Virus record (IMG/VR): IMGVR_UViG_3300034523_000190
Location: 1-38,181 of that record
Source of the DNA: a virus
Length of the DNA: 38,181 nucleotides
Direction: 5' to 3' (one strand)
Part shown: one piece after another, positions 1-38,181 of the stretch
Numbering within the stretch: position 1 is the stretch's first letter
Layout: each line of letters starts with the position of its first letter
Notes under the pieces: generated by a model
Databases searched by the model: none
Told to the model about the DNA's origin: nothing
Seen by the model: the letters and a program-made list of their open reading frames with translations, nothing else
Made by a program: the position numbers and the translations under genes

Positions 1-1
1 G

Positions 2-952
2 ATCGGCCTGACGCTGATCATGATCATCGCCAACGCCGTCGTGGCCTATGCCAGCGACTTCAGCTTGTTGCTGTTCGGTCGTGTGTTACTGGGCATCAGC
101 ATCGGCGGCTTCTGGGCCACGGCCATCGCGCTGAGCGGACGCCTGGCGCCCAAAGGGGTCGGCGTGGCGCAGGCGACTTCGATCATCATGGTCGGCGTAA
201 CCCTGGCCACCGTGCTCGGCGTGCCCGTCGGGACCTGGCTGAGCGGCCTGATGGGCTGGCGCATGACGTTTCTGGTCACCGCGTTGGTGGGCGTGCCGGT
301 GCTGCTGGCGCAGATCTTCCTGCTGCCGCGACTCACCCCGGAGAAAGCCATTCGCATCAGTGATCTGCCTGCGTTGTTCATCAACCCACAGGCCCGGGTC
401 GGCTTGATTGCCGTGCTGCTGATCGGCCTGGCGCACTTTGCCGCGTACACCTATGTGGCGCCGTTCTTCAAGCACAGTTCCGGCTTCGACGGGCCGACCA
501 TTGGCTCGCTGTTATTGCTGTATGGCGTGGCGGGCGTGATGGGCAATATCTTCGCCGGCTTCGCCGCCAACCGCAGCGTGCGCCACACTTTGTTGCTGGT
601 GGCGCTGATGATCGGCACCAGCACCGCGCTGTTCCCGTACTTCGCCACCGGCCTGACCGGCGCCGCCATGCTGATCGCCTTGTGGGGCTTCGCCTTCGGC
701 GCCTTTCCGGCCTGCGCGAGTATCTGGATGTTCGTCGTCGCCCCAAAGGACGTGGAGCGCGGCATGCCGCTGTTCGTCGCCTTGTTCCAGGTGATCATCG
801 CCCTGGGCTCGTTCTTTGGTGGGCGCATCGTTGATCAGATGGGCAGCTCGGTGCTGCTCAGTATGGCTACGGGGCTGGTGGTGCTGGGCTTCGCCACGGT
901 GCTGGTGCTGGGGCGCAGGGTCAGTAATGGGTTGGTGGCGCAGGCTTGCTGA
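2..952 (+). CDS. MFS drug/nucleoside-type efflux transporter, 5' end outside window
   Basis: The reading frame is open to the first base of the window, so the N-terminus is missing; about 316 residues remain. The visible part is almost entirely hydrophobic segments with short charged loops, and it carries the run LLLFGRVLLGISIGGFWA near its start. That run is typical of the DHA1 branch of the major facilitator superfamily (NepI, AraJ, sugar-efflux relatives). It should be an inner-membrane proton-driven exporter; the substrate cannot be told. GC-rich chromosomal codon use differs from the accessory genes of the prophage. It ends 113 bp before the proposed prophage end, so it is intact at its 3' end. 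The MFS assignment is firm, the subfamily tentative. Confidence 0.85.
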   Translation: MGLTLIMIIANAVVAYASDFSLLLFGRVLLGISIGGFWATAIALSGRLAPKGVGVAQATSIIMVGVTLATVLGVPVGTWLSGLMGWRMTFLVTALVGVPVLLAQIFLLPRLTPEKAIRISDLPALFINPQARVGLIAVLLIGLAHFAAYTYVAPFFKHSSGFDGPTIGSLLLLYGVAGVMGNIFAGFAANRSVRHTLLLVALMIGTSTALFPYFATGLTGAAMLIALWGFAFGAFPACASIWMFVVAPKDVERGMPLFVALFQVIIALGSFFGGRIVDQMGSSVLLSMATGLVVLGFATVLVLGRRVSNGLVAQAC

Positions 953-1065
953 ACCGTCGGCACTGCGCTTGAGGCAGGGGGGCTGATGCGCCGTCATCGT
1001 GAAGGTCCCCTCTGCTGGCGACGTCTCAAGGATGCGACCGAAAGCCAGCTTTCACAGGCTCAAGC
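953..1065. other. Host intergenic DNA left of the prophage
   Basis: This is chromosomal spacer between the MFS gene and the prophage. No terminator or gene is convincing. A 55-codon plus-strand frame opens at 986 and runs across the prophage junction to 1153; because it crosses the proposed insertion point it is probably accidental. Confidence 0.5.
1060..1065. repeat. Target-site duplication, left copy (TCAAGC)
   Basis: TCAAGC immediately precedes the TG that starts the prophage. The same six bases follow the terminal CA at 37140. Mu-family transposition duplicates a short target, usually 5 bp; the sixth matching base may be real or chance. Confidence 0.6.
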
Positions 1066-1107
1066 TGATGCCGAGCGCGAAAAACAAGCGCTCATATCTG
1101 AGATAAA
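1066..1107. repeat. Prophage left-of-window terminus with transposase-binding-like repeats
   Basis: The end begins TGATGCCGAG. A weak element CGCGAAAAAC lies at 1076 and a strong TGAGATAAAT at 1099, 23 bp apart. The other prophage end has TGAGATAAA elements at the same two offsets in inverted orientation. By analogy with Mu these should be sites bound by the transposase when it pairs the ends. This is the tail-fibre-proximal end, equivalent to the Mu right end. Confidence 0.55.
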
Positions 1108-1258
1108 TGGGTTCAGATTCTTTTGCGCCCACTGCAACAGAATATCAAAATAGACGAGTAGGTTGACCCTTACTCTTACCCAAACGATCAGTTTGACCAT
1201 CGACGCTTAAATAACCGCTTGCTGGATTTAGCTTCGCTTTGCGCGAAAAATTGGTTCC

Positions 1259-1276
1259 GTAAGGGGGGCGCCTTAC
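1259..1276 (-). terminator. Hairpin at the end of the fibre operon
   Basis: GTAAGG and CCTTAC form a 6-bp stem around a 6-base loop, overlapping the stop codon of the fibre-assembly gene. On the minus strand no strong T run follows, so it may be a weak or factor-assisted terminator. Confidence 0.3.
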
Positions 1277-1692
1277 TCGTCGACATTTTTCAGTTCGTTT
1301 GGCGCCGCAGGCCAGTCAATGTTTTGCGGGAAGCCGTCCTGCTGCTGCATACGGTTTAGAAGCATGCGGTAGCGCTTCCACGCTGTTAACTCAGCTTCTT
1401 CATCAGATGTAGCCTCTCCAATGTCAACGGCATCCTGTAGCGGGGCCATTCTTGCCGTTGCAACGTTCAGTAGTCTGTCACGGCGCCTAAGCGCTAGCTC
1501 CTCTTCTGTCGGCCCGGCGCTAGGTATAAGGACAGGTAACCCGTCCGCCCCAGGACCAACCGTGCCGTCGATAGTCGTCGTGAAAAGCTCGCTGTACAGC
1601 TCTTTGCTGATCTCGACGGCGTCCTCAGGGATTGAAGGGCTTAGGGCGTCTATGTAGGCGCCGTTGGTGGTTCTGCTGTAAAAATATTTCAT
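1273..1692 (-). CDS. Tail fibre assembly chaperone
   Basis: The 139-residue product begins MKYFYSRTTNGAY and ends with a tryptophan-containing segment (FPQNIDWPAAPNE). These are the usual ends of the Caudo_TAP tail fibre assembly family (lambda Tfa, Mu U). Such proteins help the distal fibre fold and trimerise, or cap its tip. It is the last gene of the late region, right after the fibre gene, with an AGGT ribosome site nine bases before the ATG. A basic helical stretch (LALRRRDRLLNVATARM) in the middle is typical of the family. Confidence is high from motif and position. Confidence 0.85.
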   Translation of the reverse strand: MKYFYSRTTNGAYIDALSPSIPEDAVEISKELYSELFTTTIDGTVGPGADGLPVLIPSAGPTEEELALRRRDRLLNVATARMAPLQDAVDIGEATSDEEAELTAWKRYRMLLNRMQQQDGFPQNIDWPAAPNELKNVDE

Positions 1693-1705
1693 GGTGGTTT
1701 ACCTG

Positions 1706-3124
1706 TTAGAACCCGACGCAAAGCCAGGCAACGGCAGAGCCGCCGAGAGCCGCGTTGGTTTCGTTATATGAAACATTGATCTGCGACAAACTTACAAATT
1801 GCCCCGCTGATACGCGGCATGCAGCGGAGTCGCCAGAAACGTTACCGTAGAGCGATGTCCACATCTGCAACGTTGTGGATGGGAACGTAAAAGGAAGGGA
1901 AACGTTGGTTGCAGAACCATCGGCGAGAACAGCTGTTCTTCCCCATTGAATGATCAAACCGCCGAGCCAGGTGGGGAATGCAACAAAACCGTTCTCCGTG
2001 AAGCTTGAGAGAAAGCCCGCCCGCAGCTTGCGCGGAGTGACAATTGTTGCGTTGTCAGTTCCGCTATTGGTCTGGATTTGAGTTGCAACCGCCGCAGTGC
2101 CTGCAAAGACTTCCGTCGCCGCTCCCTTGGTCGCCTTACCGTCTAACAGGGTGTTGAGCTGCGATTGCGTATAGGCGTCACCAATACCATAGGCCGCCAG
2201 GGTGGTCCCCTTGTCAGCCTTGCTGGACAAGGCGCTGTCTACCTGCGTCTTCGTGTAAGCATCACCGATGTTGTAACCGCCGAGCGTTGTCGACTTGCTC
2301 GCGAATGACTGTCCAGCCTCGGTTTTGGTGTAAGCATCACTAATGCCGTAACCAGCGAGCGTTGTCGACTTACTCGCGAAGGACTGGCCAGCCTCAGTTT
2401 TCGTATAGGCGTCACCAATACCATAGGCCGCTAGGGTGATCCCCTTGTCAGCCTTACTGGACAAGGCGCTGTCTACCTGCGTCTTCGTGTAAGCATCTCC
2501 GATGTTGTAACCGCCAAGCGTTGTCGACTTACTCGCGAATGACTGTCCAGCCTCGGTTTTGGTATAGGCATTCGTGATGCCATAGCCTGCCAGGGTGGCG
2601 GCCTTATCGGCCTTGCCGGATAGACTCCCATCGATCTGGGTCTTGGTGTAAGCATCACCGATGTTGTAACCACCGAGCGTCGTCGACTTACTCGCGAATG
2701 ACTGTCCAGCCTCGGTTTTGGTATAGGCATCGGTAATGCCGAAATCAGCTAATGTAGATGGGTTCGTTCCACCCGTAGCAAGACCTTTAGAGTTAAAAAC
2801 AGGCTTGGAATAAGCGCCGGGGACGATTCCGGAATCCGCTAGGGTTAATGTAATTTCAATATCGGCAGCGCCATCAAAAGCGCCTGAACCACTTGCCGCC
2901 CCTTTGAGTTTCAAAGTTCGCGCAGTCGCTAATCGCGCAGCTTTACCCACTACAGTGGTGCCAGAAATTATTTTGGTGATAGCCGTCTTTAACCAAGCTG
3001 TACGATTGCCCAATTGTTCGGCTTGCTTGTTAGCGATCCCTCCCGGACCGCCAAGCACCCGGTCAGATGTTTCGATCTGATAAGTACCTTCTGCAAAATC
3101 TTCTGTCTCTGGCAAATTAGCCAT
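1706..3124 (-). CDS. Tail fibre protein with tandem repeats
   Basis: This is the receptor-binding fibre, 472 residues from the ATG at 3124. That ATG overlaps the TGA of the preceding gpI gene, which favours it over the upstream TTG. The N-terminus should attach to the baseplate. The centre (about residues 130-330) is built of alternating modules of roughly 25-28 residues with the core AYTKT followed by SFASKSTT or a KADK segment and LxGYxIxD. The last 100 residues (GGLIIQWGRT to AWLCVGF) match the gp53-like C-terminal domain found on many tail fibres, which probably binds the host surface. The gene is clearly less GC-rich than the baseplate genes, consistent with module exchange. Confidence 0.88.
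   Translation of the reverse strand: MANLPETEDFAEGTYQIETSDRVLGGPGGIANKQAEQLGNRTAWLKTAITKIISGTTVVGKAARLATARTLKLKGAASGSGAFDGAADIEITLTLADSGIVPGAYSKPVFNSKGLATGGTNPSTLADFGITDAYTKTEAGQSFASKSTTLGGYNIGDAYTKTQIDGSLSGKADKAATLAGYGITNAYTKTEAGQSFASKSTTLGGYNIGDAYTKTQVDSALSSKADKGITLAAYGIGDAYTKTEAGQSFASKSTTLAGYGISDAYTKTEAGQSFASKSTTLGGYNIGDAYTKTQVDSALSSKADKGTTLAAYGIGDAYTQSQLNTLLDGKATKGAATEVFAGTAAVATQIQTNSGTDNATIVTPRKLRAGFLSSFTENGFVAFPTWLGGLIIQWGRTAVLADGSATNVSLPFTFPSTTLQMWTSLYGNVSGDSAACRVSAGQFVSLSQINVSYNETNAALGGSAVAWLCVGF
2150..2745 (-). repeat. Tandem DNA repeats inside the fibre gene
   Basis: Blocks of more than 90 bp recur almost exactly, for example starting near 2227, 2467 and 2641, separated by about 240 and 175 bp. 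Each encodes AYTKTEAGQSFASKSTTL and GGYNIGDAYTKTQ modules. Nearly identical repeats in frame can recombine to lengthen or shorten the shaft. Confidence 0.85.
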
Positions 3125-3708
3125 CAAACATTGCTCCCATGGTTATACAGCCCGTCATAGCGAGCGGTGCCGTTGTAGCGGATGGCCACGGCTTGGTATT
3201 CAAGCGAGGCGAGGCGTCGCCCAGCGGGCGCGATAGAGGACAACATTCGACGAATCAGGTCCGCCTGATCGTTGGTGATCGGGTCATTGAAGATCACGCG
3301 ATAGGCAGCCCACGCCCCTGAGTCGCCGTACAAGTACAGCCCGTCGAAGGCAATGCTGCCGTCATACTTACGTCCGCCTAGCCCCTCCTGCAGCTGGACT
3401 TCACCGAAGCCCAACAAGCGGATGATTTCGCGGATCGCCCAGGGCGTCCCTTTGTAACGATGCAACTCGACGGCGTTTTTTATTAGGCTCCGTCGCGCAT
3501 CCTCTGACTCGGCCAGCATCCAAACTGCTTCGTCAAAAAGACTGAACTGGTCTGCTAACACCGGCAGTAGGGGCGCCTTTACCAAGTCAATCAGGTAGAC
3601 CAGCATGGGCGTGAGATCAATGCCGGCATGGCGCTCTTCAATCAGCTTGCACAGCAGTGCGAAGCGCTCATCACCTGCCAGTGCGGAAGGCAAAGTGAGG
3701 TCAGCCAT
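3124..3708 (-). CDS. I: Baseplate tail protein I (P2 gpI family)
   Basis: A 194-residue protein starting MADLTLPSALAGDERF at 3708. This start overlaps the last codons of gene J and has a GGAAC ribosome site; an in-frame start 17 codons upstream would lie deeper inside J. The text FDEAVWMLAESEDARRSLIKNAVELHRYKGTPWAIREIIRLLGFGE is the hallmark of phage tail protein I, a wedge component joining gpJ to the fibres. It lies between J and the fibre gene, as in P2 and Mu-like phages. Confidence 0.88.
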   Translation of the reverse strand: MADLTLPSALAGDERFALLCKLIEERHAGIDLTPMLVYLIDLVKAPLLPVLADQFSLFDEAVWMLAESEDARRSLIKNAVELHRYKGTPWAIREIIRLLGFGEVQLQEGLGGRKYDGSIAFDGLYLYGDSGAWAAYRVIFNDPITNDQADLIRRMLSSIAPAGRRLASLEYQAVAIRYNGTARYDGLYNHGSNV

Positions 3709-4822
3709 CAGCGGTTCCAGCGTATAGGATTTCAATGTTGGAACAGTCCGCCCAGCCATGGCGTGGCAAATCCACAGGCACAGACGGTAACTCCAGGACA
3801 GATCGGTAGACGCCCATTACCTGAAGCCTGGCATTGAGCTGTTCAGGCACGATGTCGATGCCGAGTCCGGCGCGCAGCTCTTGGGCATAAACTTCAGCAG
3901 CATTTTTCACTGCGGTAAGTGTCGTGTCCTTGTCGGCCCAGGAGTACAAGGTGATGTGCGATCTGATACGCCATTCGATTTGGTCTGGCATCTGCGCTCG
4001 CACCGTGTCACATAACGGGCGCAGCTTTTCCCCGCTTAAATAGCTTTCGACCTGTTCCAAAAGGTTCGCCGTGGGCATTCCTGTTTCAGTCAGCGGGTGA
4101 ATCGCAACTTCGCCATCTGGCAGGCCATCATCGGGCCCACGCACTGCCACATCGATAATGGACTGGTGAACCGATAGCGCGTGGTACCGATAGGCGCCGC
4201 GACTGCCCGCCGTGGTGTAAGCCTCAGGCGCAAGAATGATGCGCTCTTTGTAGCGATCGTCAGACTCGTCTTCAACGCCATCTGCAGGCACGGTGCTGTT
4301 GCTCGAGGTCAGCCCGGCGAATGGTTGGCCAACCAACGTGTTGATCTGGCCGATAGCCCAACCGTTTCCAATCGTTCCCGCTGTTTCGCAGATAGCGCGC
4401 ACTTGCACTGATAGCGTTCCAGCTTTGATGAAAGCGTCTTGTCGTGTGAGGAAAGCAACTGCCCCGTTTTGGGTGGTGATCCGCGTGCCGGCCGGAATCA
4501 GGCGATCCTGCGACTGAGCCTGCGACGCAACGAACAAGAGGGTGCAGACGGCACCGACCGCCAACAGGCGCGGCGTGCCAACTAGGTCGCCCAGGTAATC
4601 AAGGATTGGGCCACTGCTGAACCGCACCAGGAGCTTCTCCCCGGCACTCTGGATCGCGGCCTTGATGCGTGCCTCTGAATAAGCCACCTGGTTAATGAAG
4701 AGTCGCTCGATCTGGGCAGGGAACAATGACTTGCCTGAGTCTCGCTCGTAGAGAGCAATCAGCTCAGCCTCAATCGCTGCAGGATCAATCTTGACGAACT
4801 CGGGTTTAGGCAGCTCGCGCAT
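3701..4822 (-). CDS. J: Baseplate assembly protein J
   Basis: At 373 residues it matches the length of Baseplate_J (P2 gpJ, Mu gp47) proteins, which form the wedge arms around the hub. The N-terminal part (RLFINQVAYSEARIKAAIQSAGEKLLVRFSSGPILDYLGDLVGTPR) and the later ESDDRYKERIILAPEAYTTAGSRGAYRYHA stretch are diagnostic. It overlaps the gp25 gene by 17 bp and gpI by 8 bp, which suggests coupled translation. Confidence 0.92.
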   Translation of the reverse strand: MRELPKPEFVKIDPAAIEAELIALYERDSGKSLFPAQIERLFINQVAYSEARIKAAIQSAGEKLLVRFSSGPILDYLGDLVGTPRLLAVGAVCTLLFVASQAQSQDRLIPAGTRITTQNGAVAFLTRQDAFIKAGTLSVQVRAICETAGTIGNGWAIGQINTLVGQPFAGLTSSNSTVPADGVEDESDDRYKERIILAPEAYTTAGSRGAYRYHALSVHQSIIDVAVRGPDDGLPDGEVAIHPLTETGMPTANLLEQVESYLSGEKLRPLCDTVRAQMPDQIEWRIRSHITLYSWADKDTTLTAVKNAAEVYAQELRAGLGIDIVPEQLNARLQVMGVYRSVLELPSVPVDLPRHGWADCSNIEILYAGTADG

Positions 4823-5183
4823 AGGGCACCTCAGTCAGTTGAGGAATGCCGTCGGCTACACGCCATTGCACACGTACAGTAATGTGTTCGACATCGATGC
4901 TGACTTGCACCTGGACGATGGAAACGCGGGTTTCCCAGCGGCGAATGGCGTCGACGGCTTCACGCACCAGGTGCGGGGTGACTCGGTTTGTGGGCCAGTC
5001 GATATATAGGTGTAAGTCGCTACCGAACTCAGGCCGGTGGGCATCGCTGCCCTTTGGCGTTGTCAGGATGATGCGGATAGCCTGGTCGATGTCGCGCAGG
5101 CCCTCGACCACCTCGCCGGATGTGCCGAGAGCTGGCTGCCAGTGGGCGGCGGTAATGCTGGTGTAGGGAGTGGGCGTTGTCAT
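4806..5183 (-). CDS. W: Baseplate wedge protein, gpW/gp25 family
   Basis: The 125-residue product contains GLRDIDQAIRIILTTPKGSDAHRPEFGSDLH, the core of the gpW/GP25 lysozyme-like wedge family (T4 gp25, P2 W, Mu gp46). It helps nucleate sheath assembly on the baseplate. It is the first gene after the 5216 late control site. The gap from that site to the ATG is only about 33 bp, shorter than for the other late operons, so the leader must be very short. No strong ribosome site is visible. Confidence 0.9.
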   Translation of the reverse strand: MTTPTPYTSITAAHWQPALGTSGEVVEGLRDIDQAIRIILTTPKGSDAHRPEFGSDLHLYIDWPTNRVTPHLVREAVDAIRRWETRVSIVQVQVSIDVEHITVRVQWRVADGIPQLTEVPYARAA

Positions 5184-5215
5184 GTGCCCATGGTGCGTAA
5201 ACAGATCAGTGCTGG

Positions 5216-5234
5216 CTTTTAATCGAGTTTAAAG
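5216..5234 (-). promoter_or_regulatory. Late-operon control site 1 (fibre/baseplate block)
   Basis: CTTTTAATCGAGTTTAAAG on the plus strand is an imperfect dyad with arms CTTTTAA and TTTAAAG around five bases. It is one of four copies, each just upstream of a minus-strand late gene block. Identity with the 11966 copy extends to 25 bp. It also lies between the two divergent genes at 5183 and 5284. Confidence 0.7.
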
Positions 5235-5283
5235 AGACGCTCAGTGAAGTTTTTACTTAGCTAGTAACCAAAAAGGGACGCCA

Positions 5284-5931
5284 ATGAATAACACATATTT
5301 TCCTCCGGTCTACGAGGCTACGAGCTTTAACTGCCCTCATTGCAGTGCCCTTTCGTCGATGACGTGGGAAGCTCTGAACTCAACCCAATATACGTTGAAA
5401 TTCACCGTGAGAGCCGTTTGCCAAGGGTGTGGTAAATACAGCCTCTGGGTACCTGAAAACGCAGTGGATACGGATCCATTTTCAGAACTATCAATGCATT
5501 ATTCTCTAGCATACCCAAGTGTCTCAACTGCTCCACTCGCCGAGGCAGATATGCCCTCGGAGATAAAAAGAGATTATGACGAAGCAAGGCAAATTTTTAA
5601 TCAGTCACCTCGCGCTGCCGCAGCTTTGCTCAGATTATGCGTGCAGAAGCTATGTCAGAAACTACTACAAAAAGAAGGGAAAATTCATAATCAGATTGGC
5701 GAATTGGTGGACCTTGGCTTTCCGAAACGTGCGTTAGAAGCGTTCGACACCATCCGCATATTTGGAAATGAGTCTGTCCATCCCGGGACTGTAAATCTAA
5801 ATGAAGAACCTGAAGTAGCGCTCTCACTGTTCAAGATTTTGAATATGGCTGTCCGTTACTGCATCACGGAAGAAAAGGAGCTTCAAGCAATCCGTGCGCT
5901 GACGCCGCCAGGAAAGCGCCGAGAGATTTAA
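5284..5931 (+). CDS. Zinc-finger plus DUF4145 protein, accessory (moron) gene
   Basis: A 215-residue protein on the strand opposite to the tail genes around it. Cysteines at 17, 20, 46 and 49 form two CxxC pairs, a likely zinc ribbon. Residues about 105-195 (SPRAAAALLRLCVQKLCQKLL, then FGNESVHPG) match DUF4145, a helical domain known from C-termini of restriction enzymes and from defence-linked proteins. The catalytic role is unknown. The gene is AT-richer than its neighbours, and an AGGGA ribosome site precedes the ATG. Its stop overlaps the gpV stop by a few bases. It separates gpV from gp25, which are normally adjacent. This marks it as a cargo gene, likely expressed in the lysogen; an anti-phage role is inference. 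Confidence 0.75.
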   Translation: MNNTYFPPVYEATSFNCPHCSALSSMTWEALNSTQYTLKFTVRAVCQGCGKYSLWVPENAVDTDPFSELSMHYSLAYPSVSTAPLAEADMPSEIKRDYDEARQIFNQSPRAAAALLRLCVQKLCQKLLQKEGKIHNQIGELVDLGFPKRALEAFDTIRIFGNESVHPGTVNLNEEPEVALSLFKILNMAVRYCITEEKELQAIRALTPPGKRREI

Positions 5932-6461
5932 TGATTATGGTGATTTGAGTTCCCACCCGCGTCAATGATTGAGCCCGTCGCATTGATGTTACCGTTCACC
6001 TGCAGGTCACCATTCAAAGTGACCTGTGGAGTGTCCAATGTTGCTGACGGCGCCTTCACCACGACCGGCTCACCGGCCTCAATGGTGATGTTCCTGCCGC
6101 ACTTCACTAGCAATGCCCCCACACAATCCAGCGTCATGACTCCGGCTGCACGGTCGTAGGTCGAAACCGTCCCGTCACTGAAGCGGACATAATCAGTATC
6201 TTCGTCTACGACTGGCGGCGGCTCAGCAGTCGAGTAGATCCCGCCCAGGTAAACACCGCTCACGCCGTCGGCATCGAGCAGCACCGCGACCTGCTCCCCC
6301 AGTTCGGGCATCAGCGGACGGCGCTGAGTGCCCTGCGTATTGCGCTGGGGCACGTGGAGCCAATAGCTCTCAACTCCATCTCGGTCATCCAGGCGGACCC
6401 TCACGCGGCAGGTTAGGTAGTCCACAGCGCTGATTTCACCGTACTCAAGCTCAATGCCCAT
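5928..6461 (-). CDS. V: Baseplate spike protein V
   Basis: 177 residues. The N-terminal OB-fold part (VDYLTCRVRVRLDD, LMPELGEQVAVLLDADG, GVYLGGIYS) matches P2 gpV and Mu gp45, the membrane-piercing spike. A repetitive beta-helical stretch follows (VVVKAPSATLDTPQVTLNGDLQVNGNINATGSI). The protein ends NSNHHNH, the histidine pattern that coordinates iron at the tip of P2-type spikes. It follows D and is the last gene of the third late block before the accessory insertion. Confidence 0.92.
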   Translation of the reverse strand: MGIELEYGEISAVDYLTCRVRVRLDDRDGVESYWLHVPQRNTQGTQRRPLMPELGEQVAVLLDADGVSGVYLGGIYSTAEPPPVVDEDTDYVRFSDGTVSTYDRAAGVMTLDCVGALLVKCGRNITIEAGEPVVVKAPSATLDTPQVTLNGDLQVNGNINATGSIIDAGGNSNHHNH

Positions 6462-7570
6462 CAGGCCACTACCTCGTGCTGGATACCATAGGTCGACAAC
6501 GCCAGGTCAGGCTTGGTATTGGCCAAGGTTAGGTTGATCGACGGCGCTGAAATACGGCAGACCTCTTTATCCACGGTGTAGCCAGTTCGGCTGACACGGT
6601 GATGCGAGGCCGTGATCAGGTAATTTCCGCCAAGCTTGCCAGCTGCAATCAGGGTGACGATGTTTCCACTAACAAGATCAGGGCGCCCCATACAGCTCCA
6701 GCTGCCGGTTGTACGCTCACGGTTGGCCTTGGCCAGGTCGGCTTTGGCCTTGGCTTTGGCGACCTCTGCTGAAGCACTGCGCTTGCGCTGTTTCTTCGTG
6801 TCAGCGCTGGTTGTGGCCTTGCTGGAGCTGCTCGGCACTGCAACGGTTTCGCCATTGACCATCTTGTAAGCGATCAACTGCTTTCTGGCCGGGTCTTTGT
6901 GCTTCACCTCAACTGCCTTGGGCACCACAGTGATCTGGTCACGCAATCGCACGCTGGCGAGGTCTTTCAGTACCATGCTGGCGACTGACACACCCTTGGC
7001 CAGCTCGCTGATTGCGTGAAACACCATGCGTTTGCCGGTCACCTTGAAGGCATAGTCATACTCGCCAGCCAGGTTTCGGAGGAAGGCGAGGTCTGACTCC
7101 TGTTGAGTCAAGCGGTCCAGTTTGATCGGCTCGATACGACCAATCAGTTCCAGCCCCTGCCTCGTTGCGATCTGCTTGGCGACCGCGTCCAAGGTCATGT
7201 TTTCGTAGGCCTTGTGTTCAGTGGTGCGCAGTGCGGTTTGAATGCCGGCAGCGAGGGCACGAATGCTGATGGTCGACGGCGGGCAGTTCAGCTCCACTTC
7301 GTCGATCTCAAAGCTACCCACGGCACGTAGCGGCTTGCCTTCCCAGCCTATCGAAAGTTTCAGGGTGTCGCCGTGTCCTGGGTACCAGGCATCCCGCCAT
7401 TTGCCTTCGGTATCCTCCAGTTCGACCTCCAGGCTATCAGCCTCACCCGTTAAGAAGTCCGAATAGGTCAACGACAACAAGTGCTTGCTGATATCGCGGG
7501 TGATGTTGCGCTGCTGATAGGTCAGAACAAAGCGCGCTTCTGGTACCAGTTCGGGAATCAACGCATCCAT
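6461..7570 (-). CDS. D: Late control/baseplate hub protein D
   Basis: The 369-residue product is a P2 gpD / Mu gp44 homologue, the hub that links the tube to the spike. The opening segment (FVLTYQQRNITRDISKHLLSLTYSDFLTGEADSLEVELED) and LTQQESDLAFLRNLAGEYDYAFKV are typical. An internal lysine/alanine-rich insertion (about residues 245-290, SSSKATTSADTKKQRKRSASAEVAKAKAK) looks like a coiled or flexible segment common in Mu-like members. It overlaps gene X by 13 bp and abuts V. Confidence 0.9.
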   Translation of the reverse strand: MDALIPELVPEARFVLTYQQRNITRDISKHLLSLTYSDFLTGEADSLEVELEDTEGKWRDAWYPGHGDTLKLSIGWEGKPLRAVGSFEIDEVELNCPPSTISIRALAAGIQTALRTTEHKAYENMTLDAVAKQIATRQGLELIGRIEPIKLDRLTQQESDLAFLRNLAGEYDYAFKVTGKRMVFHAISELAKGVSVASMVLKDLASVRLRDQITVVPKAVEVKHKDPARKQLIAYKMVNGETVAVPSSSSKATTSADTKKQRKRSASAEVAKAKAKADLAKANRERTTGSWSCMGRPDLVSGNIVTLIAAGKLGGNYLITASHHRVSRTGYTVDKEVCRISAPSINLTLANTKPDLALSTYGIQHEVVA

Positions 7571-7764
7571 GGCGGCAGATCCTCCGTCGATGTCTCGGGT
7601 TCCAGCATAGGGATAGCCAGCGTCAGCCCAGCTGGAAGCGCGGCGGTGATGGGCACATGGGTGTTTGCTTCGACGATGGGCAAATAGCGGTGAGCGTCAC
7701 CGTAGTAGCGCCAGGCTAACTGGTCCCAGCGCTCTCCCTCGGTGGTTACGTGGGCGATAAACAT
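7558..7764 (-). CDS. X: Tail protein X (LysM-like)
   Basis: This 68-residue protein with GERWDQLAWRYYGDAHRYLPIVEANTHV is a P2 gpX family member, a small LysM-like protein that helps tail completion and hub assembly. It sits between U and D as in P2. Its ATG overlaps the stop of U. Confidence 0.92.
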   Translation of the reverse strand: MFIAHVTTEGERWDQLAWRYYGDAHRYLPIVEANTHVPITAALPAGLTLAIPMLEPETSTEDLPPWMR

Positions 7765-8645
7765 CAGGCTCTCCGGGTCAGGACTTGAGCTGCCAGGCCT
7801 GCAAGGCGGGTGCTGGCGTTGTTCAGGGTAGTCGCCGCCTGTCCAAGGGATTCACGGGAGCTGGCAAAGCGGTCGACGATGTTGCCCAGGTCTACTGGAT
7901 TGAGACTGGACCGGGAGCCCATCACGCTACCCAGCACGGAGTCACTCAGACGTGACAGATCGGCGCCGTCATCGAGCAGACCTGCAGCACCCCTGAAGCC
8001 TTGGAGCGGCTCAATCGCACGGGCGGTGATCCCCAGCAGTTGCGGCACCTGTCCAAGGATCATGGATGGGCTGCCGCTTTTGACGGAGTCGTAAACGTTC
8101 ATTCCCGCACGCAAGACGTTGCCCACCGTTTTCGCATGAGCAATAGCCATCTGTGTGGGGCTGGCGGGTGGCGTCAATTTAGAAATCAGCCCCGGAGAGC
8201 CAGTCACTGCTGCAGGAGTGCCGCTCAGTGCCGGATCAAGCAGTCCCGGTCGGAGTACTTTGCGGTTGAACGCTCCGGTGTACTCCTTCAGGCTGACCTG
8301 GACAGTCGCGGCTGCGATTTGGCCCACAGCAGTTCCACGTCGCATTGTGTTGCTGATGTCGGTGATGACGTAGGCACCCAAGTACTCGCCGCTGCCCATG
8401 ACGAATGCCAGTGGCTCGTGTTTGCTCTTGGCCTGGCGAAGGGCTCGTAACCGCTCCTCAGGATCGCCGAGCATTGGATGTAACAGCATGGTTAGGTTGC
8501 AGGTGTCCAAGCCTTCGCCAATCCATTCCAGCAAGGGCTTGCCCTGGATACGTGCATGTTCCGCCCAATCAGCGGTACCGCTTTGCTCCAGGCCGCTGAT
8601 GCCGCCCGCAACGGTAAACTCAATGTCTCCCAGGATGGCGAACAT
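7764..8645 (-). CDS. U: Tail protein U
   Basis: The first 130 residues (MFAILGDIEFTVAGG, then HARIQGKPLLEWIGEGLDTCNLTMLLHPMLGDPEERLRAL and GEYLGAYVITDISNTMRRGT) match P2 gpU, which works at the tail terminus or hub. At 293 residues it is about twice as long as P2 gpU. The extra C-terminal half is alanine/leucine-rich, ends ASTRLAGLAAQVLTRRA, and has no clear domain. The gene overlaps the tape measure stop by one base. Confidence 0.87.
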   Translation of the reverse strand: MFAILGDIEFTVAGGISGLEQSGTADWAEHARIQGKPLLEWIGEGLDTCNLTMLLHPMLGDPEERLRALRQAKSKHEPLAFVMGSGEYLGAYVITDISNTMRRGTAVGQIAAATVQVSLKEYTGAFNRKVLRPGLLDPALSGTPAAVTGSPGLISKLTPPASPTQMAIAHAKTVGNVLRAGMNVYDSVKSGSPSMILGQVPQLLGITARAIEPLQGFRGAAGLLDDGADLSRLSDSVLGSVMGSRSSLNPVDLGNIVDRFASSRESLGQAATTLNNASTRLAGLAAQVLTRRA

Positions 8646-11236
8646 CAGGCAAATCCTTCATCGGCTGACCCGTAGCTGCGGCGTCGCTTGTCGTGGTTGT
8701 AGCGCTCCATCATCTTCACAAAGTCGGCATAGCCTGCCTGCAGCCCTTGTGTGACCTGCTCGCGAACACCTGGTCCACCAGGCACATTGATCTGTGGAGA
8801 GAAATGGAAAGTAGGTGCCGCGCTTGCACCAGGTGTGGCGCCTTGGCCCGCTCCTGCAAAACCTCCCATCATGCTCGCCCTGGACACATCAGCCGGGTTG
8901 GGCGGCAACATGTCGACCTTCGACTGCGTGGCCATTCCCAAGGCGGCCCTGCGCACCAGGTCGGATTGCGAGGTGATGCCAATCGCGGCTCCTTCGCTGA
9001 TGTTCGCCCCATACCCCATAAACACCCGGCTGGGCGACTGGATGCCCAGGGTCTCGGTAAACCAGCCTTTTACCGACGATCCGATGCCTACCACGCTATC
9101 TTTCAGCGCCCCGGCCATATTACTGATGCCATTGACCAAGCCTGTCACCAGCATCCCGCCGAACTCACTGAATTTGCCGGGTAGCTCGATCCCGAAATAG
9201 CTCATCACACCCGCAAAGGCTCGGTAGAACAGGCCCAGCGGAGAAAAGTTGATGATCAACCCGACGATGCCTGACAGTCCGCCGTTGAAGCCAGCTTTGA
9301 TCTCAGTCCACAACCCACTGAAGAAGCCTTTGATGGGCTCCCAATAGCGGTAGATCAGATAGGCGCCGAGGGCAATGCCGGTGATCAGTAGGCCAATGGG
9401 GTTCATCAACAAGGCTCGACCCAGCCATAGGACGGCTTGTCCCGCGAGCTTCAGACCAAACAGCAATGTTCCACCGAGGATCTTGCCCAGGAACAAAGCA
9501 CCACGGGCCACCATCACCAATGGGGCTCCGAATGCCATAGTGATGCCGCGCAGGAACAGGCCGCTGAACCGGGCAACCGTGAGCAAGCCGCCGCCAATAC
9601 GGGTCAGGCCGGTGACCAGGGGCGCGAACTTGCCCATCTGCCACATGCCACGCAGCAGAGTCCATTTGGCGGACACAGTAGTGATGGTGGTGGACATGGC
9701 CACGAATGGCGACATTACCAGGTTGGCGCCGTAGGCGAGTCCGATGAATGCCAGCTTGCCTGCCAGCAGACCGCCGACGAGGCCAACGACACCCTTAATG
9801 ATGCCGGGGTTTTCAGTTGCCCAGGTCGAGAACGATGCCATCAGAGGCACTAGAGCCTTGGTAATATCTAACAAGGCAGGTAACAAAGCATTCCCTACAG
9901 AAATGCCTATGTCTGAGAGATTGATCTTTAAGCTTTTCAACTGCTCTTTGGAGCTGCCCATTCGCTTATTCCAATCCTGATCCAGCACTCCTTTATCGGC
10001 AGCATCCTTACTACCCGATTTAATATCACCCAAGTCTTTTTGGTTTGCGAGCGCAGGACGAACAAACGAAAGTACTTGTTGATCAACAAACAGCTCTCCC
10101 AATTTGTAGGCTTCATCCAATCGGGCAAGCGCTATTTGCTTCTCTTGGTCATCTTTTAGGTCCAGCGCTTTTCCATATTGGGCAGCTGCTTCGGGCGCCT
10201 TCTTCCCGAGGTGTACCGTCAGTATTTTGATCATCGCTTCAGCAGGCGAAAGACCTTCGCTGACTAAGTTCTTCATGCTGCTTTTAAGATCAATACCCGC
10301 CTTCTCAAAGGCCTTTATTGAATCTGGGGCGGTAATTTTTGATAGGAAGTTTTTGAAGTTGTTAGCGGCCTCATCATTTGTGCCTGCGCCACGCCGAGCT
10401 ATTTGCAGTGATGCCCCGATTTCAGCAACGGCTCTTTCCCCTGTAACCCCCAGTGCAGCGAACTGAGGAGTTAACTGGGGCAACCATTTTGCCATATCAG
10501 CAAGTTCAAATTGGCCGCTTTTCCCTGCGAATGCCAGCATGTTCATGGAACGCTCAAGTCCTGCGGCACCAATGCCCAGGTTATCGTTCAATGCGATAGC
10601 AACAGAACCGAGATCATCCATGCTGGCTCGGGTTGCTGTAGCGGATTTGGCCATCACTGGGGCATACGCCGCGAGTTCCTTCGCGCTCGATATACCACCA
10701 GCGATCAGAACCCCCGTACCCTTGGCCACATCGGTTTGAGTTTGGTTCCACCTTAACGCCGCGCCACGCATCACATCGCTAAGCCGTTTTTCCTCTGCCT
10801 CGTCGAAGCCCCCAGTGATGGCAATGTCACGGGTCTGGTCTTGAAAATCGATGGCCGTGCGCATCGACTGTACGACAGGTGCGCCCAGGGCGACCCCAGT
10901 GCCGATGGTCTCCATCGCCTGGCCGCGCAGATCCCCGCGTTTGTTCTTCAGCGTTTCGCCACGCGCAATGCTGGTATTGAGGCGTTCCTGTTTCGCCTTG
11001 AGCTGTTCAATGGTGCGGCCAACTTGATCGTATTGCCGGCGAAGGCGCTCGACACCGGTACCGCCCCTGGCAATGGAAGCTGCCAGCTCTGTACCCATCA
11101 GCTTCTGCTTGTTGGTCAAGCCATCGGTAGCACGGCCCAGTTGCTGCACGGTCGACTTGGCGGAGCCAAACGCCGCGTGCAGGCTGCCCGATACCACGGC
11201 ACCAATCTTTAACCCGACCAGGACTTCATTAGCCAT
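8645..11236 (-). CDS. Tail tape measure protein
   Basis: 863 residues. The N-terminal third contains the TP901 tape measure core (GTGVALGAPVVQSMRTAIDFQDQTRDIAITGG, DDLGSVAIALNDNLGIGAAGLERSMNMLAFAGKSG). Several long hydrophobic segments lie at about residues 490-680, and the C-terminal part carries ETLGIQSPSRVFMGYGANISEGAAIGI, also common in tape measures. It sets tail length and probably forms the channel through the inner membrane. The ribosome site is weak. Sequence between about 9840 and 10560 is noticeably AT-richer than either side, suggesting a recombined patch. Confidence 0.92.
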   Translation of the reverse strand: MANEVLVGLKIGAVVSGSLHAAFGSAKSTVQQLGRATDGLTNKQKLMGTELAASIARGGTGVERLRRQYDQVGRTIEQLKAKQERLNTSIARGETLKNKRGDLRGQAMETIGTGVALGAPVVQSMRTAIDFQDQTRDIAITGGFDEAEEKRLSDVMRGAALRWNQTQTDVAKGTGVLIAGGISSAKELAAYAPVMAKSATATRASMDDLGSVAIALNDNLGIGAAGLERSMNMLAFAGKSGQFELADMAKWLPQLTPQFAALGVTGERAVAEIGASLQIARRGAGTNDEAANNFKNFLSKITAPDSIKAFEKAGIDLKSSMKNLVSEGLSPAEAMIKILTVHLGKKAPEAAAQYGKALDLKDDQEKQIALARLDEAYKLGELFVDQQVLSFVRPALANQKDLGDIKSGSKDAADKGVLDQDWNKRMGSSKEQLKSLKINLSDIGISVGNALLPALLDITKALVPLMASFSTWATENPGIIKGVVGLVGGLLAGKLAFIGLAYGANLVMSPFVAMSTTITTVSAKWTLLRGMWQMGKFAPLVTGLTRIGGGLLTVARFSGLFLRGITMAFGAPLVMVARGALFLGKILGGTLLFGLKLAGQAVLWLGRALLMNPIGLLITGIALGAYLIYRYWEPIKGFFSGLWTEIKAGFNGGLSGIVGLIINFSPLGLFYRAFAGVMSYFGIELPGKFSEFGGMLVTGLVNGISNMAGALKDSVVGIGSSVKGWFTETLGIQSPSRVFMGYGANISEGAAIGITSQSDLVRRAALGMATQSKVDMLPPNPADVSRASMMGGFAGAGQGATPGASAAPTFHFSPQINVPGGPGVREQVTQGLQAGYADFVKMMERYNHDKRRRSYGSADEGFA

Positions 11237-11255
11237 AATTTGCTACGCTGCAAGC

Positions 11256-11516
11256 ATGTTTGAAAAAGCCGCTCTGCTCACCGCCAAAACCCTTTATGCA
11301 CTGGCCATCGGCGTCGGTGTGATCTGGCTTGCCTGGCTTTGCCTGGCGAACCTGCCCTTGTGGGCGGCGGTACTGATGTTCTGTCTAGGGCTGCCAGTGC
11401 TGGCTCTGGCAGCCGCCCCTGTAGCAGCGGGCGGCGCGTTGCTGGCGGGAGTGATGGTGGGTCTGGTGGCGTTGATCAGCGGTTCATTTGCTCGGAAAGC
11501 TCGATCCGACGGTTGA
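11256..11516 (+). CDS. Small hydrophobic membrane protein, opposite strand
   Basis: An 86-residue frame lies in an otherwise empty 240-bp gap between the tape measure start and the chaperone extension. It starts MFEKAALLTAKTLYALAIGV, has two to three long hydrophobic segments and ends in a charged tail (SFARKARSDG). A CATAAT box lies about 17 bp before the ATG, but no good ribosome site is seen. It diverges from the tape measure gene (20 bp between starts) and its 3' end overlaps that of the chaperone extension. No family is recognised. It could be a membrane effector or simply an open frame. Confidence 0.45.
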   Translation: MFEKAALLTAKTLYALAIGVGVIWLAWLCLANLPLWAAVLMFCLGLPVLALAAAPVAAGGALLAGVMVGLVALISGSFARKARSDG

Positions 11517-11688
11517 TCTCTCGCTGACATACATCAACCCAAAACCAGTACCGCTCCATGTCCAGCTCGTCGATCTCAGACGGCTGCATCCTCAGTACCA
11601 GCAACATCGCTTCGTCCCAGGAATGCAGCAAGGTCTCCGCCGCCCACCATTTCCCGAAACACCGCGCTGACTGTTTTCGAGTCAGCAA
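11476..11688 (-). CDS. Tail assembly chaperone extension (E'-like), reached by frameshift
   Basis: This frame overlaps the 3' end of the chaperone gene by 113 bp and has no good start of its own (TTG, no ribosome site). Its product contains GKWWAAETLLHSWDEAMLLVLRMQPSEIDELDMERYWFWVDVCQREI, a helical, tryptophan-rich segment as in P2 E' and Mu gp42. It should be made as a fusion to the upstream protein by programmed frameshifting. The frame is +1 (equivalently -2) relative to the upstream gene; Mu is reported to use -2. It stops short of the tape measure gene. Confidence 0.75.
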   Translation of the reverse strand: MLTRKQSARCFGKWWAAETLLHSWDEAMLLVLRMQPSEIDELDMERYWFWVDVCQREINRRIELSEQMNR

Positions 11689-11890
11689 TGTCCAGGTCCA
11701 TCAGGTCTTCCACAGTCATGCCGGTCATCTTCGCTACGAGATGATCTTCCATGGCGGCTTCGTCTTTGGAGTTACTCTGGGCGTTACTGAGGTCTTTGCG
11801 TTTGAGACGGGTAATCGGCAGCGAAGTGATCTGCACACCAGCGGCGGACTTGAAAGGGAATTTGAGAGGGATGCTGAGTTTGTCGGCCAC
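11576..11890 (-). CDS. Tail assembly chaperone (E-like)
   Basis: A 104-residue protein, MADKLSIPLKFPFKSAAGVQITSLPITRLKRKDL, of the P2 gpE / Mu gp41 family. These proteins coat the tape measure while the tube grows. It starts with GTG at 11890, supported by GGAG eight bases upstream. It is the first gene after the 11966 control site. Acidic residues crowd its centre and C-terminus. The last third overlaps the E'-like frame in the arrangement expected for a frameshifted pair. Confidence 0.85.
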   Translation of the reverse strand: MADKLSIPLKFPFKSAAGVQITSLPITRLKRKDLSNAQSNSKDEAAMEDHLVAKMTGMTVEDLMDLDIADSKTVSAVFREMVGGGDLAAFLGRSDVAGTEDAAV

Positions 11891-11965
11891 GTTCGTTACT
11901 CCAGGTGATCAAGTGAGCGTTTGCTCTAAGAGAGTCCTGAGTGTCGCGCCTGGCCGTGGCGCTGG

Positions 11966-11984
11966 CTTTTAATCGAGTTTAAAG
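11966..11984 (-). promoter_or_regulatory. Late-operon control site 2 (tail block)
   Basis: Exact copy of the 19-bp dyad CTTTTAATCGAGTTTAAAG, 76 bp upstream of the chaperone GTG. It begins three bases beyond the hairpin that ends the tube operon, so termination and re-initiation are packed into about 50 bp. Confidence 0.75.
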
Positions 11985-11986
11985 AA

Positions 11987-12012
11987 GAAGCCCCGCACAA
12001 TGGCGGGGCTTC
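11987..12012 (-). terminator. Strong intrinsic terminator after the tail tube gene
   Basis: GAAGCCCCGC and GCGGGGCTTC make a 10-bp perfect stem with a 6-base loop. On the minus strand it is followed by TTCTTT; on the plus strand by CGTTTTT, so it may stop transcription from both sides. Confidence 0.8.
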
Positions 12013-12061
12013 GTTTTTGCCGTCCTGGCGGCTCCGATCCGTCGGAGCTATCCTACCGGCC

Positions 12062-12586
12062 TTATGCCTGACCGATGTTCTTACGGTACTTGGACAACTG
12101 ATCCTCACCGCCCACGCGGAAGATATTGGAGAGATAGTCCAACAGCACGATTTCCTCACCGTTCAGCAGCTGGCGAACGTACGTGGCCGAGAACGGTGTC
12201 TCAAACTTGCTCGGGTCACGTGGTTTGTAGCTGCCCAGGGCGTATTCCTTGAAGGTCACCGTCATCAAGGTGACCAGCGGGATTTCATCCGCCAGGCCAG
12301 CGCTATTGAACACCTGGACGTTCGAACGGCACTGCAGCTGAACACTTTTAAACGGCGTGGCCAGCTTCTTTGCCGCGTCATAGTAAAGGCTGTTCCAAAC
12401 GATTTTCCCTTCCAGTTTGTCGATGCCGTCGGGCAATTCAATCAGGCCGACCAGACCCAGTCCCTGGAAGTCAGACATCACGGACTTGATCGTACCTAGC
12501 TCGATCTCCTCACAACGAGCGAAGAAGCTGTTGCCGTCCAGGTACACGTTCGCGTTAGCGATCCGGTGCGCGCTTAAACCAGCCAT
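12062..12586 (-). CDS. Tail tube protein (FII family)
   Basis: The 174-residue product (MAGLSAHRIANANVYLDGNSFFARCEEIELGTIKSVMSDFQGLGLVG) matches the P2 FII tail tube family, which stacks as hexamers inside the sheath. It follows the sheath gene with no gap and is followed by a strong terminator, so it is the last gene of its transcript. Confidence 0.93.
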   Translation of the reverse strand: MAGLSAHRIANANVYLDGNSFFARCEEIELGTIKSVMSDFQGLGLVGLIELPDGIDKLEGKIVWNSLYYDAAKKLATPFKSVQLQCRSNVQVFNSAGLADEIPLVTLMTVTFKEYALGSYKPRDPSKFETPFSATYVRQLLNGEEIVLLDYLSNIFRVGGEDQLSKYRKNIGQA

Positions 12587-14011
12587 TTATTCGGCTCCCA
12601 GGTTGACCAGGTATTCCCCGGTGATTTCTGTTTCAAAAGTGCCGCGCTCAAAAGGTACCGGCACAGTGAGTTTGTAGTTGATCAGCAGGTGACCCAGCTC
12701 AATCTCCGTTTGCGGGTTGCGCGTCGGGTCATACCAGCACTCACCGCCGAGCAGAGCCTCGTCGCCGATCAGCTTGCGGAAGAACTGATTGACGCTTTCA
12801 GTCAGGCTGTCGATCAGCGAGTTGGTGATCGGCATATCGACGAACTGCAACGAGCTGTAGCGGATCGATTCATCGGCCACGTCCTTGGTCCGCCGCACGT
12901 TTTCGAAGTTGCGCATATGGGTCACGGTGGGCCATGCCGCTGTTCGGTTGCCCCACAGACGCAGGCCGGTACCGAACGAATTGAAGACAGTGGTCACACC
13001 GTTTTCGTTGAGCAGATTGACTTCGCTGTTCGGATCGTCGACACGCGCCGTCAGTGGCCGCTCCAGGCCGATGACCCCAATCAGTTCCTGGTTAGAGCTG
13101 GACCACCAGTAGCCCCTGTCGTTATCTACCTTTGCCCGAAGGCCAGCAGCACGGATCGACAGCGGCTGCAGCCGGTCGCTATTGGTGCGTGCGTTATAGA
13201 CTTTCACATGCGGATAGCACAGGCGCGCCCGGTCGCTGCTGGTGTTGAAGTTAATAACGCCAAGTGGCCCGCGACCCGCGATCACCTGCTGCACGGTACT
13301 GCCGATGGGGGCATCAATGTAGGCAACACCGCCCAGTTGGGTTGCTGACGCGATCAGCTCCGCGCTCACGGCGTTCAAGGTGCTAAACCCAGGAGCGATG
13401 AAAATCTTTGGGAAGAAGCCGAACAAGTTGTAACTGTCTGGGAACGCTTTCAAGCCCGTGCGTCGACCAGCCAGGGTGACCGATCCAATGATGTCAGCCG
13501 GAGTGACCTTGCTCGGATCCGCATGGGTGTAGTCAGCCTGGACCTTAGCGGCGGCAGGAATGGAGCCGGACGACAATCGAGTGACGCGACCGGTCAGCAG
13601 GTTCACTGAGTAGTCGGTATCAAGCACGTAGGTGTTGGTTCCGTCCTCGGACTTCAACGCCAGTACTTGCAACGCGCCGTGCTGCAGTTGCAGCAGGTCG
13701 TTGTCACCGAACTGGCGAGGCTGGCCGACGACATTGCTGCGATGGACTGCTGGATCAAGCACGTTGATCACCAATACAGTACCGGCGCCGAAAGCATGGA
13801 TCCCTGCAAGTGCGTCAGCAATGCTGAAACCTTCCAGATCTGGACCGAACTGGGCGTCGTCCACCTCAGTCTGCGACAACGTCAACTCGTTGACCGGACC
13901 AATCGGCGCGGTGCCGACCAAGGCGATGACCGCCGACTTGACCACGCGAATAGCCCGAGGGCCGCGCTCGACCTCAATAGTCTCGATGCCGTGCAGATAG
14001 TTAGCTGGCAT
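12587..14011 (-). CDS. Contractile tail sheath protein (FI family)
   Basis: 474 residues. The start MPANYLHGIETIEVERGPRAIRVVKSAVIALVGTAP and the C-terminal half (GVIGLERPLTARVDDPNSEVNLLNENGVTTVFNSFGTGLRLWGNRTA) are diagnostic of phage tail sheath proteins of the P2 FI type. This proves a contractile tail. The gene overlaps the preceding small gene by 11 bp. Confidence 0.95.
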   Translation of the reverse strand: MPANYLHGIETIEVERGPRAIRVVKSAVIALVGTAPIGPVNELTLSQTEVDDAQFGPDLEGFSIADALAGIHAFGAGTVLVINVLDPAVHRSNVVGQPRQFGDNDLLQLQHGALQVLALKSEDGTNTYVLDTDYSVNLLTGRVTRLSSGSIPAAAKVQADYTHADPSKVTPADIIGSVTLAGRRTGLKAFPDSYNLFGFFPKIFIAPGFSTLNAVSAELIASATQLGGVAYIDAPIGSTVQQVIAGRGPLGVINFNTSSDRARLCYPHVKVYNARTNSDRLQPLSIRAAGLRAKVDNDRGYWWSSSNQELIGVIGLERPLTARVDDPNSEVNLLNENGVTTVFNSFGTGLRLWGNRTAAWPTVTHMRNFENVRRTKDVADESIRYSSLQFVDMPITNSLIDSLTESVNQFFRKLIGDEALLGGECWYDPTRNPQTEIELGHLLINYKLTVPVPFERGTFETEITGEYLVNLGAE

Positions 14012-14213
14012 TGGCTTTTACTCCTTTCTTTTCGGTGGTCGGCAACAGCACCAGGTGCTTCAGCTCTAACAGCACCTGGGTGTATTCGTGATCTGCAGGC
14101 AGCTCGACCGGCTGATCGGGTATCAGTTGCACATCGAGCAGTTCACGCGACTCGCCAACGCGCAGGGATGCGCAGCTTTGAGGGCCGGTGTAGCGGTATC
14201 GGGTCAATGTCAT
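14001..14213 (-). CDS. Small conserved protein before the sheath gene
   Basis: A 70-residue product, MTLTRYRYTGPQSCASLRVGESRELLDVQLIPDQPVELPADHEYTQ. Genes of this size lie between the gp37 homologue and the sheath gene in Mu-like phages (the Mu gp38 position), but I cannot assign a domain. ATGA overlap with the upstream gene and 11-bp overlap with the sheath gene support its being translated. Confidence 0.65.
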   Translation of the reverse strand: MTLTRYRYTGPQSCASLRVGESRELLDVQLIPDQPVELPADHEYTQVLLELKHLVLLPTTEKKGVKANAS

Positions 14214-14698
14214 GGGTATTCCTCTAAGCGGACTTCTGTCAGTAGCGGGCCGCTTTCAGGGCCCATGATTTGTAGTTGAACTGCGCGAGTGGCAATGCCC
14301 AGACCGTATTGCCAGAGTCCCTGCACCTGGCCGATGAAGTTCTCGGCGGTTGGGCGGCACGTCATATCGCAGTGCGGGGGCTTCCAGCCGGTCAGGCATT
14401 CGCGGATTCGATCCAGGTAGCTGATCGCGCCGCTGGTGCCATGAAGCTGGCGAAATACCAAAGTCAGCTGAAAGCTCATGTTGCGCGCCTGGAACACTGC
14501 GTCAGTTGACTCCGAAGCACCGAATGTCGACTTGCCGTAGGCCACCAGGATCGCCCCGATGGTATGGTTGAGTCGGTACTGGGCCGGGTGTTCCGGGAAC
14601 AGCTCAATGGCCAACTCGCGGTCAAAGTCCTTTTTCAACCGAGTGATAAAAGCATCCAGCAGCTGCTCGGTTTGTGTCTTTGCCCTGGGCTGGCTCAT
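14210..14698 (-). CDS. Mu gp37-like head-tail connector protein
   Basis: At 162 residues, with QLLDAFITRLKKDFDRELAIELFPEHPAQYRLNHTIGAILVAYGKSTFG, it resembles the DUF1834 (Mu gp37) family, which lies between gp36 and the sheath gene and probably acts as a tail terminator or neck protein. One-base overlap with the DUF1320 gene upstream indicates coupling. The family call rests mainly on motif memory and gene order. Confidence 0.78.
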   Translation of the reverse strand: MSQPRAKTQTEQLLDAFITRLKKDFDRELAIELFPEHPAQYRLNHTIGAILVAYGKSTFGASESTDAVFQARNMSFQLTLVFRQLHGTSGAISYLDRIRECLTGWKPPHCDMTCRPTAENFIGQVQGLWQYGLGIATRAVQLQIMGPESGPLLTEVRLEEYP

Positions 14699-15129
14699 CA
14701 GTAGCGCTCCCAGCGGTCATCCGTGAATTGTGGGCGGCGGGCACGAACCTTGATCTCACCAGGCTCCGGCGCGGCCTGGCCGGTCGGCATACCCAAGGTG
14801 ACTACGCCGTCGCGGATGCTTTCCAGCAGCTTGATGGTGTCCTTGCGGCTGTCCTTAACCGGGTCCGGCATCATGCCTTCCGGGCGGCGCTGATAAAGCC
14901 AGTGCCGCGCCAGGTACACCACAGCGTCTCGCAGCACGGTGGGCACGGGGTCTAGCGGCAGGTTGTAGCGCCCGCGCAGATACCCATCCACCAACTCCTC
15001 AGCCTGACGCACGCCGTCACCAATGACGTTTTCGTTCGGTTGCTGGGCAGCCGGGTCATCATTGGAAAGCTGGATCAACGTTATTTCGGGGATGGCGTTG
15101 CCGATATCGGCGCGAGTGCAATAGCGCAT
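14698..15129 (-). CDS. DUF1320 (Mu gp36-like) head-tail connector
   Basis: The 143-residue protein starts MRYCTRADIGNAIPEITLIQLSND and has the helical segment RQAEELVDGYLRGRYNLPLDPVPTVLRDAVVYLARHWLYQRRP. These are the two signatures of DUF1320, the Mu gp36 family, a helical adaptor under the portal. Its position after the capsid genes fits. Confidence 0.88.
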   Translation of the reverse strand: MRYCTRADIGNAIPEITLIQLSNDDPAAQQPNENVIGDGVRQAEELVDGYLRGRYNLPLDPVPTVLRDAVVYLARHWLYQRRPEGMMPDPVKDSRKDTIKLLESIRDGVVTLGMPTGQAAPEPGEIKVRARRPQFTDDRWERY

Positions 15130-15137
15130 GGTAGGCC

Positions 15138-15470
15138 TCAGATACCCCGAACGATGCGGATGACATCACCAGCTGCAGTCGCAACGTCCATGGCGAAACC
15201 GTTGGACACGCCTGCAGCGAGTTTCACCGCTCGGCCAGTGGCGTCAGACTCCACCTGATCACCGGCGGCTACTGCGCCACCGCTGGTGATCAGGCAGATG
15301 CCCAGGACACTGACCGGAGCTACGTTGTCGGCCTGGGTGTCAGCTTGCACCGTACCCAGGGCCTTGGCACCGGCGGCACACAAGCCGCCAGAGAAGCCGG
15401 CGAAGCGGTTACGTGGCAGGTCGACCAGGGCAACGACCGAGGTGATGAGAACAGGTTGTTGAGTCTTCAT
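15138..15470 (-). CDS. DUF2190 capsid-associated (decoration-like) protein
   Basis: 110 residues rich in small hydrophobic residues with the pattern VLGICLITSGGAVAAGDQVESDATGRAVKLAAG. This is the DUF2190 fold, usually found next to the major capsid gene and thought to cement or decorate capsids. ATGA overlap with the upstream gene. Confidence 0.75.
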   Translation of the reverse strand: MKTQQPVLITSVVALVDLPRNRFAGFSGGLCAAGAKALGTVQADTQADNVAPVSVLGICLITSGGAVAAGDQVESDATGRAVKLAAGVSNGFAMDVATAAGDVIRIVRGI

Positions 15471-15859
15471 TTGTTGCTCCTGGACGGTTCGATAATTCGG
15501 CGACGCAACAGCGTGTGCGCCTCCTTATCGTTCAAGTAAATTTCATCGCCCGGGTGATACCAGATGCCGTCATGCAGCACGGACGACACATCGGTCACCA
15601 TATAGCCAGGCAGTTCAAGTGTGGCTGTGAAATCACCAGGTGCCGCAGATGCATCAGCAATCGACGCGCTTGGTGAGTTGGTTGCTGGAGCTGCTGGCGC
15701 AACCGGATCGCTAGGCTGATCGCCCCCTGCAGCTGGAGCTGGCGCCGCAGTTGCCGCAACTGGTGCAACTGCTGGGGTTTGATTGACACCACCCTGCGCT
15801 GCGTCAGCGGCTTTTTCCGAAGTGCCGCCCTGGTCTTGCTCTGTCTTCTTAGCTGCCAT
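15467..15859 (-). CDS. Hypothetical head-region protein with Ala/Pro-rich linker
   Basis: A 130-residue product. Residues 1-80 are low-complexity and rich in alanine, proline, glutamine and serine (KTEQDQGGTSEKAADAAQGG onward). The last 50 residues form a compact domain (MVTDVSSVLHDGIWYHPGDEIYLNDKEAHTLLRRRIIEPS). Similar C-terminal segments occur in proteins next to phage capsid genes, where they may act as head-tail joining or capsid accessory pieces. Function unknown. It lies eight bases downstream of the capsid gene. Confidence 0.7.
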   Translation of the reverse strand: MAAKKTEQDQGGTSEKAADAAQGGVNQTPAVAPVAATAAPAPAAGGDQPSDPVAPAAPATNSPSASIADASAAPGDFTATLELPGYMVTDVSSVLHDGIWYHPGDEIYLNDKEAHTLLRRRIIEPSRSNK

Positions 15860-15866
15860 GGGAACC

Positions 15867-16790
15867 TCAGCCGTTAATGTCGGAGATCAGGTAACCCGCA
15901 TCCGAGCCCACGACTACGGGCTTATAGATGTCAGTGTTACGAACGAAACGCACCTTGCCGCCCGATCCGTCATAGGTATCGATTTCAGGCATGCCCTTAC
16001 GACGCAGGGTATAGCCGAAGCTCGGTTCGTCATGGTCTGCCTGGGCGCCGGCTGCAGGCTTGGCTACATAAGCCAGGGTCAGGTTGTCGCTCCAGATGTC
16101 GGAGGTATTGACCGAACCGGCCAGTGACTCGCCGATCAGGACGTTCTCGATACCGAACAGCGCTTTGAGGTGTTCAACGGTGATCAGCTTGCGCTCAGTG
16201 GAACCCAGGGCCTCTTGCAGCTTCGGGTGGAACTTCAGCGATTGATACACCGACGCGCCCATGGTCATGGTGTTGGGGCGAATGCCGATTCGACTGCGGA
16301 CCACTTCCTTGCCTTGCTCAACCACTTCGATAGGATTGCCACCGCCGTTGCTCCATTGGCTGGAGCCAGCCAGGGTAACTTTGGCGCCTGCCTGAAAGGT
16401 GCCAGGATTCTGTGCCAGTTTGGCGCAGGCCACTTCGCGACGCAGATCGATGGCATTGACGACGCGGCGTGAGGCTCGAGCTTCGGCGTCGAACATGGAT
16501 TCGTTCTTTTCGCGGTAATCCACGGGGTAAGCGAGGTCATGTTCGCGCAGTATCACGTCAAGGCCGTCCACATCGTCCGGCGTCATGATGTTGGATTGGG
16601 CACGGATGGCCCGCTCAGTATCGTAGACCTCGAAAGCCTCCTTACCGAACAGCGGAACAACCCCGGCTTCCTTGTCCATCAGCGCGATGGGGAACAGCCC
16701 CTCACCGATGTACTGGGCGTTGCGATAGCCCCGCGCCAGGTTGGTGAGGACCGGGTCAACGATCCGCAGTTTGCTCAAACGGTCAGCCAT
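15867..16790 (-). CDS. Major capsid protein
   Basis: 307 residues beginning MADRLSKLRIVDPVLTNLARGYRNAQYIGEGLFPI, with GIRPNTMTMGASVYQSLKFHPKLQEALG and a C-terminal FVRNTDIYKPVVVGSDAGYLISD. This is the major capsid family of BcepMu-like phages (HK97 fold expected) rather than classical Mu gpT. It directly follows the protease/scaffold gene, the usual head order. Confidence 0.87.
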   Translation of the reverse strand: MADRLSKLRIVDPVLTNLARGYRNAQYIGEGLFPIALMDKEAGVVPLFGKEAFEVYDTERAIRAQSNIMTPDDVDGLDVILREHDLAYPVDYREKNESMFDAEARASRRVVNAIDLRREVACAKLAQNPGTFQAGAKVTLAGSSQWSNGGGNPIEVVEQGKEVVRSRIGIRPNTMTMGASVYQSLKFHPKLQEALGSTERKLITVEHLKALFGIENVLIGESLAGSVNTSDIWSDNLTLAYVAKPAAGAQADHDEPSFGYTLRRKGMPEIDTYDGSGGKVRFVRNTDIYKPVVVGSDAGYLISDING

Positions 16791-16802
16791 GATGACTCCT
16801 TG

Positions 16803-17909
16803 TTACTTGATGAGCTGGCGAACCGCCGACTCGTAGGGGATGTTTTTATCGGCGGCCAGAGCACTCGCACGGTTGTGCAGGCTCAAGCGATCCGGGTCGG
16901 TGTTCTTCTCGGCGAACTCCAGGTCTACGCCGACATGGCTTTCGCCTTGACGGTCTTTGCGCGCCTGTTCGGCAAAATCGATCTGTGCCGGCAGGTCGTC
17001 GAAAATGGCCTTGAGCCCCTCGATCACCGGCTTGCGCTCCTTGCCTTCGCCGAACTCCAGCGGTTCATCACCGGCTTCGGCGAAGTCCAGGGCAGCGATC
17101 AGTGCGGCGGTGTGTTTGGGCAGCAGCTTGCCTGCACCGACCAGTTCCTCCGCAAAAGCCAGGTTTTTGGTATGGCGTTGATCTGCAGCAGCCTGCCGCT
17201 GGTCAGTCTGATGTTGTTCGAGTTGGGTTTTGAGGCGCTTGTTTTCCGCCTCCAGGGCGGCTTGTTCCGCTGGGCTCACGGTGTGTTCCTCGATGGTGGT
17301 TTTGTGGGGTTGGGTGGGTTCGGTGAATGAGGGGCGTACATCATCACGGAGTGCTTGAGCGGCAAGGTTGTCCACGTCCCAACCAGGCACCACTTGGTCA
17401 GCTGCTTCCTGACCGAACTGGCCAATGAGCCATTCACGCAAGCGGCGGAAGACACCAGCCGTGATGCTGTCGCCGAAATCACCAAACTCGACGATGCCTT
17501 CCTCGTCCTCTGCCAGCTCGATGGGACGCAGGCCTTTCACGGATGGTGGTTGCGCACCGAGGAAACCGACATGGCGCAGGTAGTACACGCCCGGCACTGG
17601 GTTGTTGGCGGCATCAGGGTGATAAAACGAAGCGGAGATTTTCTTGTAGCTGCCCTTGCTCACAAGTTCGGCGAATGCAGCATCGACTTGTTGTGTTTCG
17701 GCGATCAGACCCTGCGCGGATACCGACAAAGCCTTAACCCATCCAGCGGCCGGGGCATCGTGTTTGGGATGGCCGATAACCAGAGGTGCTTCGTGCAAGG
17801 CGGGATCGTAGGCGAGCACAGTGGCCGCCAGATCGGACTCACCGAACGTGATACTGGCGCCGCTCATGGCGACGTGTGTACCTGGTTTGAAAATGTGGAG
17901 TGGCTTCAT
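16803..17909 (-). CDS. Prohead protease with C-terminal scaffold (Mu I/gp32-like)
   Basis: The 368-residue product starts MKPLHIFKPGTHVAMSGASITFGESDL. I prefer this ATG at 17909 over one at 17966 because the upstream start would lie three bases from the late control site, before any likely transcript start. The N-terminal half (LHEAPLVIGHPKHDAPAAGWVKALSV, LVSKGSYKKISASFYHPD) matches the Mu gpI protease. The C-terminal half, from about residue 190, has a coiled coil (EQAALEAENKRLKTQLEQHQTDQRQ) expected of the scaffold. In Mu the scaffold Z is also made separately from an internal start; that was not tested here. Confidence 0.87.
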   Translation of the reverse strand: MKPLHIFKPGTHVAMSGASITFGESDLAATVLAYDPALHEAPLVIGHPKHDAPAAGWVKALSVSAQGLIAETQQVDAAFAELVSKGSYKKISASFYHPDAANNPVPGVYYLRHVGFLGAQPPSVKGLRPIELAEDEEGIVEFGDFGDSITAGVFRRLREWLIGQFGQEAADQVVPGWDVDNLAAQALRDDVRPSFTEPTQPHKTTIEEHTVSPAEQAALEAENKRLKTQLEQHQTDQRQAAADQRHTKNLAFAEELVGAGKLLPKHTAALIAALDFAEAGDEPLEFGEGKERKPVIEGLKAIFDDLPAQIDFAEQARKDRQGESHVGVDLEFAEKNTDPDRLSLHNRASALAADKNIPYESAVRQLIK

Positions 17910-17968
17910 GGGTTGCGCGCTTCGATTGAAGGTGATGCGCACAGCCTGGGCCAATGAATGGCCCATGA

Positions 17969-17987
17969 CTTTTAATCGAGTTTAAAG
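17969..17987 (-). promoter_or_regulatory. Late-operon control site 3 (capsid/tail block)
   Basis: Exact copy of the 19-bp dyad CTTTTAATCGAGTTTAAAG, 60 bp upstream of the preferred protease start. With an activator centred about 40 bp before the transcript start, as at Mu middle promoters, the leader would be about 25 nt. Confidence 0.75.
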
Positions 17988-18144
17988 AGTTGCTGAAGGG
18001 GCTTTGGGCGATGTCGCTGCAAGATGCATCCGCGCAGCGTGTCGATAGTTATGCGGGCTGGCTTTATAAAGCGTTTACAGCGTTTTTGGAGGGTGTGATT
18101 CGATGAACCGGAGCTGTGCGTAGCTGTAAGCGTCCCTGAGGGGC
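17988..18144. other. Spacer between the gpG gene and the capsid block
   Basis: About 160 bp without a convincing gene. It holds a 12-bp perfect palindrome GCTTTATAAAGC at 18061 and, just past it, the inverted pair CTGTAAGC (18124) / GCTTACAG (18143) over the gpG stop codon. The latter could be a terminator stem but lacks a T run. Confidence 0.5.
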
Positions 18145-18621
18145 TTACAGGCGAGCGGCTTTTTCGATGTGATGCATCGCCAACTCAAGGATTGCGTCCT
18201 CTGCATCAGGCTGCAACTGGCCCTCGACATCCATCGGCAAGAAAGGCCGCCCTGGAATGTCACCCCACAGATGGGGGAAGTCTGACTTGCTGCCACCGAA
18301 GTGCATCATCGCAGCGTAGGGTTTGTTGCTACCGACCAGTGCAGAGCTGTCATCCGAATGGGTGGTGACCGACGCCGCCAGGCCCGCCGAACTGATCTGC
18401 AGAATCTGCCCCGGCCAATTGCCTTTCTTTGCCCGACGCTCAGTTGTGGTATCTGAAAGATCTTTCCAGTCAGGCCGACCTTCTTCTTCAAAGTTCTCTT
18501 CGGTCTGGCTGGCCAGCTCAGCAGCGATACCGCGCATCAAGGGTGCGACATCTCCTACGGCCCACTCCACTCGACGTAGGACGTTTTGCAAACGCTCGTG
18601 ATCCAGTTCAACGGTGATCAT
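18145..18621 (-). CDS. Virion morphogenesis protein G (gp31-like)
   Basis: At 158 residues, with LDHERLQNVLRRVEWAVGDVAPLMRGIAAELASQTEENFEEEGRPDW and AAMMHFGG, it is a phage virion morphogenesis protein of the Mu gpG / P2 gpS family. These are tail completion or neck proteins. It is the last gene of the first late transcript. Confidence 0.9.
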   Translation of the reverse strand: MITVELDHERLQNVLRRVEWAVGDVAPLMRGIAAELASQTEENFEEEGRPDWKDLSDTTTERRAKKGNWPGQILQISSAGLAASVTTHSDDSSALVGSNKPYAAMMHFGGSKSDFPHLWGDIPGRPFLPMDVEGQLQPDAEDAILELAMHHIEKAARL

Positions 18622-18631
18622 TTCAGCTCTC

Positions 18632-19462
18632 CTAGGCAGCCGTTTGCTTGCGCTTCAGCATGTCAGCAAGGCCAGTACCTGGTGCGTGGTTGAACCCAGG
18701 ATCGGTGCGGAATGTTACCGGCTTGCCTGCCGAGTCAGTGGTTCGGATACCGGTGACGGGCGCAGTTCTGATCTCGCCGGTCCGTTTGTCGGTGCCGGTA
18801 TCCACGGTCTCGGTGAACATACGACCTTCGCTCGACACGACCTTCAAACCCCGGCGTTTTACTGCAGCTTCGCTCAAGGCGATAACACGGCAGCGGCAGT
18901 TGAACCCATTGGGCGGGAAGATTGCCGCCCAGATCGGATCATCATGACGAAACACCTGACCGTGCAGCGCCCGATGGCTTGGCCGGGTCTTGCCGTCCAG
19001 GATGGCGATGTACATCCAGTACGGATGGGTGTCAGTGGTTTCCTCCATGCTGGCCTTACGGCCAGCCATGTAGGCACTCTGCAGATTGGTCTGATAGATC
19101 GTCTTGAGCCGACGCGGACTGCCGAGCTGCACCAGTTCGCCTACGCCCTGACTATCGACGATCACCTGTTGCCCCCACCAGCCTTGGCTTTCCAGCGTCG
19201 GCTGCAGGGCTGCGATGAACTGCTTGAGTGTTTGCCCATCCTGCAGCGCAGTCTCCAGCGCGCCACGAATGTCCGAGAGCAGATCGAGGCGCATGGCCTT
19301 TGCCACGGTGAAGGATTGCTCATGTGCCTGGTCGAGCATTTCTTGCCAGTTCCAGGTGATCGCATAGCCTTTGGACTTCAGGTACGCGATGGCGTTTTCC
19401 GGCTCAAGGCCGAAGATGGCCTTGAGGTCGGCTGGGTTCGGAGTTTTCGTGGTGGTAGCCAT
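18632..19462 (-). CDS. Minor head protein F (head morphogenesis)
   Basis: The 276-residue product contains LQSAYMAGRKASMEE, LDGKTRPSHRALHGQVF and PPNGFNCRCRVIAL. Together these are the signature of the phage head morphogenesis domain (Mu gpF, SPP1 gp7). It binds the portal and enters the prohead with it. Its ATG overlaps the portal stop by one base. Confidence 0.93.
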   Translation of the reverse strand: MATTTKTPNPADLKAIFGLEPENAIAYLKSKGYAITWNWQEMLDQAHEQSFTVAKAMRLDLLSDIRGALETALQDGQTLKQFIAALQPTLESQGWWGQQVIVDSQGVGELVQLGSPRRLKTIYQTNLQSAYMAGRKASMEETTDTHPYWMYIAILDGKTRPSHRALHGQVFRHDDPIWAAIFPPNGFNCRCRVIALSEAAVKRRGLKVVSSEGRMFTETVDTGTDKRTGEIRTAPVTGIRTTDSAGKPVTFRTDPGFNHAPGTGLADMLKRKQTAA

Positions 19463-20958
19463 CAGTCCACCCGATCCACGCTTGCATTCAAACGGCCCCA
19501 GACATTGGCCACAAACATCAGGCGTGTGAGGTTCTCCTGAAGTGCCTGGTCATCCATCTGTGGGAAAGCTTCGGCCAGCAGACCCAGTGCTTCAGTATCG
19601 GAGCGCGCTCGTAACAGCGCCTCGATCACAGGAGCGATGACCTGTTCGCTCTGATTCTGGAGCATCTCGGCAGGCAGACTACTGATGGCCTGGTCGAGTG
19701 CCACTTGGTCGAGGATCGGCTTCAACGCGGACTCAGCAAACTCCGATGATTGAGCCGGTGCTGCCGTCTCATCCAGGTCACCGTCCTGCAGGTTGTAGGT
19801 GCGCTTCCAGTACTGCGGTGTGAACTTTACCCCTGACTCTGTCAGCGCTTTGTCGCGGTCGGCCTGGGTCTTGTCGATCTCTTCCTGTTCCCACAGCTCA
19901 TACACCGGTGCATCAACGTTCTCACCGAAGTTCAGATCCACTACCCGGCGAATGACCGCGTTCATGGTCGCAGCAACAATGCCTTTGTCGCCATCGCGAA
20001 TATCTTTGAGCACCTCCAGGCCCGCTGTTGCGCTGGCCCGATTGCTGTTGGACTCGGTGGTTTGGTTTTGTCCCAAGAGCCCTACGTTGATCTCACTGCG
20101 GCAATACACCAACAGCTCACGATAGACCTCGGCGCTGCCAGCTTTGCCAGCGGCTTCGACTATTTCAACGCTGGAGTCATTAGGGATGGCTGCTACTGCG
20201 TCCTGGACCATTGCCTCCAGGCTGTCGAGCAGCAGATCGGTTTCACCCGTACTGGCGCCACGCGGGTGTTTGCCGATTACCCAGGGCGAACCGTACTTCT
20301 CGGTGAACTGAACCCAGAACTTCAGTCCGCCTTTCATAAAGATCACGGGCCAGAAGCACATCGACAGGTCAGCGAAGCCATACGGGTTGTTGTAGGTAGC
20401 GTCCTGGCGGGCCACGACAAAACGTTGCCGACTGCAAAGTTCACCGGTCAATCCCGCGTCGCGAGCACGGAAGCGCAGGTTGTTGTCCTGGTCATACAGG
20501 AACCACTCAGCGGGCTTACCTACCAGATCCTCAGGTACCAGGTTGAGCCCAACAGCTCGCCACATCAATTCGATGGGCTGAAACCCGAACAGCGGTGCAT
20601 CCAGCATCTCGCGAATAATTCGATCAAGATCGAGGTCAGCCAGCCAATCCCGAACAAAGCGTTCCACCCGAACCGGTGCATCGCCTCGCTTCAGATCTCG
20701 CTCCAGGGCGAGCACCGACGACTTGCGGCGACGGATGTTGCCACCGACCAGAGCTGAGCTGCGCAGGTCGCGATAGACCGTGATGTCCTTGCCCTGGGCC
20801 TTGAGGATCGGGTCGGGGTTCGGCAGGTACATGCCGAGCGCCTGAGCGTCAAAACTGCGGGCACGGCTGGCGATATGATCAGTCAACCCCTTGTCACGCT
20901 TCGGCTCTGCGAAGTTGACGAACTCGGTGGGGGTAACCCACACACCTTTGCTTTTCAT
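19462..20958 (-). CDS. Portal protein (DUF935, Mu gp29)
   Basis: 498 residues, the usual length for DUF935 portals. Recognisable parts are LTDHIASRARSFDAQALGMYLPNPDPILKAQGKDITVYRDLRSSALVGGNI and GLKFWVQFTEKYGSPWVIGKHPRG. It forms the dodecameric DNA gate at the capsid vertex. It overlaps the large terminase gene by four bases. Confidence 0.94.
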   Translation of the reverse strand: MKSKGVWVTPTEFVNFAEPKRDKGLTDHIASRARSFDAQALGMYLPNPDPILKAQGKDITVYRDLRSSALVGGNIRRRKSSVLALERDLKRGDAPVRVERFVRDWLADLDLDRIIREMLDAPLFGFQPIELMWRAVGLNLVPEDLVGKPAEWFLYDQDNNLRFRARDAGLTGELCSRQRFVVARQDATYNNPYGFADLSMCFWPVIFMKGGLKFWVQFTEKYGSPWVIGKHPRGASTGETDLLLDSLEAMVQDAVAAIPNDSSVEIVEAAGKAGSAEVYRELLVYCRSEINVGLLGQNQTTESNSNRASATAGLEVLKDIRDGDKGIVAATMNAVIRRVVDLNFGENVDAPVYELWEQEEIDKTQADRDKALTESGVKFTPQYWKRTYNLQDGDLDETAAPAQSSEFAESALKPILDQVALDQAISSLPAEMLQNQSEQVIAPVIEALLRARSDTEALGLLAEAFPQMDDQALQENLTRLMFVANVWGRLNASVDRVD

Positions 20959-22559
20959 GCGTACCCCTGAGTCATACGGGCGCCCTGACGTGGGCGACGT
21001 GATTTAACGGAGACGGGACCGGCATCGCTCTCCAGTGTTGCGAAGTTGGCCAGCGAACCAGCACCTGCGAAGTCCCCGTGACGATAGAGATCCGGGTCCT
21101 TAAGGTCCTGCGAGCGGGCTTTAACGATCTGGGGAATGCCCTCGACCATCTCAATCGAGCGAATGTCCTGCTGCAGTGAATCGTCTTGGGGGATGGTGAT
21201 GGTGCCGTCCTCAAAGAGCTGGATAAACCTAGGCATCCAGGCGCCGTACCAGGCACGACTGAGCTTCACCTGGTGGATACGGTCGTGACCTAACTCATCG
21301 GCAGCTTCTTCAGCTAAGGTTTCACCGCTGCCTGTTGCGTCCAGGGCTGCGCTGACAAAGCGTGGAAGTCGGCGCAGGATGTAGAACAGAATCTGCTTCT
21401 GTTGGCGATACGGCACCTTGTGCATTTCCACCACGAAGGGAACGTCTCGATGCCGGGCTTGGTCGACGGAAATCGGGCAGATGACCGAAAAGTCCCGGTG
21501 ACGGGCGTAGTCCATACCCAGGTAGTGCCGCAGTTCGGGCGTCAGCGCCTGTATCAGTGGCGCGAGATAGCGTTCGATCCAGTTCTCGACATAGGCTTCA
21601 CGGCGGGCAAGTGATTGCAGCGTAAAGTCATCATCCAGCGCGAGACGTAATACCGTCCGCCCCTCACGCATGGCGTCTTCGATCCACACACCAGGAACAC
21701 ACACGCCGTTGCCGTCGCGCGGAATGGCGTCCAGCTCTTCGCGCATCTGCGCTTTGCGCGGGCCGTACGCGTTGCGGATCTTCTTGTACCAGGCTTCCTT
21801 GTCTTCAGCCGTGGCCACCTTGCCGGCCATGAAACACACCCGCTCAAACAAACCGTTGGCCACGGCATCATCAAAGGTGGCCCGGTAGACGCGGGCGCTG
21901 TCGCCGTAACGTTTCTCCCGGATGTCGTTGACCATCTGGTTGAACGCGTTGCCCTTTCCGTTGTGCGTACTGATGATGACGATCCGGCCACCCCAAATCA
22001 GCAGCGCAGTTGCGGCATCGAGGACAGCGGAAACGTCGCGATGGAAGGCCGCCTCGTCGATGACGACCTTGCCCTGTAGACCGCGCACGCCGGCTGGGTT
22101 ACTGGACAATGCGACGATCTTGAAACCTGAGGCGTAGCGGATACGGTAGGCGTTGATCTGCCGGGTGTTGCCTGCTTCGTCCTGGTCGTCGAACAAAAAC
22201 TCCTCGATCTCACTTACGCCTGAAGCCTGCGCCTCGGCCATCACTCTGCTGAACTTGGCGCAGTAGCCAATGAACTCCAGGCCCTTTTCCTTGGTGTCGC
22301 CGATGTAGAAGCAATCCATGCCGCCCGCGACCTTTTGCGAGGCGGCGGTGATGACCGAGTCCAACGCCTCGGCGAAGGTGATGCCGGTACGTCGGCCTTT
22401 TTCACAAAGCTTGATCTGCGCATCAATGCCCAGCCATTCAGACTGGTGGGCCATCAAGATGCCTTCAATAAGTGGGTTGTATCCTTCGGGGATTTCCCGA
22501 ACGCTGGGTGGAAGCTCATCCCACTCGACGACACGCAGCGTGCTGGACGAAGGTTTCAT
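20955..22559 (-). CDS. Terminase large subunit (Mu gp28)
   Basis: The 534-residue headful packaging motor. A Walker A-like segment EKGRRTGI lies at residues 53-60, Walker B VVIDEA at 165-170, and the coupling motif STHNG at 197-201. The nuclease domain starts around LGMDYARHRDFSV (D350), with further acidic positions at AALDATGSGE and KDPDLYRHGDF. Mu-type phages package from an integrated copy and carry host DNA at the ends, which this terminase would do. Confidence 0.94.
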   Translation of the reverse strand: MKPSSSTLRVVEWDELPPSVREIPEGYNPLIEGILMAHQSEWLGIDAQIKLCEKGRRTGITFAEALDSVITAASQKVAGGMDCFYIGDTKEKGLEFIGYCAKFSRVMAEAQASGVSEIEEFLFDDQDEAGNTRQINAYRIRYASGFKIVALSSNPAGVRGLQGKVVIDEAAFHRDVSAVLDAATALLIWGGRIVIISTHNGKGNAFNQMVNDIREKRYGDSARVYRATFDDAVANGLFERVCFMAGKVATAEDKEAWYKKIRNAYGPRKAQMREELDAIPRDGNGVCVPGVWIEDAMREGRTVLRLALDDDFTLQSLARREAYVENWIERYLAPLIQALTPELRHYLGMDYARHRDFSVICPISVDQARHRDVPFVVEMHKVPYRQQKQILFYILRRLPRFVSAALDATGSGETLAEEAADELGHDRIHQVKLSRAWYGAWMPRFIQLFEDGTITIPQDDSLQQDIRSIEMVEGIPQIVKARSQDLKDPDLYRHGDFAGAGSLANFATLESDAGPVSVKSRRPRQGARMTQGYA

Positions 22560-23107
22560 TGTTTCACGCCCAGGAATTTCTGACGCCAGAACATGGCCTG
22601 ATCTTCGGTCATGCCCTTGGCTTTGACGGCGCTATCCAGCTCAGCTGCTTGCTCCTGGAGCAAGCGATCACGTCCGGCCTGTTCTGCAGCTTGACGTTCT
22701 TTCATGCTCAGCGTGCGAGCCTGCATGGTGTTCTTGGCCGCTCGCGCCAACTCGGCCACTTCCTTGGTCGTTACCTCGTCTTTTTCGTGTGCGCCCATAG
22801 CGGCCTGGTACGCCAGAGTCGAGATGGCCTCAACCAGCAAGGCGCCGGTCTTGTCGGTTGAATCCTCACCGAACGCGCCAACGAACGCTTCCGCCTGCTC
22901 ACGATGCTGGCGGGCTTTCTCGGTCAGCAGATCGAACCCCATTTTGAAACGACCCAGCGCGCTACGACTGGGGGCTTTCTCATTGGGGAAGCGCGCCTGG
23001 ATATCGGCGAGCATGTCATCCAGGGTCATGCGATCTTCACGCAACAGCTTCTGGATGTACGCCTTGACCATCGGCGGCAGGCGGTTGATGGATGACTTGC
23101 CCGCCAT
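22556..23107 (-). CDS. Terminase small subunit (DUF3486, Mu gp27)
   Basis: 183 residues beginning MAGKSSINRLPPMVKAYIQKLLREDRMTLDDMLADIQARFPNEKAPSRSALGRFK, the DUF3486 signature. The N-terminal part is helix-turn-helix-like and should recognise phage DNA; the rest is helical. It overlaps the large subunit gene by four bases. Confidence 0.92.
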   Translation of the reverse strand: MAGKSSINRLPPMVKAYIQKLLREDRMTLDDMLADIQARFPNEKAPSRSALGRFKMGFDLLTEKARQHREQAEAFVGAFGEDSTDKTGALLVEAISTLAYQAAMGAHEKDEVTTKEVAELARAAKNTMQARTLSMKERQAAEQAGRDRLLQEQAAELDSAVKAKGMTEDQAMFWRQKFLGVKQ

Positions 23108-23109
23108 GG

Positions 23110-23403
23110 TTATGCCCCCGGCCGTTTGATACCAGGAACGCGAGCACGCCCGGCAGCAATGTCCTGACCACGCTCAGTGAGCGTGGCCACCAACACCGGG
23201 CCGACATCAGCGACGGTCAACGCACCTTGCTCGGCCAACCAATGCAGCTCGGTTTTGACTTGGTCACGGCTGAGCGAGTGCCCGTAGCTATCGAGCGCCA
23301 TGGTCAGCACGGAGCTGTTCGCACGATAGGCGGTCATTTCAACGAGCAGGCGCAGCAATACTAAGCGGACATCCTGACGGATGAAGTCGGAGTATGGGGT
23401 CAT
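23110..23403 (-). CDS. Winged-helix phage protein (Mu gp26-like)
   Basis: A 97-residue product with a winged-helix pattern: VLLRLLVEMTAYRANSSVLTMALDSYGHSLSRDQVKTELHWLAEQGALTV. Proteins of this type precede the small terminase gene in Mu-like phages and are often called ArsR-like. It may regulate late genes or help packaging. Overlap with its neighbours shows it belongs to the lysis/packaging transcript. Confidence 0.8.
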   Translation of the reverse strand: MTPYSDFIRQDVRLVLLRLLVEMTAYRANSSVLTMALDSYGHSLSRDQVKTELHWLAEQGALTVADVGPVLVATLTERGQDIAAGRARVPGIKRPGA

Positions 23404-23705
23404 GTCTTTTCTCTCAACAGGTAGTCATTGATTCGGTCCAGCGAGCGGGCCAAAGGGCCCAGAGCATCCTTGACCCCCGTCAGTTCGGCGCGAACCGCTT
23501 TCATGTCCCCCAGCAGATCGGTGACGGCGGTTTGGTCGGGCAAGTGCCGCACGTGTTCTTCCAAGGCAACAATACGAGTGCGCAGCTCCAGCAATTCCTG
23601 AGCGCTGGCTGCCTGTCTGTTGGTGAACCAGGTGTAGATGCCGATCACTGTGAGCACGACCCACTGCATGGCGGTGAAGCTGAAGTTCAGTTGTTCCAGG
23701 TTCAT
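23400..23705 (-). CDS. DUF2730 membrane-anchored coiled-coil protein (Mu gp25-like)
   Basis: 101 residues. One N-terminal membrane segment (AMQWVVLTVIGIYTWFT) is followed by a coiled coil (LLELRTRIVALEEHVRHL, LARSLDRINDYLLREK). This is the DUF2730 layout found between lysis and packaging genes in Mu-like phages. Role unknown. Confidence 0.82.
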   Translation of the reverse strand: MNLEQLNFSFTAMQWVVLTVIGIYTWFTNRQAASAQELLELRTRIVALEEHVRHLPDQTAVTDLLGDMKAVRAELTGVKDALGPLARSLDRINDYLLREKT

Positions 23706-23920
23706 CGAAAACCCCGTCTATTCATGTGTTGTAAAGCGTCTTCACAGTCGCTGCAGTGTTCTGTGCCAGGTTCGTTCTGGCGGCGGTCCTCCGGGATTGC
23801 ATCGCCACATGCGTCACAGCGGTAGGCGGAAGGCCCGGAGCGGCGCTGCAGCCCACGGGCGTAGATTTTTGCTTCCGACTCATCGTCGTCCTGCTCTGTA
23901 GCGTGTTCAGCTACATCCAT
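23702..23920 (-). CDS. TraR/DksA-type C4 zinc finger protein
   Basis: The 72-residue protein has CDAC and CSDC separated by about 20 residues, and an upstream acidic helix (ATEQDDDESEAKIYARG). This is the short TraR form of the DksA family, which binds RNA polymerase through the secondary channel and mimics ppGpp effects. In a phage it may favour late or rRNA-independent transcription during lytic growth. It overlaps Rz1 and the DUF2730 gene. Confidence 0.88.
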   Translation of the reverse strand: MDVAEHATEQDDDESEAKIYARGLQRRSGPSAYRCDACGDAIPEDRRQNEPGTEHCSDCEDALQHMNRRGFR

Positions 23921-24228
23921 AGAGCGTCAGTCCTTTTTTTGTAGATCCAGCAAGCCGTTGAGTTGGGCAAGGTTGTTGCGGGCCCACACGCCGTAGTCTT
24001 GGGCGTGGGCAAGAATGTCTGCGGGAGTGACGCCGCTTTCCAATAGTTCGGCGTCAGTGCCGGGGGCGGCCCAGGGCGCTTGCGCAGGTTGGGTGGCAGT
24101 GGTGCCTGCTCTTGGGGCGGGCACACCAAGGGCGGTGTTGTAGTCGCGCAGCCAGCCAGCAGTGAACACGCAACGAGGGATAGGCTGAGCAGCTGCGCCA
24201 GGCGCAGGGCGGTATTGGGTCGTGACAT
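23911..24228 (-). CDS. Outer-membrane spanin Rz1, embedded in Rz frame
   Basis: A 105-residue lipoprotein. The signal peptide ends in the lipobox LLAGC, followed by a proline-rich stretch (CPPQEQAPLPPNLRKRPGPPP). Nearly all of it lies inside the Rz gene in another frame, as in lambda. It should pair with Rz across the periplasm to fuse inner and outer membranes in the last step of lysis. Confidence 0.85.
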   Translation of the reverse strand: MSRPNTALRLAQLLSLSLVACSLLAGCATTTPPLVCPPQEQAPLPPNLRKRPGPPPALTPNYWKAASLPQTFLPTPKTTACGPATTLPNSTACWIYKKRTDALWM

Positions 24229-24541
24229 GCGGGATGCGCTCCTGGAGCAGTTGTTTTTCTTTGGCGTACTGATCCATCAGGTTGAACAGCAGTGACTCGC
24301 TTTCGCTGGCTCTGGCGACCTGCTGCAGCAGCTGCAGGCGGTTGGCGCTTTCAGCGGCCAGGGCTTGCTCTGCATGCTTGGATTTGAGGTCTGACAAAGC
24401 AGTCGCGCCTAAGGACTGGGCGTAACGAAAGCCGAAGCCATAGGTGATTGAACCGGCAGCGGAAGCGCTCAACAGGCATACGAGTCCGACAGCAGCAAGC
24501 CGAGCCGGTAAAGGCCAAACCAACTGATCAAGCGCGCCCAT
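23927..24541 (-). CDS. Inner-membrane spanin Rz
   Basis: 204 residues from the ATG at 24541, which has GGAGG seven bases upstream; a longer open frame upstream lacks such a site. One N-terminal membrane segment (RLAAVGLVCLLSASAAGSITYGFGF) is followed by a long coiled coil (ALSDLKSKHAEQALAAESANRLQLLQQVARASESESLLFNL). This is the i-spanin architecture, and the overlapping lipoprotein Rz1 confirms it. Confidence 0.87.
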   Translation of the reverse strand: MGALDQLVWPLPARLAAVGLVCLLSASAAGSITYGFGFRYAQSLGATALSDLKSKHAEQALAAESANRLQLLQQVARASESESLLFNLMDQYAKEKQLLQERIPHVTTQYRPAPGAAAQPIPRCVFTAGWLRDYNTALGVPAPRAGTTATQPAQAPWAAPGTDAELLESGVTPADILAHAQDYGVWARNNLAQLNGLLDLQKKD

Positions 24542-24740
24542 TGCGATGCCTCCGGCAGTTGCGTGATTTACGGGCACGACGTTTGGCTGCGACGATGCCG
24601 GTCTTGCCGTGCCGATACGATGGGGTGACCGAAGCCCTGGTCCAGCTGCCGACGGCTGAACTGGAGAGGGACCAGCGTGGCGTCCAGCTGAAGCCAGCAA
24701 GCAGCGCTGAAAACAGCCGACTAAACAAGTTGAGCTTCAT
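24528..24740 (-). CDS. Small basic protein between holin and Rz
   Basis: A 70-residue frame beginning MKLNLFSRLFSALLAGFSWT and ending in a strongly basic stretch (KRRARKSRNCRRHRNGRA). Its ATG overlaps the holin stop (ATGA) and its end overlaps the Rz start by 14 bp, the coupling seen for the other genes here. The start is amphipathic or membrane-active. No family is assigned. Without it there would be a 195-bp gap in a tight operon. Confidence 0.5.
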   Translation of the reverse strand: MKLNLFSRLFSALLAGFSWTPRWSLSSSAVGSWTRASVTPSYRHGKTGIVAAKRRARKSRNCRRHRNGRA

Positions 24741-24955
24741 GATGATGCACCCTGATCCGGGCCTTGCTTGATCAGGCGAGCGACGAACAGGACCAGGGCC
24801 AAACCGCTGTTGAGTGCGGCATAGGCACGTGGCGAGAGCTGTGCCTGCCACATAGGCAGTAACTCAAGTTGAGCGAACCCCAGCAGCGCGATCAGGATGG
24901 TGATCTGGACGCTGTAGAGTCGATAGCAGCAACGCCAATCGCAAATGGGCTTCAT
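24737..24955 (-). CDS. Putative holin
   Basis: 72 residues from the ATG at 24955, overlapping the endolysin stop (ATGA). Two membrane segments (VQITILIALLGFAQLELLP and AYAALNSGLALVLFVARLI) are joined by a short loop. The WRCCYRLYSVQ start is typical of a small phage holin-like family. It should form the inner-membrane lesion that releases the endolysin. Assigned from topology and from its place between endolysin and spanins. Confidence 0.75.
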   Translation of the reverse strand: MKPICDWRCCYRLYSVQITILIALLGFAQLELLPMWQAQLSPRAYAALNSGLALVLFVARLIKQGPDQGASS

Positions 24956-25440
24956 GCGGCCACCCCGTGCTTCGCCCCGCGCTCGATACCTGCGAGAGCC
25001 AGCCCGTCGGCAATGATTGAGTCGCCATACCATTGACCACCTGGCAATGGCCCAGGGCCGTTTTCATGGCGAATGATGGCGGTTACCAGGGTGCGCATGA
25101 CGTCGAAGTCGTACACGTCCACACCTTCATGGTCCGGGTGAAGCCCGAGGGCACGGGCCACTGTGGCGGTGTAGGCGTTGGTATCGTTCTCGGTCGGAGG
25201 AGCCCAGCGCTCAATGAATTCGCGCACCGTATCGATGCGGCTGCCGTCAGCTGCCAGACGTTTGTCCTGGTAGGTGATCAACACGCGGGCTATGGCACGG
25301 ATGCCCCAGCGCGGGGCGGTGAACTGGACGAACGCGGTATCGCCCTGGGCGACGGCCATGCCTTGCCAACGCACGCCTTTGGCATGGCGGATATTGCCGG
25401 GGTTGAAATTGCGGATACCGCGAGGGGTTTCGGGTCGCAT
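24952..25440 (-). CDS. Endolysin / P5-like peptidoglycan hydrolase
   Basis: The 162-residue product contains RGIRNFNPGNIRHAKGVRWQGMA and later FIERWAPPTENDTNAYTATVARALG. These are the signatures of the lysozyme-like proteins often annotated as structural protein P5. It probably cleaves cell-wall glycan during lysis; no signal peptide is present, so it needs the holin. AGGAGG lies six bases before the ATG. It is the first gene of the first late block, after the 25524 control site. Confidence 0.8.
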   Translation of the reverse strand: MRPETPRGIRNFNPGNIRHAKGVRWQGMAVAQGDTAFVQFTAPRWGIRAIARVLITYQDKRLAADGSRIDTVREFIERWAPPTENDTNAYTATVARALGLHPDHEGVDVYDFDVMRTLVTAIIRHENGPGPLPGGQWYGDSIIADGLALAGIERGAKHGVAA

Positions 25441-25488
25441 GGGACGCCTCCTGTAAAGGCGCCGCAGGTTTCAGGCGCCAGAAATACA

Positions 25489-25512
25489 CACGCCGCCATG
25501 ATCGGCGGCGTG
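25489..25512 (-). terminator. GC-rich hairpin between the accessory and lysis genes
   Basis: CACGCCGCC and GGCGGCGTG form a 9-bp stem with a 6-base loop. On the minus strand TGTATTT follows. It may end the repressor-operon transcript so that the lysis genes stay silent in the lysogen. Confidence 0.5.
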
Positions 25513-25523
25513 GTACAGGAAGG

Positions 25524-25542
25524 CTTTTAATCGGGTTTAAAG
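25524..25542 (-). promoter_or_regulatory. Late-operon control site 4 (lysis/packaging block)
   Basis: CTTTTAATCGGGTTTAAAG, one base different from the other three copies and in the same orientation. It is 84 bp upstream of the endolysin ATG. Confidence 0.7.
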
Positions 25543-25578
25543 AGTTCGATAGTTTGGCAGTTCAACGCCTCTGATCAG

Positions 25579-25971
25579 CTATGCCCAGCCTCGGCTGTGC
25601 TGAAAGATCTCTATGTAGTCGATACTTGCGCGATAGGCATATACCAAACGACCGTACTTTTTTTGGATTGGAATGAAGAAGAAATATGGAACCAACACTC
25701 CCAAAGCCATGGTAGCCAAGAGCAGTATTGATGAGCTGAAAGCTATTCCCGAAATCAATTCTACTAAGAACGTCAAAATGCCTAAGGCCATCCAGCCCAC
25801 TATAGGGTTGAGTATCATTTTTTTACGAGCATCTGACAGACGCTCACGTAAATGAATGAGTCGCTCAGCCACTTGGTCGCGACTTAGGCTCGCCAGATCA
25901 TCCAGGCCGTAGTTATAGATGTCGCCGCCAGCGACTTGACCGACGTTACCGTTGAATGATTGGTTCCCCAT
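25579..25971 (-). CDS. Membrane protein with N-terminal VGQ motif, accessory
   Basis: 130 residues. Residues 6-22 (FNGNVGQVAGGDIYNYG) carry a motif shared with the product of 26623-27219 and with the repressor C-terminus. A charged helix follows (SRDQVAERLIHLRERLSDARKK), then two membrane segments at about 54-76 and 79-98, then a short cytoplasmic tail. The gene is AT-rich. It lies last in the group downstream of the repressor, before the late lysis block. A two-span membrane protein expressed in a lysogen could exclude other phages or act as a toxin-like effector; this is inference. No known family is recognised. Confidence 0.75.
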   Translation of the reverse strand: MGNQSFNGNVGQVAGGDIYNYGLDDLASLSRDQVAERLIHLRERLSDARKKMILNPIVGWMALGILTFLVELISGIAFSSSILLLATMALGVLVPYFFFIPIQKKYGRLVYAYRASIDYIEIFQHSRGWA

Positions 25972-26012
25972 ATTACACCTTTGTTTTTTGTCGACGTTCA
26001 GAGACGAATTGT

Positions 26013-26570
26013 TCAGCCTTTGCAGTGGGCTGGTTTAGGCTTTGCAACGACTTCTTTCGTTTCAGGATCTACCGTGTAGACCGTGAGACACTCACGACCT
26101 CCGCCCAGTTTTTTCTTTAATTTCGAATCCATCTCCGAATCAGCCCTCGCTGAAATCACAGGGTCAGCGGATTGTAGACACTCATCCCGCTGTTGTTGAA
26201 ATTGACTAAGCGCATCCTTGATTGAGCCGGGTATCCTTTCAACGCCGTCGTTGTGGGCAGCAGCCAGCTGCGCGCTCCACCAGCTACGAGAAAAGTTGCT
26301 AGCTGCGAAGCAACTGCCAAGTGGTTCAAAAACAGTAGCACCGAACTGTTTTTTTCCTGAATCCACCAGTGAAGAGAAATATTTGCTGTGAGCACTAATG
26401 GTTGCTAGGTCACCACCCTTTAATATGGCAGCACCGTCTATCATTGCTTTATCGAGGGCGTTCATTTGTATCGTCGCTTGCTCCAGCGACTCAGGGCTTG
26501 CTTTTTTAAAAGGCTCCGCATGAGCAGTAAGCGCTACCATTAAAGCGAATAAGCTAAAAGCTCTTTTCAT
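26013..26570 (-). CDS. Exported protein of unknown function, accessory
   Basis: The start at 26570 is chosen because it has AAGGAG eight bases upstream and gives a clean signal peptide (MKRAFSLFALMVALTAHA, cleavage after AHA); a longer frame upstream has neither. The mature protein is about 167 residues, mostly helical, with four cysteines likely to form disulphides in the periplasm. Sequence: SPESLEQATIQMNALDKAMIDGAA, then SCFAASNFSRSWWSAQLAAAHNDG. No family is recognised. AT-rich, and between the two VGQ-motif membrane genes. It could be a periplasmic partner, immunity or surface-modifying protein. Confidence 0.75.
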   Translation of the reverse strand: MKRAFSLFALMVALTAHAEPFKKASPESLEQATIQMNALDKAMIDGAAILKGGDLATISAHSKYFSSLVDSGKKQFGATVFEPLGSCFAASNFSRSWWSAQLAAAHNDGVERIPGSIKDALSQFQQQRDECLQSADPVISARADSEMDSKLKKKLGGGRECLTVYTVDPETKEVVAKPKPAHCKG

Positions 26571-26622
26571 CAAACGCGCTCCTTGCATAAATTTTCGGAT
26601 GTTGCCCGCTTCATAAAATTCT

Positions 26623-27219
26623 TCAAAACCAAATGCCACCAACCAACACGCCTAAGCAAAATAAAGTGGCAGCACTCTGTTTATGCAACACCAGGAACTC
26701 TCGGAGAGTGATGACTCTGGATGCATTATCCGTCGCTTCCGGCTGTCTCATTGGTTGAAAGCGCTGAACAAATTCTAATGTCTGCTGAAGCTGCGATTTC
26801 TGAAGGTTTTTAAGCTGAGTTCGACCAAAGCTTAACTCACAGAAATTATTCATCTCGGCCTTCGCGTCTTTCTCAGCTACCACCCGGAGGACCTTGCCTA
26901 CTAGGCGACGTTTATCAGCCTCTTCTTGCAAAAACTCCAACCTTGTCCTCATCACATTCCGTGCATCAACAAATTGCTCGGCAGTGATCTCGCTAATCGT
27001 AGTTACTCCGAGATGAGCATGAACGGTACGCCAAACGTCCCGAGGGTCATCGCCAAGCTCTTCGCATTTTGCTCGCAACTCATGAAGTTCTTTGCGCTGC
27101 GCAGTGACCAAGCTACGGGATTCGGCTTTGTCTGCGTCCCCCATCTTAATGTTGATACCGAAGTTATTGATATCGCCCTCGGCAACTTGGCCAACACCTC
27201 CCTGGAATTTTTGCCCCAT
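26623..27219 (-). CDS. Tail-anchored protein with VGQ motif and ORF6C-like helices
   Basis: 198 residues from the ATG at 27219, one base after the repressor stop and preceded by AAGGGAAG, so it is probably translated with the repressor. Residues 5-21 (FQGGVGQVAEGDINNFG) carry the shared motif. Residues about 40-95 (RKELHELRAKCEELGDD, WRTVHAHLGVTTISEITAEQF) resemble the helical ORF6C-type domain of phage antirepressor-like proteins, and a second weaker copy may lie near 130-155. The last 20 residues are a membrane anchor (SAATLFCLGVLVGGIWF). Such a protein would sit on the inner membrane facing the cytoplasm. Function unknown. Confidence 0.75.
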   Translation of the reverse strand: MGQKFQGGVGQVAEGDINNFGINIKMGDADKAESRSLVTAQRKELHELRAKCEELGDDPRDVWRTVHAHLGVTTISEITAEQFVDARNVMRTRLEFLQEEADKRRLVGKVLRVVAEKDAKAEMNNFCELSFGRTQLKNLQKSQLQQTLEFVQRFQPMRQPEATDNASRVITLREFLVLHKQSAATLFCLGVLVGGIWF

Positions 27220-27220
27220 C

Positions 27221-27640
27221 TCACTTCTTCCCTTTGCTTCCACCAACGTTGAGTGTCAGGCCCGACTGGTTCACCGATCCGTGAATATATTGGCCAACGC
27301 TTTCAAATGTGTGCTGGGCACCCGTAGGGGGTTGCGAGCCGAGCAACACGCGAAGCGCGTCGTCCTGTCGATCCTCAGGGCTACGTCGGAATTGGTCCAG
27401 GAATAACCTCTCTCTAGTGGACGGAGGAAGAGAACCTCGCAATCCCGTCAGCACGTATTGAACGTCAGCTCCCGCCAAAGCAAAAGCTTCTAGCGCTTCC
27501 ATGCCTGGTGATACGGCACCGGCCTCATATCGACTCCAGGTTTCTCTCGTCACTCCAGCAACCGTACCTGCTGCCGCTTGGGTCAGCTTAAGCCGTTTGC
27601 GCTCTTCTTTAAGTCGCGAAAAAGGTGATGTATCAGTCAC
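27221..27640 (-). CDS. HTH repressor of the prophage (c-like)
   Basis: 139 residues from a GTG at 27640 with AAGGA upstream. Earlier in-frame ATGs would place the start beyond the operator and even inside the divergent gene. An XRE/Cro-type helix-turn-helix spans residues 8-62 (LKEERKRLKLTQAAAGTVAGVTRETWSRYEAGAVSPGMEALEAF). The C-terminus carries FESVGQYIHGSVNQSGLTL at 112-130, similar to the N-termini of two downstream products. It diverges from the early operon, the position of the lysogeny repressor in BcepMu-like phages. No S24 protease domain is present, so induction would not be by simple RecA-driven self-cleavage. Confidence 0.87.
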   Translation of the reverse strand: MTDTSPFSRLKEERKRLKLTQAAAGTVAGVTRETWSRYEAGAVSPGMEALEAFALAGADVQYVLTGLRGSLPPSTRERLFLDQFRRSPEDRQDDALRVLLGSQPPTGAQHTFESVGQYIHGSVNQSGLTLNVGGSKGKK

Positions 27641-27678
27641 AAATAGTCCTTGACTATGTGATCTATAGATCACAAAAT
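27638..27678. promoter_or_regulatory. Lysis/lysogeny switch: early promoter and operators
   Basis: TGTGATCTATAGATCACA (27657-27674) is a perfect 18-bp palindrome. It sits within the spacer of a plus-strand promoter, TTGACT at 27650 and CAAAAT at 27673, 17 bp apart. Next to it ATAGTC-CTT-GACTAT (27644-27658) is a second inverted repeat overlapping the -35 box. On the minus strand, TTGTGT with TATAGA 16 bp downstream could serve the repressor gene. One bound palindrome could thus control both directions. Confidence 0.75.
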
Positions 27679-27724
27679 CATCCACACAAACACTAATCAT
27701 CTTTGCATCACAGGAGCCACCACC

Positions 27725-27937
27725 ATGGCCACCCATGCCAAAGCCCTATCCGCCGACCAAGTGAAAGAAAACTTTCGTCGGGTTGGCAAAACCATTACTG
27801 AATGGGCTACCGAGAACGGCTACACCCGTAACGAGGTGTACCGCGTACTCAATGGCCAAGCGAAAGCCCACTACGGCAAGGCTCACGATATTGCGGTAAA
27901 GCTCGGTCTTAAACCTTCTGCAGCGATGGCAGCTTGA
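27725..27937 (+). CDS. BcepMu gp16-family regulator (Ner-like)
   Basis: A 70-residue product, ALSADQVKENFRRVGKTITEWATENGYTRNEVYRVLNGQAKAHYGKAHDIAVKLGLK, clearly of the BcepMu gp16 family of small DNA-binding phage proteins. It is the first early gene, with AGGAG before the ATG. By position it corresponds to Ner or Cro, probably turning down the repressor and early promoters. Start and promoter are well supported. Confidence 0.9.
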   Translation: MATHAKALSADQVKENFRRVGKTITEWATENGYTRNEVYRVLNGQAKAHYGKAHDIAVKLGLKPSAAMAA

Positions 27938-27973
27938 TGATGACGATCCAGCGCCTTATCGACTGCTTTGGCT

Positions 27974-28216
27974 TCAACCATGCGTGCCCAGCGATTGGCG
28001 AGCGTCTCGCGCCTCAGCTAGCTGACCGCACAGCCACTCAGCTGTCTTCACCGCCTCAAGTTCAAAGGGCCGTTCAGGCCAGCGAGCGGTCCGCAGAGAT
28101 TGCTCAATTTGACCTGGAGCAACCACACCTCCTACTTCAAGAGCAGCAGCAAGACGCAACCAACCCTGAGCCAGGGCATTCACTTGCGCTTCAAGCCTAT
28201 CAATACGGTCGGTCAT
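27974..28216 (-). CDS. Small coiled-coil protein on the minus strand in the early region
   Basis: 80 residues, MTDRIDRLEAQVNALAQGWLRLAAALEVGGVVAPGQIEQSLRTARWPERPFELEAVKTAEWLCGQLAEARDARQ. A heptad-like N-terminus and a conserved-looking WPERPFE and WLCGQLAEA pattern argue for a real protein. AGGA lies eight bases before the ATG. The competing plus-strand frame is histidine- and glutamine-rich and looks like an antisense shadow. It points against the early operon and diverges from the gene at 28328. Function unknown. Confidence 0.6.
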   Translation of the reverse strand: MTDRIDRLEAQVNALAQGWLRLAAALEVGGVVAPGQIEQSLRTARWPERPFELEAVKTAEWLCGQLAEARDARQSLGTHG

Positions 28217-28251
28217 AGCCATGTTCCTGTCAGTGAATGTACCCGAAAATG

Positions 28252-28285
28252 TTGCACCTGGAGTAATCCTTTTGCCTAGGTGCAA
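28252..28285. promoter_or_regulatory. Inverted repeat between divergent early genes
   Basis: TTGCACCT and AGGTGCAA are perfect 8-bp inverted arms separated by 18 bp, between the divergent starts at 28216 and 28328. The spacing suits two half-sites or an operator for a small HTH protein. TTGCAC recurs in a palindrome at 37030. Confidence 0.45.
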
Positions 28286-28327
28286 ACGTTCGATTTGTTT
28301 GGAAGACGCTCTTTTGAGGACATTCCA

Positions 28328-28807
28328 ATGAACCGCCGTCGCTGGAAGAACATTCAGCCAACCTCGCTGCGGCATGGGTTGGAGCTATGCAAAGACTTCG
28401 CGAAAGAAGCCCACAACATGAGCGTCGAGCGCATCGCGGTTGAGATGGGCGTTACCGATCAGTGGACGGTTTACAAGTGGCTCCAGACTGGCCGTATGCC
28501 CGCCAACATGATTCGCCCGTATGAGCGCGCTTGTGGTTGCGACTATGTCACCCGCTGGATCGCGGCCAGTGCCGGACGCTTAACCATCGTCATCCCCACG
28601 GGGCGCACCTGCACAGCCAAGGATATGCAGGCGCTGCAGGAACTGCTGACAACTGCTGCCGGAAAGCTGCTCGCTTTCTATGCCAACAACATTGACGCAG
28701 ATGATGCCCTGGCCGCGATCCAAGCCGCCATGGAGGGGCTTGCCTGGCATCGAGGCAATGTCAGCCAAACCCAAAACCCACAACTTGAACTGGAGGAGCA
28801 GCCATGA
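28328..28807 (+). CDS. Phage HTH-type regulatory protein
   Basis: 159 residues from the ATG at 28328, with GAGGA seven bases upstream. The first half has a helix-turn-helix pattern: LELCKDFAKEAHNMSVERIAVEMGVTDQWTVYKWLQTGRMPANMIRPYERACGCDYVTRWIAASAGRL. The second half is helical (QALQELLTTAAGKLLAFY, DDALAAIQAAMEGL). Similar proteins lie near the start of early operons of BcepMu-like phages. It probably binds DNA; the target could be the adjacent inverted repeat. Confidence 0.75.
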   Translation: MNRRRWKNIQPTSLRHGLELCKDFAKEAHNMSVERIAVEMGVTDQWTVYKWLQTGRMPANMIRPYERACGCDYVTRWIAASAGRLTIVIPTGRTCTAKDMQALQELLTTAAGKLLAFYANNIDADDALAAIQAAMEGLAWHRGNVSQTQNPQLELEEQP

Positions 28808-29106
28808 GCCGCACTGCCTCAGGAGCTGCACGTGTGCTGGGCGTGCTGAAAGCGCTTAAAGGGCACACCGTCACCGGCCTCAGCAATACCGAGCTGGCTC
28901 AACTAACCAAGGACAGCCCGAGCAACATCACCCGCGCTATGCAGACCCTGATTGAAGAAGGGTTGGCGGTGAAGCTGGATAACGGTCGGTTTGCCCACTC
29001 AGTGGCCATGCTGCAAATCGCCCAGGCACACGCCGAACACATGGCGCGGCTGACCCAGCGGATGCAAGAAATCAATCAGCGCATTGCCGCTGGCTCGATG
29101 AACTAA
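28804..29106 (+). CDS. IclR-type winged-helix protein
   Basis: The 100-residue product fits an IclR-like N-terminal winged helix: ARVLGVLKALKGHTVTGLSNTELAQLTKDSPSNITRAMQTLIEEGLAVKLDNGRFAHS. A short helical tail follows, with no effector domain. It overlaps the upstream gene by four bases. Likely an early phage DNA-binding regulator. Confidence 0.8.
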   Translation: MSRTASGAARVLGVLKALKGHTVTGLSNTELAQLTKDSPSNITRAMQTLIEEGLAVKLDNGRFAHSVAMLQIAQAHAEHMARLTQRMQEINQRIAAGSMN

Positions 29107-29116
29107 GGAGACCACC

Positions 29117-30046
29117 ATGGCACGAGCTAAAGCCCAATCTACTACCCCAATTGAATTGCCTGCTTTGGATGGCGAAATGCTGACAGCCACTCAAAACTCG
29201 ATGGCCTCCGCAATGACCTCACATAGCGAAGAACGGGACATCGTTAATCAGTTGCTCGGCCAGGCTCAAATGGCCGACTCCATAGGCAAGTTCACCGCGA
29301 CGGTCGCGGTTTCCAAGATGGCCTACGTGAAAGAAAACAAGCTGTACCGGGGGTTAGCGGGCATGCACGACCGCGACGGTCGCGGTTTGAGCGGCACTTG
29401 GGAGGAGTTTTGCAGCCTGCTCGGCACTTCCGCCCCCAAAGTGAACGAAGACATAAACAACCTGCGCCAGTTCGGCGAGGACGCCCTTGAGTCCATGTCC
29501 CGGATGGGCATCGGCTACCGCGAAATGCGCCAGTACCGCCGTCTGCCAGAAGACGCCCAAGCCGCCCTGATCGAAGTTGCCAAGGCCGGTGACAAGGACG
29601 CCTTCGTCGACCTGGCAGAAGAAATCATCGCCAAGCACGCCAAGGAAAAGTCCGAACTGACTCAGCGCCTGGACGAGGTCAACGCCGACTATGACGCCCA
29701 GGGCGAAGTCATGGCGAAGAAGACCAAAGAGTTGGACAGCACCAAGCAGGAGCTGGAGAAACACCGTAGACGTATCCAGACGTCAACGCCGGACGAGGTC
29801 ATCAAAGACCTGCGCACCGAGGTGGTTGCCCTTCAATTCGAAGTGGAAGCCAAGATCCTGGGCGAGCTGCGGGAAGGGTTTTCCAAGATGACTGAGCACG
29901 CCGCCGCCAATGGCCAGGACCATCGCGCCTATCTGGCAGACCTGATCCTGCAGCTGGAAACCACCCTGGCCACCGTACGCAGTGAGTTTCATCTGCCCCA
30001 TCACCAGGGCAACGACCCTGTGTGGATGGATAAGGCAGAGGCGTAA
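29117..30046 (+). CDS. DUF3102-like early phage protein with coiled coil
   Basis: 309 residues. The centre (FTATVAVSKMAYVKENKLYRGL, GTWEEFCSLLGTSAPKVNEDINNLRQFGEDALESMSRMGIGYREMRQYRRLP) resembles DUF3102 and related ParB-like helical modules that include a helix-turn-helix. Residues about 185-225 form a coiled coil (KSELTQRLDEVNADYDAQGEVMAKKTKELDSTKQELEKHRRR). It directly precedes the transposase gene, as in other BcepMu-like phages. DNA binding is likely; the function is not established. Confidence 0.75.
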   Translation: MARAKAQSTTPIELPALDGEMLTATQNSMASAMTSHSEERDIVNQLLGQAQMADSIGKFTATVAVSKMAYVKENKLYRGLAGMHDRDGRGLSGTWEEFCSLLGTSAPKVNEDINNLRQFGEDALESMSRMGIGYREMRQYRRLPEDAQAALIEVAKAGDKDAFVDLAEEIIAKHAKEKSELTQRLDEVNADYDAQGEVMAKKTKELDSTKQELEKHRRRIQTSTPDEVIKDLRTEVVALQFEVEAKILGELREGFSKMTEHAAANGQDHRAYLADLILQLETTLATVRSEFHLPHHQGNDPVWMDKAEA

Positions 30047-30049
30047 TCC

Positions 30050-31825
30050 ATGAACCCGGTACAGACCCAGCAACTGGCTCAGATCGCCCAACGGGCAGCC
30101 AATGCCCCGCACGGTCAACGCACGGCCATTTACAAGGCCGGTGCAGCCGAGCTGGGTGTTTCCCTTCAAACCCTGCAGCGCAAACTTAAGGAGGTCGCGG
30201 TGAGTAAACCTCGTAAACGTCGCAGCGATGCAGGCAATAGCGCCTTGCCCTTGCATGAGGCGCGCATGATTTCCGCTGTGTTGCTGGAGTCCATCCGGGC
30301 CAACAACAAACAGCTGTCCACCATAGAGCGAGCTGTCGAGCGCCTGCGCAGCAACAATTTGATCCTGGCGGGCCGCGTGGATGAGGGCTCTGGAGAGTTT
30401 CGCCCGCTGACTAATGGCGCCATCAGCCGCGCTTTACGCACTTACAAGCTGCACCCGGAACAGCTGCTACACGACGCGCCTGCCGTGTCGCTGGCCAGCA
30501 AGCACCCCAATCACGTCTGGCAGGTTGACGCCTCGATCTCGACGCAGTTTTACCTGGCGGACGATGGTGCACGGGTGATGCTCAAGGCTGAGTTTTATGA
30601 CGGTAAACCGGGCAACCTGAAGAAGATCGAACGCCAACGTCTATGGCGTTACGTGATCACCGACCACACCAGCGGCACGTTATATGTCGAGTACGTGCTG
30701 GGGGCAGAGTCGGCTGAGAACCTGTGCACCGTGTTGATCAACGCCATGCAGAAACGCAGCGAGTCAGACCCATTCCACGGCGTGCCCTGGATGCTGATGA
30801 CCGACCCCGGTGCCGCCATGACCAGCGGGATCTTCCGCAACCTGTGCCGCGCTATGTCCATTGAGTTGATCATCAACCAGGTTGGTAATGCTCGGGCCAA
30901 GGGTCAGGTGGAACAGGCTCACAACATCGTCGAGCGCGAATTTGAGAGCGCCCTGAAGTTCCAGGCAGCGACGAGCCTGGAGCAGATCAACAGCTGGGCG
31001 GGCCAGTGGATGCGTTACTTCAACGCAACCTCTATACACACCCGTACACGCCGTAGCCGCTATGGCGTGTGGCAGATGATCAAGCAGGACGAGCTGCGCC
31101 TGGCGCCCAGTGTTTTAGTCTGCCGGGAACTGGCAGTCAGCACGCCGGAGCAACGCAAGGTCAGCAACCTGTTGCGAGTTTCGTTCCGAGGCGATCAGTT
31201 CGATGTCAGCTCGGTACCGGAAGTGATGGTGGGCGACAAGCTGCTGATCACCCGTAACTGCTGGCGCGACAAGGACTCAGCCATCGTCGTGATGACCGGC
31301 GCCGATGGTCGCGAGCATTACCACGTCGTTGATCGGATTGGCATGGACCAATTTGGCTTTGCTCAGACGGCAGCGACCATTGGTGATCAATACAAACGTC
31401 ATGCGGAAACACCTGCGCAAACCTCGCGCAAGTTGCTGGAGCAGATCGCTACCGGCACCACCAGCGAAGCAGATGCCCAAGCTGCTCGCAAGGCCAAGAC
31501 GCTGCCTTTCGGTGGGCTCATCGATCCGCACAAGCATGTTACCGATACCGTGCTGCCGGCCTACCTGCCGCGTCGTGGCACGTCCCTGAACGTCAACGCC
31601 CCGACCGTCGAACAAGCACTTATGTCGCATGTCGAGGCTGCGAAATTGCTGCGCCCACGTATGGCCAACCTCTGGTCAGCCGAGACATTCAGTTGGCTGC
31701 AGCAGCAATACCCAGAGGGCATCGCCCAGGAGCAGCTCGACACCATCGAAGCCGAGCTGAAACGACCTGTAGAGGTCATGCGCAAACCACTCAGCCTGGT
31801 TCGGGCTGTGGTTGGAGGTGAGTGA
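30050..31825 (+). CDS. A: DDE transposase A
   Basis: 591 residues. An N-terminal HTH region (YKAGAAELGVSLQTLQRKLKEV) precedes an integrase-type core. The catalytic triad is visible: D160 in VWQVDAS, D252 in MLMTDPGA, E288 in GQVEQAHN, with exactly 35 residues between D252 and E288. A Mu transposase C-terminal beta-barrel region follows (VSNLLRVSFRGDQFDVSSVPEVMVGDKL). It cuts and joins the prophage ends and drives replicative transposition. It is followed by its ATPase partner with TGATG overlap. Confidence 0.95.
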   Translation: MNPVQTQQLAQIAQRAANAPHGQRTAIYKAGAAELGVSLQTLQRKLKEVAVSKPRKRRSDAGNSALPLHEARMISAVLLESIRANNKQLSTIERAVERLRSNNLILAGRVDEGSGEFRPLTNGAISRALRTYKLHPEQLLHDAPAVSLASKHPNHVWQVDASISTQFYLADDGARVMLKAEFYDGKPGNLKKIERQRLWRYVITDHTSGTLYVEYVLGAESAENLCTVLINAMQKRSESDPFHGVPWMLMTDPGAAMTSGIFRNLCRAMSIELIINQVGNARAKGQVEQAHNIVEREFESALKFQAATSLEQINSWAGQWMRYFNATSIHTRTRRSRYGVWQMIKQDELRLAPSVLVCRELAVSTPEQRKVSNLLRVSFRGDQFDVSSVPEVMVGDKLLITRNCWRDKDSAIVVMTGADGREHYHVVDRIGMDQFGFAQTAATIGDQYKRHAETPAQTSRKLLEQIATGTTSEADAQAARKAKTLPFGGLIDPHKHVTDTVLPAYLPRRGTSLNVNAPTVEQALMSHVEAAKLLRPRMANLWSAETFSWLQQQYPEGIAQEQLDTIEAELKRPVEVMRKPLSLVRAVVGGE

Positions 31826-33006
31826 TGTTGAAACTGAAGCACGTTTTACAGGGGGTGGGCCGACCCCAATCGGCCCTGGCCGAGTCGCTGAAGCTCAGCG
31901 AGGCCGCAATTGCTCAGTTGCTGAACCATGGCCAGTGGCCGCGCAGCCTGGACAGCGATGAACTGCAGGGGCGCATCCGTGTGTTCCTGACCGAATCCGG
32001 CGCCAACGATGCCGATATCGCCAACGCCTTTGAAGAAGTGGATCTGCCGTGCGCCAACACGGCAGATCCGGCCCTTAAAGAAGAGCCGTCCGGGGAGGAC
32101 GAACCTATGTTACTGCCAAAACAAACTCTGTTGCCATCTACCCGCAAGGCATTCAGCTTGTTCCGCGATCCGTTTGATGAGCTTTCCTGCGCCCAGGACA
32201 TGTGGGTCAGCCCGGATATCCGCTACGTCCGCGAGGTGATGTACCAGACCGCACGGCACGGTGGCTTCCTGGCAATTGAAGGGGAGTCAGGCGCGGGCAA
32301 AAGCACCTTGCGCCGCGACCTGGTGAACCGGATCGCCGAAAACAACGACCCGGTATTGATCATCGAACCGTATGTTCTGGCGTCCGAAGACAATGATGTA
32401 AAAGGCAAGTCGCTGAAAAGCACACACATTGCCGAGTCGATGATGGCGGCGGTCTCGCCCCTGGCCAAGCCCAAGAGCAGCCCCGAGGCGCGCTTTGCGC
32501 AACTGCACAAGGCGTTGAAAGAATCCCACGCGGCGGGCTATCGCCACTGCCTGGTGATTGAGGAGGCCCACAGCCTACCGATCCCAACACTCAAACACCT
32601 CAAACGCATTCTGGAGCTAGAGGTGGGATTCACCAAGCTGGTCAGCATCATCATGATCGGCCAGCCCGAGCTGAGTGTGAAACTGAGCGAGCGCAACGCC
32701 GATGTACGTGAAGTTGTGCAGCGCTGCGAGCGAGTGACCCTGCCGCCTATCGAGGGCGTTCGCCTGGAGGAGTTTCTCAAGTTCCGCTTTGAGCGCGCAG
32801 GTAAGCCGCTTGCCGAGGTGATCGACGCCGGAGGTATTCAGGCCATTGCAGCACGCCTGGCCCAGGCCGACCGACGTGCTGGCCGTGATGAAACGATCTC
32901 ACTGCTTTACCCGCTGGCCATTGGCAACTTGATGATCGCCGCGATGAACCTGGCCACTCACCTCGGTGCGCCTATGGTCACCGCCGATGTCGTGAAGGGG
33001 GTGTGA
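31825..33006 (+). CDS. B: Transposition AAA+ ATPase B
   Basis: 393 residues from the ATG at 31825, which overlaps the A stop and has GGAGG upstream. The N-terminus holds an HTH (RPQSALAESLKLSEAAIAQLLNHGQWP). Walker A GESGAGKS is at 153-160 and Walker B LVIEEAH at 243-249, in an ExeA/MuB-type AAA+ domain. It should coat target DNA, choose the target site and stimulate the transposase, giving target immunity. Confidence 0.93.
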   Translation: MLKLKHVLQGVGRPQSALAESLKLSEAAIAQLLNHGQWPRSLDSDELQGRIRVFLTESGANDADIANAFEEVDLPCANTADPALKEEPSGEDEPMLLPKQTLLPSTRKAFSLFRDPFDELSCAQDMWVSPDIRYVREVMYQTARHGGFLAIEGESGAGKSTLRRDLVNRIAENNDPVLIIEPYVLASEDNDVKGKSLKSTHIAESMMAAVSPLAKPKSSPEARFAQLHKALKESHAAGYRHCLVIEEAHSLPIPTLKHLKRILELEVGFTKLVSIIMIGQPELSVKLSERNADVREVVQRCERVTLPPIEGVRLEEFLKFRFERAGKPLAEVIDAGGIQAIAARLAQADRRAGRDETISLLYPLAIGNLMIAAMNLATHLGAPMVTADVVKGV

Positions 33007-33007
33007 G

Positions 33008-33325
33008 ATGGCCGCTCTGTATTTGGTTGGTGTGCAAGTGGAAGAGCGAACCAGCGTTCTTGCTGAAGACTTCACCGTGAAGCTCTGCGCATTCAACGAA
33101 CTGACCCGTGACATCCGTGCTGCCGGCGTGGTCATCAAACACCTGGTTCTGCTGGACAACAAAATCTTCATCGACAACGACAGCGTTGACCTGTTTTTGC
33201 GTCGATTCGGAGATGAACTGCATCGGATCAGTTTCACCCCCGTTGGCCGTCATACCCGTAACACCATGCGTATCCGGGGCGTTGACGTGGCTTGGTACAC
33301 GCTGGTGAAGGAGCAAGACAAATGA
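33008..33325 (+). CDS. Hypothetical early phage protein
   Basis: 105 residues, MAALYLVGVQVEERTSVLAEDFTVKLCAFNELTRDIRAAGVVIKHLVLLDNKIFIDND, alternating strands and helices, compact, with no membrane segment. Not recognised. It starts two bases after the B stop, with a GGGGGTG ribosome site, and overlaps the next gene. Transposable-phage semi-essential early genes occupy this stretch. Confidence 0.7.
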   Translation: MAALYLVGVQVEERTSVLAEDFTVKLCAFNELTRDIRAAGVVIKHLVLLDNKIFIDNDSVDLFLRRFGDELHRISFTPVGRHTRNTMRIRGVDVAWYTLVKEQDK

Positions 33326-33609
33326 GTGAAGTCATTGTTCACGCCTGCTCGACCTTGTGTAACCCGGACCTCCTCGATGATCAGGAGGTCCGTGCCGAAC
33401 TTAAGCGCATGAACTACGAGCTGTTCAGCAAGGACCAGCAAATCATTCAACTGAAAGAGTACGTCCACAAACTGGACAGTACTTTGGTGAAGCTGGCCAA
33501 GCTGCAGATTGCCGGGAATTTCTGCGACACCTACAACGAGCTGCAGCGCCTCGCTGCCTATTACCAGCAACAGCAGAAAGCGGCCCAATCCGCAAGGCAG
33601 GTGCATTGA
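33322..33609 (+). CDS. Hypothetical early phage protein, helical
   Basis: 95 residues from an ATG overlapping the upstream stop. The centre is a coiled-coil-like helix (ELKRMNYELFSKDQQIIQLKEYVHKLDSTLVKLAKL). A glutamine-rich end (YYQQQQKAAQSARQ) follows. No family is recognised. Confidence 0.65.
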   Translation: MSEVIVHACSTLCNPDLLDDQEVRAELKRMNYELFSKDQQIIQLKEYVHKLDSTLVKLAKLQIAGNFCDTYNELQRLAAYYQQQQKAAQSARQVH

Positions 33610-34235
33610 TGAGCCAGTCCCTTACAGCTGCCATCAAGGCCATGCGTCATGCGGTCGAGCACGAAACCCCAACCCTGTTTTGGGGCGAGGCGATGACGCA
33701 CGTGTCTTTGCTGCTCAAACACATTGACCGTTATGGCCTGTCTGCAGTGGGTATGCCAGCAGAAATCGACGAGCAGCTACTAGCCTGGATCGTGGATCAG
33801 GCGTTTGACGGTGCAATTGAGGATGACCGGGTTATCCGCGACATCTACCGGTTGATTGCAGGGGACCACGCAGCTTTCAGCGAAACGGATTATGCGAAAA
33901 ACGCACCTGCCTCACTGCAGAGCGTGCTGGCCGAGCGCATCCGTCAGATCCGTGTCGAGTGCCACTATCCAGAACACGATGACGAGATCACTGATGGTTC
34001 TCTTGCCATGGCTGCTGCGTGCTACGCCGAAGAAGCTTTTTACCAAGCCAAGGTAGTTGATCGTCTACCTGAAATTTCACAGGTCACACCCGTCCTTTGG
34101 CCTTGGGGCCCTGACTTTTGGAAACCCACGGATCAACGAAAAAACTTGGTCAAGGCCGCCGCCTTGATTCTCGCTGAAATTGACCGGCTCGACCGTGCCA
34201 GCAGCCTTACCAAAGAGGAAACGCCTAATGTCTGA
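33609..34235 (+). CDS. Conserved phage protein of unknown function
   Basis: 208 residues. The C-terminal half (LAERIRQIRVECHYPEHDDEITDGSLAMAAACYAEEAF, then WPWGPDFWKPTDQRKNLVKAAALILAEIDRLDR) is a module found in many unrelated phages. Its signature is PEHDDxxxxGxLAxAAxxYA with WPW and WWKP-like motifs. Its biochemical role is unknown to me. The conserved aspartates and histidine suggest metal binding. TGATG start overlap; 8-bp overlap with the next gene. Confidence 0.75.
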   Translation: MSQSLTAAIKAMRHAVEHETPTLFWGEAMTHVSLLLKHIDRYGLSAVGMPAEIDEQLLAWIVDQAFDGAIEDDRVIRDIYRLIAGDHAAFSETDYAKNAPASLQSVLAERIRQIRVECHYPEHDDEITDGSLAMAAACYAEEAFYQAKVVDRLPEISQVTPVLWPWGPDFWKPTDQRKNLVKAAALILAEIDRLDRASSLTKEETPNV

Positions 34236-34845
34236 CAACAACGTGCTGGAAGGCTTCGTCCGCAACGCAGCTGGCCACCTGGTGCCGGTTGACCAGGTGC
34301 GCGAACACGACAAACTGCGCGATAGTGTTGCTCGCGATCTTGGCAATGAAGCGGAGCAACTCAGTGCCGCCCTGGCGCGCTTCAAGAAAAAAGCCTTGGC
34401 TGACGTTGCCGACTTGGTCGCAGTGTCCTCGGAGCGCTATGGCGTAACGCTTGGTGGCCAAAAGGGCAATGTATCCATCACCACTTATGATGGGGAGTTC
34501 AAGATTGAGCGGGCCTACGCGGACCGTGTTGTGTTTACAGAAGAGATCCTCGCCGCAAAAGAGCTGATTAACCAATGCATCAGTGCTTGGTCCGAGGGGG
34601 CGAACAGCCACCTGCGGGTGCTGGTCGACCGTGCCTTTAGGGCCAACCGCCAGGGGCAGTTGATGGTGAAAGACGTGCTCAGCCTTTTGCGCGTCGATAT
34701 CGATGACCCTGACTGGAAAACGGCCATGCAGGCGCTGAAAGACTCAATCCAGGTCAACGGTACAGCCGTGTACATCAGGGTCTACAAGCGTCAGGGCAGC
34801 ACCGACCAGTATTTGCCTATCAATCTAACCTTGTCGGGGGTGTGA
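34228..34845 (+). CDS. DUF3164 protein
   Basis: 205 residues from the ATG at 34228. The family pattern is clear: NAAGHLVPVDQVREHDKLRDSVARDLGNEAEQLSAALARFKKKALADVADLVAVSSERYGV, followed by GGQKGNVSITTYDGEFKIERAYADRV. DUF3164 proteins occur in the early operons of nearly all Mu-like phages. Their role is unknown. Confidence 0.9.
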   Translation: MSDNNVLEGFVRNAAGHLVPVDQVREHDKLRDSVARDLGNEAEQLSAALARFKKKALADVADLVAVSSERYGVTLGGQKGNVSITTYDGEFKIERAYADRVVFTEEILAAKELINQCISAWSEGANSHLRVLVDRAFRANRQGQLMVKDVLSLLRVDIDDPDWKTAMQALKDSIQVNGTAVYIRVYKRQGSTDQYLPINLTLSGV

Positions 34846-34846
34846 T

Positions 34847-35536
34847 ATGGACAACAACCGCACTCTGGAAAAAATCAAAAAATGCCTGGAGATGGCCAAG
34901 TCCAAAACCAGCAACCCTTACGAGGCTGAGACCGCATTACGCCAAGCCCATAAGCTGATGGAAATGTATAACCTGGAGGTGGGGGATGTACTCGCCAGCA
35001 TGGCAAGCGAGCACACAATCCTTGCGGGTTCTGAGGGCTCTCCGCCTGTTTGGCGTGTGCGCTTGGCCCAAGTCTGCGCAGATGCATTCGGTACCAGAGT
35101 CATCATTTCCAATCCTCTGTGGAGTGCTGCTCGCTTCATCTTTGTGGGGTGTTCTGCCGCACCTGAACTGGCCGGTTACGCTTACCAGGTATTGGTACGC
35201 CAGCTGCAGAAGGCCCGTCGTGACTTTCTGGATACGCAGAAGCGCTGCAAACGCTCAACCAAGGCTGCCCGAGGTGATGCATTCGCCAACGGTTGGCTGG
35301 ATGCAGTCCACAGCAAGATCCGGGCTTTCGCGGGTGTCGAGGACAATATTGCGGAAGCAATCGAAGCCTTCATGCAGAAACATCACCCTGAGTTAGAGAG
35401 CGTCGAACTCAAACGCCGCAAGGTCAAAGCACGCAATGAAGGCGCCAGTGATGCCGGTTATGAGGCTGGTAAATCGGCTCAACTGCACCAGGCGGTGAAT
35501 CATCAACCTCGTGCACGCTTGACCATGGGGGGTTGA
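34847..35536 (+). CDS. DUF2786 protein
   Basis: 229 residues. The N-terminus LEKIKKCLEMAKSKTSNPYEAETALRQAHKLMEMYNL is the DUF2786 signature. The rest is helical with a basic stretch (RRDFLDTQKRCKRSTKAARGDAFANGWLDAV), which suggests nucleic-acid contact. Found in phage early regions; function unknown. Confidence 0.88.
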   Translation: MDNNRTLEKIKKCLEMAKSKTSNPYEAETALRQAHKLMEMYNLEVGDVLASMASEHTILAGSEGSPPVWRVRLAQVCADAFGTRVIISNPLWSAARFIFVGCSAAPELAGYAYQVLVRQLQKARRDFLDTQKRCKRSTKAARGDAFANGWLDAVHSKIRAFAGVEDNIAEAIEAFMQKHHPELESVELKRRKVKARNEGASDAGYEAGKSAQLHQAVNHQPRARLTMGG

Positions 35537-35537
35537 G

Positions 35538-35759
35538 ATGAGTAACACAGAAAAGAAGTACGACACCTTGGTTGTTGAGGGCATGGGTAACCAAGTTCCA
35601 CGCGCGATTGGCGAAATGCGGGTGGCTGCGTGGTCTTCGGGTCATGCCCTCGATGAGAAACTTGAGATGGAGGACTTCATTCGCGAACTGTCCTACGGCG
35701 ACGTTGAAGATCCGCAGCAGGCAGCACTTGAGCTGATGGAGCGTCAGGAATGGGCATGA
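35538..35759 (+). CDS. Small acidic early phage protein
   Basis: 73 residues, MSNTEKKYDTLVVEGMGNQVPRAIGEMRVAAWSSGHALDEKLEMEDFIRELSYGDVEDPQQAALELM. Not recognised. It starts two bases after the DUF2786 stop and overlaps the next gene. Confidence 0.65.
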   Translation: MSNTEKKYDTLVVEGMGNQVPRAIGEMRVAAWSSGHALDEKLEMEDFIRELSYGDVEDPQQAALELMERQEWA

Positions 35760-36172
35760 TTATTAATGAAGTCGTCGACGTGCCGGACCTCGGCAAGTTC
35801 ATCGACTGGGTGTATGCCGTTAAACAAGAACGTGATCAATTGCGGGCCATGCTCATTGCTCCTGCTGCTACAGTCGTTCCAGCGACCTCTCAGCCCCAGT
35901 ACGAGCCGATAGCGTGGCGGGTCACCGGCCGTGGAGGTCTGACCGTGACGCCGGAATATCCGAAGTGGGCCACTAAGGAACCGGGGCTCACGGTAACTCC
36001 GCTATACGCCGAGCGCTCCGTACTGGAGGCGTTGGTACTGCCAGAGCGTCGTGAGGAAACCGGAACTGGAGGGGCTTCCTTTTATATCCCTGTGGGCTGG
36101 AACGCCTGCCTTGACGAATTAGCTCGCCTAAATCACATCATCGCTCGCTCAGCGTCTGGAGGTGATCAGTGA
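35756..36172 (+). CDS. Hypothetical early phage protein
   Basis: 138 residues from an ATG overlapping the upstream stop (ATGA); an in-frame ATG two codons earlier is also possible. The N-terminal helix (LGKFIDWVYAVKQERDQLRAM) is followed by PIAWRVTG and TVTPLYAER, motifs common in small phage proteins of the Ea22 type. Function unknown. It ends over the GTG of gemA. Confidence 0.65.
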   Translation: MIINEVVDVPDLGKFIDWVYAVKQERDQLRAMLIAPAATVVPATSQPQYEPIAWRVTGRGGLTVTPEYPKWATKEPGLTVTPLYAERSVLEALVLPERREETGTGGASFYIPVGWNACLDELARLNHIIARSASGGDQ

Positions 36173-36633
36173 AAGCCGCGCCGTCCAACCCAAACCGCCT
36201 GCGCTTGATCAAGCTGATCCATGTCGCCCGACGTGAGCTACGCATGGAAGATGACACCTATCGCCTGATGCTGGCTGGCATGACGGGTTTGGAAGGCGCA
36301 ACGTCGACTGCTGATCTGAGCGTTCCAAACCTGGTCAGGGTTTTGGAACAGCTCAAACTGAAGGGCTTCAAGGTTCGTCCAAACAAAGAGCAGAAGCGGC
36401 CGTTGGCCGATGACGTCCAATCGAAGAAGATCCGCTCACTGTGGTTGGAACTGCACGGCCTGGGTGCGGTGCGTGATCCTTCCGAGGTGGCCCTGGCCAA
36501 GTTCGTAAAGAGCATGACCCGCGTCTCAGCGCTCCAATGGCTCAGCACCGCCCAGGCTAGCCGCGTCATCGAAAACCTCAAGCAATGGCAGCAACGGGTG
36601 GCGACTAAGTTGCAGCAACCGGAGGTACTATGA
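36169..36633 (+). CDS. gemA: GemA-family regulatory protein (Mu gp16, DUF1018)
   Basis: 154 residues starting with GTG. NRLRLIKLIHVARRELRMEDDTYRLMLAGMTGLEGATSTADLSVPNLVRVLEQLKLKGF and the later KKIRSLWLELHGLGAVRDPSEVALAKFVKSMTRV are diagnostic of GemA. In Mu it alters host gene expression and DNA supercoiling. It lies just before mor, as in Mu. Confidence 0.93.
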   Translation: MKAAPSNPNRLRLIKLIHVARRELRMEDDTYRLMLAGMTGLEGATSTADLSVPNLVRVLEQLKLKGFKVRPNKEQKRPLADDVQSKKIRSLWLELHGLGAVRDPSEVALAKFVKSMTRVSALQWLSTAQASRVIENLKQWQQRVATKLQQPEVL

Positions 36634-36986
36634 ACTACTCACGTAACCGAGCGCCCGAACTGCTGGCGGATGTGGCTGAGTTCATTAGCTTGACTCTCAG
36701 CGAGCTGGTCTCAATGGAGCCAAGCAAAGCCCAGCACGTAGGCAAAGAGGTTGCTGGCCGACTCGGCGCTTACTGGGGTGGGCAGAACCTTTATTTCCCG
36801 AAAGGGCTATCGGTCAAGTTGGGCGAGAGAGACCGTCAGATTTACGCTGACTTCACTGGTGCCAACCACCATGAGTTGGCTCGGAAGTACGACATAACGC
36901 TGCCGTGGGTTTACCAAATCGTGAAGGCTGCTCGTAAAGAGGAAATCTCACGTCGTCAGGGGGATATGTTTCTCACAGATCACTAA
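36630..36986 (+). CDS. mor: Mor-family transcription activator
   Basis: 118 residues with the Mor/C layout. The dimerisation part is FISLTLSELVSMEPSKAQHVGKEVAGRLGAYWGGQNLYFPKG. The DNA-binding HTH is RDRQIYADFTGANHHELARKYDITLPWVYQIVKAARKE. Mor and C bind imperfect dyads just upstream of weak -35 regions and recruit RNA polymerase. Only one member of the family is present, so it probably acts directly on the four late sites. It is the last early gene and is followed by a terminator. Confidence 0.93.
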   Translation: MNYSRNRAPELLADVAEFISLTLSELVSMEPSKAQHVGKEVAGRLGAYWGGQNLYFPKGLSVKLGERDRQIYADFTGANHHELARKYDITLPWVYQIVKAARKEEISRRQGDMFLTDH

Positions 36987-36992
36987 CAGGAT

Positions 36993-37026
36993 GCCCTGAC
37001 CACTGCTGAGTTTTCAGGGCTCTTTC
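36993..37026 (+). terminator. Terminator of the early operon
   Basis: GCCCTGA and TCAGGGC form a 7-bp stem with a 14-base loop, followed by TCTTTCT. It would keep phage early transcription from running into yeeE. Confidence 0.7.
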
Positions 37027-37029
37027 TAA

Positions 37030-37044
37030 TTGCACTCAGTGCAA
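37030..37044. promoter_or_regulatory. 15-bp palindrome near the prophage end
   Basis: TTGCACTCAGTGCAA is perfectly symmetric around its central C. It lies between the early terminator and the terminal repeats, and its arms resemble those at 28252. Possible binding site for a phage or host regulator; the role is unknown. Confidence 0.4.
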
Positions 37045-37098
37045 CTCTATTTCAAAGCCCGTCCCAACCTAGGCCAGCGTATCCCGGATTGTCTCGGG

Positions 37099-37140
37099 TT
37101 TATCTCACCACTCCCTGGGGATTTATCTCAGTCCCACACA
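37099..37140. repeat. Prophage right-of-window terminus with transposase-binding-like repeats
   Basis: TTTATCTCA occurs at 37099 and 37122, 23 bp apart, and the element ends CCCACACA at 37140. Read inward, the terminus is TGTGTGGGAC followed by TGAGATAAAT, then a second TGAGATAAA starting 33 nt from the end. The same offsets apply at 1066. This is the mor-proximal end, equivalent to the Mu left end. Confidence 0.6.
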
Positions 37141-37146
37141 TCAAGC
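37141..37146. repeat. Target-site duplication, right copy (TCAAGC)
   Basis: TCAAGC directly follows the terminal CA and matches 1060-1065. Removing the prophage and one copy would rejoin the MFS-yeeE intergenic region. Confidence 0.6.
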
Positions 37147-37195
37147 ATCCAAACTATGCTAGCGGTACATCACCCTCCCCCACTGGTCCTACCCC

Positions 37196-37627
37196 ATGAC
37201 CCTCTCCCCAGATTTCACCCCTTGGTCCTCCCTGCTCGGCGGTGCCCTTATTGGGTTATCGGCCGGGCTGTTCATTCTGTTTAACGGCCGCATCGCCGGT
37301 ATCAGCGGGTTGTTGGGCGGCCTGCTGTCACGCCATGGCGAGGGCCGTGGCGAGAAAGCGCTGTTCTTGACCGGCCTGCTGGTTTCTCCGTGGCTGTGGT
37401 CGCTGTTCGGTGAACTGCCGGCTTCGTCGTTTCCGGTCGGCGGTTTTGGGTTGGTGGTGGCAGGGTTGATGGTGGGGATCGGGACGCGCTATGGCGCCGG
37501 TTGTACCAGCGGGCATGGGATCTGCGGGCTGTCGCGATTGTCGCCACGTTCGATGGTGGCAGTGGGGTGTTTTATGGGCAGTGGCTTTGTCGGGGTCTAT
37601 GTGATCCGCCATTGGCTGGGGGTTTGA
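37196..37627 (+). CDS. YeeE/YedE family membrane protein, first half of pair
   Basis: 143 residues with four hydrophobic segments. The signature RYGAGCTSGHGICGLSRLSPRSMVAVGCFMGSGF contains the conserved cysteine/GHG motif of the YeeE/YedE (DUF395) family, which carries thiosulphate or other sulphur compounds inward. In pseudomonads the channel is often split into two small genes, as here. The proposed insertion point lies 50 bp before its ATG, so the prophage may have replaced its promoter. Confidence 0.9.
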   Translation: MTLSPDFTPWSSLLGGALIGLSAGLFILFNGRIAGISGLLGGLLSRHGEGRGEKALFLTGLLVSPWLWSLFGELPASSFPVGGFGLVVAGLMVGIGTRYGAGCTSGHGICGLSRLSPRSMVAVGCFMGSGFVGVYVIRHWLGV

Positions 37628-37629
37628 AC

Positions 37630-38049
37630 ATGCGTCGACTGACGGCGTTACTGACTGGCCTGATCTTCGGCCTGGGACTGTACCTGAGCGGCATGACCAA
37701 TCCCGCCAAAGTCATGGGGTTTCTGGATCTCGCAGGCGAATGGGACCCTTCGCTGGCATGGGTGATGGGCGGTGCGCTGATGGTCAGCGGCGTGCTGTTC
37801 TACTTCGCCCGACGGCGCAACATGTCGTTGCTGGGCGCGCCGATGCAGATGCCCACGCAGACCCGCATCGACAAACGCCTGGTGCTGGGCAGCCTGCTGT
37901 TCGGCATGGGCTGGGCGATTGCCGGCTTGTGCCCCGGGCCGGCGATAGCGCTGGTGCTGACGGGGCAGTGGCAGGTGCTGGTGTTCGTACTCGCCATGCT
38001 GGTGGGCATGGGGGTATTCGAAGGGCTTGAATCGCGCCGGCGGCGTTGA
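37630..38049 (+). CDS. YeeE/YedE family membrane protein, second half of pair
   Basis: 139 residues from the ATG at 37630, two bases after the first gene. GLIFGLGLYLSGMTNPAKVMGFLDLAGEWDPSLAWVMGGAL and GMGWAIAGLCPGPAIALV (with the conserved CPGPA) are typical of DUF6691/YeeE partner proteins. It should pair with the upstream protein to form one inner-membrane sulphur-compound transporter. An upstream in-frame ATG at 37501 lies inside the first gene and is unlikely. Confidence 0.9.
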   Translation: MRRLTALLTGLIFGLGLYLSGMTNPAKVMGFLDLAGEWDPSLAWVMGGALMVSGVLFYFARRRNMSLLGAPMQMPTQTRIDKRLVLGSLLFGMGWAIAGLCPGPAIALVLTGQWQVLVFVLAMLVGMGVFEGLESRRRR

Positions 38050-38064
38050 CTCGTCCGCCGCGCT

Positions 38065-38181
38065 TCAATCCTTGGCCTGTGACAACGGCCTGGCCACGCT
38101 TTCCAATGCTTGCCGTTCCGCCGCCACGCCCCAGATCGCCTGCACCAGCGCCGCGCCGCACATCAATGCGGCGCCGATCAG
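38065..38181 (-). CDS. C-terminus of a membrane protein, probably an MFS transporter
   Basis: A minus-strand frame is open to the window edge and ends at 38065. The last 38 residues read LIGAALMCGAALVQAIWG followed by VAAERQALESVARPLSQAKD: one final membrane helix and a charged tail. This fits the C-terminus of an MFS transporter, but too little is visible to be sure. It converges on the YeeE pair. Confidence 0.55.
   Translation of the reverse strand: MIGAALMCGAALVQAIWGVAAERQALESVARPLSQAKD

Follow-up and report, generated by a model that had tools for sequence, protein, structure and literature searches.

A predicted anti-phage gene of the PD-T7-4 family in a variable slot between gpV and gp25 of a Mu-like Pseudomonas phage

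Results

The gpV-gp25 locus and its cargo gene

The window, i.e. the whole stretch of 38,181 nucleotides that was analysed (IMG/VR record IMGVR_UViG_3300034523_000190), encodes a Mu portal, a Mor-family activator, GemA and an rve-domain integrase-core (transposase-like) protein. Judged from these genes, it is a Mu-like transposable prophage or phage of Pseudomonas, and Pseudomonas genomes harbour prophages related to it. The features considered here are the following.

4806-5183, minus strand: baseplate wedge gene of the gp25 type, with which the late operon downstream of the site begins (Pfam GPW_gp25, 4.9e-13)
5190-5195, minus strand: -10-like element, CACCAT in the window (CATNAT consensus at -12 to -7)
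5216-5234, minus strand: late-control site of the gp25 operon (CTTTAAACTCGATTAAAAG on the minus strand), -51 to -33 from the gp25 ATG
5284-5931, plus strand: cargo (moron) gene with an ATG start, encoding a 215-aa zinc-ribbon and DUF4145 (HEPN-superfamily) protein of the PD-T7-4 family
5332-5430, plus strand: zinc-ribbon cysteines C17/C20 and C46/C49 in the fast-evolving N-terminal domain, invariant in 28 homologues
5557-5901, plus strand: all-helical DUF4145/HEPN-type domain, residues 92-206
5755-5781, plus strand: R158-x7-H166 motif (RIFGNESVH), candidate RNase active site, located where the helix that precedes the last long one ends
5928-5931, both strands: TTAA sequence common to the stops of the cargo gene (plus, 5929-5931) and gpV (minus, 5928-5930)
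5928-6461, minus strand: baseplate/spike gene of the gpV type, with which the upstream late operon ends (Pfam Phage_base_V, 2.6e-6)
11966-11984, minus strand: second late-control site, which marks the other cargo hotspot (junction of tube FII and the next tail gene) in relatives
17969-17987, minus strand: third late-control site, ahead of a protease/scaffold gene that resembles I of Mu
25524-25542, minus strand: fourth late-control site (1 mismatch), upstream of an endolysin-like gene
36630-36986, plus strand: Mor-family transcription activator (match 3.4e-36)

The initial annotation had described an AT-rich plus-strand gene that splits gpV from gp25 and whose stop overlaps that of gpV, which is borne out by the open reading frame at 5284-5931, located between the two minus-strand genes, by the shared TTAA and by a GC content of 0.45-0.48 in the region of the gene and of about 0.6 in both flanks. 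The longest open stretch at this position (227) exceeds the maximum found in 500 block-shuffles of the region (186), and homologues of the protein are conserved with 54-78% identity. With its differing composition and its location between genes that lie next to each other in 17 of 70 relatives (gap of at most 101 bp), the gene matches the description of a moron in these two respects. The accompanying statement that gpV and gp25 are normally adjacent applies to these 17 close relatives only, whereas most of the 70 carry something at this junction.

A PD-T7-4-family protein with a zinc ribbon and a DUF4145/HEPN-type domain

The PADLOC model of PD-T7-4 (PDLC04109) matches the cargo protein over its full length (4e-62, residues 4-215 to profile positions 3-203 of 211). 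PD-T7-4, which is directed against T7, emerged from experiments in E. coli that selected for resistance to phages, and it frequently overlaps the gene of an integrase (Vassallo et al. 2022, PMC9519451). The idea that the gene is a horizontally variable cargo with an anti-phage role, which had been derived from the association of DUF4145 with defence proteins, gains a stronger basis in this match, and an anti-phage function of the gene at 5284-5931, as predicted from its sequence, is very probable, although PADLOC assignment and homology fall short of proving activity against Pseudomonas phages. A prophage gene without annotation is hereby placed in a concrete defence family. It represents an added member of this known family, in a slot, the gpV-gp25 junction, that our literature search did not find described as a cargo slot.

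Both annotated domains were recovered. Pfam DUF4145 (PF13643) matches residues 100-172 with an E-value of 6e-15 and a score of 55.5 bits versus a gathering score of 23.1 bits, and the zinc finger corresponds to a zinc ribbon with the invariant cysteines C17, C20, C46 and C49. DUF4145 belongs to the HEPN superfamily, for which fusions to zinc ribbons as well as occurrence in dsDNA viruses have been noted (PMC3710099). In an AlphaFold model (pLDDT 85) the N-terminal half is beta-rich and the C-terminal half all-helical (helices 92-105, 109-128, 134-143, 148-165 and 176-206), with the motif at residues 158-166 terminating helix 148-165, which agrees with the HEPN description of an all-helical domain with its motif at the end of helix 3. 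A Foldseek comparison of the model with the PDB gave no significant match; the best sensible one was 2q00 (prob 0.77, TMt 0.56, E 0.76), which is listed as HEPN (PMC3710099), and RnlA scored lower. By sequence, PDB entry 9y9c ("DUF4145 domain-containing protein") is a full-length homologue (E 2e-38 with the single sequence, 3.6e-65 with the profile). A literature search found no paper on this entry, and the retron-Kva2 preprint (PMC13405049) was rejected as its source, since the structure reported there is 36HT, a 19-kDa HEPN protein.

All 28 homologues, including those with identities as low as about 32%, retain R158, N162 and H166. Their spacing, R-x7-H, lies one residue beyond the published HEPN motif Rx4-6H, which is conserved in about 80% of DUF4145 (PMC3710099); this lowers the claim of RNase activity, but not the membership in PF13643, which rests on the profile. 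It is possible, if rather unlikely, that DUF4145 is not a nuclease here and that the protein forms a large oligomer which blocks infecting phages through binding to RNA, to DNA or to one of their proteins. Such a role would be in line with the non-canonical spacing, since HEPN domains without the motif are thought only to bind (PMC3710099), and with the 24 identical chains contained in 9y9c. However, the invariance of the three residues fits catalysis, and active HEPN RNases without a canonical motif exist, as the non-canonical site H64/R122 of the retron-Kva2 HEPN protein illustrates (preprint, PMC13405049).

Cargo accumulates at two late-operon boundaries of the tail module

The gap between gpV and gp25 measures at least 200 bp in 53 of 70 relatives, and the gap between tube FII and the next tail gene (E) in 35 of 40, whereas the junctions FI-FII, D-V, gp25-J, J-I and X-D reach this size in none of the relatives. 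Among the junctions examined, the two hotspots of the tail module are those that bear a late-control site. At the second one, the site keeps a near-constant distance from the downstream gene, mostly -95 or about -84; the largest cluster of ORFs found there (window 11890-12062; loci L020-L099) comprises 20 members, of which the tested one is without a Pfam match.

The ORFs between gpV and gp25 fall into about 20 unrelated clusters. The commonest cargo is DUF4145, present in 19 of 70 intervals (17 of 63 non-redundant ones), and others encode a DUF6338 protein, an acyltransferase and PAAR proteins. The latter two types indicate that the slot is not specific to defence. In three loci (L073, L083 and L097) the PAAR gene has the orientation of gpV, and its product is likely to be a spike tip rather than lysogenic cargo. 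Most cargo families at the two slots have no match in PADLOC or Pfam, which makes these boundaries, both at late promoters of Mu-like Pseudomonas phages, a place to look for accessory and defence genes that are still uncharacterised.

Cargo ORFs of at least 100 aa are antisense to the late operons in 55 of 59 cases (4 sense); since the count includes related sequences, which are not independent, a binomial p gives no more than a rough indication here. An intrinsic terminator within 60 nt before gp25 was detected in 7 of 17 cargo-less versus 1 of 53 cargo-bearing intervals (loci L020-L099; Fisher p about 1e-4, uncorrected for relatedness).

Nearly all close homologues of the cargo gene are located between gpV and gp25. 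Among the exceptions are a copy in the vicinity of an integrase (L019) and a homologue in Pseudomonas bananamidigenes (L215) that adjoins a bSEFIR defence gene; in the latter (L215:1448-4336), the bSEFIR-type gene (PADLOC 1.2e-43) lies upstream of the DUF4145 gene. Distant homologues were found in a Streptococcus prophage, within its lysogeny module and close to both an integrase and a gene for abortive infection, as well as in a filamentous Vibrio phage, where the depositors annotated the gene as PD-T7-4. Across 299 Pseudomonas genomes, 12 carry a relative at E <=1e-20, one of which is of the close type.

This distribution bears on the idea that the product of the moron tunes the regulation of its own phage, for instance late transcription at the neighbouring control site through binding of DNA or RNA, instead of serving in defence. 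The zinc ribbon, the annotation of PHROG 1305 as "DNA binding protein" and the position of the gene directly divergent from the site would be compatible with such a function, but we regard it as improbable: the 17 relatives without cargo, together with the unrelated genes that otherwise fill the slot, argue against a conserved regulatory role, and homologues are found in the unrelated contexts of P. bananamidigenes, the L019 integrase, Streptococcus prophages and the filamentous Vibrio phage.

Two halves of the protein evolve at different rates

The alignment contains 16 alleles of the same type as the window protein, which shares with them 29-66% identity over residues 1-90 and 73-87% over residues 91-215. 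In the pairs for which rates were measurable, dN of the N-terminal half was several-fold above that of the HEPN half at comparable dS (0.31 vs 0.05 and 0.15 vs 0.02). The dN of the HEPN half, 0.02-0.09 in measurable pairs, indicates strong purifying selection. Recombination homogenising the C-terminal half was rejected as an explanation, as synonymous divergence is comparable in both halves. The pattern fits a fast-changing putative recognition half joined to a constrained putative effector half, and the natural series of PD-T7-4 alleles, with its conserved effector and diverse zinc ribbon, is well suited to the search for triggers.

Two tandem DUF4145/PD-T7-4 paralogues of about 40% identity are present between gpV and gp25 in L001, L014, L015, L045, L050, L053, L063, L075, L081, L214 and L216. 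These paralogues, as well as other relatives, also match PD-T7-4 in PADLOC. By analogy with HEPN proteins that act as dimers, the two might pair.

The AT-richness of the gene and its variability among related phages could be taken as signs of a spurious or decaying foreign ORF without function, which is highly improbable given that the frame is intact in 28 homologues, that dN in the HEPN half is low and that tandem copies are intact as well.

The late-control site precedes the cargo in evolution

A 19-bp site (CTTTTAATCGAGTTTAAAG) occurs at 5216, 11966, 17969 and, with one mismatch, at 25524, while none is expected from shuffles. The statement that the copy flanking the cargo gene shares an extended 25-bp identity with the one at 11966 proved exact (5211-5235 and 11961-11985); the shared string is the late-promoter element with its immediate flank, present at two operon starts. 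The repetition of the site before each late operon and the encoded Mor/C-family activator correspond to the features of Mu C/Mor-type late promoters, and the Mor-family protein (36630-36986) is the likely actor at these sites, as predicted from its sequence. In Mu, C activates the late promoters lys, I, P and mom (PMC4461284). A P2 Ogr-type late site was rejected as an alternative, since this is a Mu-like phage that encodes a Mor activator and since the sequences matching TGT-N12-ACA exactly do not coincide with the four sites.

Two blocks are conserved upstream of gp25 in 74 distinct regions, namely the site (-52 to -32) and CATNAT (-12 to -7), which is followed by GGGCGC. At gp25 of the window (5184-5195, minus strand), CATNAT ends 7 nt before the ATG and the site is centred at -42; no Shine-Dalgarno-like sequence was found in the conserved block. 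From the short distance and the lack of a Shine-Dalgarno-like sequence, the late mRNA of gp25 is predicted to have a very short leader or none. At 17964-17987 the site ends 3 bp ahead of the listed ATG of the I-like gene, whose true start codon is for this reason probably located further downstream.

The initial annotation had suggested that the site came with the insertion and restored expression of the downstream baseplate genes. For comparison, 80 IMG/VR loci (L020-L099) were fetched by the gp25 protein, a query that is blind to the cargo. The site starts at -51 or -52 from gp25 in every locus with upstream sequence, over gpV-gp25 gaps of 56 to 1,801 bp. All 17 loci without cargo (gaps of 56-101 bp) have kept it between gpV and gp25, and three of them (L025, L044 and L052) contain the full 25-bp string. 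The exact 25-bp identity to the copy at 11966, which had spoken for an import with the cargo, is therefore found without the gene too. The import is thus refuted, by the very observation that the initial annotation had named as speaking against it. Since the site has a fixed position in cargo-less relatives, it did not arrive with the cargo gene; as judged from these loci, it is an ancestral part of the gp25 operon and belongs to the tail genes of the phage.

Expression of the cargo gene

In the window copy, the 49 bp that separate the late-control site from the cargo ATG contain no clear sigma-70 promoter, and a search for a consensus terminator of the gene found none. Several relatives (9 of 50; at most 6 in shuffles) have a -10-like hexamer whose first base is position 31 from the start of the site, an arrangement that would put the -35 region inside the site; this hexamer is absent from the window copy. 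A mirror-image use of the late-control site for late expression of the cargo was rejected, as there is no shared -10-like element at the mirrored positions 40-45.

Discussion

A probable function in lysogenic defence

Taken together, the gene at 5284-5931 is probably an anti-phage moron that encodes an HEPN RNase and is expressed in lysogeny, beside the ancestral late promoter of gp25. According to this model, the cargo protein would be produced during lysogeny, when the late genes are silent, its divergent zinc-ribbon half would recognise a product of the infecting phage or bind nucleic acid, and the DUF4145/HEPN half would then cleave RNA in a metal-independent manner via R158 and H166, by which the infection would be stopped. 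With less confidence, we propose that strong late transcription from the opposite strand lowers the expression of the cargo upon induction and spares the phage, and that the Mor-type activator bound to the divergent late-control site may reduce it as well.

A tentative extension, which we consider doubtful, is that the site acts as a two-way switch: the cargo promoter would be on in the lysogen, and upon induction the Mor-type activator bound to the site would both fire the tail operon and block the defence gene. The -35 element of the divergent cargo promoter would overlap the site in several relatives, and late transcription reading through the junction, where a terminator is mostly absent when cargo is present, would silence the cargo from the other strand. 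The antisense orientation of the cargo, the usual absence of the terminator and the hexamer at position 31 in relatives suggest that induction could switch the cargo off; our confidence is held low because the window copy is without the hexamer and shows no clear promoter. If true, such a switch would let Mu-like phages carry toxic HEPN defence genes without self-attack, and it would explain why cargo is found at both site-bearing tail junctions and is nearly always antisense.

Comparison with known systems

The predicted defence gene resembles PD-T7-4 (PMC9519451) in its full-length profile match, in being a single gene carried on mobile elements and in the combination of a zinc-finger-like N-terminus with a domain of an RNase superfamily. 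It differs in that it sits between gpV and gp25, on the strand opposite to the late operons of a Mu-like phage, and in the two tandem paralogues that are sometimes present in relatives. With the DUF4145/HEPN superfamily (PF13643; PMC3710099) the protein shares the all-helical domain, the invariant Arg and His at a helix end and the fusion to a zinc ribbon, but its R-x7-H spacing departs from the general Rx4-6H.

Like the C-activated late promoters of Mu (PMC4461284), the four sites are accompanied by a Mor-family activator, and two of them lie upstream of lys-like and I-like genes; the sequence of the site is different here, and binding by the activator is an inference. A further parallel is provided by Tha and Ith of Staphylococcus prophages, where Tha is an HEPN anti-phage protein and an antisense arrangement separates lysogenic immunity from lytic growth (PMC11087260). 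Both cases involve a prophage protein of the HEPN type in an antisense context. Tha, however, has a canonical R-x4-H motif, lies in the cI operon and is not shown to be a DUF4145 protein, and no counterpart of Ith, the antisense-encoded inhibitor, was seen at the locus described here.

Finally, the gpV-gp25 slot is comparable to the hotspots of P2 (tin/old, fun) and to the plasticity regions of P. aeruginosa Mu-like phages (PMC9519451, PMC4378225), in which variable accessory genes likewise occupy fixed junctions of temperate phages, and is distinguished from them by its position at a late-operon boundary inside the contractile-tail module of a Mu-type phage.

Follow-up and report, generated by a model that had tools for sequence, protein, structure and literature searches.

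The DNA analysed here, called the window, is a stretch of 38,181 bp from a virus record and represents a B3-like Pseudomonas transposable phage. Its gene order, with a repressor, a Ner/BcepMu gp16-like protein, a CII-like protein and a transposase, matches that of Pseudomonas phage B3. The repressor gene and the early operon are divergent, with 84 bp between the repressor GTG and the ATG of the Ner-like protein (27725), and an operator-like site is located in the early promoter, as in the layout of Cro/C1-type switches. A ribosome-binding sequence for the repressor GTG, AAGGA, was found by eye at 27651-27647. The features of the region are collected in Table 1.

Table 1. Genes, regulatory sites and motifs of the immunity region and the adjoining genes.
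Feature	Position	Strand	Basis or remark
Repressor, 139 aa, GTG start; P22 C2-like HTH, helical hairpin, disordered tail	27221..27640	-	Pfam, AF2, profile
Ner/BcepMu gp16-like HTH protein, 70 aa; first early-operon gene	27725..27937	+	TIGR04111
O1, 18-bp palindrome, predicted main repressor operator	27657..27674		30.8 bits, top site of the window
O2, predicted second operator, weaker direct copy of O1, 5 mismatches	27624..27641		22.6 bits; shuffled-window maximum 13.7
pE -35, TTGACT	27650..27655	+	Promoter scan, conservation across relatives
pE -10, CAAAAT	27673..27678	+	Promoter scan, conservation across relatives
Candidate pC1 region, GGTACATTCAC	28233..28243	-	Exact in window, L024, L028, Fc02 and B3; promoter role putative
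Repressor C-terminal tail motif, VGQYIHGSVNQSGLTLNVGG	27239..27298	-	Tail/N-terminus comparison, AF2
P0007, 198 aa, encoded by the gene after the repressor; motif at the N-terminus, Flk-like helical domain, probable TM helix at the C-terminus	26623..27219	-	
P0007 N-terminal motif, FQGGVGQVAEGDINNFGINIK	27145..27207	-	Motif comparison, profile
Third gene with the motif, 130 aa; SFNGNVGQVAGGDIYNYG at the N-terminus, followed by hydrophobic stretches	25579..25971	-	Motif profile

The regulators and the loci compared

The HTH domain of the repressor matches the Pfam families HTH_31 (40.2 bits, cut-off 27) and HTH_3 (28.7 bits, cut-off 23), and P22 C2 scores best when the repressor profile is compared with solved chains (E 5e-10). 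The AF2 model consists of a confident HTH domain, a helical hairpin and a tail that is disordered from residue 106 onwards (pLDDT below 50 for residues 106-139). Helix 32-40 was taken as the recognition helix. No C-terminal peptidase (LexA-like) domain was found among the Pfam matches up to E 0.1, which cover only the HTH region, and PADLOC matches up to the same E value were confined to this region as well. The claim of an earlier note on this DNA that the repressor has no protease domain is thus upheld. The Ner-like protein matches TIGR04111 with 90.7 bits (cut-off 34).

Loci for comparison were drawn from IMG/VR, GTDB genomes and phage records, and the locus sets are samples, comprising the best 80 of 244 and the best 80 of 111 matches in two scans. 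A divergent HTH repressor, detected with a profile built here, is present in 185 of 208 Ner loci and absent from 23, with some contigs present twice among the 208. Merging loci with an identity of at least 93% across 130 bp resulted in a nonredundant set of 100, the window included. These loci share descent, and the permutation tests described below remove the effect of kinship incompletely. At the DNA level, matches of the whole 1-kb region to phage records are confined to the leader and ner (11 records, 60-80% identity).

In the phages Fc02 and B3 (Pseudomonas Beetrevirus), the main text of PMC9936078 describes divergent repc and ner genes, an early promoter pE, an overlapping repressor promoter pC2, and an accessory gene that follows the repressor gene and is co-transcribed with it. 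The window has the same divergent layout, but its repressor and operator sequences differ from those of B3 and Fc02. Within its predicted pE spacer, Fc02 has a palindrome of its own, TGGGACTTTGATGTCCCA, with 7 of 9 pairs; the terms 'palindrom', 'binding site' and 'inverted repeat' are absent from the main text of PMC9936078, and 'operator' occurs in its references only. In Mu-like Pseudomonas phages, the repressors and Ner-like proteins are variable, which has been read as different immunity groups (PMC4378225). Among the literature matches listed for operators or immunity of B3- or BcepMu-type phages, no title or abstract opening describes the operator finding reported here.

Early promoter and operators

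The sequence TGTGATCTATAGATCACA is perfectly symmetrical across 18 bp and is unique in the 38,181 bp at up to 3 mismatches, with 0.01 matches expected from shuffles. TTGACT and CAAAAT are separated by a 17-bp gap, so that O1 occupies almost the entire pE spacer, and it extends into the -10 by two bases. The earlier note had placed a perfect 18-bp palindrome in this spacer, and it is found there exactly. The promoter match alone is at chance level (in a 3-kb region, 1 found and 1.7 expected), and pE is called on comparison across relatives instead of the promoter scan alone. Mean conservation in 19 close loci, including the window, is 0.89 for the -35, 0.58 for the spacer, 0.88 for the -10 and 0.89 for the leader; these 19 are the 21 loci of high Ner identity discussed below minus L031 and L050. 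In other close relatives, the -10 reads CATAAT, CATCAT, CAATAT or CATTAT.

In 85 of the 100 nonredundant loci, the spacer of the top-scoring promoter measures 17 bp, a count that is partly built in because the promoter score adds a small bonus for 17. When the symmetry profile is averaged over these 100 loci, its maximum is found 8.5 bases upstream of the -10 and half a base off the spacer midpoint, with a mean height of 4.56 of 9 pairs against a background of 2.30. The next peak, at 7.5 bases, is where the centre of the window's own palindrome falls. At least 7 of 9 pairs are found in the spacer window in 55 of 100 loci, compared to 0-5 of 96-100 loci in ten control windows, with a few alternative centres allowed, while the spacer symmetry is below 6 of 9 pairs in 30 of 100 loci.

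A second site, O2 (GGTGATGTATCAGTCACA), is situated 33 bp from O1 and covers the repressor GTG (27640-27638). A PWM was built from O1 and the site 33 bp off in loci of this recognition-helix type, with 10 shuffled windows as a control; the next best site in the window after O1 and O2 has 11.3 bits. Since the window's own O1 and O2 helped build this PWM, recurrence in the wider set of loci is the better control. A copy of a phage's own operator, with at most 7 mismatches, recurs at -34 to -29 in 53 of 69 loci. In 960 trials with the operator of a foreign phage, a copy was found at these positions 55 times, and at the control positions -50 to -45 and +24 to +29, the own operator is found in 0 of 68 and 2 of 70 loci, respectively. 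In the other 16 of the 69 loci, no O2-like copy passes the 7-mismatch limit at this distance.

The earlier note had proposed another second element, an inverted repeat overlapping the -35 box. This repeat (27640-27648 / 27652-27660) is indeed present in the window, where 8 of its 9 pairs match. Among the four closest distinct relatives, two (L006 and L013) retain it by eye and two (L005 and L012) do not, and the other six nonredundant loci of the same helix type have 4, 5, 6, 4, 2 and 0 of 9 pairs, the last ones of which may be too low because positions were compared at fixed coordinates and indels are possible. As it is poorly conserved beyond two of the four closest relatives, the repeat was rejected as a regulatory element, and on comparative grounds O2 is the better candidate for the second element. 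In the PWM scan of the window, only O1 and O2 exceed the maximum of the 10 shuffled windows. A third copy at 27695-27712 was discarded, since its 7.8 bits are within the chance range and it falls within the leader, which is conserved across repressor types. Mu-type immunity regions have three repressor operators; in the window, only two sites rise above the shuffled maximum.

The start of the repressor transcript may be further away than the start codon suggests. The GTG beside the palindrome agrees with the earlier note, and the very short leader that was derived from it is compatible with the sequence but uncertain given the pC1 promoter of Fc02 and an 11-base motif in common with it. RNA-seq of Fc02, as described in the main text of PMC9936078, suggests that the lysogenic repressor transcript starts at this distal promoter beyond ner. 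The 11 bases GTGAATGTACC are found at the expected pC1 position in 5 of 21 loci scanned for an exact match (the window, L024, L028, Fc02 and B3). As this motif is common to Fc02 and B3, the repressor leader of the window may be long in the lysogen.

Three further elements were observed in this region. The leader at 27700-27724 (TCTTTGCATCACAGGAGCCACCACC) is almost invariant in the 19 close loci irrespective of the repressor type and is a candidate control region for Ner or ribosome binding. An 82-codon ORF at 27974-28222 on the minus strand, starting MAMTDRIDRLEAQVNALAQ, lies opposite 27934-28218 on the plus strand and directly downstream of candidate pC1, where Fc02 has olg1 (superinfection exclusion). 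An inverted repeat at 28250-28290 (GTTGCACCT...AGGTGCAAAC), seen by eye upstream of the CII-like gene (28328-28807), is possibly the site of another regulator.

Specificity of the palindrome

Co-variation between operators and proteins was assessed in the 70 of 100 loci with a spacer palindrome of at least 6 of 9 pairs, the remaining 30 being excluded. Operator similarity follows the similarity of the repressor HTH domains (partial Mantel 0.43, 0 of 999 permutations) and not that of the Ner-like proteins (partial Mantel 0.03, 284 of 999 permutations). Where the HTH domains are at least 75% identical (28 pairs), 0.91 of the operator-arm bases are in common, and where the Ner-like proteins are at least 90% identical but the HTH domains less than 45% (34 pairs), this fraction is 0.36, compared to 0.41 for all pairs. 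Single-linkage clustering into operator families was discarded, because it chained 60 of the 70 loci together.

The same pattern is visible in the 21 loci, the window included, with a Ner-like protein at least 86% identical to that of the window. They have four operator types with one recognition helix each: GTGAT..ATCAC (4 loci), GGTGT..CCCACC (6 loci, with only 5 of 9 pairs and therefore absent from the set of 70), GAGAAC..GTTCTC (4 loci) and GGTATC (6 loci), while the type of the remaining locus, L050, is unclear. In Sapientia aquatica (L207), the Ner-like protein is only 57% identical, yet the recognition helix NRETWGRYE is accompanied by the operator AGTGATCTATAGATCACA. Because the spacer holds the symmetry peak and the operator co-varies with the HTH domain and not with Ner, O1 is very probably the operator of the adjacent repressor. 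This agrees with the earlier description of a compact divergent switch with the main operator within the early promoter.

The -35, the -10 and the leader are conserved while the spacer is variable and the operator types differ, and for this reason specificity DNA appears to be exchanged within a promoter of fixed contacts. From these comparisons, the HTH domain and its operators move between phages together, as a single unit of specificity, and the pE hexamers, the leader and ner stay. The immunity type can thus change inside a promoter while the promoter stays intact. In addition, the 70 nonredundant loci, each pairing an HTH domain with a candidate operator, provide a natural specificity code for small phage repressors, in which, for example, RETWSRY occurs with GTGAT and RE(I/M)W(G/S)(R/K)Y mostly with GAGAAC.

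In Mu-like phages, the switch is where Ner-like proteins act, and the palindrome is located in the ner promoter, so it could be the site of the Ner/gp16-like protein, or one common to Ner and the repressor in a Cro/Ner-type negative feedback. The earlier note had considered the gp16/Ner-like protein as a possible reader, and this part of it is not supported, as operator and Ner similarity are unrelated once the HTH domain is allowed for. Near-identical Ner-like proteins are found with wholly different operators, as in L028 (99%, TGAGAACTTAAGTTCTCA) and L024 (100%, CGGTGTATATATCCCACC), and for a Ner or ribosome site, the near-invariant leader is the stronger candidate, which makes this reading very unlikely. 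A host CRP/Vfr site, which would tie lysogeny to host physiology, is more improbable still. The CRP consensus is TGTGA-N6-TCACA, and the arms TGTGAT/ATCACA equal the consensus arms, but the gap is 8 bp here instead of 6 bp, and unrelated palindromes are found at the same spot in relatives with other repressors. That the symmetry is a mere feature of strong promoters or chance in AT-rich spacers, where palindromes form easily, has a negligible probability, given that ten control windows lack such a signal, that the palindrome sequence tracks one protein domain and that O2 repeats each phage's own motif.

It is highly likely that the region is an immunity switch in which the repressor on O1 and O2 shuts pE, the palindrome is not bound by the Ner-like protein, and the HTH domain and operators form one swapped unit. 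The sites, their geometry, the co-variation of O1 with the HTH domain and the lack of a recognisable protease domain come from the sequence and its comparison with relatives. In the mechanism proposed, a dimer of the short Cro/C1-type repressor would bind O1, filling the pE spacer, and would exclude RNA polymerase, so that ner, the transposase and other early genes would stay off. O2, about three helical turns away, would probably take up a second dimer on the same face of the DNA, possibly in a cooperative manner, and its position over the repressor start codon would probably limit repressor synthesis. This model is supported by the logic of Fc02, in which transcription from pE, beginning at ner, is released when the repressor carries a heat-sensitive mutation (main text of PMC9936078).

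The switch resembles those of P22 C2 and 434-type repressors in its HTH profile and in its 18-bp two-fold operators, the size that P22 operators also have. These phages have two sets of three operators, whereas the window has two operators, and the repressor of the window has a disordered, motif-bearing tail in place of a recognisable self-cleavage domain. The operator switch is well supported and of an already known sort, and the novelty lies in the motif-tagged module described below.

The repressor tail and its downstream partners

A Gly/Asn motif in the disordered tail of the repressor recurs at the N-termini of the products of 26623-27219 and 25579-25971, the latter of which probably has two TM helices, as judged by eye. 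The suggestion of the earlier note that the VGQ motif of the tail might matter gains weight from this recurrence. A motif profile from which the window sequences were excluded gave two strong matches among 537 window ORFs (E about 2e-8), namely the Flk-like protein P0007 and the 25579-25971 product (MGNQSFNGNVGQVAGGDIYNYG...), and the repressor tail scores weakly with it (E 0.041). In 45 of the 100 loci, at least one downstream ORF exceeds the 11-bit motif threshold, applied without E-value control. Eight loci have two or three such ORFs (three each in L032 and L048), with a motif class that agrees by eye with the repressor tail; seven are of the VGQ kind and one, L150, of the VAGRD kind. The matches start within the first 40 residues in 53 of 55 cases. 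By eye, the motif classes are FHGxVGQVAxGDINN, GSGNRVAGRDYxE, NGDVGNVVSGDVTI and FNGxxxGQFxxRDIIN.

Tails and neighbouring N-termini were compared in 86 of the 100 loci, the other 14 having no called neighbour or no repressor of at least 95 aa. The cognate score averages 35.8 compared to 22.8 for non-cognate pairs, and 0 of 2000 permutations reach the cognate mean; a score of 35 is reached by 9.5% of non-cognate pairs, as classes recur across phages. In 43 of the 86 pairs, the score is above the 99th percentile of shuffled N-termini (43 against 32 in the window). The neighbour motif follows the tail when the HTH domain and the neighbour body are allowed for (partial 0.34, 81 loci, 0 of 999 permutations). 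The same partial is 0.66 in the 43 motif-bearing loci and 0.51 in the 22 with a Flk-like body (each 0 of 999), values that may be inflated since these sets were picked by the tail-neighbour score. Given the tail and body, the relation of the neighbour motif to the HTH domain is 0.14-0.16. Homologous Flk-like bodies bear differing motifs in different phages, and L015 has an HTH domain and operator that differ from those of the window with a tail of the same class. By this comparison, the repressor tail and the partner N-termini change motif type together across relatives.

It has to be considered that the likeness is a DNA-level duplication or recombination boundary with no protein function. 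Both motifs lie near each other in the DNA, this region is one of module exchange, and the use of the same codon at identical residues is slightly above expectation and high in single loci (9 of 12 in L016 and L018). However, over 43 pairs the same codon is used 167 of 426 times, where codon usage predicts 149.6, which speaks against a recent duplication; the mean nucleotide identity of the aligned motifs in these pairs is 0.56, and the motif recurs in further ORFs up to about 1.5 kb downstream. This explanation is therefore regarded as rather unlikely.

The partner proteins themselves have few recognisable relatives. P0007 matches the Flk equivalog PRK10715 with 62.7 bits (E 3.5e-17), below the cut-off of 353 and over helical residues 39-183 only. 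It also weakly matches the phage anti-repressor families PHROG 245 (E 1.9e-5) and PHROG 2127 (E 3e-4), with which a role against the repressor would fit. No match to P0007 was found in the phage collection at E 1e-3, Foldseek gave no PDB match to the Flk-like model with an E value of up to 0.001, and when the Flk-like alignment was compared as a profile with solved chains, only weak chains were returned, which were judged unrelated. In PADLOC (up to E 0.1), P0007 and the L024 partner had no match and the L089 partner had one weak match, PDC-M19B (E 0.014), while six partner proteins of relatives had only below-cut-off matches in Pfam. AF2 is neutral on the pairing of the motifs, because it leaves both the tail motif and the N-terminal motif unstructured (pLDDT below 50).

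A matching motif is missing in half of the 86 pairs, among them Fc02 and JBD25, whose accessory gene is a different one and whose tail lacks a matching motif; the motif would thus be dispensable for lysogeny as such. In L028, L049 and L052, which form a group, the operator resembles that of L089, but the tail differs and no motif match is found.

Motif pairs of this kind are known from bacterial amyloid signalling (BASS), families of which were recognised by paired motifs located at the ends of proteins from adjacent genes (PMC8086366, PMC7889193 and PMC12261475). In BASS, the C-terminal motif of one protein matches the N-terminus encoded by the neighbouring gene, and a membrane-helix protein is among the partners (PMC8086366 and PMC7889193); both features are seen here, the first in the 43 pairs above the 99th percentile and the second as a probable membrane helix. 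In contrast to BASS, one partner is a phage repressor, and the membrane protein of the window bears its motif at the N-terminus. Pfam searches with P0001, P0007, P0009 and the six partners of relatives gave no NLR or Bell match, and Pfam may lack a Bell model. The module resembles BASS in how it may work; membership is not claimed, since the NLR is replaced by a phage repressor. In the lambda cI-rexA-rexB operon, the repressor operon of the lysogen also encodes a membrane protein, which is the likeness to the window, and we know of no shared motif there. Among the titles and abstract openings listed for amyloid motifs with prophages or phage repressors, none joins a repressor to such motifs.

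The best lead for the inactivation of the repressor is the tail motif that it has in common with co-oriented, probably membrane-bound proteins, hinting at a dormancy switch that is wired to the membrane. Tentatively, the lysogeny operon may encode a motif-coded membrane signalosome, in which the repressor tail and one to three partner N-termini have amyloid-like homotypic motifs of one class in common. At the membrane, templated assembly could pull the repressor off O1 and O2, resulting in induction without a protease, or a repressor clustered on incoming phage DNA could fire a membrane effector, leading to exclusion or abortive infection. As different phages bear different motif 'colours', such modules would stay insulated. 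The match between tail and membrane protein suggests a way, open to experiment, in which repressors that have no protease domain could be switched. Should the signalling reading be right, this would possibly be amyloid-style signalling in phage lysogeny, which would be notable.

Variation in the partner genes was also observed. In L060, L083 and L089, the Flk-like partner has 326-328 aa with an extra domain after the membrane helix, and separate ORFs near L056 and L086 (167 and 173 aa) resemble this domain by eye. The product of 26013-26570 (minus strand), encoded between both motif-bearing genes, is putatively exported, with a hydrophobic N-terminus MKRAFSLFALMVALTAHA seen by eye, and belongs to phrog_23218, a family with no function assigned in PHROG. 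The partner encoded at L187:2653-3468 (minus strand) appears by eye to hold two motif classes in tandem at its N-terminus, EFQGNVDGGVAGRDIVN and GGNVGAALNVNDASAVHIHV.
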